From a virus: a stretch of DNA of 36,885 nucleotides. Position 1 is the first letter of the stretch. Every line of letters begins with the position of its first letter. Positions 1 to 36,885 of this stretch are shown piece after piece. The translations under genes were made by a program, and so were the position numbers. The notes beneath the pieces are model-generated. The model had not been told where the DNA came from. It saw only the letters and a list, made by a program, of their open reading frames with translations, and made no database searches. Location: the IMG/VR virus record IMGVR_UViG_3300042549_007610, positions 1-36,885 of that record; one strand, written 5' to 3'.

Positions 1-408
1 CCCCGAAAAATCCGCGCCGCGCCTAAACGCCCGGATCATCGCGCTGATGGCAAGCGCCTCGCGTTCGGCATCTTTGTCGGCCAGTACTTCGCGCACCAGC
101 TCGATCATTTCAACTTTCGCCGGGCTGTCCGGCGTCGGCAACGTCATTTCGGGACGCGGCGGCTCGTACCCGGCAAGACGCAGCAGCTCGGACACGTCCG
201 CGTTCAGGTAGTTTGCGATGCGGATCACGACCTCCGCAGATGGGCGAGTGCGTCCGGCGATTATTTTGTTGATTGCGGGCGCTTGCACGCCTACAGCTGC
301 AGCGAGCTTTCGCTGGCTGAGCCATTCGCCGTCCGGCCCTCGCCGGGTGCGCACTGCGTGATCGAGCCACGCGCCGAATGTGGTGCCTTGCTGCGTTGTT
401 GGATCCAT
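1..408 (-). CDS. XRE/CI-type repressor, open at window edge
   Basis: The reading frame starts at ATG 408-406 and stays open to base 1 (136 codons). Residues about 30-70 form a helix-turn-helix of the lambda-repressor/XRE type (SQRKLAAAVGVQAPAINKII, then AGRTRPSAEVVIRIANYL). The tail is helical and charged, with no sign of a LexA-type protease domain, so if it is a repressor it is a short one. It is divergent from the early operon, and the gap holds operator-like repeats and a consensus promoter, the usual lysogeny switch layout. There is no Shine-Dalgarno upstream, so a leaderless mRNA is possible, as for lambda cI from PRM. If the window ends are joined, the frame stops after four codons (SVTA), giving 140 residues. 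The DNA-binding fold is clear; the role as prophage repressor is inferred from position. Confidence 0.85.
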   Translation of the reverse strand, partial: MDPTTQQGTTFGAWLDHAVRTRRGPDGEWLSQRKLAAAVGVQAPAINKIIAGRTRPSAEVVIRIANYLNADVSELLRLAGYEPPRPEMTLPTPDSPAKVEMIELVREVLADKDAEREALAISAMIRAFRRGADFSG

Positions 409-423
409 ACAAAAAGCATACAC

Positions 424-485
424 GGAAAAGTTTCCTGTAAGCCATACCCGTGGCGGTTGACAATGTTTCCTGTAAGACATATAAT
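424..485 (+). promoter_or_regulatory. early promoter with repeated operator-like sequence
   Basis: TTGACA at 457-462 and TATAAT at 480-485 are separated by exactly 17 bases: a perfect sigma70 consensus promoter reading into the + strand early operon. The 12-base sequence GTTTCCTGTAAG occurs twice, at 430-441 and at 465-476. The second copy lies inside the promoter spacer, the first towards the repressor gene. Bases 424-435 also form a short inverted repeat (GGAAA-AG-TTTCC). These are the best candidates for repressor operators controlling both directions. The first copy would overlap any promoter used by the repressor. Repressor binding is inference. Confidence 0.85.
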
Positions 486-525
486 TCCCGCCATCACCGA
501 GAGCCAAGCGGTGAGGAGACCAGTA

Positions 526-831
526 ATGACCACAGAAAACGAAACCACCTCGCTGTGTCGCGCGTTCGCCGCGCAGGCGCAGCCGCACCGGGACGCGTAT
601 CGCGCCGGGCTTATCAGCTACACCGAGCTGCGTCGGCAGCTGCTCGTGCTGCAGGCCGAGCTCGGCTTTCAGCGCTGGCTTGCCGTCGGCACTAACGCGC
701 TGCTCAGCGACGCCGGCAAGCGCGACGCGCTCGGCCGCCGCGTGCAGCAGCAGCTCGACGCAGGGCACCCGCTCGTGCCGGCCTACCCGACGCGCGACGA
801 GCTGGCGATGATCGCCGGGGAGGCGCAGTGA
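526..831 (+). CDS. first early-operon protein, 101 aa, unknown
   Basis: This is the first gene after the early promoter. ATG 526 is chosen because GGAG at 514-517 lies a suitable distance upstream and the frame before it runs back through the promoter. The protein is mostly helical, with an N-terminal acidic stretch, a central segment rich in Leu and Gln (residues about 30-55) and a C-terminal RDELAMIAGEAQ. It has no cysteine pairs and no recognisable domain. Its position corresponds to that of cro or other early regulators in lambdoid phages, but I see no helix-turn-helix, so I assign no function. Its stop overlaps the next start (TGATG). Confidence 0.75.
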   Translation: MTTENETTSLCRAFAAQAQPHRDAYRAGLISYTELRRQLLVLQAELGFQRWLAVGTNALLSDAGKRDALGRRVQQQLDAGHPLVPAYPTRDELAMIAGEAQ

Positions 832-992
832 TGCCGAAGTCCCTGCCCGAGCTCGTCGCGCAGGTCGCGGTGCTGCTCGTCATCGCCGCCGTGTTCGTCG
901 GCGCGTCCGCGTGGGACGCCGAGGCCGACGCCGCGTACGCCCGCAGCCGCAGCTGCGCGGCCCAGCAGACGTGCGTCGGAGCGCTGCCATGA
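831..992 (+). CDS. small single-span membrane protein, 53 aa
   Basis: ATG 831 overlaps the previous stop codon. Residues about 8-27 (LVAQVAVLLVIAAVFVGASA) form one hydrophobic segment, followed by an Ala/Arg-rich tail with two cysteines (SCAAQQTC). It could be a membrane-anchored early protein, for example a superinfection-exclusion or host-modifying peptide, but nothing identifies it further. The tail CAAQQTC could form a disulphide if it is periplasmic. The tight overlap with both neighbours supports translation as part of the operon. It next overlaps a 36-residue frame by four bases (ATGA). Confidence 0.55.
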   Translation: MPKSLPELVAQVAVLLVIAAVFVGASAWDAEADAAYARSRSCAAQQTCVGALP

Positions 993-1099
993 TCCGGCAC
1001 GCCGTCGTCATCGCCATCGCCATCGGGCTGTGCATCGGATTCACCGCCCTCGCCGGTTCCGGCGTCATGCGCAGCGCTCACGTCGAGGTGCGCCCGTGA
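989..1099 (+). CDS. tiny hydrophobic peptide, 36 aa
   Basis: The frame runs from ATG 989, overlapping the preceding stop as ATGA, to TGA 1099, which overlaps the next GTG start. Residues about 3-24 are hydrophobic (HAVVIAIAIGLCIGFTALAG), so this would be a membrane peptide with a very short N terminus. It follows another single-span membrane peptide; such pairs of overlapping tiny membrane proteins are common in phage early and lysis regions. The evidence is only the four-base overlaps on both sides and the hydrophobic composition. It may not be expressed. Confidence 0.45.
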   Translation: MIRHAVVIAIAIGLCIGFTALAGSGVMRSAHVEVRP

Positions 1100-1392
1100 A
1101 TGCGCACATCATGCAGGCCGTCATCGACATGGCCGCGGCAGTGCGCGAAATGCGCGAAATGATTGCGTCGCTCGACTCGTCGCAGCCGCTCTACAGCGCA
1201 GCCGCCATGCGCGCGCTCGTCGCCGACTACACCGACGCGAGCGCGACCTGGTATTGCGAGGCCGCGCACTACGACGTCGACGACGACGCCTACGAGATCG
1301 TCGCCGGCTGGAATCACGAGGTCAACGGATACGCACGCGAGGCAAGCGCGTGCGCCGCAGACGCCGATGCGTTCGGCGTCACTATGTATTAG
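1096..1392 (+). CDS. acidic unknown protein, 98 aa
   Basis: GTG 1096 overlaps the previous stop (GTGA). An in-frame ATG at 1111 (codon 6) is the alternative start. The protein begins with a helical region containing the repeated REMREM motif, then an acidic central stretch (YDVDDDAYEIVAGWNHEVNGY), and ends in an Ala/Asp-rich tail. Several Trp and Tyr residues suggest a folded domain. It has no known motif. It lies directly before the RecT/Bet-type gene, separated by 11 bases, so it may belong to the recombination/replication group, but this is only context. Confidence 0.65.
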   Translation: MNAHIMQAVIDMAAAVREMREMIASLDSSQPLYSAAAMRALVADYTDASATWYCEAAHYDVDDDAYEIVAGWNHEVNGYAREASACAADADAFGVTMY

Positions 1393-1403
1393 TCAGGAGA
1401 AAT

Positions 1404-2225
1404 ATGGGAGCAATCGAAATCAGCACGCAGGCGCGCGAATTCAGCAGCGCCGAAATGGACGTCATCAAGTCCGTGATCGCGAAAGGCGCGACGGACGCAG
1501 AGCTCAAGATGTTCGTGGTCATGTCCGGCAAGCTCGGCCTCGACCCACTGAGCAAACAGATCCACATGGTCAAGCGCCGCGTGAAGCTGCCGAGCGGCGA
1601 CTGGAGCGACGCGATGACGATCGTCGTCGGCATCGACGGCTATCGGCTGGTCGCCGACCGCACCGGGCGCTACTGCCCGGGCCGCGCGCCGACCTACGAA
1701 TACGACGACGACGGGCGCGTGACGTCGGCCACGGCATACGTGCTCAAGCTTGCCGGCGGCGCGTGGCACGAGGTGTCGGCGATCGCGTTCTGGGACGAAT
1801 ACGCGCAGACGAACAAAGACGGCCAACCGACGGCGATGTGGGCAAAGATGCCGCGCTTGATGTTGGCGAAGTGCGCCGAGGCGCTTGTCCTGCGCCGGGC
1901 GTTCCCGGCCGAGCTCAGCGGCGTCTACACCGAGGACGAGATGGCGCAGGCAAGCAGCGAGCCGGCCGTCGTCCAGCCTGCCGTCGTCCGCCAGGTCGAG
2001 CCGCAGCCGCAGCCGGCCATTGCCGCGCCGCCTGACTGGAAGACCGAAATGATCGAGCTGGGCAAGCGTGCCGTCGAGGCCAGCAAGACGGCCGACGAGA
2101 CGACGGCAGCCGCACTCCTCGCCGCTGCGCAGGCCGCGCGCACCGCGCTCACAAAGAACGGCCACAGCACGCCTGAAGAGCGCGCGCTCGCGACCGGGAT
2201 GCTCAGGCGCGCCCTCGGCGAATAG
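1404..2225 (+). CDS. RecT/Bet-family single-strand annealing protein
   Basis: The 273-residue protein matches the phage recombination protein Bet/RecT family. Residues about 20-180 carry the conserved pattern: LKMFVVMSGKLGLDPLSKQI, a basic strand, IVVGIDGYRLVADRTGRY, then a Trp-containing strand, MWAKMPRLMLAKCAEALVLR and the closing FPAELSGVYTEDEM. Such proteins anneal complementary single strands during phage recombination and replication. The C-terminal third is Ala/Gln/Pro-rich and is probably a flexible linker plus interaction tail. The start at ATG 1404 follows CAGGAGA. A partner 5'-3' exonuclease of the usual types (lambda Exo, RecE, YqaJ) is not seen next to it. The gene is followed by the first of four conserved hairpins. 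Confidence 0.9.
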   Translation: MGAIEISTQAREFSSAEMDVIKSVIAKGATDAELKMFVVMSGKLGLDPLSKQIHMVKRRVKLPSGDWSDAMTIVVGIDGYRLVADRTGRYCPGRAPTYEYDDDGRVTSATAYVLKLAGGAWHEVSAIAFWDEYAQTNKDGQPTAMWAKMPRLMLAKCAEALVLRRAFPAELSGVYTEDEMAQASSEPAVVQPAVVRQVEPQPQPAIAAPPDWKTEMIELGKRAVEASKTADETTAAALLAAAQAARTALTKNGHSTPEERALATGMLRRALGE

Positions 2226-2236
2226 ACACGTGATCA

Positions 2237-2259
2237 GCCCGGCGCGTGCGACGCCGGGC
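2237..2259 (+). repeat. conserved intergenic hairpin H1
   Basis: Perfect 8-bp stem GCCCGGCG/CGCCGGGC with the 7-base loop CGTGCGA. It lies 11 bases after the recT/bet stop and 10 bases before ATG 2270. There is no U-tract, so it is not a normal terminator. It is related to hairpins at 3212, 3955 and (inverted) 33949. Confidence 0.85.
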
Positions 2260-2269
2260 AAAAATACAC

Positions 2270-2716
2270 ATGAAAAACAAAACGATAGAGGCCAAACCCG
2301 CAAATATCTGGCGAGAGATTGCCGAACGTGCGCTTGGCGCAGTCTCGAATATTCCGGTCGTAGAAGAAGAATTTACCGCCGAAAAGGCAATTGCGGGCCT
2401 TGCCTGGAATTTCGAATTCCAGCGCGGCAAAAAGCCCGCAGTCGTCAAGAACTTCCAGCGCATCATCGAAGATTTCAATTTTGCTTCCGGTTCAATGCTG
2501 CGCATTGCGCGAAACGACGCAGGAGACTGGGTGCTTATTGATGGACAGCATCGACTTGCCGCCATTGCCGCAAGCGGGGCAAAACTCTGGCTGCTCGTCG
2601 TAGTCGATTCAAGACCCGCAAGCCTGGCATACGCCAATATTGACAACGTTGGCACATTGCGATCGTCGCCCGATTCCGTACACAGCGAGCTCGGCTGGAA
2701 AACAAAAAAATACTAG
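2270..2716 (+). CDS. ParB/DGQHR-like protein, N-terminal part ended by amber
   Basis: ATG 2270 is chosen over an in-frame GTG at 2246, which lies inside hairpin H1. The 148-residue product carries DGQHRLAAI at residues 91-99, the hallmark of ParB/Srx-like and DGQHR-domain proteins, preceded by a strand pattern typical of that fold (MLRIARNDAGDWVLIDGQHR). The following IDN..TLRSSPDSV matches the region where such proteins continue into a helical domain. Here the frame hits TAG at 2714-2716, and the same frame is open immediately afterwards for another 160 codons, so this is probably the first part of one protein of about 310 residues. Codons are visibly A/T-richer than in the neighbours, suggesting recent acquisition. 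There is no Shine-Dalgarno. Confidence 0.75.
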   Translation: MKNKTIEAKPANIWREIAERALGAVSNIPVVEEEFTAEKAIAGLAWNFEFQRGKKPAVVKNFQRIIEDFNFASGSMLRIARNDAGDWVLIDGQHRLAAIAASGAKLWLLVVVDSRPASLAYANIDNVGTLRSSPDSVHSELGWKTKKY

Positions 2717-2722
2717 AGCTCG

Positions 2723-3205
2723 ATGGTTCCGGCTGCATACATTATTTCGCAATTGTTTGATCGAGAAGTCGTCAAAAAGTCATTAGTCCGAAACACCAGC
2801 GGCGTCACGGAATCAGCCGCAAAAATTCTTAGAAAATACAAGCCGACGTTTGAAAAATTCACCGAGCGGAATCGGGACGCAGCGGCAAGAGCCCCGTCCG
2901 CTGCGGTGTTGATAGTTGCGGCGCATTACCAGCCAGATAAATTCTGGCCGTTTTTTGAAAGAGCGCTTGCTGATGATCGACTCGCAAAAAACTGTCCTGA
3001 GAAAAAGTTGATCGCAATCTTTTCAAACAAATGCAGCCATCAAGACGACAGGCTAAGAGTGTGTATTCACACGATCCTGTGCTGGAATGCGGCCTACAAA
3101 AATCAAGAGCTGTTCAGCCTCCCAAAGCTTGACCAGAAAACATTAGAAGGTGCATCGATTCCTGCCATTCTTGGGACACCTTACACCGGCACTGAGAAAC
3201 AGTGA
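2723..3205 (+). CDS. C-terminal part of amber-split DGQHR-like protein
   Basis: This frame is the same as that of the upstream DGQHR gene and is separated from it by one TAG and two further codons; ATG 2723 could serve for re-initiation. It has no convincing Shine-Dalgarno. The 160-residue product is largely helical and basic (FDREVVKKSLVRNTSGVTESAAKIL opens the helical region), as expected for the C-terminal domain of ParB/DGQHR-like phage proteins, and MVPAAYIISQLF would be the helix right after the split. It ends 6 bases before hairpin H2. It could be a separate coupled product, a readthrough extension, or the remains of a broken gene. Confidence 0.65.
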   Translation: MVPAAYIISQLFDREVVKKSLVRNTSGVTESAAKILRKYKPTFEKFTERNRDAAARAPSAAVLIVAAHYQPDKFWPFFERALADDRLAKNCPEKKLIAIFSNKCSHQDDRLRVCIHTILCWNAAYKNQELFSLPKLDQKTLEGASIPAILGTPYTGTEKQ

Positions 3206-3211
3206 TTTATC

Positions 3212-3236
3212 GGCCCAGTGAGTGCGACGCTGAGCC
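3212..3236 (+). repeat. conserved intergenic hairpin H2
   Basis: Arms GGCCCAGTG and CGCTGAGCC pair with one mismatch and one T-G wobble around the 7-base loop AGTGCGA. It lies 6 bases after stop 3205 and 9 bases before ATG 3246. Compared with H1, the stem has an A-T pair in place of a G-C pair, so both sides have changed together. Confidence 0.8.
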
Positions 3237-3245
3237 AGCAAAATT

Positions 3246-3950
3246 ATGGGATACACACAGATTGATCCAATTGGGTGTTTTTCCGGCCAAAAAAATAAAG
3301 ACGAATACGTAAAGTTCTTCGCAACCATGATGCATGTAGAAGCCCCGTCTCCCAAGAAGAATTTTGTTTCGTTCTTGGTGTCGGCCGGAATCAGCAAGCA
3401 GGTTATTTGCCTGCACGTCTACGAAGACTATCAGCGCGACTGCGTAGATATTGCGAGCAAAAAAATTACAAGCGGAGATCAGGTATTGATCTGGGGAAAA
3501 GTGAAAGGCCTGTCTGCATTTGCTGGTCACAAAATGTACGGCGACGTGGCGCTAATTGCGTGCCACAAAGTGCAGCTCGTCAAAAAGTTGTTTACTTCGC
3601 AGCTTGAAGTTTTTGATCAGCTCATCAAGCAAAAAAAACAGCACAACGTCAAACCGGACTCGTACGAACTTGCCGAGTGGTGTTTTCAGCGCTGGCTGAA
3701 GGTTCCTGAAAATTGCACGCTGGTCAGAGAGTACGAAGTGCTCGGATACCGCGTGGATTTCATGCTTGTAAATCGCAGGACCGGCAAGCCGTATCACGCT
3801 TTCGAAATTGACGGCGCGCAGCATGATCGAAATCGAGAAGAAGACATCAAGCGAATGAAAGAAATTCGCAACGAGCTGCAAATTGAATTTACGCGATACA
3901 AAAACGAAGAGGTCTTTGCGATGTGCCGAAAAGACGGAATCGAATTTTGA
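3246..3950 (+). CDS. PD-(D/E)XK-type nuclease with N-terminal OB-like region
   Basis: 234 residues. The C-terminal third resembles DUF559/Vsr-like endonucleases of the PD-(D/E)XK fold: acidic residues near E162/E164, then YRVDFML with D171, then FEIDGAQH with E187, D189 and H193, followed by a charged helix (DRNREEDIKRMKEIRNE) and a closing strand. Residues about 40-110 alternate strands and turns (VICLHVYEDYQRD, QVLIWGKVKGL) in a way that suggests an OB-like nucleic-acid-binding domain; this part is tentative. The gene is A/T-rich like its upstream partner, and hairpins H2 and H3 bracket it. It could act as the missing recombination nuclease, a homing or exclusion nuclease, or a defence gene. 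No Shine-Dalgarno precedes the ATG. Confidence 0.75.
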   Translation: MGYTQIDPIGCFSGQKNKDEYVKFFATMMHVEAPSPKKNFVSFLVSAGISKQVICLHVYEDYQRDCVDIASKKITSGDQVLIWGKVKGLSAFAGHKMYGDVALIACHKVQLVKKLFTSQLEVFDQLIKQKKQHNVKPDSYELAEWCFQRWLKVPENCTLVREYEVLGYRVDFMLVNRRTGKPYHAFEIDGAQHDRNREEDIKRMKEIRNELQIEFTRYKNEEVFAMCRKDGIEF

Positions 3951-3954
3951 CAAT

Positions 3955-3977
3955 GTCCGGCGCGTGCGACGCCGAGC
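3955..3977 (+). repeat. conserved intergenic hairpin H3
   Basis: Stem CGGCG/CGCCG (3958-3962/3970-3974) around the loop CGTGCGA, identical to the H1 loop; outside it one mismatch, one wobble and a G-C pair extend the helix. It lies just after stop 3950 and about 12 bases before ATG 3989, closing the AT-rich cassette. Confidence 0.75.
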
Positions 3978-3988
3978 GTATTACCACT

Positions 3989-4285
3989 ATGAAACTCAGC
4001 GACTACGAAACCAGCACGCGAATCGAATTCAAGACGCCGCGCAGCTTCAGCCGGCAGCAGCGCCTGAAGCTCGTCGCGACGGCATACGCGCACCTGACCG
4101 AATGGACGTCGCCGCTGCCGCTGTGCGAGCGCGTCGAAGGCCTGCACGATGACAGGGGCGAGCTCGAGGTGCACTGGATCATGCAGCCGACCGAGCAGGA
4201 CATGCAGCAGTGGGACTGGCTTTGGAAGCACCTGTGCTACGAGCCGTGCACCCGGCACTATTTTGGCGGCAAGGAAATCGCATGA
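3989..4285 (+). CDS. unknown protein, 98 aa
   Basis: ATG 3989 follows hairpin H3 and has no Shine-Dalgarno. The protein has an N-terminal strand-rich part (EFKTPRSFSRQQRLKLVATAY), a helix, and a Trp-rich C-terminal half (EVHWIMQPTEQDMQQWDWLW). Base composition returns to the GC-rich pattern of the rest of the early operon, which marks the downstream border of the AT-rich cassette. It has no motif that I recognise. The stop overlaps the next ATG (ATGA), so it is translationally coupled to the following small genes. Confidence 0.7.
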   Translation: MKLSDYETSTRIEFKTPRSFSRQQRLKLVATAYAHLTEWTSPLPLCERVEGLHDDRGELEVHWIMQPTEQDMQQWDWLWKHLCYEPCTRHYFGGKEIA

Positions 4286-4557
4286 CGTACTACATCATCA
4301 TGAGCAAGGACTACGGCTATACGCACTCCGTCCCGCGGATCGCGTACGTGTCGCGCGCGTCCGCAGAAGCGGCTCTGCCGGACGGATCGCTCTACGTCGC
4401 GGAGATGCGCGGCGTGGACGAGTGCGCAGGCGCAGCCGTTGTCTACGCGACGCTTGGCTGGGTACACGGCGACGAGGACAACGAGTTCCGCATGCCGGGC
4501 TGGTGCTACCCGGCGCGATACAGCCCCGACAATCTCGCGTGGGAGGTGCGGCCTTGA
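4282..4557 (+). CDS. unknown protein, 91 aa
   Basis: ATG 4282 overlaps the preceding stop. The protein is rich in Tyr and acidic residues and looks like a compact alpha/beta fold: TYYIIMSKDYGYTHSVPRI strand region, AEAALPDGSLYVAEM, then AAVVYATLGWVHGDEDNEF and a C-terminal WEVRP. I recognise no family. It belongs to a run of six small genes (3989-6185) whose starts and stops overlap by one to four bases, typical of a phage early operon with host-takeover or replication-accessory proteins. Confidence 0.7.
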   Translation: MTYYIIMSKDYGYTHSVPRIAYVSRASAEAALPDGSLYVAEMRGVDECAGAAVVYATLGWVHGDEDNEFRMPGWCYPARYSPDNLAWEVRP

Positions 4558-4784
4558 ACGACGCGCTTTTCCTCGAAATGCTCAAGGCGACGACGCTCGC
4601 GCTGCGCGTCGCGCTCGGCCACGCCGAAGCGTCCTACGTGTCGACGGCGCGCACGATGGCCGGCGAGGTCATCACGGACGAGCGCTACCGCTCGCTGACG
4701 CCGACGCAGCGGGCCGCGATGGCCGACGCGGACACGGCGATCACGGACACCGCGAGCGCAGTGAAGGGGCTGAAGCATCGATGA
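4554..4784 (+). CDS. unknown helical protein, 76 aa, TTG start
   Basis: TTG 4554 is chosen because it overlaps the previous stop (TTGA) and GGGAGG ends about 7 bases upstream; ATG 4578 is the alternative. The protein is almost entirely helical (FLEMLKATTLALRVALGHAE, then ERYRSLTPTQRAAMADADTA). It has no cysteines, no membrane segment and no recognisable motif. The stop overlaps the next start as ATGA. Confidence 0.6.
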   Translation: MNDALFLEMLKATTLALRVALGHAEASYVSTARTMAGEVITDERYRSLTPTQRAAMADADTAITDTASAVKGLKHR

Positions 4785-5029
4785 ACAAGCGCGAAAAGCA
4801 GAAGCGTCTGCGCGCGGTCCTCGCGCAGATGGACGCGCTCGCAACGCCCGCGCCGGCCAAGCCCGTCAACGCGATGGGCGCTCGCGCAGCGCGCGTGCGG
4901 CTGTGCGTGTATGACGCGCGCCCGCTCGGCGCAGATTGCGAGCTGCGCGCGCGCGATCACGCGAACGAATGCGTCGAGGAACTGCGCGGGCTGATCCGCG
5001 CGGCGATCGACCGGGAGCTGCGGCGATGA
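4781..5029 (+). CDS. unknown basic protein, 82 aa
   Basis: ATG 4781 overlaps the previous stop codon, and the stop overlaps the next ATG at 5026. The N terminus is strongly basic (MNKREKQKRLRAVLAQM), followed by an Ala/Pro linker and a C-terminal helical part with two cysteines (RVRLCVYDARPLGADCELRA) and ECVEELRGLIRAAIDRELRR. The basic N terminus suggests nucleic-acid contact, but this is only composition. I do not recognise a family. Confidence 0.65.
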   Translation: MNKREKQKRLRAVLAQMDALATPAPAKPVNAMGARAARVRLCVYDARPLGADCELRARDHANECVEELRGLIRAAIDRELRR

Positions 5030-5808
5030 ATCACACCATTGCCGTCGTCTCACTCACGCGCCTGCGCGCGATGTGGCGCTCCGTCGAATACCTCGCACGC
5101 GGAGGGCATCCCGCGCCGATGGGCATCGACCTGGTGCACATCAGCGTCGCGGCGCAGGCGCTCACGCTGCTCACGACCGACGGCGTCGCCGCAGCGTGGG
5201 CGATCGAGCTGGTCGAGGCCGGCGACTGCGAGTCGTTCGGCGTCAACGCCAAAATGCTCGGCGACGAGTTGGACGCGATGCACCAGGCGGGCGCGGGCGG
5301 GTCGGTGACGCTCTCGCGCGTAGACGACTCGCTCGTCCTCGAGCTCGAGGGCGGCGTGCGCGCCGACGACGGGATCACGCGCGCGACCACGTGGCGCGTC
5401 CCGATCACGCCTTACACCGTCAAGGCATGGGGCTGGCTGACGCACCTGCGACCAGACGTCGCCAGCATGGATGTGCGGCCGTCGCGCATGGCGCTTCCGC
5501 TGTGCGACTGGCTCGCGCTGCACTACTGCGCCGGCGAAAGCCCGGAGCCGACGATCGCCATCGAGCGCGTCGTAGACGGCGGCGCCTTGATGGTCATGTC
5601 GCGCCCGGCCGCGCCCGGACACGGCGCGCAGGCGCTGCGCATCGGCGTGCAGACGTCGATGCTGCGAGCGGCGCTCAAACGATCTGGCGCGCACGCGATC
5701 CTGCGCATGTACGACCAGTGGCCGACGCGGCAGGGCGGCATCCGCATCGACGCCGACAACGGCAGCACGCACGTGATCTGCCCCTACACGCCCAAGGAGC
5801 TGAAGTGA
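5026..5808 (+). CDS. unknown 260-aa protein, possibly sliding-clamp-like
   Basis: 260 residues, ATG overlapping the previous stop. Several stretches recall the repeated alpha/beta units of DNA sliding clamps: SFGVNAKMLGDELDAM, then GGSVTLSRVDDSLVLELEGG, TTWRVPI, and later QTSMLRAALKRSGAHAILRM followed by GGIRIDADNGSTHVICPYTP. The total length is shorter than a bacterial DnaN (about 365), so it would be a two-domain or degenerate clamp. It has no cysteine cluster or catalytic motif. The placement downstream of the RecT/Bet-type gene fits a DNA-metabolism role. The clamp idea is a low-confidence reading of pattern, not a family match. Confidence 0.7.
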   Translation: MNHTIAVVSLTRLRAMWRSVEYLARGGHPAPMGIDLVHISVAAQALTLLTTDGVAAAWAIELVEAGDCESFGVNAKMLGDELDAMHQAGAGGSVTLSRVDDSLVLELEGGVRADDGITRATTWRVPITPYTVKAWGWLTHLRPDVASMDVRPSRMALPLCDWLALHYCAGESPEPTIAIERVVDGGALMVMSRPAAPGHGAQALRIGVQTSMLRAALKRSGAHAILRMYDQWPTRQGGIRIDADNGSTHVICPYTPKELK

Positions 5809-6185
5809 CGAGATTTTTGAACCTGACTCCGCATGTTGTGCGCGTCTACCTCGGACGCGCCGACGACCCGCTGCTCGAGCAGGACTTGCCGAGCCGCTGG
5901 CTCGTGCTCCCCGTGACGGGCCGCATCGCGCACGTCGACCAGGTCGACGACTACCGCCACGACATCGAGCGCGTGCGCGTCCTGCACCACAGCATCGGCG
6001 CGGTCACCGGCCTGCCCGACCCGGAGCCCGGCGTGATCTACGTCGTGTCGTCGATGGTCGGCCGCACCGCGATGCGCGCCGACTGCCTCTCGCCCGACAC
6101 CAAATCGGCCGCGATCTACGACGCGAGCGGCGAGATGTACGGCGTGCGCCGCATGCAGCGCTGGACAGCGCGAGGTGCGCAGTGA
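5805..6185 (+). CDS. LNLTPH-motif phage protein, 126 aa, unknown
   Basis: GTG 5805 overlaps the preceding stop (GTGA). The N terminus FLNLTPHVVRVYLG carries the LNLTPH motif that I recall from a widespread family of uncharacterised proteins in phages and actinobacteria. Later segments are strand-rich (GVIYVVSSMVGR) and contain DCLSPDTKSAAIYDASGEMYGVRRM. Such proteins look like small beta-rich enzymes or regulators, but no activity is known to me. The stop overlaps the next ATG (TGATG). Confidence 0.7.
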   Translation: MTRFLNLTPHVVRVYLGRADDPLLEQDLPSRWLVLPVTGRIAHVDQVDDYRHDIERVRVLHHSIGAVTGLPDPEPGVIYVVSSMVGRTAMRADCLSPDTKSAAIYDASGEMYGVRRMQRWTARGAQ

Positions 6186-6457
6186 TGTCCGTCGCCGTGG
6201 TGGACCTGCGCGGCAGGCCGACGATCGTGCGCCGTTTTTTGACCATTGGCGCGGCGTGCGAATGGATGGCGCGGCTCAGCGAGTCGCGCAGCTACGAGGT
6301 GTTCGCGTGCATAGGCGACGGCATCCAGCAGCTCGGCCGCGACGAGCAGGAACGTGTGCGCCGGATCCGCGCCGCGATGCACGCGCAATACATGGGCCGC
6401 ATCGGCGCGCTCTCCGGCCCGCGCTACGACGACGACGGGGAAGAGGTGCGGCCGTGA
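6185..6457 (+). CDS. unknown protein, 90 aa
   Basis: ATG 6185 overlaps the previous stop; GTG 6182 directly before it in frame is an alternative start. GAGGT lies about 10 bases upstream of the ATG. The protein has a short strand region (SVAVVDLRGRPTIVRRF), then AACEWMARLSESRSYEVFAC and a helical, Arg-rich middle (DEQERVRRIRAAMHAQYM), ending in an acidic tail. It has no recognisable motif. The stop overlaps the next GTG start. Confidence 0.65.
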   Translation: MSVAVVDLRGRPTIVRRFLTIGAACEWMARLSESRSYEVFACIGDGIQQLGRDEQERVRRIRAAMHAQYMGRIGALSGPRYDDDGEEVRP

Positions 6458-6729
6458 CACGCGAGGACCTGCTCTGCGCGCTCAACGCAGCCGGCTGGGA
6501 CGCGCGCACGGCTGCGCTCTCGCTGCACGTGTCAATACACACCGTGTACTGGAGCATCCGCTGGCACGGGGTGCAGGCGCTGCGGCCGTGCTCGGTGTGC
6601 GGCCGCGTGTGGGATCGCACGGGCAACCGACGCGTCTGCAGCGACGCCTGCCGCGTTCACGCCAACCGGACGCACGTGCGTCTGTGGAAGCGCAGGCGCG
6701 CCGCCGCTGCGCAGGGAGCGCGCTGGTGA
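6454..6729 (+). CDS. HTH plus zinc-finger protein, 91 aa
   Basis: GTG 6454 overlaps the preceding stop. Residues about 1-40 look like a helix-turn-helix (DLLCALNAAGWDARTAALSL, then HVSIHTVYWSIRWHGV). A four-cysteine zinc finger follows (CSVCG, 14 residues, CSDAC), then a very basic tail (RLWKRRRAAAA). The same pairing of helix-turn-helix and CxxCG...CxxxC finger occurs twice in the 330-residue protein at 35248-36240, so the two are probably related modules. A DNA-binding regulator is likely; the target is unknown. The stop overlaps the next GTG start. Confidence 0.7.
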   Translation: MTREDLLCALNAAGWDARTAALSLHVSIHTVYWSIRWHGVQALRPCSVCGRVWDRTGNRRVCSDACRVHANRTHVRLWKRRRAAAAQGARW

Positions 6730-7100
6730 TCGCTGTGCTTACGCTCACGTTGTCGATCAGCGCCTACACGCCCGGCGCCAACGCGATCAGCGGAGGCCGA
6801 ATCATGGCAGACGGACGCGCGCCTTTCTTCGGCGCGTTTGCCTGCCCGCACAACATCCCGTTCGGCTCGCGCGTGACGCTCATCGGCCGCGCAGCCGAAC
6901 GGGCGCGTGAGCTGCGGCTGCCGACGATCGGCGTCTGCGCGGATCGTTTCGCGCGGCAATACGCGAGCGGACACCTCGACGTGTGCATCCCGGACGGATA
7001 CGCCGGGCACAGCGACGCGGCGCGGCTGCGATGGGCGCGCGCGTGGGGACGCATGCGCGGCGAGGTTGTCATTGACACATCGACCGCAGGAGGTCAATAA
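6726..7100 (+). CDS. secreted 3D-domain protein (RlpA/MltA-like fold)
   Basis: 124 residues from GTG 6726, overlapping the previous stop. The first 20 residues are hydrophobic and may be a signal peptide. The body matches the 3D (three-Asp) double-psi barrel seen in MltA, RlpA-like and phage proteins: GGRIMADGR, GAFACPHNIPFGSRVTLIG, then GVCADRFARQYASGHLDVCI and a C-terminal WARAWGRMRGEVVI, with the conserved Asp residues in ADGR, ADRF and HLDV. Such domains act on or bind peptidoglycan. It lies far from the lysis cassette and next to the integrase, so it may modify the cell wall during infection or lysogeny rather than cause lysis. That role is inference. Confidence 0.7.
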   Translation: MIAVLTLTLSISAYTPGANAISGGRIMADGRAPFFGAFACPHNIPFGSRVTLIGRAAERARELRLPTIGVCADRFARQYASGHLDVCIPDGYAGHSDAARLRWARAWGRMRGEVVIDTSTAGGQ

Positions 7101-7288
7101 TGGATCACGAAGCAGGCGTCGCAACCGAGCCGCTGCCGTGGATTGTGGGCGTGCCAAAGCCGCCTTATGCAGACGACCCGTGGTTCGCCCGGTTCTGCCT
7201 GATTGCGGCGCAGATCATGATGGAGCATACATGTGGACAAGACGATGATGGACAAACAGCAACAGCAACTTGCGCAGGCGTGGAGTGA
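7100..7288 (+). CDS. unknown 62-aa protein overlapping the integrase start
   Basis: ATG 7100 overlaps the previous stop (TAATG) and is preceded by a strong GGAGGT. The protein is acidic with aromatic residues (LPWIVGVPKPPYADDPWFAR) and a short hydrophobic stretch (FCLIAAQIMM). It overlaps the 5' end of the integrase gene by 56 bases in another frame, which would couple the two. No family is recognised. The strong ribosome binding site is the main evidence that it is made; a role as a recombination directionality factor is conceivable from position but unsupported by sequence. Confidence 0.6.
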   Translation: MDHEAGVATEPLPWIVGVPKPPYADDPWFARFCLIAAQIMMEHTCGQDDDGQTATATCAGVE

Positions 7289-8957
7289 CGCACGCGTCTA
7301 CGGATACGTGCGCAAGTCGCTCGTGCTCGGCGAGGAGGACCGCATCTCCGAAGTCAAGCAGCGCGACGCGATCGCCGCGGAGTGCGCGCGCCTGCACCTG
7401 CCCGAGCCAGAGTGGCACGCGGATACGCAGGGGCATCGCAGTGGGCGCTACGAGCACACGCGCCCGGGCTGGCGCACGGTCAAGCGCCGCTTCCTGACGG
7501 CCGACAAGGCCGTGCTCGTGGCATACGAGCTCGACCGCTCGAACCGCAACGTGATGGCGATGGCGCAGCTCATTGAGACCATCCGCACGAAGCCGGATCG
7601 CTACCGGCTCGTGCTGGTGATGAACCGCTACGACAGCGCCCGCGACGGATGGGGTGCGCGCGAAATCCGCGCCCTGCTCGACGACGCGGTTATGGCGCAG
7701 TTCGAAAGCGACAAGGCGAGTGAACGCATGGCGGCGACGGCGCAGACACTGCGCCGGCACCTGGTGCCGTGGGGGCGTCCCGCATACGGATACATGCGCG
7801 TCGGCCGCGGCATGAAAGCGCGCCTTGTGCCGACGGCGTTTGCCGAGCAGCCGCGCATTGTGCTGCGCGCTTACGTCGCAGGCGAGGCGCTGCATCGCGT
7901 CGCAGCTCGGCTCAACGCAGCCGGCGAGTGGTATCACCGCCCGATCTTCCAGGACGATCGCACGACGCGCGTCCCGGAACCATGGACGCAGGAGCGCTGC
8001 GAGCAGATCGTGCGGCGCGTCATGCAGTACGCCGGATTTCTTGCGACCGGCTCGGGGCATGTGCGCATCCGCCCGATGCATCAGGCGCCGACGGGCAGCG
8101 TGATGTCGTATCACGCTGCCGAGTACGGATACGAGCGCTCGCCCAGCGTCGAGCCGATCATCGACGACGAGCTCGCCGAGCGCGTGATGGCGATGCGCGC
8201 CGCGTGGTCCAGTCGCTGGGACAAGTCGCCCAACAAAGCGTTCTGCTCGGTGCTCAGCGGGCTTGCTTACCACCAGGGCAAAAAGGTGCGCAGCCAGACC
8301 CATGACGGCATCCGGCGTTATCGCACGCGCACAGCTCCAAGCGTGTCGTGGTTGTGCGCGGACGTGGACCAGCGCATCGACCAGCGGCTCGGCGCGCTGC
8401 AGTTTCCGGCCGGCGTTATCGCGGGGATTCACGCCGAGCTCGACGCGATGCAGCCGAGTCGCCAGAAGCGCGCGAGCATCGACAAACAGCGCAAGCGCCT
8501 CGAGCGCGGCCTGCTCAACGTTGAGCGCCGCTATGCGCTTGGCGAAATCAGCGAAGACACGTATCGCGCGCTCGCCGCGGAATTCTCTGGCGGCCTCGGC
8601 GCGCTGCACATCACGCACGCCGTCCCCAAAGACCGCGTGGACCGCGCCATCGACGCGCTCAACGAGCTGGGCATCGCATTCGGGCGCGCGACGCCGCGGC
8701 AGAAGAACATGCTGCTGACGGCCATGTTCGAGCGCATCGATCTCGACGAGCGCGGCGAGGTTTGCGCCGTGCACCCGCGCAAATGGGCGCACGAGGCGTT
8801 CGGAGCGTTGCTGCGGGGCTGGCATGGGGCGTATGGTTACCAATCGCCCAGCGAACAGCTGTTATCTCCGAGTCTGGTAACACCGATTGACGCGACAGCA
8901 GCCGCTCACTGGCTGTTTTCGCGCGTGAAATTACACACCGAGGAAAAACAAAAATGA
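7233..8957 (+). CDS. large serine integrase
   Basis: 574 residues. GTG 7233 is chosen because GGAG ends 7 bases upstream; ATG 7245 and 7248 are alternatives. The N-terminal resolvase domain has the nucleophile in YVRKS (S29), then SEVKQRD, DTQGHRSGRYEHTRPGW and the arginine motif YELDRSNRN. The recombinase domain begins with GRPAYGYMR. A coiled-coil segment typical of serine integrases lies near residues 415-445 (RKRLERGLLNVERRYALGEI). The usual zinc ribbon is degenerate: at CSVLSGLAYHQGKK the CxxC pairs are missing and only single cysteines remain (CSV and WLC). It catalyses site-specific integration between attP and attB. It is the penultimate gene of the early operon, with only one small gene between it and the terminators. 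Confidence 0.95.
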   Translation: MDKTMMDKQQQQLAQAWSDARVYGYVRKSLVLGEEDRISEVKQRDAIAAECARLHLPEPEWHADTQGHRSGRYEHTRPGWRTVKRRFLTADKAVLVAYELDRSNRNVMAMAQLIETIRTKPDRYRLVLVMNRYDSARDGWGAREIRALLDDAVMAQFESDKASERMAATAQTLRRHLVPWGRPAYGYMRVGRGMKARLVPTAFAEQPRIVLRAYVAGEALHRVAARLNAAGEWYHRPIFQDDRTTRVPEPWTQERCEQIVRRVMQYAGFLATGSGHVRIRPMHQAPTGSVMSYHAAEYGYERSPSVEPIIDDELAERVMAMRAAWSSRWDKSPNKAFCSVLSGLAYHQGKKVRSQTHDGIRRYRTRTAPSVSWLCADVDQRIDQRLGALQFPAGVIAGIHAELDAMQPSRQKRASIDKQRKRLERGLLNVERRYALGEISEDTYRALAAEFSGGLGALHITHAVPKDRVDRAIDALNELGIAFGRATPRQKNMLLTAMFERIDLDERGEVCAVHPRKWAHEAFGALLRGWHGAYGYQSPSEQLLSPSLVTPIDATAAAHWLFSRVKLHTEEKQK

Positions 8958-9349
8958 CCACTACCCACACCGTGACCCTCTCGCTTGAGGACTGGTTGAC
9001 CATGACGCCGGTGCTCGATCGCGTGCTGTCTGCGCCGTATGCAGACATCCCCGGCAGCGTCGAGTCGGCGCGCCGGCTGATCCGCGTGCAGCGGCTGATC
9101 GATCGCGCGCGCGACGACAGCGGGCTGGAGCCGATCACGACGAGCCTCGCGAAGCAGTTCGGCGAAGCGAACGAAAAAACACAGCGCTACGATTTCCCCG
9201 ACGCAGCAAACTGGGCGCGCTACGTCGCCGGGCGTCGCGCGATCGTCGACGCCGAGGTAACGCTTGAGGTACCGCTGCTTGTCGCACGCGACATCAGCAT
9301 CCCGCTGAGCGCTGCCGAGCGCGCGGTCATCGCGCCGCTCCTCGCGTAG
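8954..9349 (+). CDS. unknown protein, 131 aa, last early gene
   Basis: ATG 8954 overlaps the integrase stop (ATGA) and is preceded by CGAGGAAA. The protein is mixed alpha/beta, with a helical Arg-rich middle (VESARRLIRVQRLIDRARDD) and a C-terminal part IVDAEVTLEVPLLVARDI that ends in a helix (SAAERAVIAPLLA). It lacks cysteines and membrane segments. Its coupling to the integrase makes an accessory role in recombination possible, but no helix-turn-helix of the Xis type is evident. It is followed by a double terminator. Confidence 0.7.
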   Translation: MTTTHTVTLSLEDWLTMTPVLDRVLSAPYADIPGSVESARRLIRVQRLIDRARDDSGLEPITTSLAKQFGEANEKTQRYDFPDAANWARYVAGRRAIVDAEVTLEVPLLVARDISIPLSAAERAVIAPLLA

Positions 9350-9481
9350 AATCGACGAACACGCCCGGCTTCCACGCCGCGCGAATGCCGGTCTGCCCTT
9401 CTTCCTCCGCCAAGATTTGGAAGTGCAGGCCGGTTTGCTTTTTCCGTTGTGCGGATTGCGCGGCCGCTCTTCGCGTAGAAT
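9342..9481 (+). repeat. 11-bp direct repeat flanking terminator 1
   Basis: TCGCGTAGAAT occurs at 9342-9352 (across the stop of the last early gene) and again at 9471-9481, bracketing the first terminator. This is the first non-coding DNA downstream of the integrase, so it is also the nearest place to look for attP, but I see no convincing 40-50-bp dyad typical of serine integrase sites. Confidence 0.4.
9388..9443 (+). terminator. early-operon terminator 1
   Basis: CCGGTCTGC (9388-9396) pairs with GCAGGCCGG (9425-9433) with one G-T wobble; inside, CTTCC and GGAAG form a second stem. TTTGCTTTTT follows at 9434-9443. It ends the + strand early operon. Confidence 0.85.
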
Positions 9482-9488
9482 AGCCAAG

Positions 9489-9536
9489 CCCGCACCTGGA
9501 CTCGATACACACCCAAGGTGCGGGTTGTTTGTTTTT
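9489..9536 (+). terminator. terminator 2 between convergent operons
   Basis: Perfect 9-bp stem CCCGCACCT (9489-9497) / AGGTGCGGG (9516-9524) followed by TTGTTTGTTTTT. The U-rich side serves the + strand; the same stem lies just beyond the stop of the minus-strand fibre gene (9539) and may also act on late transcripts. Confidence 0.85.
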
Positions 9537-9538
9537 CA

Positions 9539-12424
9539 CTAGCCGGTGATCGTGGCCCAATACGGGATGTAGCGCACCGCTGTGCCGACGTAGATTTTGA
9601 GCCAGCCGACGCTGTCGCGTGCCGTAGCGCCGTTCACCTTTACGGTTCCGTTGCCCGTGCTGACGCCGTTGGTCACATTGCTAAACCCGACCGTGGAAGC
9701 AGCGCCGGTGCCATCGCCTTCGACGGTCAGCAGTCCGGCGGCGCGCACCCTTCCAGTCCCGGCCGGCTGCAGCAACACACTGTCGTTGCCGTTGAGAGCC
9801 TGAACAATTGCTGCGCCTGACGAAGACCAGAAAAATTCAGCAACATCAGTATCGTTTGAGCTAAGCGTCATTCCGTGCGTCTGCGCTCCAGTGCCCTGTT
9901 TGTTCAAGTGCAGCGTGTCGCGCGGCGCGGCCGGACGGTTGCTGTTGCCGCCAGCGTGCACGAGCATGTTCCCGGTATTCCCCTCGAATTTGACGCGCTC
10001 ACCAAAGCTTTGTGAAACAAACGTCAAATCGGCATTGAATGGGCTTGTCGCGTTTGTGGCAAACTGAAGATATCCTTTCCGAGAAATGGTTGTGCCGGAT
10101 TCGTACTCAAGCGTAAACGCGGCCGATCCATTTTGCGCGTTTGTGGCAACGAGCTTGGTTGAGTTTCCCTGCATGTAGAGCTGCCCGGTCGTTGCAGCTG
10201 TGGCTGCGCCGACGTTGAGGCCGCCGGCAACCGTAGTGGATCCGCTCGTATACAGCGTGCCGGCTGCAGCGGCCGTGAAGTCCTGAGTGCTCGTAACGCG
10301 CAGTCCTTTCCCGTGCAAATTGATCGCGTTGGCGTCCAGGCGGGCGCTTGCGCTGTACGATGGGCCGCTTGCAGTGATTGTGACGGCCGAGTAGCTTCCG
10401 CCGCTTGTGGACGTGTCCTGCGCTTCGATCTTTATATCCGGCTGCGTCGCTCCGTAATTCAGCAACGACACAGTCGTCTGGACCGTGCCGTCGGTAAACG
10501 CGTAAAGGCCGCAAAACGTTGTGGAATTCGCGCTAAAACGATACCCGTTTACAGAGCCAAGCGACCCGCGCGACGAAACCCAGCTTACAAGCGAAATCCC
10601 GTCACTGTCAAGCGTGACGTCGCCGCCTCCGGCCTTGAGCGTGCCGTCGGTCGCGGCGTGCCATTGCAGCGTGCCGCTGTTGTAGCCGCCGATGCGGCCA
10701 AAGTAGTTTCCGCTTGACAGCTCGGACCAGACGCGCAGCCCGGTAAACGTCGCCGGCGACGCCGTGAGTGATCCTGCCCCCTGCCGGATCTCGCCGCTTG
10801 TGCCAATGTTCAGCACGTTGTCGATGCGCGCGCTCGTGCTGTCCATCGTAATCACTGCGCTGCCGGCCGCGTTGCGAATGGTCAGCGCTCCGGCCGTGTC
10901 CACCTGGAAGCGCGTCGTTGTGTCGCGGACCACGCGAAAGCCGTTGTTCGAGTCCACGGCCACAAACGTCGCCGCGCTGTTGCCTGCCGCGAATCCGAAC
11001 GTATCTGCGCTATAGCCGTAGCTGCCGTTCAGGTTGCCGAGGCGCGCGCGAAGAGCTGCGTCCGACCACGGGCTTCCCGCGGTGGTCTGCGTGCTGATGT
11101 TTGGCGCAGCGCCGATCGTGCCGTCCGCGCTCAGCGTCACCGCGCCGCCGCCGGACGCCGCGCCCCAATCCACAATCGCCGTGCCGGAGGGCACGAGCGC
11201 GCTTGTGCTGCCGGACTGCAGGCGCAGTGTGTAAGTGCTGTAGCCTGTCGCCGTGGTCGGCGCGGCGTCGACCGTAAACCACGCCGCCACGAGCGCCGTT
11301 CCGTTCCACGCGCGCACTTGCAGCCGGTCGCCGCTGGCGAACAGCGCCGTCGTGCTGGCCGGCGTCGCGTTTTTGATCTGCACGCCGCTGACCGTGGTGT
11401 TGGTTGCCGCGGGCGTCGTGAAATCTGCATGCACGACGGACGCACTGTAGTAGACGCCAAATGTCCCAGCCGTGGCGCTGACTTCGTTAAACCGAAACAC
11501 CGCGGCTGCGAGCTCTCCGCGGATGCGCACGTTGCCAAATTCCGCAGCGCCGTCTGCGCCGATGCGCCATCCACTCACGCCGGACTGGTAGGACGTGGAT
11601 TCCATGGCGTCGCCGCTTCCGAGCGCGAGCACGTCGCTTGCCTTGCGCGAGAGGTCCACGTCGCCCGTGCCGGATCCGATGCGCAGCGTCTGTCCGGCGC
11701 TCACCGTCGCGCCTGCGCCGAACACGGGACGCGCGCTGTGCGTGTGCACGCCGCTCCAGCCAAACGCGTATGCCTGGTTGACGGCGACGGTTGACGTGAG
11801 CACGCTGATGCCCGCGCCCGCGCCGACGGCGAGCTCGCCGCTGCTGAACGACAGGCCGCTCGTCGTCGCGCGTCGCACGCGCACGGCGTCCGTGTCTGCC
11901 GCGATGCCGTCTCCGGCGCCGACGGCGAGCGTGAACGACGCGCCGAGCGTGCCGTTGCCGGTCAGGCCCGCGCCTGCCGTGATCGCTGTGCTCTGCAGCG
12001 CGTAGCGCGTGTCCGCCGCGCCCTGAAAATCCGACAGCGCCATTGCGCGCATGGACACCGCGCCGCTCGAGGAGGCCGGCGTTGCCGCGAACAGACCGGC
12101 CGCACCGCTCGGGAGCGTGTGATGGCTGCCGAGCCAGTCGTGCGGGCTGGGCGTGCCGCCGACGACGGATGTGCCGCCGACCGACGACGCGCCGACGGAC
12201 ACGCTCGGCATCCCGCTGCCGCCGCTGCCATACACGACGTACTGCCCGTCCTGGTAGGCGACGCGCACATGCGCGCCGGCATACGTCGCACCGACGAGCA
12301 GCGCCGACGGGATCACCGCGCCGGTCGACAGCTCGATCTTTGCGCGGCTGTTCGTGACGCTGAGCACGGTTGCGCTCCGCATCGGTTCGTCGCGCCTGCC
12401 TACCTCGCCCAGAAAGTCGCTCAT
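9539..12424 (-). CDS. tail fibre / receptor-binding protein, 961 aa
   Basis: This is the last late gene. The 961-residue protein is low in charge and extremely rich in Gly, Ala, Ser and Thr, with long runs of strand-turn repeats (for example LSADGTIGAAPNIS, LTIRNAAGSAVITMDS), the style of trimeric phage fibres. The N terminus (VLSVTNSRAKIELSTGAVIP) resembles the attachment part of tail-tip fibre proteins. The C terminus GWLKIYVGTAVRYIPYW is a compact tip motif found on many fibres. No intramolecular chaperone domain or enzymatic motif is visible. The ATG overlaps the stop of the 1549-residue tail gene (ATGA), so the two are co-translated. Host range is probably set here. Confidence 0.85.
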   Translation of the reverse strand: MSDFLGEVGRRDEPMRSATVLSVTNSRAKIELSTGAVIPSALLVGATYAGAHVRVAYQDGQYVVYGSGGSGMPSVSVGASSVGGTSVVGGTPSPHDWLGSHHTLPSGAAGLFAATPASSSGAVSMRAMALSDFQGAADTRYALQSTAITAGAGLTGNGTLGASFTLAVGAGDGIAADTDAVRVRRATTSGLSFSSGELAVGAGAGISVLTSTVAVNQAYAFGWSGVHTHSARPVFGAGATVSAGQTLRIGSGTGDVDLSRKASDVLALGSGDAMESTSYQSGVSGWRIGADGAAEFGNVRIRGELAAAVFRFNEVSATAGTFGVYYSASVVHADFTTPAATNTTVSGVQIKNATPASTTALFASGDRLQVRAWNGTALVAAWFTVDAAPTTATGYSTYTLRLQSGSTSALVPSGTAIVDWGAASGGGAVTLSADGTIGAAPNISTQTTAGSPWSDAALRARLGNLNGSYGYSADTFGFAAGNSAATFVAVDSNNGFRVVRDTTTRFQVDTAGALTIRNAAGSAVITMDSTSARIDNVLNIGTSGEIRQGAGSLTASPATFTGLRVWSELSSGNYFGRIGGYNSGTLQWHAATDGTLKAGGGDVTLDSDGISLVSWVSSRGSLGSVNGYRFSANSTTFCGLYAFTDGTVQTTVSLLNYGATQPDIKIEAQDTSTSGGSYSAVTITASGPSYSASARLDANAINLHGKGLRVTSTQDFTAAAAGTLYTSGSTTVAGGLNVGAATAATTGQLYMQGNSTKLVATNAQNGSAAFTLEYESGTTISRKGYLQFATNATSPFNADLTFVSQSFGERVKFEGNTGNMLVHAGGNSNRPAAPRDTLHLNKQGTGAQTHGMTLSSNDTDVAEFFWSSSGAAIVQALNGNDSVLLQPAGTGRVRAAGLLTVEGDGTGAASTVGFSNVTNGVSTGNGTVKVNGATARDSVGWLKIYVGTAVRYIPYWATITG

Positions 12425-15400
12425 GCTGTCACCCTCGCTTCGTACGATCCGCGCACCGCGCGCAGATCGTCGGTCGTGTAAAGCCGCGCCGACGTCACCG
12501 CCAGCGTCTCGTTGATCGTCGGCCGGTCGCCGCCCGCGTCAGTCGTCACTGTGATCTGGTCCTCGGGCTGGACTTCAAGGAAGCCGCCGCCCTCGAGCGT
12601 GCGCGGCTGCCGAAATTCCTCGGCCTCGCGCGCAAGCAGCTGCGCGTCCGCTGCCGCCAGCGAGTAGCTCGTCGCCGTGTCGTTGTCCGACGCGCCAAAC
12701 CGATAGCCGTAGTTGCGAATGAATGCCTCGTCGAGATACTCGCCGCTGGTCGCGCCGTTAACTTTCAGATGCCCGCGCTTGCTGCGCCCGTCGAACCCGC
12801 TGCGCACGCGCAGCACGTTGTCGCCCATCGTCCCGGCATTGTCGCGCGCCCAGAACCGCGACCATTCGATGCCGCCCGTCGGCGTCGCACGGCTGCGGAT
12901 GTGACGCGACTGCGTAAGCGCAGCAATGGCAGACGCGGCCGTGCCGCCCTCGCGCATCGTGTAGCGCGAGGTGATCTCGTCGCACAGCTCGACGAGTCGC
13001 CACGTCGACGTATACGACCCCGGGCTTGTGCTGTAGCTGAGCTGCACCGGCCCGGCGGCATACGAGCGGAACGGGATGCGCGACAGATCGAACACCCACA
13101 GCGGCTGCCCGTTGATCTCGACGCTTACGCGATCGTCCTGCACGGCAACCATGAGATCCACAAGCCGAGTCGTGTCCTCGGTCAGCGTGTAATTTGGCGA
13201 CGTGCCAGACACCGACCCGGCGAGGTTGCGCGCCGTGACCGGGATGCCCGGCGTCTGCGCCAGCCAGCGGATGCCGTCGGCTGCGGCCGTCACCGTCGCG
13301 CTCGTCGTGGCCAGCCCGATGCGGATGTTGCCGGCTCGCCCTGCGGCGTAGTCTGCCGCGGTCGCGTACTGCTCGATGGTCAGCCGGTAGTAGCTGCGAA
13401 AATCGATCTGCAGGCGCTTGCGACTGGTGACGCCTGCGTCGCCCGTGCCGCTGGTCGAATTGCCGCCGATGTGCACGCGCGCGCGCAGCACGAAATTGCT
13501 CGCGCTTGCGCGCGCCGGCGCGGACTGCGGCGTCGTGGTCAGCGTCAGCGACGCGTCGCTCGTCGGCGTCGTGTGATCGTTGCGGAATGCCGCGTCGCGC
13601 ATGCCGGCCTGCGCCGCGAGTCTGCGCACGGCGTCTTCGACCGTCACCACGCGGCCGGACCACGCCGCCAGGTGCGACACCGTAACGCCGTTGACCGAGC
13701 CGTCCGTGTTGCGCGGCAGGTACAGCACGGGCGCGTCGGCGTCGTGTCGCTCCTTGGCCGTGCCGTCCTGCGCGCGCCCGCTCAGCACGAGCATGTCGCC
13801 CTGCCGCGTGACGGCGCTGCCGCTGGTCGCCACGCCGATGATTGGAGACGGGTACGGCGCGTCGAGCGTCACGTACGACGTGCTGCTCGTCGTCGGCGAA
13901 GAAATGTAGGTCGCGCTTGCGACGCGATACACCGCGTCCACCGGGTCGGCATTCGAGGAGTTCGAGCGACTTACGATTTCTGCGAGCAGACCCGCGGCGT
14001 TGGGGATCAGGCCGAGGTCGTCGCCGGGCTGGTTGCCCGACGCGTCGCGCCAGTTGCGCAGCTGCGTGCTGCCCGCGCTGATGCTTGGCAGCGGCGCGTA
14101 ATACGCGGGCATGATGACCCACGTGTGATTGTTGGCCGCGTCGCCCGGATACACGCCGCGTTTCGCGAACGAGACCTGCAGATAGCGCATGCGCTCTTTG
14201 CCGGCGATCATGTATTGCGGCGTCGACGTGCCGTCCGGGATGCCGACGGCCGACGCCGCGCCGTCGAAAAAGCGCCCGTGGTGGTAGACCATGCGCCACG
14301 CCGACGGCGCGCTGCCGCCGTATCCGCTGGCGCCGCTCGGCAGCGGGTTGGTGTCGTCCCACGCGCCATACGTCGACGGCGAGCGGCTGTAAATCTGGTG
14401 CACCTGCCCGTCTGTGCCAATGGCGCGGATGCTTGCCGCAGTGTTGTCCTCGCTGATGAAGATCGCGCGACCGTACGAGATGGTCGAGAGCTTGACCGTG
14501 CCCTGATCGGTCGTCACGACGGTGCCGCCGATGGCCGTCTCGCGCGATCCGCCGCTGTCCGCCGTGCCGGACGTATCGCCGACTGACAGCAGGTACACGT
14601 CAATGCTGTAGTTGTTGACCAGCGTGCCGCCGTTGTCCCATACGTTCAGGTTGGCGTCGGTCGTGATGCTGCTGGGCTGCACGGTGACGATGGTCGCAAT
14701 CGTGTCGGCCACCGGCGCGACGAGCCGCACGCGCATGCCGACGGCCAGCGCCGCCGTCGACGCGAGGTTGTTGATGACCGTGCCGCTGGTCGTGCTGCGC
14801 TGCCCGGTCTGATACAGCCGCGAAAACGAGTCGTTGTTGCTCGCGTTGCTCAGCTGCGCGCGGATGTCGCCGTATTTCGCCTGCTGGAACCATTCGGTGC
14901 TGCCGGCCACGTCGGTGCTGATTGCAATGCCGATCGAGTCGCGGCCCGTCTGGCTGCGCTGCGCGCGGTAGTCGAACAAAAATTCTGACACGAGCGCGTA
15001 GGCGCTGCTCGCCGCGATCGTTGCCGCGGCCGTCACGCGCGGTTTGGCGTAGAGCTGCACGCGCCGCCCGAACACGCGCATGACGACGTCGTATTCGGTG
15101 TCGGCGTCTGCCGTCCACGCCGGCTCCGTGACATACGTGCCGCTGACCGCCTCGGTGCGAATCGCGCCGGCCGAAATGGCCGCCCACAGCGCGTTGACGC
15201 GCTCGCCCATATTCCAGCCCGTGTCGTCCTTTTGCGGCTGGTCAGGATCGACGGCCTTCAGCGACAGCGCGCGCACGCGCGGCTTGGTCTGCGTGTAACC
15301 CGTCCACGCATTTGCCTTCGGCATCAGCATGACGTTGCCGCCGCCCTCGCGGTTTGCGCCAAAAATAAAACCGACCGACGACAACGCGCATGTGTTTGCG

Positions 15401-17070
15401 CCGGTGAACTTGATGGTCGCCGCCATGATGACGTCGCCGCTGTCCTCGGCCTCGCCGGCAAACCCGACGAACGGGTTGTTGAGCCCGGAGTACTGCAGGC
15501 CGGTCGACGTGCCGCGCACCTCTTCTTCGCCCTCGTCGCCGCGCACGGGCGTCATCACGTCGAGGTCCTCGATGTCCGTCAGTGCAGACGCATACGTCGC
15601 GCGTCCGCGCAGGTCGGCGTCAATCGGCGTAACGTAATCGATGAGCTGCGCGCTGCCGCGGTCGATGGCCGTGATCTCGCGCGCGCCGAATCCGCTCGCG
15701 GCGATGTCCTGCCCGCTGTCGTCGATGACGTAGCGCCCCACGTCGACGAGCGTGCCGTCGAGCCCGCTGCGCAACGCGATGGTCGCGCCGTCCACCAGAT
15801 GCGTCACGGCCGCAAGCGCCGACCCGCCGCCGCTCAGCGATTCGTCGGCCAGCGTCACGCGCAGGCTGTCGGCTGCGTCGCTGACCTGGTGCAGCTCCCA
15901 TGCGCGCAGCCAGTCGTTCAGCGGCGACGACTGCGCAGCCGACGGCGCCTGCAGCTGCGTGACGGTCGACGAATACGCGCGCATGTTGCCGGCGTAGACG
16001 AGCACGGTCGGGCTGTCGGCGCGCATGAGCAGCGTGCCGCGCAGCGACGCCGACGTCAGCCACGACGACAGCTCGCCAAACGACCAGTTCTCCCCGTCGG
16101 CGCTGACGAGCGCGAGATCCCACGCAGCCGCCTCGACCGTCGTCGTCTCGGTGATGCGCGACTGCCGCGCGAAACGGGCCGTGAGATACAGCGTGCCGTT
16201 GATCGCGGTAATGCTGTAGGGCATGAGCGAGAGCAGCGCGGCCTCGGGGTCGATCGGCGCGACCGGCCGCACGCTCGACTCGACGCCGTGCTGCACGGTC
16301 CACGACACCGCGCGCCCGCGCACCTGATCGGACGCGACGATCACGATGCGGTCGTCGACCGCCGCTGCTGTGACGTGGCAGGCGTACTTTGCGCCGCCGT
16401 ACCAGTCGCTGCTCCAGTTTGCGGCGTAGGCCGTCGTGAGCGGCATCTGGATCATGTTCGACAGCGCGTACGGCGCGCCGTCCGTGTCCAGCCACCAGAA
16501 GGTCAGGGTCGAGAGACCGCCCGTGAAATCGTGCGACCCGATGCAGACGATTGCGCCAAGCTCGGTCGGGCACACCGCCTCGACGCGCTGCACGAGCGAC
16601 GTTGAGGCAAACGCCGCGCCGCCGAAGATCGTACCGAAATCCGCAAGCGTGACGGTGACCGGGTTGGTTGTGTCGGTGAGCTGCGCGCGTCGCACCTGCA
16701 CGCCGAGCGCGTCGTGGTCGGCCGTATACAGCCACGTCTGCCCGTTCGCAAGCGTGACCAGCCCCGGGCGCATGCAGCGGCCGGCGACCGTCGTTGCACT
16801 GGTCGACGACAGCGCGTAGTCCGCCGCGGTCGTCGTGTCGATGATGCGCACGCGGTGCACGCCTGTCGTGCTTGTCCACGACGCATACGCCAGTACCCCC
16901 GACGACCGCATGGCGTACGACTGCGGGATGGCCGTGTCGACGGCCGCGTTGGTTTGCGACGAGAGCTGCCCGAACGACCAGACCTCGCGGCGCGCGGTGA
17001 CGTCGTGCGACCATTTGACGACCGGCTGCCGCTCGGCCGTCGAGAGTGCGCCCGAAATGGTCCGGCTCAT
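12421..17070 (-). CDS. tail tip / baseplate hub protein, 1549 aa
   Basis: ATG 17070 overlaps the preceding stop; upstream in-frame codons have no better start. The length and position (after the tape measure and one small gene, before the fibre) match the tail-tip or central hub proteins of siphophages. The N-terminal part is beta-rich with repeated strand patterns (VWSFGQLSSQ and later NWSFGELSSW look like a repeat). The middle has a lectin-like, concanavalin-type stretch (TEYDVVMRVFGRRVQLYAKP and DRVSVEINGQPLWVFDLS). The C terminus (EEFRQPRTLEGGGFLEVQPE onward) resembles hub domains that close the tail tube. No peptidase motif is obvious. Function is inferred from order and size. Confidence 0.8.
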   Translation of the reverse strand: MSRTISGALSTAERQPVVKWSHDVTARREVWSFGQLSSQTNAAVDTAIPQSYAMRSSGVLAYASWTSTTGVHRVRIIDTTTAADYALSSTSATTVAGRCMRPGLVTLANGQTWLYTADHDALGVQVRRAQLTDTTNPVTVTLADFGTIFGGAAFASTSLVQRVEAVCPTELGAIVCIGSHDFTGGLSTLTFWWLDTDGAPYALSNMIQMPLTTAYAANWSSDWYGGAKYACHVTAAAVDDRIVIVASDQVRGRAVSWTVQHGVESSVRPVAPIDPEAALLSLMPYSITAINGTLYLTARFARQSRITETTTVEAAAWDLALVSADGENWSFGELSSWLTSASLRGTLLMRADSPTVLVYAGNMRAYSSTVTQLQAPSAAQSSPLNDWLRAWELHQVSDAADSLRVTLADESLSGGGSALAAVTHLVDGATIALRSGLDGTLVDVGRYVIDDSGQDIAASGFGAREITAIDRGSAQLIDYVTPIDADLRGRATYASALTDIEDLDVMTPVRGDEGEEEVRGTSTGLQYSGLNNPFVGFAGEAEDSGDVIMAATIKFTGANTCALSSVGFIFGANREGGGNVMLMPKANAWTGYTQTKPRVRALSLKAVDPDQPQKDDTGWNMGERVNALWAAISAGAIRTEAVSGTYVTEPAWTADADTEYDVVMRVFGRRVQLYAKPRVTAAATIAASSAYALVSEFLFDYRAQRSQTGRDSIGIAISTDVAGSTEWFQQAKYGDIRAQLSNASNNDSFSRLYQTGQRSTTSGTVINNLASTAALAVGMRVRLVAPVADTIATIVTVQPSSITTDANLNVWDNGGTLVNNYSIDVYLLSVGDTSGTADSGGSRETAIGGTVVTTDQGTVKLSTISYGRAIFISEDNTAASIRAIGTDGQVHQIYSRSPSTYGAWDDTNPLPSGASGYGGSAPSAWRMVYHHGRFFDGAASAVGIPDGTSTPQYMIAGKERMRYLQVSFAKRGVYPGDAANNHTWVIMPAYYAPLPSISAGSTQLRNWRDASGNQPGDDLGLIPNAAGLLAEIVSRSNSSNADPVDAVYRVASATYISSPTTSSTSYVTLDAPYPSPIIGVATSGSAVTRQGDMLVLSGRAQDGTAKERHDADAPVLYLPRNTDGSVNGVTVSHLAAWSGRVVTVEDAVRRLAAQAGMRDAAFRNDHTTPTSDASLTLTTTPQSAPARASASNFVLRARVHIGGNSTSGTGDAGVTSRKRLQIDFRSYYRLTIEQYATAADYAAGRAGNIRIGLATTSATVTAAADGIRWLAQTPGIPVTARNLAGSVSGTSPNYTLTEDTTRLVDLMVAVQDDRVSVEINGQPLWVFDLSRIPFRSYAAGPVQLSYSTSPGSYTSTWRLVELCDEITSRYTMREGGTAASAIAALTQSRHIRSRATPTGGIEWSRFWARDNAGTMGDNVLRVRSGFDGRSKRGHLKVNGATSGEYLDEAFIRNYGYRFGASDNDTATSYSLAAADAQLLAREAEEFRQPRTLEGGGFLEVQPEDQITVTTDAGGDRPTINETLAVTSARLYTTDDLRAVRGSYEARVTA

Positions 17071-17477
17071 GCGTAGGCCTCCAGCGTGATCGAGACGAGG
17101 TACCAGCCCTCGGCCCCGTCCATGAGCGCAGGGAGCGCCGGCGCCGGGTCCCACGTGGATGTCCACAGCACGTCGCGCGTCGTGCCGTACGGGTCCTGGT
17201 ATTTGAGCTTGCGCGCGGCGACGGTGCTCGCGAAGCGGATCGCGCGCAAAGCCGACAGCGAAAAATAGTTTGTGTCGGACTCGGTCTCGCGCACGTAGCA
17301 GTCCATCGTGTAGGTCGGCAGGTCGATGTCGAGCGCGCCGTAGCGCTTGGCGTTCAGGGTGATCTCGGTGGCGATCTGCGTGCCGCTCGTCTGCCGATAC
17401 GACTGCTGGAACACGCGCACGCGCTTGCCGCCGCCGATCGCGCCCGTGCCGGAGAGGATGATGTATGCGTATGCCAT
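17067..17477 (-). CDS. minor tail protein, 136 aa
   Basis: ATG 17477 directly follows the tape measure stop (TAGATG), and the stop overlaps the next ATG. The protein is beta-rich with Tyr and Arg (MAYAYIILSGTGAIGGGKRV, YRQTSGTQIATEITLNAKRY, ending GWYLVSITLEAYA). By position it corresponds to the small distal-tail or tail-tip proteins found between tape measure and hub in siphophages. I recognise no specific family. It may form the ring that joins the tube to the tip. Confidence 0.75.
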   Translation of the reverse strand: MAYAYIILSGTGAIGGGKRVRVFQQSYRQTSGTQIATEITLNAKRYGALDIDLPTYTMDCYVRETESDTNYFSLSALRAIRFASTVAARKLKYQDPYGTTRDVLWTSTWDPAPALPALMDGAEGWYLVSITLEAYA

Positions 17478-19658
17478 CTAGCGGTAGCTCCTGCGCTGGT
17501 TGCCGCGCACGCCGCGCACGGTCGTGTCGTCTGTCATCGCCGTCGCGAGCACGCGGCCGTTAAACACGACGTTGACCGAGGATCGCCCGCCGACCTTCCT
17601 GCCGCCCCCGCCGTCGCCCCCGTAGTCGCCGTCGCTGCCTGTGGTCCCCGTACTGCCGGCGCTGCCCGTGCTGCCGGTCCCGCCGGTGGCTCCGCGCGGC
17701 GTGCCCACGGGCGGGTTGCCGCCGTAGAGCGCCGCCCACACGGCCGCGAGCTGGTCCATGCCGAGCACCTCGACGTTGAGCCGCACGGTGCGGTTCTGCA
17801 TCGCGCTCCAGCGCGTGTGTGCGTCGAGCAGATCGTCTGCGCCGATGATCTGCATGCCCAGCGTCACGGTCTTGCTCGGCAGCGTGTTGATGCCCTTCGA
17901 CAAGTCCTGCACCTTCTCGATGGACTTTGCCGCCACGCCCTGAATCGCCTCGACGTCGGCCGCAAACTGCCCGGCGTACTGGCCGGCCTGATCCATCGCG
18001 CCCTTGTTGTCAAGCAGCCCGGCGCGCAGGCTCAGCAGCGTCGCGAGCGCGTCCTCCTGTGAAATGCTCCCGGCGTCGAGCGCCTTCATGACGCCCTTGA
18101 CCGCCGCTTCCTGCTGCAGCTGCGCAATCGTCGTCTCGCCCGTCGCGACCTTCCACGCCATCTGGAAGCGCTGGCTTGCGCTCATGGGCTCGAGTGACTG
18201 CCCCATCGCGCTGCCGATGCCCTGCGTGCGCCGCTCGAGCTCCTGCTGGGCGTCGGCAAGCCCGCGCGTTTCGTCGGCGAGTCCACGTGTCGCGCGCGCT
18301 GCGCCTCCCGCGCTGGCCGTGCGGCCCTCGAAGCTGGCGTTGACCTGCTCGAGCCACGCGTTGAGCTGCGCGTCCGCGTCCGTCATCGAGCGCGTTGAAT
18401 TGAGCGCGCGCCTCTGCTCCATGTCCGTGTTTTGCAGCGCGCGCTGGCGGTCGGCGTAGGCCGTGTTGCCAAGCCGGATTTTCTGCAGCTGGACCTCGTT
18501 GCGGTCCATCCATTTCTGTTCGTCGTTGCCGAGCGCCGCGCCGGCGCTGCGCGTCTCGGCGATGCCGATCAGCCTGGCCGACTCGGCCGCCCGCAGCTGG
18601 CCGTATGCGACGTACGCACGCGCGGCCGCGAGTGCCGTCGCGTTGAGCGCGACCGTCGCGGTGTCCGTTGCGGACGCCACGTTCAGGGCCTCGGCTGCGT
18701 AGGCCGCCTGCACCTGCGTGCCGGCCAGCATGATGTTGTGCTGCGAAAATGCAGCCAGGCCGTACTCCTCTGTGTTGTTGAGCGCCTGCGCCAGCACGTC
18801 GATGAACGCACTGTAGGCCGGCACCACCTTGTCCGCAATCTGAATGCCGATGCGCTCCTGCGAGCGGCCGAGCCGGTCGAGGGCGTCATCGGCGCGGTTG
18901 GCGGCGGCGACCATCGAATCGTCCATGACGAGACCCGCCTTGGCGAGCTCCGCAGAATACTGCGCCAGCGCCTCGCTGCCCTGCGACAGGATCGGGATCA
19001 TCGCTTCGCCCTGCCTGCCGAACATCTCCATCGCGAGCGCGGCTTTCTCCGGCCCGTCCGGCATCGCCTTGAACCGGTCGGCCAGCTTCATCAGCTCCGT
19101 CTGCACGTTGGCCGTCGGGCCCTGCATCTCAAAGACGGTGCGCGAGAATCGCGACATCGAGGAGCGGAAACTCTCGAACGAAATCTCGTTCTCCTCGGCG
19201 ATGCGCGCAAGCGCCGACAGTTCTGTCGCGGCCATGCCGGTGCTCTGTTGCAACTTGCCGATGGCCACGCCGGTGTCGATAAATTTGGTGACGGTCCGCT
19301 GCAGCGCGCCGATGGCCGCAGCTGCCGCGCCGGCAAGCGCCATGCCGAAGCCCGCGCCGATCGTCGCGCCGATGCCCGGGCCAAGAGACCCCTTGAACGA
19401 GTCGGCCATGCTCTGCGCCTCGCCGGCAACGGCGGTCTTGGCAGACGCGAATGCATTGCGCAATCCGCCCGCTGCGGACTGCGCAGCGCCGGCGACCTTC
19501 TGGCCAAGGCCATCGAACGCCGTGCCGATCTGCGTGCCCGCCTGCCCTGCACTGGCCGCGGTCTGCCGCAGGCTTGCCGACAGCTGCCGCAGGCCGTTGA
19601 TCGCCTCGGTCACACTGATGTTGACCGAGCCCTCGACGCTGCCGATGCGTGTTGCCAT
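17478..19658 (-). CDS. tape measure protein, 726 aa
   Basis: The 726-residue protein starts next to the stop of the chaperone fusion. It has the features of tape measures: an N-terminal helical region of small residues (QTAASAGQAGTQIGTAFDG), hydrophobic segments (IGATIGAGFGMALAGAAAAA), the motif region FIDTGVAIGKLQQSTGMAAT, long coiled-coil helices, and a Gly-rich loop near the C terminus. It sets tail length and helps DNA cross the membrane. By the usual rule of about 0.15 nm per residue the tail would be about 110 nm. No lytic domain is visible. It follows the frameshifted chaperone gene, as in lambda (G-T-H). Confidence 0.92.
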   Translation of the reverse strand: MATRIGSVEGSVNISVTEAINGLRQLSASLRQTAASAGQAGTQIGTAFDGLGQKVAGAAQSAAGGLRNAFASAKTAVAGEAQSMADSFKGSLGPGIGATIGAGFGMALAGAAAAAIGALQRTVTKFIDTGVAIGKLQQSTGMAATELSALARIAEENEISFESFRSSMSRFSRTVFEMQGPTANVQTELMKLADRFKAMPDGPEKAALAMEMFGRQGEAMIPILSQGSEALAQYSAELAKAGLVMDDSMVAAANRADDALDRLGRSQERIGIQIADKVVPAYSAFIDVLAQALNNTEEYGLAAFSQHNIMLAGTQVQAAYAAEALNVASATDTATVALNATALAAARAYVAYGQLRAAESARLIGIAETRSAGAALGNDEQKWMDRNEVQLQKIRLGNTAYADRQRALQNTDMEQRRALNSTRSMTDADAQLNAWLEQVNASFEGRTASAGGAARATRGLADETRGLADAQQELERRTQGIGSAMGQSLEPMSASQRFQMAWKVATGETTIAQLQQEAAVKGVMKALDAGSISQEDALATLLSLRAGLLDNKGAMDQAGQYAGQFAADVEAIQGVAAKSIEKVQDLSKGINTLPSKTVTLGMQIIGADDLLDAHTRWSAMQNRTVRLNVEVLGMDQLAAVWAALYGGNPPVGTPRGATGGTGSTGSAGSTGTTGSDGDYGGDGGGGRKVGGRSSVNVVFNGRVLATAMTDDTTVRGVRGNQRRSYR

Positions 19659-20284
19659 CTACCACACTCCTGAGTCCGGTATGGCCATGCGCCGTACCGG
19701 GAGACTGCCGGGCACGCTGTAGCGCTGCTGCGGCTGCGCGGCCTCGCTCGGCTGCACACTGACAGACGCGAGCACCGCGACGTCGAACTGATACGCCAGC
19801 CTCGACGAGCGAATGCCGACGATCTGCGACGGCCGCTGCCCGTACGTCTGCGCGACCATGTGCAGCGTCGTCACGTGGTCGCGTTGCCTAAAAAATTGTA
19901 GAGACCGACCGGCGTCGAGTTGACATAGTTCACGACCGAAAGCTTTTCGTCGGCCGTCATCTCGCCGAGGCCGATCTCGTCGTCCGAATCCGAGACGCCG
20001 TCCACGACGCGCGGCTCGGTGATGACCACGCGACAAATCGCCTCGACCGCGTCCATGTAGCGCACGGCGTCGGTGATCGTCATCGTGCCCGCGCTGAAGA
20101 TTTCTTCAACCGTCGGCAGCAGCGGCTGCGGGATGTGCCCGGCGCGCACGAGGTCGATCAGCGTGGCGCGGCGCACGCGCAGCACCAGGCCGGACGCTGT
20201 GGTGAGCAGCTTGCCGGCCCGGCGCTCCCTGCGCCACGTGCGCCGCTTGTCGGCCGCCTGCGCGCTCAGCTCCTTGTCATCCAT
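19659..20284 (-). CDS. tail assembly chaperone, -1 frameshift fusion (G-T type)
   Basis: The fusion uses the upstream frame from 20284 through TTA 19891-19889, slips back one base, and continues in the overlapping frame to the stop at 19659, giving about 208 residues. The added part (HMVAQTYGQRPSQIVGIRSS, then LAYQFDVAVLASVSV) looks like the T domain of lambda-type tail chaperones, which recruits the tail tube protein while the G part coats the tape measure. The downstream frame has no ribosome binding site of its own, and its 5' portion overlaps the upstream gene, as expected for frameshift expression. Its stop lies directly before the tape measure ATG. Confidence 0.85.
19871..20284 (-). CDS. 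tail assembly chaperone, unshifted product (G-like)
   Basis: 137 residues from ATG 20284, three bases after the tail tube gene stop. The N terminus is basic (KRRTWRRERRAGKLLTTASG), the middle helical (TITDAVRYMDAVEAICRVVI), and an acidic region (DSDDEIGLGEMTADEKLSVV) leads to VGLYNFLGNATT, where the slippery site lies near the end. It is the product made when ribosomes do not frameshift and is expected to be in excess over the fusion. Identity rests on the position between tail tube and tape measure genes and on the frameshift signal. Confidence 0.85.
   Translation of the reverse strand: MDDKELSAQAADKRRTWRRERRAGKLLTTASGLVLRVRRATLIDLVRAGHIPQPLLPTVEEIFSAGTMTITDAVRYMDAVEAICRVVITEPRVVDGVSDSDDEIGLGEMTADEKLSVVNYVNSTPVGLYNFLGNATT
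19889..19895 (-). promoter_or_regulatory. -1 ribosomal frameshift slippery site
   Basis: Reading the minus strand, T TTT TTA sits in the exact zero frame (AAT TTT TTA GGC) of the chaperone gene, matching the X XXY YYZ rule. Shifting by -1 enters a frame that stays open to 19659. It is an A/T island in very GC-rich DNA. Confidence 0.88.
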
Positions 20285-20287
20285 AGG

Positions 20288-20809
20288 CTACGCCGGCAGC
20301 GCCGCTGCGGTTTCGTTGGCGACGATCTCGGCTACCTTGTCGGACGCCGACGAGTCGGGAATCGCGACAAGTTTGCACTTGGTGACCGCGAACGACCCTT
20401 CTTTGAATTCGCCGTCGATTTCGGTGACCTTGCACTTGAAGAACTTCACGTGCAAATCGTCCGTGCTCTCGCCAAGGATTTTGCCGTAGACCGCCAGATA
20501 CGGGAACGAATCGCCGCCGGTCAGCGGCATCGTGCCCACCTCGGCCGCGCCCGTGCCGGTCGTCGTGATCGTGCGGCCGGTCAGCGCCGCGTAGAAATCC
20601 AGATCCATGCCGCCCGCTTCGAACTCGAGCTCCATGTGCGTCATGTATGTCTTGGTGGCGACCACGCGGTCGTTGCCCATCAGGTTGGCGCTCGTGATCG
20701 ACTCCTTGAATTTCAGCGTCTGCGCGGCGCGGTTTGCGACGCTGGCGGCGCTGCCGTTCTTCACGCGCACCTCGCGGCACCCGTAGGGGTAATTGGAAAA
20801 CGTCGGCAT
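20288..20809 (-). CDS. major tail (tube) protein, 173 aa
   Basis: ATG 20809 follows GGAGG at a spacing of about 8 and lies just downstream of a terminator-like element. The 173-residue protein has the beta-sandwich pattern of siphophage tail tube proteins: a strand-rich middle (MTHMELEFEAGGMDLDFYAA), then FPYLAVYGKILGESTDDLHV, HVKFFKCKVTEIDGEF and a short C-terminal helix. It is followed by the frameshifted chaperone and the tape measure, the standard tail order. The strong ribosome binding site suits a highly made structural protein. Confidence 0.85.
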   Translation of the reverse strand: MPTFSNYPYGCREVRVKNGSAASVANRAAQTLKFKESITSANLMGNDRVVATKTYMTHMELEFEAGGMDLDFYAALTGRTITTTGTGAAEVGTMPLTGGDSFPYLAVYGKILGESTDDLHVKFFKCKVTEIDGEFKEGSFAVTKCKLVAIPDSSASDKVAEIVANETAAALPA

Positions 20810-20822
20810 GTGTGTGTCCTCC

Positions 20823-20870
20823 GGAAAACAAAAAAGCGGCGCTCGTCATTGAGCGCCGCACAAGCGGTTG
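20823..20870 (-). terminator. terminator-like element copy A (before tail tube gene)
   Basis: Minus strand: CAACCGCTTGT, then stem GCGGCGCTC / GAGCGCCGC (9 bp, loop AATGAC), then TTTTTTGTTTTCC. It lies only 13 bases before ATG 20809. The element recurs at 27689 and 31956; here one stem pair is G-C where the others have A-T. The leading CCGC could instead pair with the first GCGG of the stem. Confidence 0.85.
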
Positions 20871-20904
20871 ATATGTGGTTGTGCGCGGATTATCGCACGC
20901 GCCC

Positions 20905-21318
20905 CTACGCGCGCATGCGGGTCACGTTGTAGCGCTGCATCGCCATCGACGCGTTCAATGTGTCGTCCCACTGGTCGTTGACCTGATCGGCAAAGCGCAC
21001 CTCAAACGTCGCAGCGCCCACCTTGCTGCGCTGCAGCAGCGCGTAGACGAGCTGCATCGCCGCCTCGATCGCGTCGTAGCCCGTGCGCTGATAAAAGTAG
21101 ATCGCGACCGGCGTGCGCACGCTGTGCACGAACGGACCGTCCGGCACCTCGGTCTCCATGCGCACGACGGCGCACGGCTTGAGCTCGAGCGTCGTCGCGT
21201 CGAACGCGCTCGGCGTCGTCTGGCGGCTGATGATGTCCTTGTGGACGCCGCCCGTGAGCACGGCCATGATGCCGGCGTTGGCGGCGATGGCCGCGGCGAT
21301 GTCGTCCCGAATGGTCAT
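20905..21318 (-). CDS. tail completion/terminator-type protein, 137 aa
   Basis: ATG 21318 overlaps the preceding gene's stop. The protein starts with a helix (TIRDDIAAAIAANAGIMAVL), followed by a strand-rich core (KPCAVVRMETEVPDGPFVH, TPVAIYFYQRTGYDAIEAAM) and a C-terminal FEVRFADQVNDQWDDTLNA. This pattern and the place just before the tail tube gene fit the lambda gpU-like tail terminator class, which stops tube growth and joins the tail to the head. The family call is by position and general shape only. A terminator-like element follows it. Confidence 0.7.
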   Translation of the reverse strand: MTIRDDIAAAIAANAGIMAVLTGGVHKDIISRQTTPSAFDATTLELKPCAVVRMETEVPDGPFVHSVRTPVAIYFYQRTGYDAIEAAMQLVYALLQRSKVGAATFEVRFADQVNDQWDDTLNASMAMQRYNVTRMRA

Positions 21319-22508
21319 ACGCCCTCCTCGTCTACGTCCATGCGCTTGTCGATCGTGCGCTGGTCGCCGGTCAGCCAGGCATCCAGCGCGTCGATGGCGC
21401 GCGTGCCGCTCGGCATAGCCAGCACGTTGCCGGCCGGCGGCGACGCGCTCGACGACGTGAGCGCAGGCTCCATGCCGCGCCCGTATTTGGCCGAGTATGC
21501 ATCCATGTCCGGCCACGACTCGCCGCGCAGCCAGCCGCGCATGCGCGCGTCAAAATCATCCGCCTGCATGGTCACCGCCGTCGAAAAGCACAGGCAGTTG
21601 GGATGGATCGGCAGCGACACCTCGCCGATCGGGTAGATGCCCTTGCCGTCGCGGCCGTCGCGGATTATCTCGTCGCATATGTCCTCGACCGGGTGCTGCG
21701 GGTTGAGGTTGATCTGTTCCTCCTGCACCCACGGCTGGTCGCGGTACGTCGCCTGCGACGCCTCGTGGTGCACGCGGCTGATTTCCGTGCGCGCCGTGCG
21801 CAGCGCGTTATACGACACACCCTTCGGCTGGCACGGCGACGCGCCCATCGCCTGCGAGACGGGCGAGCCGCTCAGCAGGCCGGCCATGTTTCCGTCGGCG
21901 ATGTCGCTCTTGGTGAGGCCGAACAGGCGCGTGCGCGTCCAGCGCGGACAGTCTTGCCCCGCACCAAGAAACGACTCGAGCGAGCGCGCGATGTCCCACG
22001 CGCTCTTGCCCTGGCTGATGCCCTGATACAGCACGTTGCTGGCGCCGCCTCGCGCCTGCTGCGACGTGCGCCAGATCGTGTCCGACCAGTTGCGCCCAAA
22101 GCCGCGCGACGCCGCCTGCATGACGCTGGCAATCTGCGGCTGGAACACGTAGTCGACCTCTTCCTCTTCCTGCGTGATGCGCGCTCGCGCCTCGGTGATC
22201 GGGACGCCGCGCATCATGCGAGCGTGCATGCGGCGCATGGTCCCGAACGGCAGCGACGCCGCCTCTCGCCGCGCCGCGCGCGTGATCGCGACCCAGCGCC
22301 CGAGCGCGTCGTCGATGAGCCGGTTGATGCGCGGGCGAATGATGCCGAGCTCGAGGTCGCTCACCATGCCGTCCCGATCAGCGCGCTGCACGATGAGCGC
22401 CGACGCTTTGCGTGCGGCATCGCCGAACGCCTCGGTCACTGCGCCGATCGTGTAGAGCTGCAGACGCAGCAGCGCGATGTTCTGCTGCCGGTATTCCAGT
22501 CCCGCCAT
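21315..22508 (-). CDS. Mu gpF-like head morphogenesis protein, 397 aa
   Basis: ATG 22508 overlaps the portal stop. The C-terminal half carries the phage Mu protein F-like pattern: RTARTEISRVHHEASQATYR, a Trp (QPWVQEEQI), HPVEDICDEIIRDG, then PIGEVSLPIHPNCLCFS, where the conserved HPNCxC closes the domain. The N-terminal part is helical and binds the portal in related phages (SPP1 gp7 type). It is a minor head protein made in few copies. The usual arrangement directly after the portal is kept, although the portal itself is displaced relative to the capsid gene. Confidence 0.88.
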   Translation of the reverse strand: MAGLEYRQQNIALLRLQLYTIGAVTEAFGDAARKASALIVQRADRDGMVSDLELGIIRPRINRLIDDALGRWVAITRAARREAASLPFGTMRRMHARMMRGVPITEARARITQEEEEVDYVFQPQIASVMQAASRGFGRNWSDTIWRTSQQARGGASNVLYQGISQGKSAWDIARSLESFLGAGQDCPRWTRTRLFGLTKSDIADGNMAGLLSGSPVSQAMGASPCQPKGVSYNALRTARTEISRVHHEASQATYRDQPWVQEEQINLNPQHPVEDICDEIIRDGRDGKGIYPIGEVSLPIHPNCLCFSTAVTMQADDFDARMRGWLRGESWPDMDAYSAKYGRGMEPALTSSSASPPAGNVLAMPSGTRAIDALDAWLTGDQRTIDKRMDVDEEGV

Positions 22509-23797
22509 TACTGCCCTCCCATGGCCGCGGCGATGGCGCTCGGCATGGTCTCGGGCGGCGTCGGCGGTTCAGGGACGATGGCGTCGAGGCCCGGCATGAA
22601 GCGCGTGAGCATCGCGTGCACGGCGATAGGATCGTACCCCAGCGCCTGCAGCGCAAGGCCGGCCTCGGCCGCCGCCTTGAGATTGCCGGCCGTGAACGGC
22701 TGTTTGGCTTTCCACGCGATTTCGTAGTCAATCGACTCGGGCAGAATGCCGGCGAGCAGCCACTCGAGGTGCAGCATCGGCTCGACAATCTGCGCCTGCA
22801 GCCACTCGGTCATGCTCTCAAGCGTGCGCTCGTACTGCTGCTGCTGCTCGTCGAGCACGTCGCGGTTCAGGTCCTGCCCGTAGCCGAGCAGGCCGAGCGC
22901 GATCGGCGACGCCATGCCAAGCGTGCGCACGTGGTGCATCACGTCGTCGTACTGCGCGAGGTTCGAGTCGCCGTCGAGGCGCGTGATTGTGGAGTTGCCG
23001 AAGAAGTCGGTGACGGCGGCGTATGGGTCGTTGAGCGCGTCCTGGTTGGCCTTGCGGTAGCGTTCAACTTCCTGCTGCGACCCTTCGACGCGGTGCGAGT
23101 AGCGCAAACCGCTGCGCGACAGCCGGCGCACGGCCATGTTGCGCTCGCCGTCGTGCACGTATTTGGCCGTCTGCACGGCCGAGCCAAACATTGGGTTGCC
23201 GTAGCGCTCGCCGTCGTCGTGGTCCCAGCGCGCGTGGATGATCTGCCACCGCGCGAGCGGCACGGCGTCCTTCGGCAGCGCGTCGCCGGCCATCATGGGC
23301 GTGTCGCCGATCCAGTAAAACGCGCGGCTCGGATCGTCAAACTGATCGAGGCTGTTGGAGCTGCGAATGATCTCGAGCGTCGGCTTGCGCGTCACGGCTG
23401 CGATCTGCCCCTGCGCGTCCACGCCGATCTCGAGGAACAGATCCCCGTCGACGAAGCACAGCCGCGTCCAGTCGTCGAGGCGCGACGTGAGTTTCAGCCG
23501 CTGTTCCTGCGCTGCGGCGATGTCGGCCGCGCGCTGGTCTCCGCGCACCGTCACGGTGTAGCCGCCTTTGACGACGTCGGCGCTGACCGACTTCAGAATG
23601 CGCCGGATGCGCGCGTCAGTGCGATACAGCTCGCGGCATTCGCGAATCACGGACGCACGCGCGCGCGAAATCGAGAAGCGATCGCTCGACAGCGACGGCA
23701 TCGACGCAGGCTGCGGCGTATCGTCGAGCGTCGTGCGTGTGCGCGTCGTGGCGCTGGTGCGCCCCAGCAGACGGGCGATGGTGTCAGTCAGTGCCAC
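22508..23797 (-). CDS. portal protein, 429 aa
   Basis: 429 residues, within the normal range of siphophage portals. Recognisable parts are the N-terminal ISRARASVIRECRELYRTDA, ILKSVSADVVKGGYTVTV, the wing strands, the stem-like IDQ-rich helical part with MASPIALGLLGYGQDLNRDV followed by EQQQQYERTLESMTEWLQAQ (the typical portal pattern of a loop plus long helix), and the C-terminal ESIDYEIAWKAKQPFTAGNL. It forms the dodecameric DNA gate and docks the terminase. In most siphophages it lies directly after the large terminase; here the capsid gene and connector genes come between, which is unusual. Confidence 0.88.
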   Translation of the reverse strand: MALTDTIARLLGRTSATTRTRTTLDDTPQPASMPSLSSDRFSISRARASVIRECRELYRTDARIRRILKSVSADVVKGGYTVTVRGDQRAADIAAAQEQRLKLTSRLDDWTRLCFVDGDLFLEIGVDAQGQIAAVTRKPTLEIIRSSNSLDQFDDPSRAFYWIGDTPMMAGDALPKDAVPLARWQIIHARWDHDDGERYGNPMFGSAVQTAKYVHDGERNMAVRRLSRSGLRYSHRVEGSQQEVERYRKANQDALNDPYAAVTDFFGNSTITRLDGDSNLAQYDDVMHHVRTLGMASPIALGLLGYGQDLNRDVLDEQQQQYERTLESMTEWLQAQIVEPMLHLEWLLAGILPESIDYEIAWKAKQPFTAGNLKAAAEAGLALQALGYDPIAVHAMLTRFMPGLDAIVPEPPTPPETMPSAIAAAMGGQ

Positions 23798-23799
23798 GG

Positions 23800-24150
23800 T
23801 TAGGCCTCCTCCAGAATGCGCGACAAGCGCTGCTCAAGCTCGGGCAGCCGCGCCTGAATGCTCGGCATGATGATCGCGTATTTGCCGGCGTTGCTCAGCT
23901 CGAGCCAGCGCCCGTATTCCATCGTGTGGCCAAAGCGCGCGGTGATGGACGCCGGCGCATTGTCGACCGCGTGAAACAGGCCGTTGCGCGCGTTGCCGGT
24001 GCGGTCGGTCCACGTCGCGTTGCGGCGCATGTCGTTCTCGACCTCCTGCGCCCAGTGCTGCACGATCGCGCTCAGGCCGGCCTGCAGCTTGATCGCGTCG
24101 ATCTGCTTGGCCATGTCGTCAAAGTTGACGGTGAACGCAATGCCGCTCAC
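23800..24150 (-). CDS. HK97 gp10-like neck protein, 116 aa
   Basis: GTG 24150 overlaps the previous stop (GTGA). The protein resembles the HK97 gp10/tail-component family: AFTVNFDDMAKQIDAIKLQA, helix WAQEVENDMRRNATWTDRTG, then NARNGLFHAV and FGHTMEYGRWLELSNAGKYA, with the conserved Gly-rich middle and Trp/Glu near the C-terminal strand. These proteins take part in joining head and tail. It sits between a head closure protein and the portal gene, within the connector block. Confidence 0.8.
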   Translation of the reverse strand: MSGIAFTVNFDDMAKQIDAIKLQAGLSAIVQHWAQEVENDMRRNATWTDRTGNARNGLFHAVDNAPASITARFGHTMEYGRWLELSNAGKYAIIMPSIQARLPELEQRLSRILEEA

Positions 24151-24482
24151 TGCGTGGCCTCCACGTCGCACAGCGTCGCCGCGCGCCGGTCCGGCCGCAC
24201 GTAGATCACCTGCCACACGACGCCGCCGCTCGTGAAGCGATCGCCGATTTGCACATCGGCGCTCGTCGCTCCGACGAGCGTGCCCTGCGCCGTCGTCTGC
24301 GCCAGCCCGGCCGGCGTCGGCGCGGCTCCCGTGTTGCGCGAGCCCGCGCCCTTCAGCGCGAGGCGAAACGACTGCGCGGAAAGCGTGGACGTACCGCGAC
24401 GCAGCGCAATGCTTGCCGCGTTGTCCGATCGCAACTCGTCGAACGCCGCGCGAATGCTCTCCATGTCGCCGCTCGTCAGCAT
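24147..24482 (-). CDS. head closure (stopper-like) protein, 111 aa
   Basis: ATG 24482 lies next to the previous stop. The N-terminal part is helical (GDMESIRAAFDELRSDNAAS) and the C-terminal part is a small beta barrel (GDRFTSGGVVWQVIYVRPDR). Size and place between the adaptor-like gene and the gp10-like gene fit head-tail stopper proteins such as those of the SPP1 gp16/HK97 gp7 class. The stop overlaps the next GTG start. The assignment is by context. Confidence 0.7.
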   Translation of the reverse strand: MLTSGDMESIRAAFDELRSDNAASIALRRGTSTLSAQSFRLALKGAGSRNTGAAPTPAGLAQTTAQGTLVGATSADVQIGDRFTSGGVVWQVIYVRPDRRAATLCDVEATQ

Positions 24483-24483
24483 G

Positions 24484-25152
24484 TTATTTCCACGCCGTGT
24501 AGTCCGACCGCACGCTGACCGTGCCGCCGCTGCCCGCGCCGCCGCCGAGCGTATCGACGATGCGCTCGTACTGCCGGTCGATCACGTCGGCCGCCATAAA
24601 CAGCGCCTGCCCAAGGCCCTTCTTGTCGACGCTCTCGTCGCCGATTTTGTACGACCACGCGTTGCCGGCCTCGCGCATGGCGAGCATGCGCAGCAAATCC
24701 GCCTGCGCGCGCAGCAGCACCGGCTCGCGGTCGCGCGTCTGCATGTCGGCATACGTGCCGCTGGCTGCTGCGTGCGCCGCGTTGTATTTCAGCGTGCGCT
24801 CACTCGAGTAGGTCGGCGCGTCGTCGAACACGAGCGTATTGCCGAGGATCTCGTAGACCTCGTCCTCGGCGTCGCCGAGCGGCACGATGCCGGCGCTCGT
24901 GATCGCGACGTGCAGGCCGAGCACCTCGGCCGACTCCAGGCTGACGAGAGAGAGGAAATCAGCGGGCAGTGCATACGACGAAACGCCCGCCGTCACGGCG
25001 AGCGTCGTAGTGCGCACGAGCGGCACGCGCTGCGAGTACGCAAGCACGGCGGCGTCAATGGCGTCGGCGTACTGCGTGCTGCTAGGCGCGCCTGCCCTTG
25101 CGGGAAGAGCCGCGGTCAGGCTGTCGATCAGCGACTGGCGGGTGATAGGCAT
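24484..25152 (-). CDS. head-tail adaptor-like protein, 222 aa
   Basis: ATG 25152 has GGAGG six bases upstream. The protein is helical at the N terminus (RQSLIDSLTAALPARAG, YADAIDAAVLAYSQRVPLVR), has a strand region in the middle (GVSSYALPADFLSLVSLESA), and ends in helices with LLRMLAMREAGNAWSYKI and VDKKGLGQALFMAADVIDRQ. This is the kind of fold and size seen in connector proteins that extend the portal. It overlaps the 5' neighbour gene by 71 bases in another frame. Confidence 0.7.
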   Translation of the reverse strand: MPITRQSLIDSLTAALPARAGAPSSTQYADAIDAAVLAYSQRVPLVRTTTLAVTAGVSSYALPADFLSLVSLESAEVLGLHVAITSAGIVPLGDAEDEVYEILGNTLVFDDAPTYSSERTLKYNAAHAAASGTYADMQTRDREPVLLRAQADLLRMLAMREAGNAWSYKIGDESVDKKGLGQALFMAADVIDRQYERIVDTLGGGAGSGGTVSVRSDYTAWK

Positions 25153-25354
25153 CGTGCGCCTCCTCGATGGCGACCGGCTGCGGCTCCGTCATGGCGCCGT
25201 CGTCGATCTCGGTCACGGTCAGCGCGCCGGGCTGAGCAGCCAGCACGCGGTCGGCGTAGCGCCGGTGCACCACCCGCGACTCGCCGGCGTAGAGCCAGCA
25301 TTCAGCCACGAGCACGCGATCGGCGACGGCGGCGATTTTGACAAATCGTTTCAT
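25082..25354 (-). CDS. small head-region protein, 90 aa
   Basis: ATG 25354 (an in-frame GTG at 25360 is the alternative) lies downstream of the capsid gene. The protein has a strand-rich N terminus (RFVKIAAVADRVLVAECWLY) and a basic C terminus. It resembles small capsid-region proteins often found between the major capsid and connector genes, but I cannot name a family. Its C-terminal part overlaps the adaptor-like gene by 71 bases, so the last residues may not be constrained. Confidence 0.6.
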   Translation of the reverse strand: MKRFVKIAAVADRVLVAECWLYAGESRVVHRRYADRVLAAQPGALTVTEIDDGAMTEPQPVAIEEAHDAYHPPVADRQPDRGSSRKGRRA

Positions 25355-25405
25355 AGACACAGGGCGCGCACGGTTTCCCGCGCGCGCCCGCTAGTGTGCA
25401 GCCGT

Positions 25406-27046
25406 CTAGGCCACGATCATGAACGCGCCCTTCTGCGGCACGGGTGCAGCGCTGGCGTTGAAGCCCTCGATGTACCACTGATCGTTTGCCTTGAGCTTGT
25501 TCGAGTCGTAGGACGGGAACGGCCCCTTGACGAGCAGCGGCTGGAAAATGCGGAACATCACAAGCTCGCGGTTGCCCACGATGATGTCGGTGTCCGTCAT
25601 CTGCGTCGTCTCGAACACGTCGAGGCCCTTGATGCGGCCGACGAAGCCGGTCGGGTTGAGCGCGCCGTCCGGGCGCTGTCCCGATGCGCTGAAGCCAGTC
25701 CAGTTTGCGATCAGGTCCGAGTTGGTCGCAGACATCAGCGCGAACGTCGGCTGATAGTTGCGGTTCAAGACCTTCACCTTAGCCTTGCCGATCGTGGCCA
25801 CGCCGACGCTGTAGTCCGGCGTGCCGCCGACGGTCCACGTGCCGCCGCTGTTGGACGCAACCGACTTCACGGCCTGAATTGCGAGACGAATCAGGCCCTG
25901 ATCGATGATCCGGTTGATTTCGTTCGTCATGTTGGCGACGGCCCGGGCGGCCACGTCGTAACCGAGCTGAGAGCGCCCGAAGACGATCGACTCATTCGTG
26001 ATCTCGACGGCGAGCCGGTCGGCCTTGGCCTCGATCGCGATGCGCGACAGTGTGTTTTTTGCGCGCTCGATCGCGGCGTCCTCGCCCTTGCGGATCGCCT
26101 TGTACTGGTAGTCGATCTTCAGCGACTGCGACGCGGTGATCGCGCCGCCCGCGGCTGGGAAGAACACCAGACCGTTGGCGTAATCGACGGTGTAGTCGGC
26201 GCCCTCGGTGTAGGTCGTGGTTGCTCCGCTGTTGGTCACGACGACCGTGCCCGGAGTGACGCGCTGCGCGGCGAGCGCCTTTGTGTTGCCGAGCGTAGCC
26301 GGTGCGGCAACGACTTCATCGACCACCGTGGCCGTCAGGCCGGTCTCTTCGGCGTACGACTCGTAGTACAGGTACTCAGGCGAGTTCTGCATCAGCGCCG
26401 TGTCAAAAATGCCGGTCGCGACAAGCGACGGGAACACCGCGGCGTTGATCGCGCGGCTGACCGTGTAGGGCAGCGTCAGGTCGGTGGCCGTGTGCGCTTC
26501 CGCGAACAGCTGGGCCTCGCGCTGCAGCTGCGCGCCGTACATCTCGTCGTAGCGCTTGAGCACGCTGGCGGCAAGCCGTTCGTTGGCGGTGCGCGGCTTC
26601 GACGATTCGAACAGCGTCACGCCGCGGCGAGCGGCAACTGCTTCGGCGAATTCGTGCGCCGGCTGGGCGTAGGACGGCTGGCCCGTCTCGCGCTCGAACA
26701 CGGGAGCAACCTGCACGCTGGCGAGCGGGCCGGCGTAGCCCTGCGCCTTGAGTGCACCGGCTGCCGCGACCTGGTCGAAGCGCTTGCGCAGTTTGGCGGC
26801 GCGGCTGGCGACGGCAGACGCGTCGGCGGCGTCCTCGGTCAGCTCCTCGCGGAACTGCGCGTTCAGCCCAGCGTCGTAGGGCAGGCCCTTGCAGGCCTCG
26901 TCGATCGCGCGCGTGAGTGCGTCCTGCTTGCGGCTCTCCTCGAGCTGCTTGGCTGCGTCGCCGGCGCGCTGCGCTGCGGCGATGATGTCTGCTTCGGTGG
27001 CAGACTCGGCAAGGCCGAGCGCCTTGCGCATGAGTTCGTGGTTCAC
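25406..27046 (-). CDS. predicted internal-start product: scaffold-capsid protein
   Basis: GTG 27046 lies in frame within the 759-codon gene (codon 214) and is preceded by ACACACACGGAGG with five bases to the start. This closely resembles the ribosome binding site of the tail tube gene (GGAGG followed by ACACACAC). Its product would start NHELMRKALGLAESATEADI, which reads like the beginning of a scaffold or capsid N-terminal domain rather than a protease linker. Since capsid protein is needed in hundreds of copies and protease in few, an internal start makes sense. Expression of this form is inferred. Confidence 0.65.
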   Translation of the reverse strand: MNHELMRKALGLAESATEADIIAAAQRAGDAAKQLEESRKQDALTRAIDEACKGLPYDAGLNAQFREELTEDAADASAVASRAAKLRKRFDQVAAAGALKAQGYAGPLASVQVAPVFERETGQPSYAQPAHEFAEAVAARRGVTLFESSKPRTANERLAASVLKRYDEMYGAQLQREAQLFAEAHTATDLTLPYTVSRAINAAVFPSLVATGIFDTALMQNSPEYLYYESYAEETGLTATVVDEVVAAPATLGNTKALAAQRVTPGTVVVTNSGATTTYTEGADYTVDYANGLVFFPAAGGAITASQSLKIDYQYKAIRKGEDAAIERAKNTLSRIAIEAKADRLAVEITNESIVFGRSQLGYDVAARAVANMTNEINRIIDQGLIRLAIQAVKSVASNSGGTWTVGGTPDYSVGVATIGKAKVKVLNRNYQPTFALMSATNSDLIANWTGFSASGQRPDGALNPTGFVGRIKGLDVFETTQMTDTDIIVGNRELVMFRIFQPLLVKGPFPSYDSNKLKANDQWYIEGFNASAAPVPQKGAFMIVA

Positions 27047-27685
27047 GTTGTCCTCCGTGTGTGTGTCTGGTTGCGGCGCAGCTGGCCGCGCCGATTCGAT
27101 GACCGAGGTGTTAATAAAGCTGGGCGTCAGCACGAGGTCGTACCCCGTGACGTGCAGCTCCGTGACCTCCTCGATCTGGCTTTCGCCGATGTCGACGACC
27201 TGCGACATGCCGTGCCCGCGCAGGCTGCCGCCGGGGAACACGCCGATCTCGGCCAGTGCCAGGATGTCCCGCCCTCGTTGCGTGTCCGCGATGGTGCCCG
27301 TCAGGGATACCGCGCGAGTCACGTCGTCGTAGGACACGTCGGTCCATGCGACGATGGTTTCGAGGAGCTGTGGCGCCTGGAGCTTGTCGCTCGGGTGATC
27401 CGCTTCGCCGACAAGAGGATCGCCGTCCGGCGTGCGCAGGACGGCGACCCTCCCTTGTCCGTTTGATTCCGCGAGCAGCGGTCGCAGCTCATCGACGGCT
27501 GCGCGAATGGCGGCCTCGGTGTAGCGGCGTCCGTTGCGATTGACCACGCCTGCCGTGATCGCCTCGCGGATGGTGATGGTGCGGCCGCGAGCGCCGCCCT
27601 GCGATTCGCCGATCTCGCCGACGACGGCCGAGACCGATTCGCGAATGCGAACTTTGCGGGGTTTGAGGGTGTTGCTCGTGGTCAT
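25406..27685 (-). CDS. prohead protease-scaffold-major capsid fusion, 759 aa
   Basis: ATG 27685 starts a single frame of 760 codons. Residues about 35-190 look like a prohead serine protease: ITIREAITAGVVNRNGRRYT, the histidine in GEADHPSD (H97) and the serine in FPGGSLRGHG (S154). Residues about 214-400 are helical and charged like a scaffold/delta domain. The rest is an HK97-type capsid protein (LPYTVSRAINAAVFPSLVAT, RAKNTLSRIAIEAKADRLAV, ending FNASAAPVPQKGAFMIVA). Inside the frame, GGAGG five bases before GTG 27046 forms a strong internal ribosome binding site, so a protease-free capsid protein of 546 residues is probably also made. A terminator-like element lies just before the gene. Confidence 0.88.
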   Translation of the reverse strand: MTTSNTLKPRKVRIRESVSAVVGEIGESQGGARGRTITIREAITAGVVNRNGRRYTEAAIRAAVDELRPLLAESNGQGRVAVLRTPDGDPLVGEADHPSDKLQAPQLLETIVAWTDVSYDDVTRAVSLTGTIADTQRGRDILALAEIGVFPGGSLRGHGMSQVVDIGESQIEEVTELHVTGYDLVLTPSFINTSVIESARPAAPQPDTHTEDNVNHELMRKALGLAESATEADIIAAAQRAGDAAKQLEESRKQDALTRAIDEACKGLPYDAGLNAQFREELTEDAADASAVASRAAKLRKRFDQVAAAGALKAQGYAGPLASVQVAPVFERETGQPSYAQPAHEFAEAVAARRGVTLFESSKPRTANERLAASVLKRYDEMYGAQLQREAQLFAEAHTATDLTLPYTVSRAINAAVFPSLVATGIFDTALMQNSPEYLYYESYAEETGLTATVVDEVVAAPATLGNTKALAAQRVTPGTVVVTNSGATTTYTEGADYTVDYANGLVFFPAAGGAITASQSLKIDYQYKAIRKGEDAAIERAKNTLSRIAIEAKADRLAVEITNESIVFGRSQLGYDVAARAVANMTNEINRIIDQGLIRLAIQAVKSVASNSGGTWTVGGTPDYSVGVATIGKAKVKVLNRNYQPTFALMSATNSDLIANWTGFSASGQRPDGALNPTGFVGRIKGLDVFETTQMTDTDIIVGNRELVMFRIFQPLLVKGPFPSYDSNKLKANDQWYIEGFNASAAPVPQKGAFMIVA

Positions 27686-27688
27686 TGT

Positions 27689-27735
27689 GGAAAACAAAAA
27701 CGCGGCACTCGCTGGGAGTGCCGCACAAGCGGTTG
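27689..27735 (-). terminator. terminator-like element copy B (before protease-capsid gene)
   Basis: Minus strand: CAACCGCTTGT, stem GCGGCACTC / GAGTGCCGC (9 bp, loop CCAGC), then GTTTTTGTTTTCC. It ends three bases before ATG 27685 and begins 29 bases after the large terminase stop. The flanks are the same as in the copies at 20823 and 31956. Confidence 0.85.
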
Positions 27736-27764
27736 CTATGAAGTTGCTGCGCGAGTATAGCGCA

Positions 27765-29003
27765 TCAAAACGGCGAGCGCGCAATCGACGGGGCCACTGC
27801 CGCCGTCGTGGTGTCCGCCGCGTGCCACGCCAGCGCGAGCGACATCACGCAGTCGTCGTGCATGCCGTCCGGCGCGCTGTAGCGCACCGCCCCGCCCTCG
27901 AGTCGTTTTGCCTCGTACGCCTCAAGCTCAGCAAGCAGCGTTTCGTCGTGCGGGATGCCGATGCGCCGCTGCTCGAACGCCGCAGCCAGCCCGCGAATGA
28001 TCTCGGCCTTCGTCGAGCTGGTCGTCGTGAAGTCTCGCACCGGCACACCCATGTCGCGCAGCATGTCATTGTTGGGCTTGCCCATCGCGTTGGCCTCGCC
28101 GAGCAGCACGTCGACGCCGAAGCGCCTGCACGCTGCCGCGATGCGCTCGCGCTGCACGGCGTATTCAGCGCCGTTAAAACGATCCACATGCACGACGGCG
28201 CCGTCGGTCGCGTCAACGATGGTCAGCACGGTGTAATCGGTCGTAAGCGCCCAGTCCAGCCCGGCCACGTGCGTGTGGTGATGCAGCGGCAGCGCTTCGC
28301 GGATGCAGTCGCGCACGCCGCGGAACACGCCGCCGCCCGTGTCCACGAACTCGGCAAGGATCTCCTGGCGGAATAGATACTCCGGCATCGAGCGGTGCAT
28401 CTGCTGCAGCTCGTCAAAATCCACGTCCGGGTTTTCAAGCGGGTGCGGCTTGCGCACGAGCCGCCCGGCAATCAGCTCTGCGCCCACGGTCGGCGCGCGG
28501 AACGACGCCGAGTCGCCGCGCTCGGCCGCCAGGTGCCACTGCTGATAAAACCAGTTTCGCCCTTTAGGCGTGCCGATTCCCCACATCCAGCCGCGCGTCG
28601 AGATCAGCGTGGGGCGCAGCACGGCCGTCCACGCTTCTTCTGGCACGTCGGCGATCTCGTCGATGACGATGCCGTGCGCCGTGAAGCTGCGCACGTTGTC
28701 GGGCTTCTGAAGCGAGCGGTAGACGATGCGGCCGCCGGCCGGGAACGTCGCCGTCATGCGCGACTCGTTGAACGTCGCGATGTCGTGCGCGGCGTGTCCG
28801 GTCTCCTCCATCGCGACGCGCGCCTGCTCATACGTAGGCGCGCACCACATGATCTGCGCGCCCTGCAGCGCGTGTTCGACGGCGATCGCCATGACCATCG
28901 TGGTCTTGCGCCAGCGTCGGCCGGCCGACAACCAGTTAAAGCGCTTCGCCCGCGCCATCACGTGCATCTGGCCCGGGTGCGGACGCGGCAGGATCAGCTT
29001 CAT
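27765..29003 (-). CDS. terminase large subunit, 412 aa
   Basis: 412 residues. The ATPase part has a Walker A variant SAGRRWRKTT (residues 26-35), Walker B GIVIDEIADV (D115-E116) and the coupling motif GIGTPKG (142-148). The nuclease part follows with AGLDWALTTDYTVL (D250), a middle acidic strand and DGMHDDCVMSLALAW near the C terminus. This motor pumps DNA into proheads and cuts the concatemer. The start overlaps the small terminase by 68 bases. A terminator-like element follows the stop. The order small then large subunit is the standard one. Confidence 0.95.
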   Translation of the reverse strand: MKLILPRPHPGQMHVMARAKRFNWLSAGRRWRKTTMVMAIAVEHALQGAQIMWCAPTYEQARVAMEETGHAAHDIATFNESRMTATFPAGGRIVYRSLQKPDNVRSFTAHGIVIDEIADVPEEAWTAVLRPTLISTRGWMWGIGTPKGRNWFYQQWHLAAERGDSASFRAPTVGAELIAGRLVRKPHPLENPDVDFDELQQMHRSMPEYLFRQEILAEFVDTGGGVFRGVRDCIREALPLHHHTHVAGLDWALTTDYTVLTIVDATDGAVVHVDRFNGAEYAVQRERIAAACRRFGVDVLLGEANAMGKPNNDMLRDMGVPVRDFTTTSSTKAEIIRGLAAAFEQRRIGIPHDETLLAELEAYEAKRLEGGAVRYSAPDGMHDDCVMSLALAWHAADTTTAAVAPSIARSPF

Positions 29004-29370
29004 AGTTCGTGCGCCAATTGTTGGTGTATTCGATCTCGATGCGCTGCGCGCCCGTCGTTTCGACCTGCTGCTTGAGCACGCCGAGCAGCTCGGCCATCAG
29101 CCGCGACGCCGACACGTCGCCGCGCTGCGCCTTTTCCACAAGGGCGGCGACGGCCGTCGGGAAGTGACGGCTTACGATGCCGCGCCACAGCGATTCCCAT
29201 GCATTGCGGAACGCGTCGTCGGACTCCATCCAGCGATAGAACTGCGACCTGCTTACGCCGGCCTCCGCGCAGAGCGCCGTGATATTGCGTTTCAGGCCGC
29301 CCTCAAGCGCGGCCTCAATCAGCAGCCTTTGCTTTCGCTTGAGGCCCGCGTACGTCGTATTTTGTCGCAT
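28936..29370 (-). CDS. terminase small subunit, 144 aa
   Basis: 144 residues. The N-terminal part is a helix-turn-helix (RKQRLLIEAALEGG, then ITALCAEAGVSRSQFYRWME), typical of small terminases that recognise the packaging site. A helical oligomerisation part follows (AVAALVEKAQRGDVSASRLM, AELLGVLKQQVETTG) with a low-complexity tail. It lies directly before the large subunit, with a 68-base overlap. It overlaps the end of the preceding 72-residue gene by 56 bases. Confidence 0.88.
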   Translation of the reverse strand: MRQNTTYAGLKRKQRLLIEAALEGGLKRNITALCAEAGVSRSQFYRWMESDDAFRNAWESLWRGIVSRHFPTAVAALVEKAQRGDVSASRLMAELLGVLKQQVETTGAQRIEIEYTNNWRTNYEADPAASAPGPDARDGAGEAL

Positions 29371-29533
29371 CGTCTCCTCCCGTGCACGCCACGCGCAGCG
29401 CGGTCTCGTCGCGCTTGTAGCGCATCATGGCGGTCGCCGCCTCGAGCGCGTGCTCCGGCAGGTCCAGCGTCACGCGGATGCCGCCGTCCACGAGCGTCTG
29501 CACCTTGTAGACGACGGCATCGAACGCGATCAT
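29315..29533 (-). CDS. unknown protein, 72 aa
   Basis: ATG 29533 overlaps the endolysin stop (ATGA). The protein has a strand (VVYKVQTLVDGGIRVTLDLP), a helix (EHALEAATAMMRYKRDETAL) and a basic tail. The strand-helix order with LDLPEHALEAA resembles small regulatory or DNA-contact proteins sometimes found before terminase genes, but I recognise no family. Its 3' end overlaps the small terminase by 56 bases. Confidence 0.6.
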   Translation of the reverse strand: MIAFDAVVYKVQTLVDGGIRVTLDLPEHALEAATAMMRYKRDETALRVACTGGDDATKYDVRGPQAKAKAAD

Positions 29534-30669
29534 GATCGCCGCCCCTGCCAGAAATCCGTCAGGATGCCGACGTAGCGCCGCACGTCGTAGCCCCTCCATC
29601 CCTGATGCGCGCCGATCTGGAACAGGCACACGCCGTCCATGACCACGGGCAGCGAGCGGCGATAGCCGAGCCACCAGGAGCACCAGCGCGCAAACTGATC
29701 GTCGCTGTATCCAGCCCACGGGAAGCCGCCCGCGCCGGCTTCGACGCCGGTCTCGCCGCACGTGTGCACGACGCTCTTTGACCCGCCGCCGGCCTGCCAG
29801 AACGACGCGTCGCGGCCCTCGAACCATTCGGGCGCGATGACGGGAGCATCAGCAGGCGGCGCATCGGCAAAGCGCTTGCCCTTCGTGTATAGGTGCCAGC
29901 CCACCTGCACGCGCCCGGCGTTTTGCGCGGCAAACGCGTAATACGTTTCTTTGTACGCGCGCACAATGTCCGGGTTCGTAATGTCCGGCGTGCCGTGCGA
30001 AAACTCTCCGATGACGATTTTGCGGCTGGGATTCTTGGCCCACATCGCCTGCGCGAATGTGCGCTCGTAATCAAAACGCCGGCGCAGCTCGTCCGCGTTG
30101 CCGTAGCCGATCCAGTCCCCCTCGTTTGCGCAGGTCGTCCACATGTTGCCCGGAACGTTTGCGAGCCCGGCCCCGGCGTGATCAGCAAGCCACGCGGGAT
30201 CCGGCGCAGACTGAAACCAGAAACGCGCCATGATCTTGGCGTCGGGGTATTGCCGAGCCGCCGCCGCCGCGCCCATGAGGTTGTCCATGAAGAGCACCGA
30301 GCGGCAACCTCGCGCGAGAGCGTCCATGCCGGCGTCGCCATCGTTCAGGCAGCTCACGCCGAGCAGATATTTGGCGTGCGTCCATCCGCCGGGCTGCGGC
30401 GCAGGGGCGACCGGCTGCGGGGGCGTCGTCGTGCTGACCCAGCGCCAGCCGTCGGCGCGCAGGTAGCCGTCGGTGACGCGCACGCCGCCAATCGTGACCG
30501 ACGTGCGGCCCCACTGCATGCCGTCCGCGCCGGTCACCATGCCAGCCACGTCGAATTCCTGTCCCGGCTGCAGCAGATAGCCGGTCGCGGTCGCGGATGC
30601 GGTCGATGGCGCGCGGCGCACGTTCCACGCCGTTGCGCCGATGCGCGCCTTGCCGGATGTTTGTGTCAT
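29530..30669 (-). CDS. predicted internal-start product: SH3-glycosidase
   Basis: ATG 30669 is in frame with the 534-codon gene, and AAGGAGGT at 30681-30674 ends about 4-5 bases before it: the strongest Shine-Dalgarno that I see in the window. The product (MTQTSGKARIGATAWN...) begins exactly at the border between the peptidase and the SH3 domain. It would be 379 residues. The simplest history is that two adjacent genes, a peptidase and a glycosidase, fused by loss of the first stop codon while the second start was kept. Confidence 0.65.
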   Translation of the reverse strand: MTQTSGKARIGATAWNVRRAPSTASATATGYLLQPGQEFDVAGMVTGADGMQWGRTSVTIGGVRVTDGYLRADGWRWVSTTTPPQPVAPAPQPGGWTHAKYLLGVSCLNDGDAGMDALARGCRSVLFMDNLMGAAAAARQYPDAKIMARFWFQSAPDPAWLADHAGAGLANVPGNMWTTCANEGDWIGYGNADELRRRFDYERTFAQAMWAKNPSRKIVIGEFSHGTPDITNPDIVRAYKETYYAFAAQNAGRVQVGWHLYTKGKRFADAPPADAPVIAPEWFEGRDASFWQAGGGSKSVVHTCGETGVEAGAGGFPWAGYSDDQFARWCSWWLGYRRSLPVVMDGVCLFQIGAHQGWRGYDVRRYVGILTDFWQGRRS

Positions 30670-31134
30670 GGGGACCTCCTTGAGCGTGACTCGGTTGGGG
30701 ACGACGCTGGACCAGCGCCGCGCGCCGGCTTCCGCCTGGTCGAGCACGGCTTGCGTCGTCTGGATGTGCGCGCCCGCGTTGCCGCGCCAGAGCGGATCGT
30801 GGTAGCTTGTGCTCGACAGCCGCACGATCCAGTGCGCGAAATTTCCGCCGGACTGCAGGCGCACGGGCAGCAGCCGGTAATCGACGAGCGCAATGTATGG
30901 GTATTCCGCGCCGGTCGTCGGCTTCAGCGCGACGCCGACGGACTGCCCCATCATGAGCAGGTCGCGCTGCGTCGTGCCGTCCTGTGGCGCGTCGAAGCGT
31001 CTCGAGAGGTCGGTGACGGTAGCGCCGTTTGCGAGCTCCGGCCGCACAGCGCCGGCAAGCATCGCGACACACGCCGGCCCGCAGTCGTTGCCGCGCGGCG
31101 CGTTGTCGAGCTGATTGACGTAGGGGATGCTCAT
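29530..31134 (-). CDS. endolysin-like: C39 peptidase + SH3 + GH-A glycosidase
   Basis: 534 residues from ATG 31134 (GGAGG just upstream). Residues 1-125 are a C39-like cysteine peptidase: NDCGPACVAML with C18, then FAHWIVRLS (H101) and YHDPLW (D113). Residues about 160-235 form a bacterial SH3-type wall-binding domain (IGATAWNVRRAPS). From about 255 on there is a TIM-barrel-like glycosidase: MWTTCANEGD (N337-E338, acid/base) and HTCGETGVEAG (E461, nucleophile), the two-glutamate plan of clan GH-A. It lies after the holin-like genes, so a lysis role is likely. A perfect AAGGAGGT precedes in-frame ATG 30669 (codon 156), suggesting a separate SH3-glycosidase product. The combination is unusual for an endolysin; a virion-associated wall enzyme is the alternative. 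Confidence 0.8.
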   Translation of the reverse strand: MSIPYVNQLDNAPRGNDCGPACVAMLAGAVRPELANGATVTDLSRRFDAPQDGTTQRDLLMMGQSVGVALKPTTGAEYPYIALVDYRLLPVRLQSGGNFAHWIVRLSSTSYHDPLWRGNAGAHIQTTQAVLDQAEAGARRWSSVVPNRVTLKEVPMTQTSGKARIGATAWNVRRAPSTASATATGYLLQPGQEFDVAGMVTGADGMQWGRTSVTIGGVRVTDGYLRADGWRWVSTTTPPQPVAPAPQPGGWTHAKYLLGVSCLNDGDAGMDALARGCRSVLFMDNLMGAAAAARQYPDAKIMARFWFQSAPDPAWLADHAGAGLANVPGNMWTTCANEGDWIGYGNADELRRRFDYERTFAQAMWAKNPSRKIVIGEFSHGTPDITNPDIVRAYKETYYAFAAQNAGRVQVGWHLYTKGKRFADAPPADAPVIAPEWFEGRDASFWQAGGGSKSVVHTCGETGVEAGAGGFPWAGYSDDQFARWCSWWLGYRRSLPVVMDGVCLFQIGAHQGWRGYDVRRYVGILTDFWQGRRS

Positions 31135-31328
31135 TCGCCCTCCTGCCGCCTGCGCATTTCGTCAACCCACTCCGGTTTCACGTCGATGCCTGACAGCCTC
31201 AGCGACGCGACAACTTCGCGAATGATGTTTTCGCGCGTGTTGATCTTTTCGAATGCCTGCGGATCGCGCTGCAAATTCAAGATCCACGCGAACACGCGAT
31301 CGAAGTCTCGATCTGCATCATTTATCAA
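31131..31328 (-). CDS. small helical protein of the lysis region, 65 aa
   Basis: ATG 31328 overlaps the previous stop, and the stop overlaps the endolysin-like ATG (ATGA). The protein is fully helical and charged (DADRDFDRVFAWILNLQRDP, RENIIREVVASLRLSGIDVK). It has no membrane segment or signal peptide. A role in the lysis cassette is suggested only by position; spanin features such as a lipobox are absent. Confidence 0.6.
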   Translation of the reverse strand: MINDADRDFDRVFAWILNLQRDPQAFEKINTRENIIREVVASLRLSGIDVKPEWVDEMRRRQEGE

Positions 31329-31555
31329 TCGCCGCCTCGCATGCGGTCGATTTCGCGCGCGAGCGTATCCAGCTGCGTCGAGATCCGCGAGATCGTCTGC
31401 GCCAGCTCGTCGAGCTTGGCAAGCACTTTTTCCTCGCGCGCCATGAGCCGCTCCTCGCGCCGGTTTGACGTGTAGAGCGTGTACATCAGCAAGAACGCGA
31501 ACATGGCGGGCACGCCGCCGCTGGTCAACAGAGACACCAGGGACGCATCAGCCAC
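31325..31555 (-). CDS. BhlA/UviB-type holin-like protein, 76 aa
   Basis: GTG 31555 lies inside the 33-residue frame's 3' end, with GGGAGG upstream. Residues about 10-28 form one membrane span (GGVPAMFAFLLMYTLYTSNR), followed at once by a basic turn (RREERLMAREE) and a coiled coil (VLAKLDELAQTISRISTQLD). This is the layout of the BhlA/UviB holin-like family: N-terminal span, RE-rich linker and amphipathic helix. It precedes the endolysin-like gene. With the 100-residue membrane protein upstream it may form a holin/antiholin pair. Confidence 0.75.
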   Translation of the reverse strand: MADASLVSLLTSGGVPAMFAFLLMYTLYTSNRREERLMAREEKVLAKLDELAQTISRISTQLDTLAREIDRMRGGD

Positions 31556-31649
31556 GGCTCGGCCCTCCCGATTCAGGGATCCACAGCAGCGCGGCCAGCG
31601 CGAGGCCGGCGACGGCGAATACGGCGATGGCGATCAGCGCGTCAGCCAT
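31548..31649 (-). CDS. tiny membrane peptide, 33 aa
   Basis: The frame from ATG 31649 to TGA 31548 encodes MADALIAIAVFAVAGLALAA followed by LLWIPESGGPSRG, a single hydrophobic span. GGGGAGCAGCC lies before the ATG. It overlaps the 3' end of the upstream membrane gene and the start of the BhlA-like gene, and both it and the latter begin with the residues MADA. It could be a lysis inhibitor or pinholin-like peptide; size makes the call uncertain. Confidence 0.5.
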   Translation of the reverse strand: MADALIAIAVFAVAGLALAALLWIPESGGPSRG

Positions 31650-31944
31650 GGCTGCTCCCCGCCGAGCGCTGCACCGCGTGCGCGGTCTGCTGGATCAGGA
31701 TCGACACGGCCGTGATCGCGATCTGCAGATACGGCGCGGTGGCCGTCAGGGTCGACGGATTGGCCGCGAGCCAGTCGTGCGCAGCCATCGCGCCGACGGC
31801 GATCAGCACGGCAACGAGCGTGGCGATTGTCTGCTTGCCCTGCGGCGACAGACTGCCGAAGCCGTCAAGGCGCTCGAGCACGTACGCCGACACGGCGCTG
31901 ACGCCTGCGCCGCCCAGCCAAACCAAAAATGCAGACACGTCCAT
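31642..31944 (-). CDS. holin-like membrane protein, 100 aa
   Basis: ATG 31944 follows CGGAGGTGACC, and the gene starts right after terminator-like element C. The protein has three hydrophobic stretches: residues about 4-22 (SAFLVWLGGAGVSAVSAYVL), 38-54 (QTIATLVAVLIAVGAMAAHD) and 70-86 (PYLQIAITAVSILIQQTAHA). Small size, three spans and the position at the head of the lysis genes fit a holin. The stop overlaps the tiny membrane gene. No family-specific motif is visible. Confidence 0.7.
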   Translation of the reverse strand: MDVSAFLVWLGGAGVSAVSAYVLERLDGFGSLSPQGKQTIATLVAVLIAVGAMAAHDWLAANPSTLTATAPYLQIAITAVSILIQQTAHAVQRSAGSSHG

Positions 31945-31955
31945 GGTCACCTCCG

Positions 31956-32003
31956 GGAAAACAAAAAAGCGGCACTCGCGATTGAGTGCCGCACAAGCGG
32001 TTG
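31956..32003 (-). terminator. terminator-like element copy C (before holin-like gene)
   Basis: Minus strand: CAACCGCTTGT, stem GCGGCACTC / GAGTGCCGC (9 bp, loop AATCGC), then TTTTTTGTTTTCC. It is 11 bases before ATG 31944, with GGAGG between. It is the copy nearest to the start of the late operon and shares stem and flanks with those at 20823 and 27689. Confidence 0.85.
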
Positions 32004-32072
32004 GGTATTGAGTTTTGCGTCGGCCGTCCGCATGTAGAGCGACGCAGCCGACGGCACGCAGAGTATAGCCGG

Positions 32073-32264
32073 CTAGCTCGCGTCGACGGCGCGCGACGTG
32101 CGCGTCTGCACCTCCACGCGCACGCCCTGCCCGGTCATCACAATGCGCGCCTCGACGGCTGCGCCGTCGAGGTAGGCCTGCGTGGCGTGCGCCCGCGCCC
32201 ACTGCGCCCGCAGCACCTCGAGGATCTGCTGCTCGAGCGGCAGCGGCTCCGCGCGCGGCGTCAT
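32073..32264 (-). CDS. unknown protein, 63 aa
   Basis: ATG 32264 overlaps the winged-helix gene's stop (ATGA). The protein has a helix (LPLEQQILEVLRAQWARAHA) followed by strands (AAVEARIVMTGQGVRVEVQT). It has no motif that I know. It is the last gene before the 70-base stretch leading to terminator-like element C, so it closes the regulatory/phosphoesterase operon. Confidence 0.6.
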   Translation of the reverse strand: MTPRAEPLPLEQQILEVLRAQWARAHATQAYLDGAAVEARIVMTGQGVRVEVQTRTSRAVDAS

Positions 32265-32524
32265 TCCCGCACCCGCCAGAGCGTGCGCTTCCCGACGGGG
32301 CGGCTCGCGACAAGGCCGTCGGCTTCCATGAGCCGCAGCGTTTTCAGCGCGCGCTCGTAGGTCCAGCCTTTTTTGGCCGCGAACCACGACGTGGCGAATT
32401 CTCCGGCGACGGGCCGGTCTTCGGAATATCGATGCGCGATTTCGAGGAGTCGCGCGACGTCGAAGCGCTCGACACGATGCGCGTCTGTTCCGGGACCGAC
32501 CACATCAGTTTTTGTTTTGCCCAC
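32261..32524 (-). CDS. winged-helix DNA-binding protein, 87 aa
   Basis: GTG 32524 is chosen because GGGAGGGAGA lies right before it; longer in-frame starts exist. The protein has a winged-helix pattern: VARLLEIAHRYSEDRPVAGE, then FATSWFAAKKGWTYERALKT, recognition helix LRLMEADGLVASRPVGKRTL with a basic wing and WRVRE at the end. It overlaps the 3' part of the metallophosphoesterase gene by 181 bases in another frame. It is a likely transcription regulator next to the late genes; the target is unknown. Confidence 0.7.
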   Translation of the reverse strand: MGKTKTDVVGPGTDAHRVERFDVARLLEIAHRYSEDRPVAGEFATSWFAAKKGWTYERALKTLRLMEADGLVASRPVGKRTLWRVRE

Positions 32525-33291
32525 TCTCCCTCCCTGTGAATCTCGATCAGCCACGTGCCGACCTCGAATGCATCGCGCCGCGTGACGCGGTGCGTAAACG
32601 CCGTCTTAAGCTGCCATGCCGGGACCACCGCACCCCAGCATGTCGGGTAGGCGTCGCCGGTGTCGGCCACGCGGTGCACGTGCCCGCGCAGCACGACGTG
32701 CGTGTCCGGGCGTTCCATGAGCATCGCCGCCGTTTCGCGCCGGATCGCGCCGCCGTAGACGCGCGGGTCGTCGCCGCCGCCGCCGACGTGATGCGCCACG
32801 TCGAAATGCACCCCGGCGACGGTCAGCAGCAGCCGGTAAAACGCGTGCATGCCGGTCGACGGATCGCGGCGCGCGCCGAGCTCACGGCCGATCGCGTAGT
32901 CCGTCGCCGCCCCTTTGCCGCTGTGCGCCTCGGTGCCGCGCAGCACGTACAGCTCATGCGCGAGCGTCATCATCGGCTGCATGACGTCGATCGCCGCCGA
33001 CGCCTGGATTTCCGGGGCCTGCGCCAGCAGCTGCGTGCTCTCGTGGTGCCGGCCGTCAACAAATTCCCCGAGGCTGACCACGACGACGTGGTAGCGCCGG
33101 CGACGCAGCTCACGCACGCGCGCCACCAGGTCAAGCCAACGCGCCCACAGCCACAGCTGCGCGTCGTTCGGCATGTAGCGCCCGCCGTCTTCGAGCTGCA
33201 CGCCGTGCGCCGGGCACAGCGCGACCGACGACCCGACATGCAGGTCGCCGATGGGCACCACGACGATCGGCGAGCGCGCGTAGCGCGTCAC
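32344..33291 (-). CDS. calcineurin-like metallophosphoesterase, 315 aa
   Basis: GTG 33291 is chosen because GGAGG lies six bases upstream. Metal-binding motifs of the calcineurin-like family are visible: PIGDLHVG (D16, H18), SLGEFVDG in place of the usual GD, RGTEAHSG in place of GNHE/D, a His in VAHHVGGG, and LRGHVHRVADTG near residue 220. Two motifs are non-canonical, so substrate and metal use may differ from classical members. Phage members act on DNA, RNA or nucleotides. The last 60 residues are low-complexity and overlap the winged-helix gene, so this tail may be unconstrained. Confidence 0.78.
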   Translation of the reverse strand: MTRYARSPIVVVPIGDLHVGSSVALCPAHGVQLEDGGRYMPNDAQLWLWARWLDLVARVRELRRRRYHVVVVSLGEFVDGRHHESTQLLAQAPEIQASAAIDVMQPMMTLAHELYVLRGTEAHSGKGAATDYAIGRELGARRDPSTGMHAFYRLLLTVAGVHFDVAHHVGGGGDDPRVYGGAIRRETAAMLMERPDTHVVLRGHVHRVADTGDAYPTCWGAVVPAWQLKTAFTHRVTRRDAFEVGTWLIEIHREGEWAKQKLMWSVPEQTRIVSSASTSRDSSKSRIDIPKTGPSPENSPRRGSRPKKAGPTSAR

Positions 33292-33345
33292 GCCGACCCT
33301 CCGGTTACGAACATTCGTAGATCGCAAAAAACGGGGAAAAGCGTG

Positions 33346-33374
33346 TTGACATGAGGCGTAATATTAGCTAATAT
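33346..33374 (+). promoter_or_regulatory. strong promoter with palindromic operator
   Basis: TTGACA at 33346-33351 and TAATAT at 33369-33374 are 17 bases apart. The -10 box lies inside the perfect 14-base palindrome ATATTAGCTAATAT (33361-33374), a likely operator. It drives the + strand gene at 33444. The palindrome does not resemble the GTTTCCTGTAAG repeats at the early promoter, so another protein may bind it. The leader 33375-33443 has no gene; AGGAG precedes the ATG. Confidence 0.82.
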
Positions 33375-33443
33375 AAGCACATCAAACACACCCGGACGCG
33401 CAGCCAAGCGCGCGGACGGGCACTCAGACAGGAGACCAGAACC

Positions 33444-33938
33444 ATGACTAAGATCACCATCAAAGCCACGCTCATCGGCAGCACCAGCCCCAAAGACATC
33501 GTCATCGCCACGTGGGACGGCCGCAACTGGACCGGCGACGCAGCGTTCACTTCGAGCTCGACCGAGCAGCAGATCATCGACGAGCAGTGGGCGTGGGTCC
33601 AGCTCGGCGAAGCGCTCGACGAGGGGCACAAGTACGGCGAGTTTGAGATCGCGGACAGCGGCACGTGGCGCTGGACCATCGAGGACGTCGACGGCGCGCC
33701 GTTCATGCCGAGCGCGACGGAGCAGCAGCCCGGCCTCAGCGTCGGCGAGCTGCAGCGCGAAGACGCGCGCACGCAGCTGTTGCAGCGCATTGCCTACCAG
33801 TGCACAGGCAGTGGCCAGACCGAAACGGCATTCCGCCAATCTGTCCGGCGCGAATACCCCGACCTGAAGCTCGGCCGCGACGAATGGGCGCGCGTCCTGC
33901 GCTTCCGCGACGGCGTAATCGAGCGGATGGGCCGCTGA
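33444..33938 (+). CDS. unknown acidic protein, 164 aa, own promoter
   Basis: ATG 33444 follows ACAGGAGACCAGAACC. The protein begins with a strand-rich half (TKITIKATLIGSTSPKDIVI, ATWDGRNWTGDAAFTSSS), then acidic regions with Trp (EQWAWVQLGEALDEGHKYGE, TWRWTIEDVDGAPF) and a helical C-terminal third (REDARTQLLQRIAYQCTGS, then ARVLRFRDGVIERMGR). Transcribed alone from a consensus promoter on the opposite strand from its surroundings, it has the layout of a lysogenic-conversion (moron) gene or a regulator. I recognise no family. Confidence 0.75.
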   Translation: MTKITIKATLIGSTSPKDIVIATWDGRNWTGDAAFTSSSTEQQIIDEQWAWVQLGEALDEGHKYGEFEIADSGTWRWTIEDVDGAPFMPSATEQQPGLSVGELQREDARTQLLQRIAYQCTGSGQTETAFRQSVRREYPDLKLGRDEWARVLRFRDGVIERMGR

Positions 33939-33948
33939 TCGCGATTCC

Positions 33949-33971
33949 GCCGGGCGTCGCACGCGCCCGGC
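33949..33971 (+). repeat. conserved intergenic hairpin H4 (inverted copy)
   Basis: Perfect 8-bp stem GCCGGGCG/CGCCCGGC around the loop TCGCACG, which is the reverse complement of the H1/H3 loop. It is followed by GCTTTTCTTTT, so it could also terminate transcription. It lies 10 bases after stop 33938 and 13 bases before ATG 33985. A C-G pair in H1 is G-C here: a compensatory change. Confidence 0.82.
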
Positions 33972-33984
33972 GCTTTTCTTTTCC

Positions 33985-34230
33985 ATGTCACACATACGCA
34001 ATCCCGACGGCGCGCCCGTGACGCGCTGGCAGGCGTGGGTCGGCGACGCGGTCGCCGTGACCATCGACGGCGTCGAGCTGGTCGGCACGGTCGCCTCGAT
34101 GGCGCGCGGCCCGATCGCCCGCATCATCATGACCGACGGCCGCACGATCGCGCTGCGCATGGTCGCGCACGCCGAACGCCCCAAGCGCAAACCACGCGGT
34201 CGAGGCATCATCGCTCCTCCCACACCGTGA
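33985..34230 (+). CDS. unknown small beta-rich protein, 81 aa
   Basis: ATG 33985 follows hairpin H4 without a Shine-Dalgarno (the upstream sequence is pyrimidine-rich). The protein has a short barrel-like pattern (TRWQAWVGDAVAVTIDGVEL, VGTVASMARGPIARIIMTDG, RTIALRMVAHAE) and a very basic tail (RPKRKPRGRG). It may bind nucleic acid. It overlaps the convergent VRR-NUC gene by 23 bases at the 3' ends. Expression depends on readthrough of H4 if that acts as terminator. Confidence 0.6.
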   Translation: MSHIRNPDGAPVTRWQAWVGDAVAVTIDGVELVGTVASMARGPIARIIMTDGRTIALRMVAHAERPKRKPRGRGIIAPPTP

Positions 34231-34546
34231 CGATGTTGGCGCCGGCTTCGTGCTTCCGCAGGAAGCCGGCGAACTCGTCCACGTCATCGGCGAGCACGCA
34301 CATCAGCGTCAGCCGCTCGTGAACCCGCATCTCTTCGGCAAACTGCGTCTGCGACGGACGGCGCTTCCCGCCGCGCCGCTTGACCTCGATCAGCAGAGTG
34401 TGTCCCAGCTTCCACGCGATCACGTCCGGCACGCCGACCAGCTCGCCGCTGACCGCGCGCGGCTGCGAGAGCTCGCGCACCATCCAGCCATGCCACCGCA
34501 GGCGCGCCACGATCGCCTGCTGGATGTTGCGCTCGGACGCCGTCAC
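34208..34546 (-). CDS. VRR-NUC domain nuclease, 112 aa
   Basis: GTG 34546 overlaps the previous stop and has GGAGGCGAT before it. The whole protein is a VRR-NUC (PD-(D/E)XK) domain: SERNIQQAIVARLRWHGWMV, then GELVGVPDVIAWKLGHTLLI with the catalytic Asp in GVPD, EVKRRGGKRRPSQTQFAEEM with the ExK motif and the conserved Gln. Stand-alone phage VRR-NUC proteins are structure-specific nucleases, possibly for resolving branched replication intermediates. It ends the replication operon. Confidence 0.88.
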   Translation of the reverse strand: MTASERNIQQAIVARLRWHGWMVRELSQPRAVSGELVGVPDVIAWKLGHTLLIEVKRRGGKRRPSQTQFAEEMRVHERLTLMCVLADDVDEFAGFLRKHEAGANIVTVWEER

Positions 34547-34893
34547 ATCGCCTCCGGCTGGATGTGCAACGGGGTGTGGACAATTGCCGACCACGCCATG
34601 AGCGGATACTCGGCCATGATCGCGGCGAGTCGCCGCTCGAGCTCAAGCAGGTGCGCCGTCGTGCACGGGTGCTGCATGTCGACCGTCGCCCCGGCGGCGC
34701 GCCGCAGTACCTCAGACGCCACGGCGCGAGCGTGCAGCGGGACGTCGGGATCAGACCGCACGTCCCACTGCTCCCCGGCGATCATCTGGCGATGCAGCGA
34801 CCAGCCGTCGCCGTCGACGTGCGCAGCGAAATCCCAGCGCGACGACGAGCGATGCCACGCGGTCAGCACGGCGTTAGAACGGGAGATCGTCAT
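34543..34893 (-). CDS. unknown replication-operon protein, 116 aa
   Basis: ATG 34893 lies inside the 3' end of the SSB gene (20-base overlap) with AGGAG close upstream. The protein is helical at the C terminus (TTAHLLELERRLAAIMAEYP) and has a basic N terminus (SRSNAVLTAWHRSSSRWDFA) with Trp residues. There is no clear domain. Its position between SSB and VRR-NUC suggests a DNA-metabolism role, but sequence does not show one. Confidence 0.65.
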   Translation of the reverse strand: MTISRSNAVLTAWHRSSSRWDFAAHVDGDGWSLHRQMIAGEQWDVRSDPDVPLHARAVASEVLRRAAGATVDMQHPCTTAHLLELERRLAAIMAEYPLMAWSAIVHTPLHIQPEAM

Positions 34894-35299
34894 TGCTCCT
34901 CGGGGTCACCGCAAACGCGGCTGGTCGGTCCGCTGCGCCGGCTGCGTCGTCGCCTCCGGTCGGCAGAAAGCGCACGTCGTTGGCGATGATTTCGTACGCC
35001 GCCTTGGCCGTGCCGTCCTTGGCGATAAACACGCGCGGGCCGCCGGTCGCCGGGTCGACGCCGAGCCTGCCCTCGACGACGACCATGCGCCCCTTGCTCA
35101 GGTACTGGTTCACGACCTCGGCCTGCTTGCCGAACACCGACACGCGAAACCACGTCGTCTCTTTCTGCCGCGCGCCGCCGGCCTGCCCGACCGAGCGATC
35201 GGTGGCGACCGAAAACGACGCGAGCTGCTGGCCCGACGCGAGCAGCTTCATTTCGGGGTCGCGGCCGAGGCGGCCGACGATGGTGATGAGCTGATACAT
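34874..35299 (-). CDS. ssb: single-stranded DNA-binding protein, 141 aa
   Basis: 141 residues with an OB fold typical of bacterial SSB: YQLITIVGRLGRDPEMKLLA, ASFSVATDRSVG, TTWFRVSVFGKQAEVVNQYL, SKGRMVVVEGRLGVDP and IIANDVRFLP. A linker and the acidic tip NDDLPF follow, the C-terminal peptide used by SSB to recruit other proteins. GGAGG lies five bases before ATG 35299. The start overlaps the 3' end of the zinc-finger gene by 52 bases. It would coat single strands at the phage origin and cooperate with the RecT/Bet-type protein. Confidence 0.93.
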   Translation of the reverse strand: MYQLITIVGRLGRDPEMKLLASGQQLASFSVATDRSVGQAGGARQKETTWFRVSVFGKQAEVVNQYLSKGRMVVVEGRLGVDPATGGPRVFIAKDGTAKAAYEIIANDVRFLPTGGDDAAGAADRPAAFAVTPRSNDDLPF

Positions 35300-36240
35300 G
35301 CTGTCCTCCGTATTGTCTTTCCCATTGCGGCCCGCTTGACCGCGTATTTCCGTTGCTCGTATTCGGCAGCTGCGCGATCACGGCAGTCGTCGCCGCAGAA
35401 CATGCGCTTGCCTTTGAGCGCCGCGCGCGGGCACATCCGCCCGCAGCGCAGGCATGGCGCGTGCGTGACCAGGTGCAGCGCGCCTGCGCGCGTCGCCGCT
35501 CTCCGAAACCAGTTGTGCGGCTTGCCGTGCGCCTTGCCGGCTCCGATGATGCTCCAGCCTGCGTCCTGGATGATTTCGGCCAGCCGCTCCGCGCTGAACT
35601 CGGAAGCTTTGCAGCGCTCAACGTAGTTGCGCAAACCCCAGCGAGCGATAGAGTCCCACATATTGGACGCAGAGCATCCGACGATCCGCGCAGCCTGCGC
35701 AACATTGCCAAACGTGCGCCACAACGCGTCGCGGTAGCGCCCCTCGAGCAGCTCGCGCCCTCGCGGCGCGTACGGATCACGCCCGGCGCGAATGGCCGTC
35801 TGGTGCGCGAGTTTCCGCAGCTCGCGGACGCGCTTGCACTCGGCCGAGCACAGCAGTCTGCGCGCGTTCGTGTCCTGAAATTCTGCGCCGCATTCGATGC
35901 ACCGACGCGGGAGCGCCAGTGCATCGCGGTCCGCCTTGGCGAGTCCACTGCGATACACGAGGTGCCGCGCGGATGCAAGCGGCATGTCCAGCGCCGCTGC
36001 GATCGCATGAACGTCGCCGTGATGCTGTGCGGTGAGCGCCGTCACGCGCTCGGCGTAACGCCTCGCTTTGGCCTCCCGCAGGGTCTCGCCGTTGCGCGTC
36101 AGGTATCCGGCCGTCGACCAATTTGTGACCGTGCCGATGCTGGCAAACATCCGGCGCGCGATTTCGGTCGCCACGTAGTCGCACTCGTCCGCGACCTGGC
36201 GCATCTGCTCGATATCCGCCGGGGTGATTCGCGCCGGCAT
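35248..36240 (-). CDS. two-module HTH/zinc-finger protein, 330 aa
   Basis: ATG 36240 overlaps the initiator stop (TAATG). The protein has two copies of a helix-turn-helix plus four-cysteine finger. Module 1: VHAIAAALDMPLASARHLVY, then CIECGAEFQDTNARRLLCSA with CSAEC. Module 2: LAEIIQDAGWSIIGAGKAHG, then CLRCGRMCPRAALKGKRMFC with CGDDC. Two further helix-turn-helix-like parts lie at the N terminus (VATEIARRMFASIGTVTNWS) and in the middle (VAQAARIVGCSASNMWDSIA). The 91-residue early protein at 6454 has the same pairing. A DNA-binding regulator or replication accessory is likely. The final residues overlap SSB and look unconstrained. Confidence 0.75.
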   Translation of the reverse strand: MPARITPADIEQMRQVADECDYVATEIARRMFASIGTVTNWSTAGYLTRNGETLREAKARRYAERVTALTAQHHGDVHAIAAALDMPLASARHLVYRSGLAKADRDALALPRRCIECGAEFQDTNARRLLCSAECKRVRELRKLAHQTAIRAGRDPYAPRGRELLEGRYRDALWRTFGNVAQAARIVGCSASNMWDSIARWGLRNYVERCKASEFSAERLAEIIQDAGWSIIGAGKAHGKPHNWFRRAATRAGALHLVTHAPCLRCGRMCPRAALKGKRMFCGDDCRDRAAAEYEQRKYAVKRAAMGKTIRRTACISSSPSSAASAATPK

Positions 36241-36827
36241 TACAGCTCCCCCTCTTCCTCGAGCTCGCGCCTCGCCTGCTCTTCGATGGCGCGGCGCTGT
36301 TCGGGCGTGAACATCGCCTGCGGCTTGCGATGCGTGCTCGAGTATTTGCTCACGGGCGCAGCCGGCTGCGCCACGACGGCGACCTGCCCACGCCGCTCGA
36401 ACTGCAGCCAGAGCTCGGTCACGCGCTCGGGCGTCGGCACGTCGCCGCGTTTGCCGCGCCAGTCGTTCGAATGCCACCAGGCCGCGAACTCGGCGATGCA
36501 CTCCGGGTCGACTTCGCGCTGTGCCAGATATTTCGCGGCGACGCTGATGCGCTTGGCCAGCATCGGCACGCGCTCGTCCATGGCGCATGCGCGAGCGACG
36601 GCGACGAAGCAGTCGCCGTAGAGCGTGCGCCGCTGCGGCTCGGCTGATCCGGATTCGTCAACCGGCTGATCGGGAGGAGCGACGCGCGAAGGCGCGTCAG
36701 GCTCTTGTTTCTTGGTTCTTGTTAATTGGTTCTTGTTAGCCTTCGATGGCGTGACGGACTGTGGTTCACGCGGTGACGGACTATGGTTCACGCGGTGCAT
36801 TAGTGCGTCGCGTGACGGACTGATCAT
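36240..36827 (-). CDS. replication initiator-like protein with internal origin
   Basis: ATG 36827 gives 195 residues; the frame stays open to the window end, so a longer form cannot be excluded. The N-terminal third is basic and contains a repeated peptide (SPREPQSVTP, once before and once after the ATG if read through) because iteron repeats lie in the coding DNA. The C-terminal domain (YGDCFVAVARACAMDERVPM, LAKRISVAAKYLAQ, FAAWWHSNDWRGKRG, PTPERVTELWLQFER) resembles the C-terminal domains of phage replication proteins. It leads an operon with a zinc-finger protein, SSB and a nuclease. As in lambda O, the origin would lie inside the initiator gene. No helicase gene is seen. Confidence 0.65.
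   Translation of the reverse strand: MISPSRDALMHRVNHSPSPREPQSVTPSKANKNQLTRTKKQEPDAPSRVAPPDQPVDESGSAEPQRRTLYGDCFVAVARACAMDERVPMLAKRISVAAKYLAQREVDPECIAEFAAWWHSNDWRGKRGDVPTPERVTELWLQFERRGQVAVVAQPAAPVSKYSSTHRKPQAMFTPEQRRAIEEQARRELEEEGEL
36702..36738. other. AT-rich 13-mer repeats, candidate DNA unwinding element
   Basis: On the + strand TTGGTTCTTGTTA occurs exactly twice (36712-36724 and 36726-36738), with a third partial copy (CTCTTGTTT) at 36702-36710. This is the most A/T-rich stretch in the area and lies directly beside the iterons, the layout of a DNA unwinding element. It is inside the initiator coding sequence. Confidence 0.7.
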
Positions 36828-36885
36828 TGCGTCGTCGTGCGCATTAGTGCGCGGCGTGACGGACTGTGGTTCACGCGGTGACGGA
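36751..36885. repeat. iteron array, candidate replication origin
   Basis: A 22-base unit starting GTGACGGACT and ending TTCACGCG occurs at 36751-36772, 36773-36794 (one change) and 36856-36877, with a diverged copy at 36812-36831 and the first eight bases of another at 36878-36885. The sequence GCATTAGTGCG also occurs twice between them (36797 and 36842). Adjacent 13-mers make this a classical iteron-plus-unwinding-element origin. Confidence 0.75.

Follow-up and report, generated by a model that had tools for sequence, protein, structure and literature searches.

Two described systems come nearest, judged by published descriptions, to the repeated element reported here. PeSLs of T4-like phages (Arbiol 2010; Comeau 2014) are described as promoter-terminator composites (PMC4503421, PMC3950731). 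SAS and ESAS occur in cluster K mycobacteriophages; the former is asymmetric, conserved and 13 bp long, and the latter has conserved 17-bp arms around a variable spacer of 4–13 bp (PMC3203893). The element described here was found in a window comprising the whole of a 36.9-kb IMG/VR virus record (66% G+C). It is a hairpin with an invariant centre and variable arms of 8–10 bp, and the family comprises 19 copies in six phages (four in the window, five in G004, four in G006, and two each in G007, G008 and G009). Most members lie in a variable gene array 3' of a gene for a single-strand annealing protein.

A first-pass annotation had reported four window hairpins, each a GC stem capped by the heptaloop NGTGCGA; all four were confirmed at those sites. 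H1 (2237–2259, plus strand; GCCCGGCG[CGTGCGA]CGCCGGGC; 39.4 bits) follows a RecT-family single-strand annealing protein gene (1404–2225, plus; Pfam PF03837, 5.6e-27; phrog_2780), and orthologous sites are present in G004, G006, G007 and G008. The accessory gene 3' of H1, which carries an IDGQHR motif (2270–3205, plus), is broken by an in-frame TAG at 2714–2716; correcting the annotation, the ORF 3' of H1 and the ORF at 2723–3205 are one gene, and its intact G006 homologue reads through to the contig edge. H2 (3212–3236, plus; GGCCCAGTG[AGTGCGA]CGCTGAGCC; 35.2 bits), whose stem contains one C-A mismatch and one T-G pair, precedes an accessory gene with a C-terminal DUF559-like nuclease domain (3246–3950, plus; Pfam PF04480, 8.2e-5), a distant homologue of which is in the G008 array. 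H3 (3955–3977, plus; 35.4 bits) folds around CGTGCGA 5' of the MKLSDYETS gene (3989–4285, plus). H4 (33948–33972; 38.2 bits) is in family orientation on the minus strand, where its loop reads CGTGCGA. Stop-to-stem and stem-to-start distances are 11 and 10 nt for H1, 6 and 9 for H2, 4 and 11 for H3, and 10 and 13 for H4, so the annotation's spacing of 4–11 and 9–13 nt between stop and start codons was accurate, as were the compensatory stem differences that it named. Searching with the pattern SSSSSCGTGCGASSSSS returned 3 matches against 0.38 expected, a number reached by 1 of 100 shuffles. Folding in local context gave H2 and H3 no advantage over shuffled sequences (z = -0.04 and 0.61), which counts against the mRNA-hairpin explanation that we favour below.

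Related contigs were brought in through RecT and DNA-pattern searches, and comprise G004 (near copies G003 and G010), G006 (near copy G011), G007, G008, G009 and G001/G002. TerL is 85% identical to that of the window in G007 and 38–46% identical in G001, G004, G008 and G009, and the kinship of G006 rests on RecT (65%), a phosphoesterase-like protein (79%) and a VRR nuclease (61%). Searches of phage records with the locus DNA, RecT, TerL, serine recombinase and phosphoesterase-like protein returned distant relatives or none; the serine recombinase (PF00239), encoded at 7233–8957 of the window, had no relative among 50,697 phage records.

The family stands apart from background. The annotation had called for a covariance-model search of related phages, and had named random placement inside genes without covariation as the outcome that would speak against its reading; the members we recovered are intergenic and their stems covary. 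A covariance model (R1) built from all 19 hairpins scored them at 35–42 bits with cmsearch, compared with 30 bits for the best non-member and 27.5 for the best hit in other viral sequence totalling 417 kb. Across the six related phages, GTGCGA is also the commonest heptaloop hexamer of strong hairpins: it occurs 21 times, whereas 15 Markov controls gave 0–4. Two of these occurrences, at window 11879 (minus strand) and its counterpart in G007, are intragenic and were left out of the family. G001 has no member despite a RecT 64% identical to that of the window, and the distribution is therefore patchy. Within IMG/VR, the core GCCSGGCGNGTGCGACGCCSGGC occurs only in contigs of this clade. The same core pattern found five look-alikes in GTDB genomes, scattered in unrelated bacteria; two of the five are U-tailed, and no prophage was identified at any of them. 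None of 4227 Rfam families matched, either at the gathering threshold over the whole window or at E values up to 1 over 2150–4050.

Other hairpins were noticed in these genomes. Late genes of the window carry a second repeated intergenic family (minus strand, 20859, 27724 and 31992) of the form AACCGCTTGTGCGGC-CTC...GAG-GCCGC, followed by TTTTTTGTTTTCC and then a start codon; this family is also in G001 and, in part, in G007. In G004 and G006, a long hairpin with the loop GTGCGAT in a different register (L096:872-900, L097:6742-6766) lies 5' of an oppositely transcribed gene group, and this class, C[GTGYGAT]G, may represent the same recognition sequence in a second form, a suggestive match with too few cases to claim. 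A small second hairpin lies 3' of the AAAC hairpin (L096:4735-4760, L097:10280-10303, L111:7375-7390) and varies by matched pairs, GCTGG-TAGAG-CCAGC in one form and GCCCG-TAGTT-CGGGC in the other.

In the 19-row alignment, the apex reads G-Y-G[N GTGCGA]C-G-C: the loop and three apical pairs are invariant or nearly so, and the base before GTGCGA is A or C. The lower stem varies in matched pairs, with a covariation of 0.409 against a shuffled mean of 0.142 (reached by 0 of 500 shuffles; slid controls at most 0.090), a value inflated by the shared ancestry of the copies and by the members having been found partly through their stems. The cleanest case of matched change is therefore the orthologous hairpin after TAGTCC, whose arms are AAACGTTGCG/CGCAGCGTCT in G004 and AAACGCCGCG/CGCGG(T/C)GTCT in G006 and G009, and which includes a T-A to C-G replacement. 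A structural constraint on the element is supported. The annotation had gone further, reading compensation as selection on RNA structure. Constrained base pairing holds up, given the covariation; the assignment to RNA does not follow, because the departures within the eight inner pairs, all single transitions, comprise five G-U (G-T in DNA) and three C-A pairs. Their distribution lacks a strand preference and does not decide between RNA and DNA constraint, and palindrome-correcting mutation could also yield the matched changes.

All 19 members lie between a stop codon and a start codon, and 17 are oriented with transcription. The stem-to-start distance is 9–34 nt except at G004_AAAC, where the next ATG is more than 100 nt away. 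A promoter-like TTTACA-17-TATACT stands between that hairpin and the next gene, which again counts against a role in the mRNA. The annotation had correctly found no Shine-Dalgarno before the four downstream ATGs of the window, and had suggested that the hairpin may take its place. Such a substitute would serve in ribosome recruitment. However, all 15 relatives' sites keep a Shine-Dalgarno-like run (AGGAG, GGAG or GAGG) between hairpin and start; at G004_AAAC it was assigned from the ATG (AGGAG), and an upstream GTG picked automatically was set aside. The hairpin thus accompanies the Shine-Dalgarno rather than replacing it, and substitution is highly improbable.

Could H1–H3 and the relatives' copies be weak intrinsic terminators or attenuators that tune relative expression within the operon? 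Their GC-rich stems, the U-rich tail of H4 and the U-tailed look-alikes of two bacterial genomes would fit such a role. Nevertheless, a U-tract in the sense direction is missing after 18 of the 19, including H1–H3 and every relative's copy, the sole U-tailed member being the flipped H4 on the plus strand, and a terminator scan did not detect H1–H3; we consider this reading improbable. A duplex-DNA operator bound by a phage regulator is more improbable still. An invariant 6-bp core within inverted arms, in an orientation that can be reversed, would suit one, but the arms are not conserved and differ by matched pairs, the sites are intercistronic, and a promoter scan of window positions 1–10000 placed sites at 457 and 7072 only, with nothing promoter-like near H1–H3.

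Genes change on both sides of the element. We chose 105 cross-phage pairs in which the upstream and the downstream proteins were both non-homologous by BLASTP. Identity in these pairs stays at 24–27% from -100 to -11, rises to 63% across the 5' arm and peaks at 97% over the loop block; the two blocks after it have 39% and 31%, and beyond them identity is at background. Individual junctions tell the same story. The MINTDT gene shares the hairpin core and CAGGAGACAC between G004 and G006, where the upstream genes are unrelated, and the hairpin before the MEITTNED gene follows MNKAIT in G007 and the annealing-protein gene in G008. Conversely, G004 and G007 have a 23-bp hairpin and ACTGGAGAACAC in common with unrelated downstream genes, and G006 and G009 have about 75 bp in common around the AAAC hairpin, with differing downstream genes. 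In G008, the apparent first codons of the MKLSDYETS gene remain 5' of the second hairpin. On these sequences the element is dispersed and sharply delimited, with genes exchanged around it, and the junctions and the 105 pairs together bear out the annotation's idea that it marks module borders. Exchange around the linkers is seen as a pattern; that the hairpin may cause it is a proposal.

The annealing-protein gene itself varies at this position (window 1404–2225; L142; L143): its core is RecT in the window, ERF in G008 and a third type in G007, with the C-terminal tail and the next hairpin kept among the three.

These patterns bring in the main rival to an RNA role, a DNA-level module-border linker. 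According to this reading, the repeat is kept as a short homology for annealing-protein exchange of single-gene cassettes, its symmetry arising by intrastrand quasipalindrome correction and its flips by recombination between the inverted arms. The conservation of the element between unrelated neighbours, its position beside RecT, ERF or the third annealing-protein type, the flipped copies in the window and G008, and stem departures without strand preference are all consistent with it, and the effect would be comparable to that of T4 PeSLs or lambdoid boundary sequences. Yet divergent stems lower the very homology that exchange would need, the apex alone being invariant, and 17 of the 19 copies point the same way. 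Some exchanges also lack a hairpin: none precedes MKISDYETS, the G007 homologue of the MKLSDYETS gene, and G007 lacks a match to the gene at 4282 of the window. We therefore hold the DNA-level linker to be somewhat unlikely. A site-specific recombination site that moves cassettes, with a 7-bp central region of tyrosine-recombinase or attC-like type, might also account for the asymmetric 7-bp centre between inverted arms, the flips and the cassette-like genes between copies. It is very improbable, however, as the arms are unconserved, attC boxes and extrahelical bases were not seen, and the only recombinase recognised, in a non-exhaustive check for tyrosine recombinases, is the PF00239 serine recombinase, a type that does not use such sites.

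The loop is reversed relative to transcription in two copies: H4 and, in G008, the one that follows the annealing-protein gene. The flips leave the arms unchanged, because these are inverted repeats. By its upstream flank (GGGCGAATAGACA...ATCAGCCCGGCG), the flipped G008 site is orthologous to H1, and an IMG/VR scan for flipped elements with a Shine-Dalgarno after them matched G008 alone from this clade. H4 lies between genes at 33444–33938 and 33985–34230 (both plus). Viewed on the plus strand, the strand of these genes, its loop reads TCGCACG and its tail is CTTTTCTTTT, a terminator-like arrangement. It is absent from the closest relative, G007, where the homologues of its flanking genes (62% and 61% identical) directly overlap, and a comparable region of G001 holds a terminator with similar arms, the loop TTTAGCG and U7. 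H4 is best read as a plus-strand terminator made from a flipped family copy.

This origin also bears on the annotation's suggestion that H4 RNA could form a kissing-loop contact with H1 and H3. Seven loop bases are indeed complementary, and the opposite-strand loop of the long hairpin in G004 and G006 contains TCGCAC. But the complementarity comes automatically with a flipped copy, H4 is missing in G007, and G007, G008 and G009 have no U-tailed counterpart carrying a complementary loop. The suggestion fails on these grounds, and such a contact is barely credible.

With just short of an even chance in its favour, the explanation that we tentatively prefer is intercistronic punctuation of the early mRNA, with cassette exchange as a consequence. 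Four features favour a role in mRNA: the structural constraint, the fixed apex, the single orientation that prevails and the location after stop codons. The hairpin would fold in the early polycistronic message directly 3' of each stop codon and punctuate it in one of two ways: it would protect or define RNA ends, or it would insulate neighbouring cistrons. A phage-encoded or host factor may recognise its apex, as the invariance of the apex sequence alone suggests. Because many cassettes have a 25–40 bp linker in common beside an annealing-protein gene, the hairpin would also offer short homology for exchange, and exchange at shared linkers would leave reading frames intact. A more specific claim is that the GTGCGA apex is an RNA recognition site, bound downstream of every cistron in the early operon by a factor from phage or host. 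We regard this claim as doubtful; the flipped orthologous copy in G008 argues against loop-specific recognition, which would not tolerate a flip. If the apex were such a site, it would be an array-wide RNA tag, and acquired cassettes with the hairpin would come under common post-transcriptional control.

How, then, does the element compare with the systems already described? Like PeSLs, it is a short intergenic stem-loop repeated at gene borders where shuffling is intense, and it recurs at the borders of exchanged genes. PeSLs as described also contain an early promoter and a stem-loop terminator with a U-tract; here, the scan of window positions 1–10000 and the one promoter-like site after the G004 hairpin place no early promoter within the element, the other sites leaving a mere 10–34 nt from stem to start, and among H1–H4 and the relatives' copies only the flipped H4 has a U-tract. 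The invariant loop, covarying stem and unrelated host clade likewise set it apart from PeSLs in their published description. As with SAS and ESAS (PMC3203893), there are many copies per genome, just 5' of the starts of some small genes and almost all in one orientation, and ESAS contains inverted repeats. The SAS 13-bp sequence GGGATAGGAGCCC, which stands at translation starts, is absent from the stem-to-start sequence at all our sites, and in place of conserved 17-bp arms around a variable spacer the element has variable arms around a fixed centre, the reverse of the ESAS arrangement. Lambdoid boundary sequences (concept via PMC3029335) are alike in being short conserved sequences, as described there, at module borders with differing flanking genes. 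A GC stem with a U-tract on the transcribed strand, as in intrinsic terminators, is found in H4 on the plus strand and not in H1–H3 or the relatives' copies. To our knowledge, lambdoid boundary sequences are not structured repeats that occur several times within one gene array. T4 CUUCGG hairpins and T7 RNase III sites are intercistronic hairpins of phage mRNA, the T7 ones being processing sites, and their loops and architecture differ from those of the GTGCGA element. The element appears to belong to none of the PeSL, SAS/ESAS, T4 CUUCGG or T7 RNase III families, PeSLs being distinguished by their description and the T4 and T7 hairpins by what is generally known of them.

Matched pairs and mapped junctions make this a concrete case of a structured element that remains constant as the flanking genes are replaced on either side, so that the use of dedicated structured linkers in phage gene shuffling becomes directly testable, and the element serves as a signature for accessory-gene arrays of uncultured phages. 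So far unnamed and of putative function, it resembles the known hairpins that separate phage genes.
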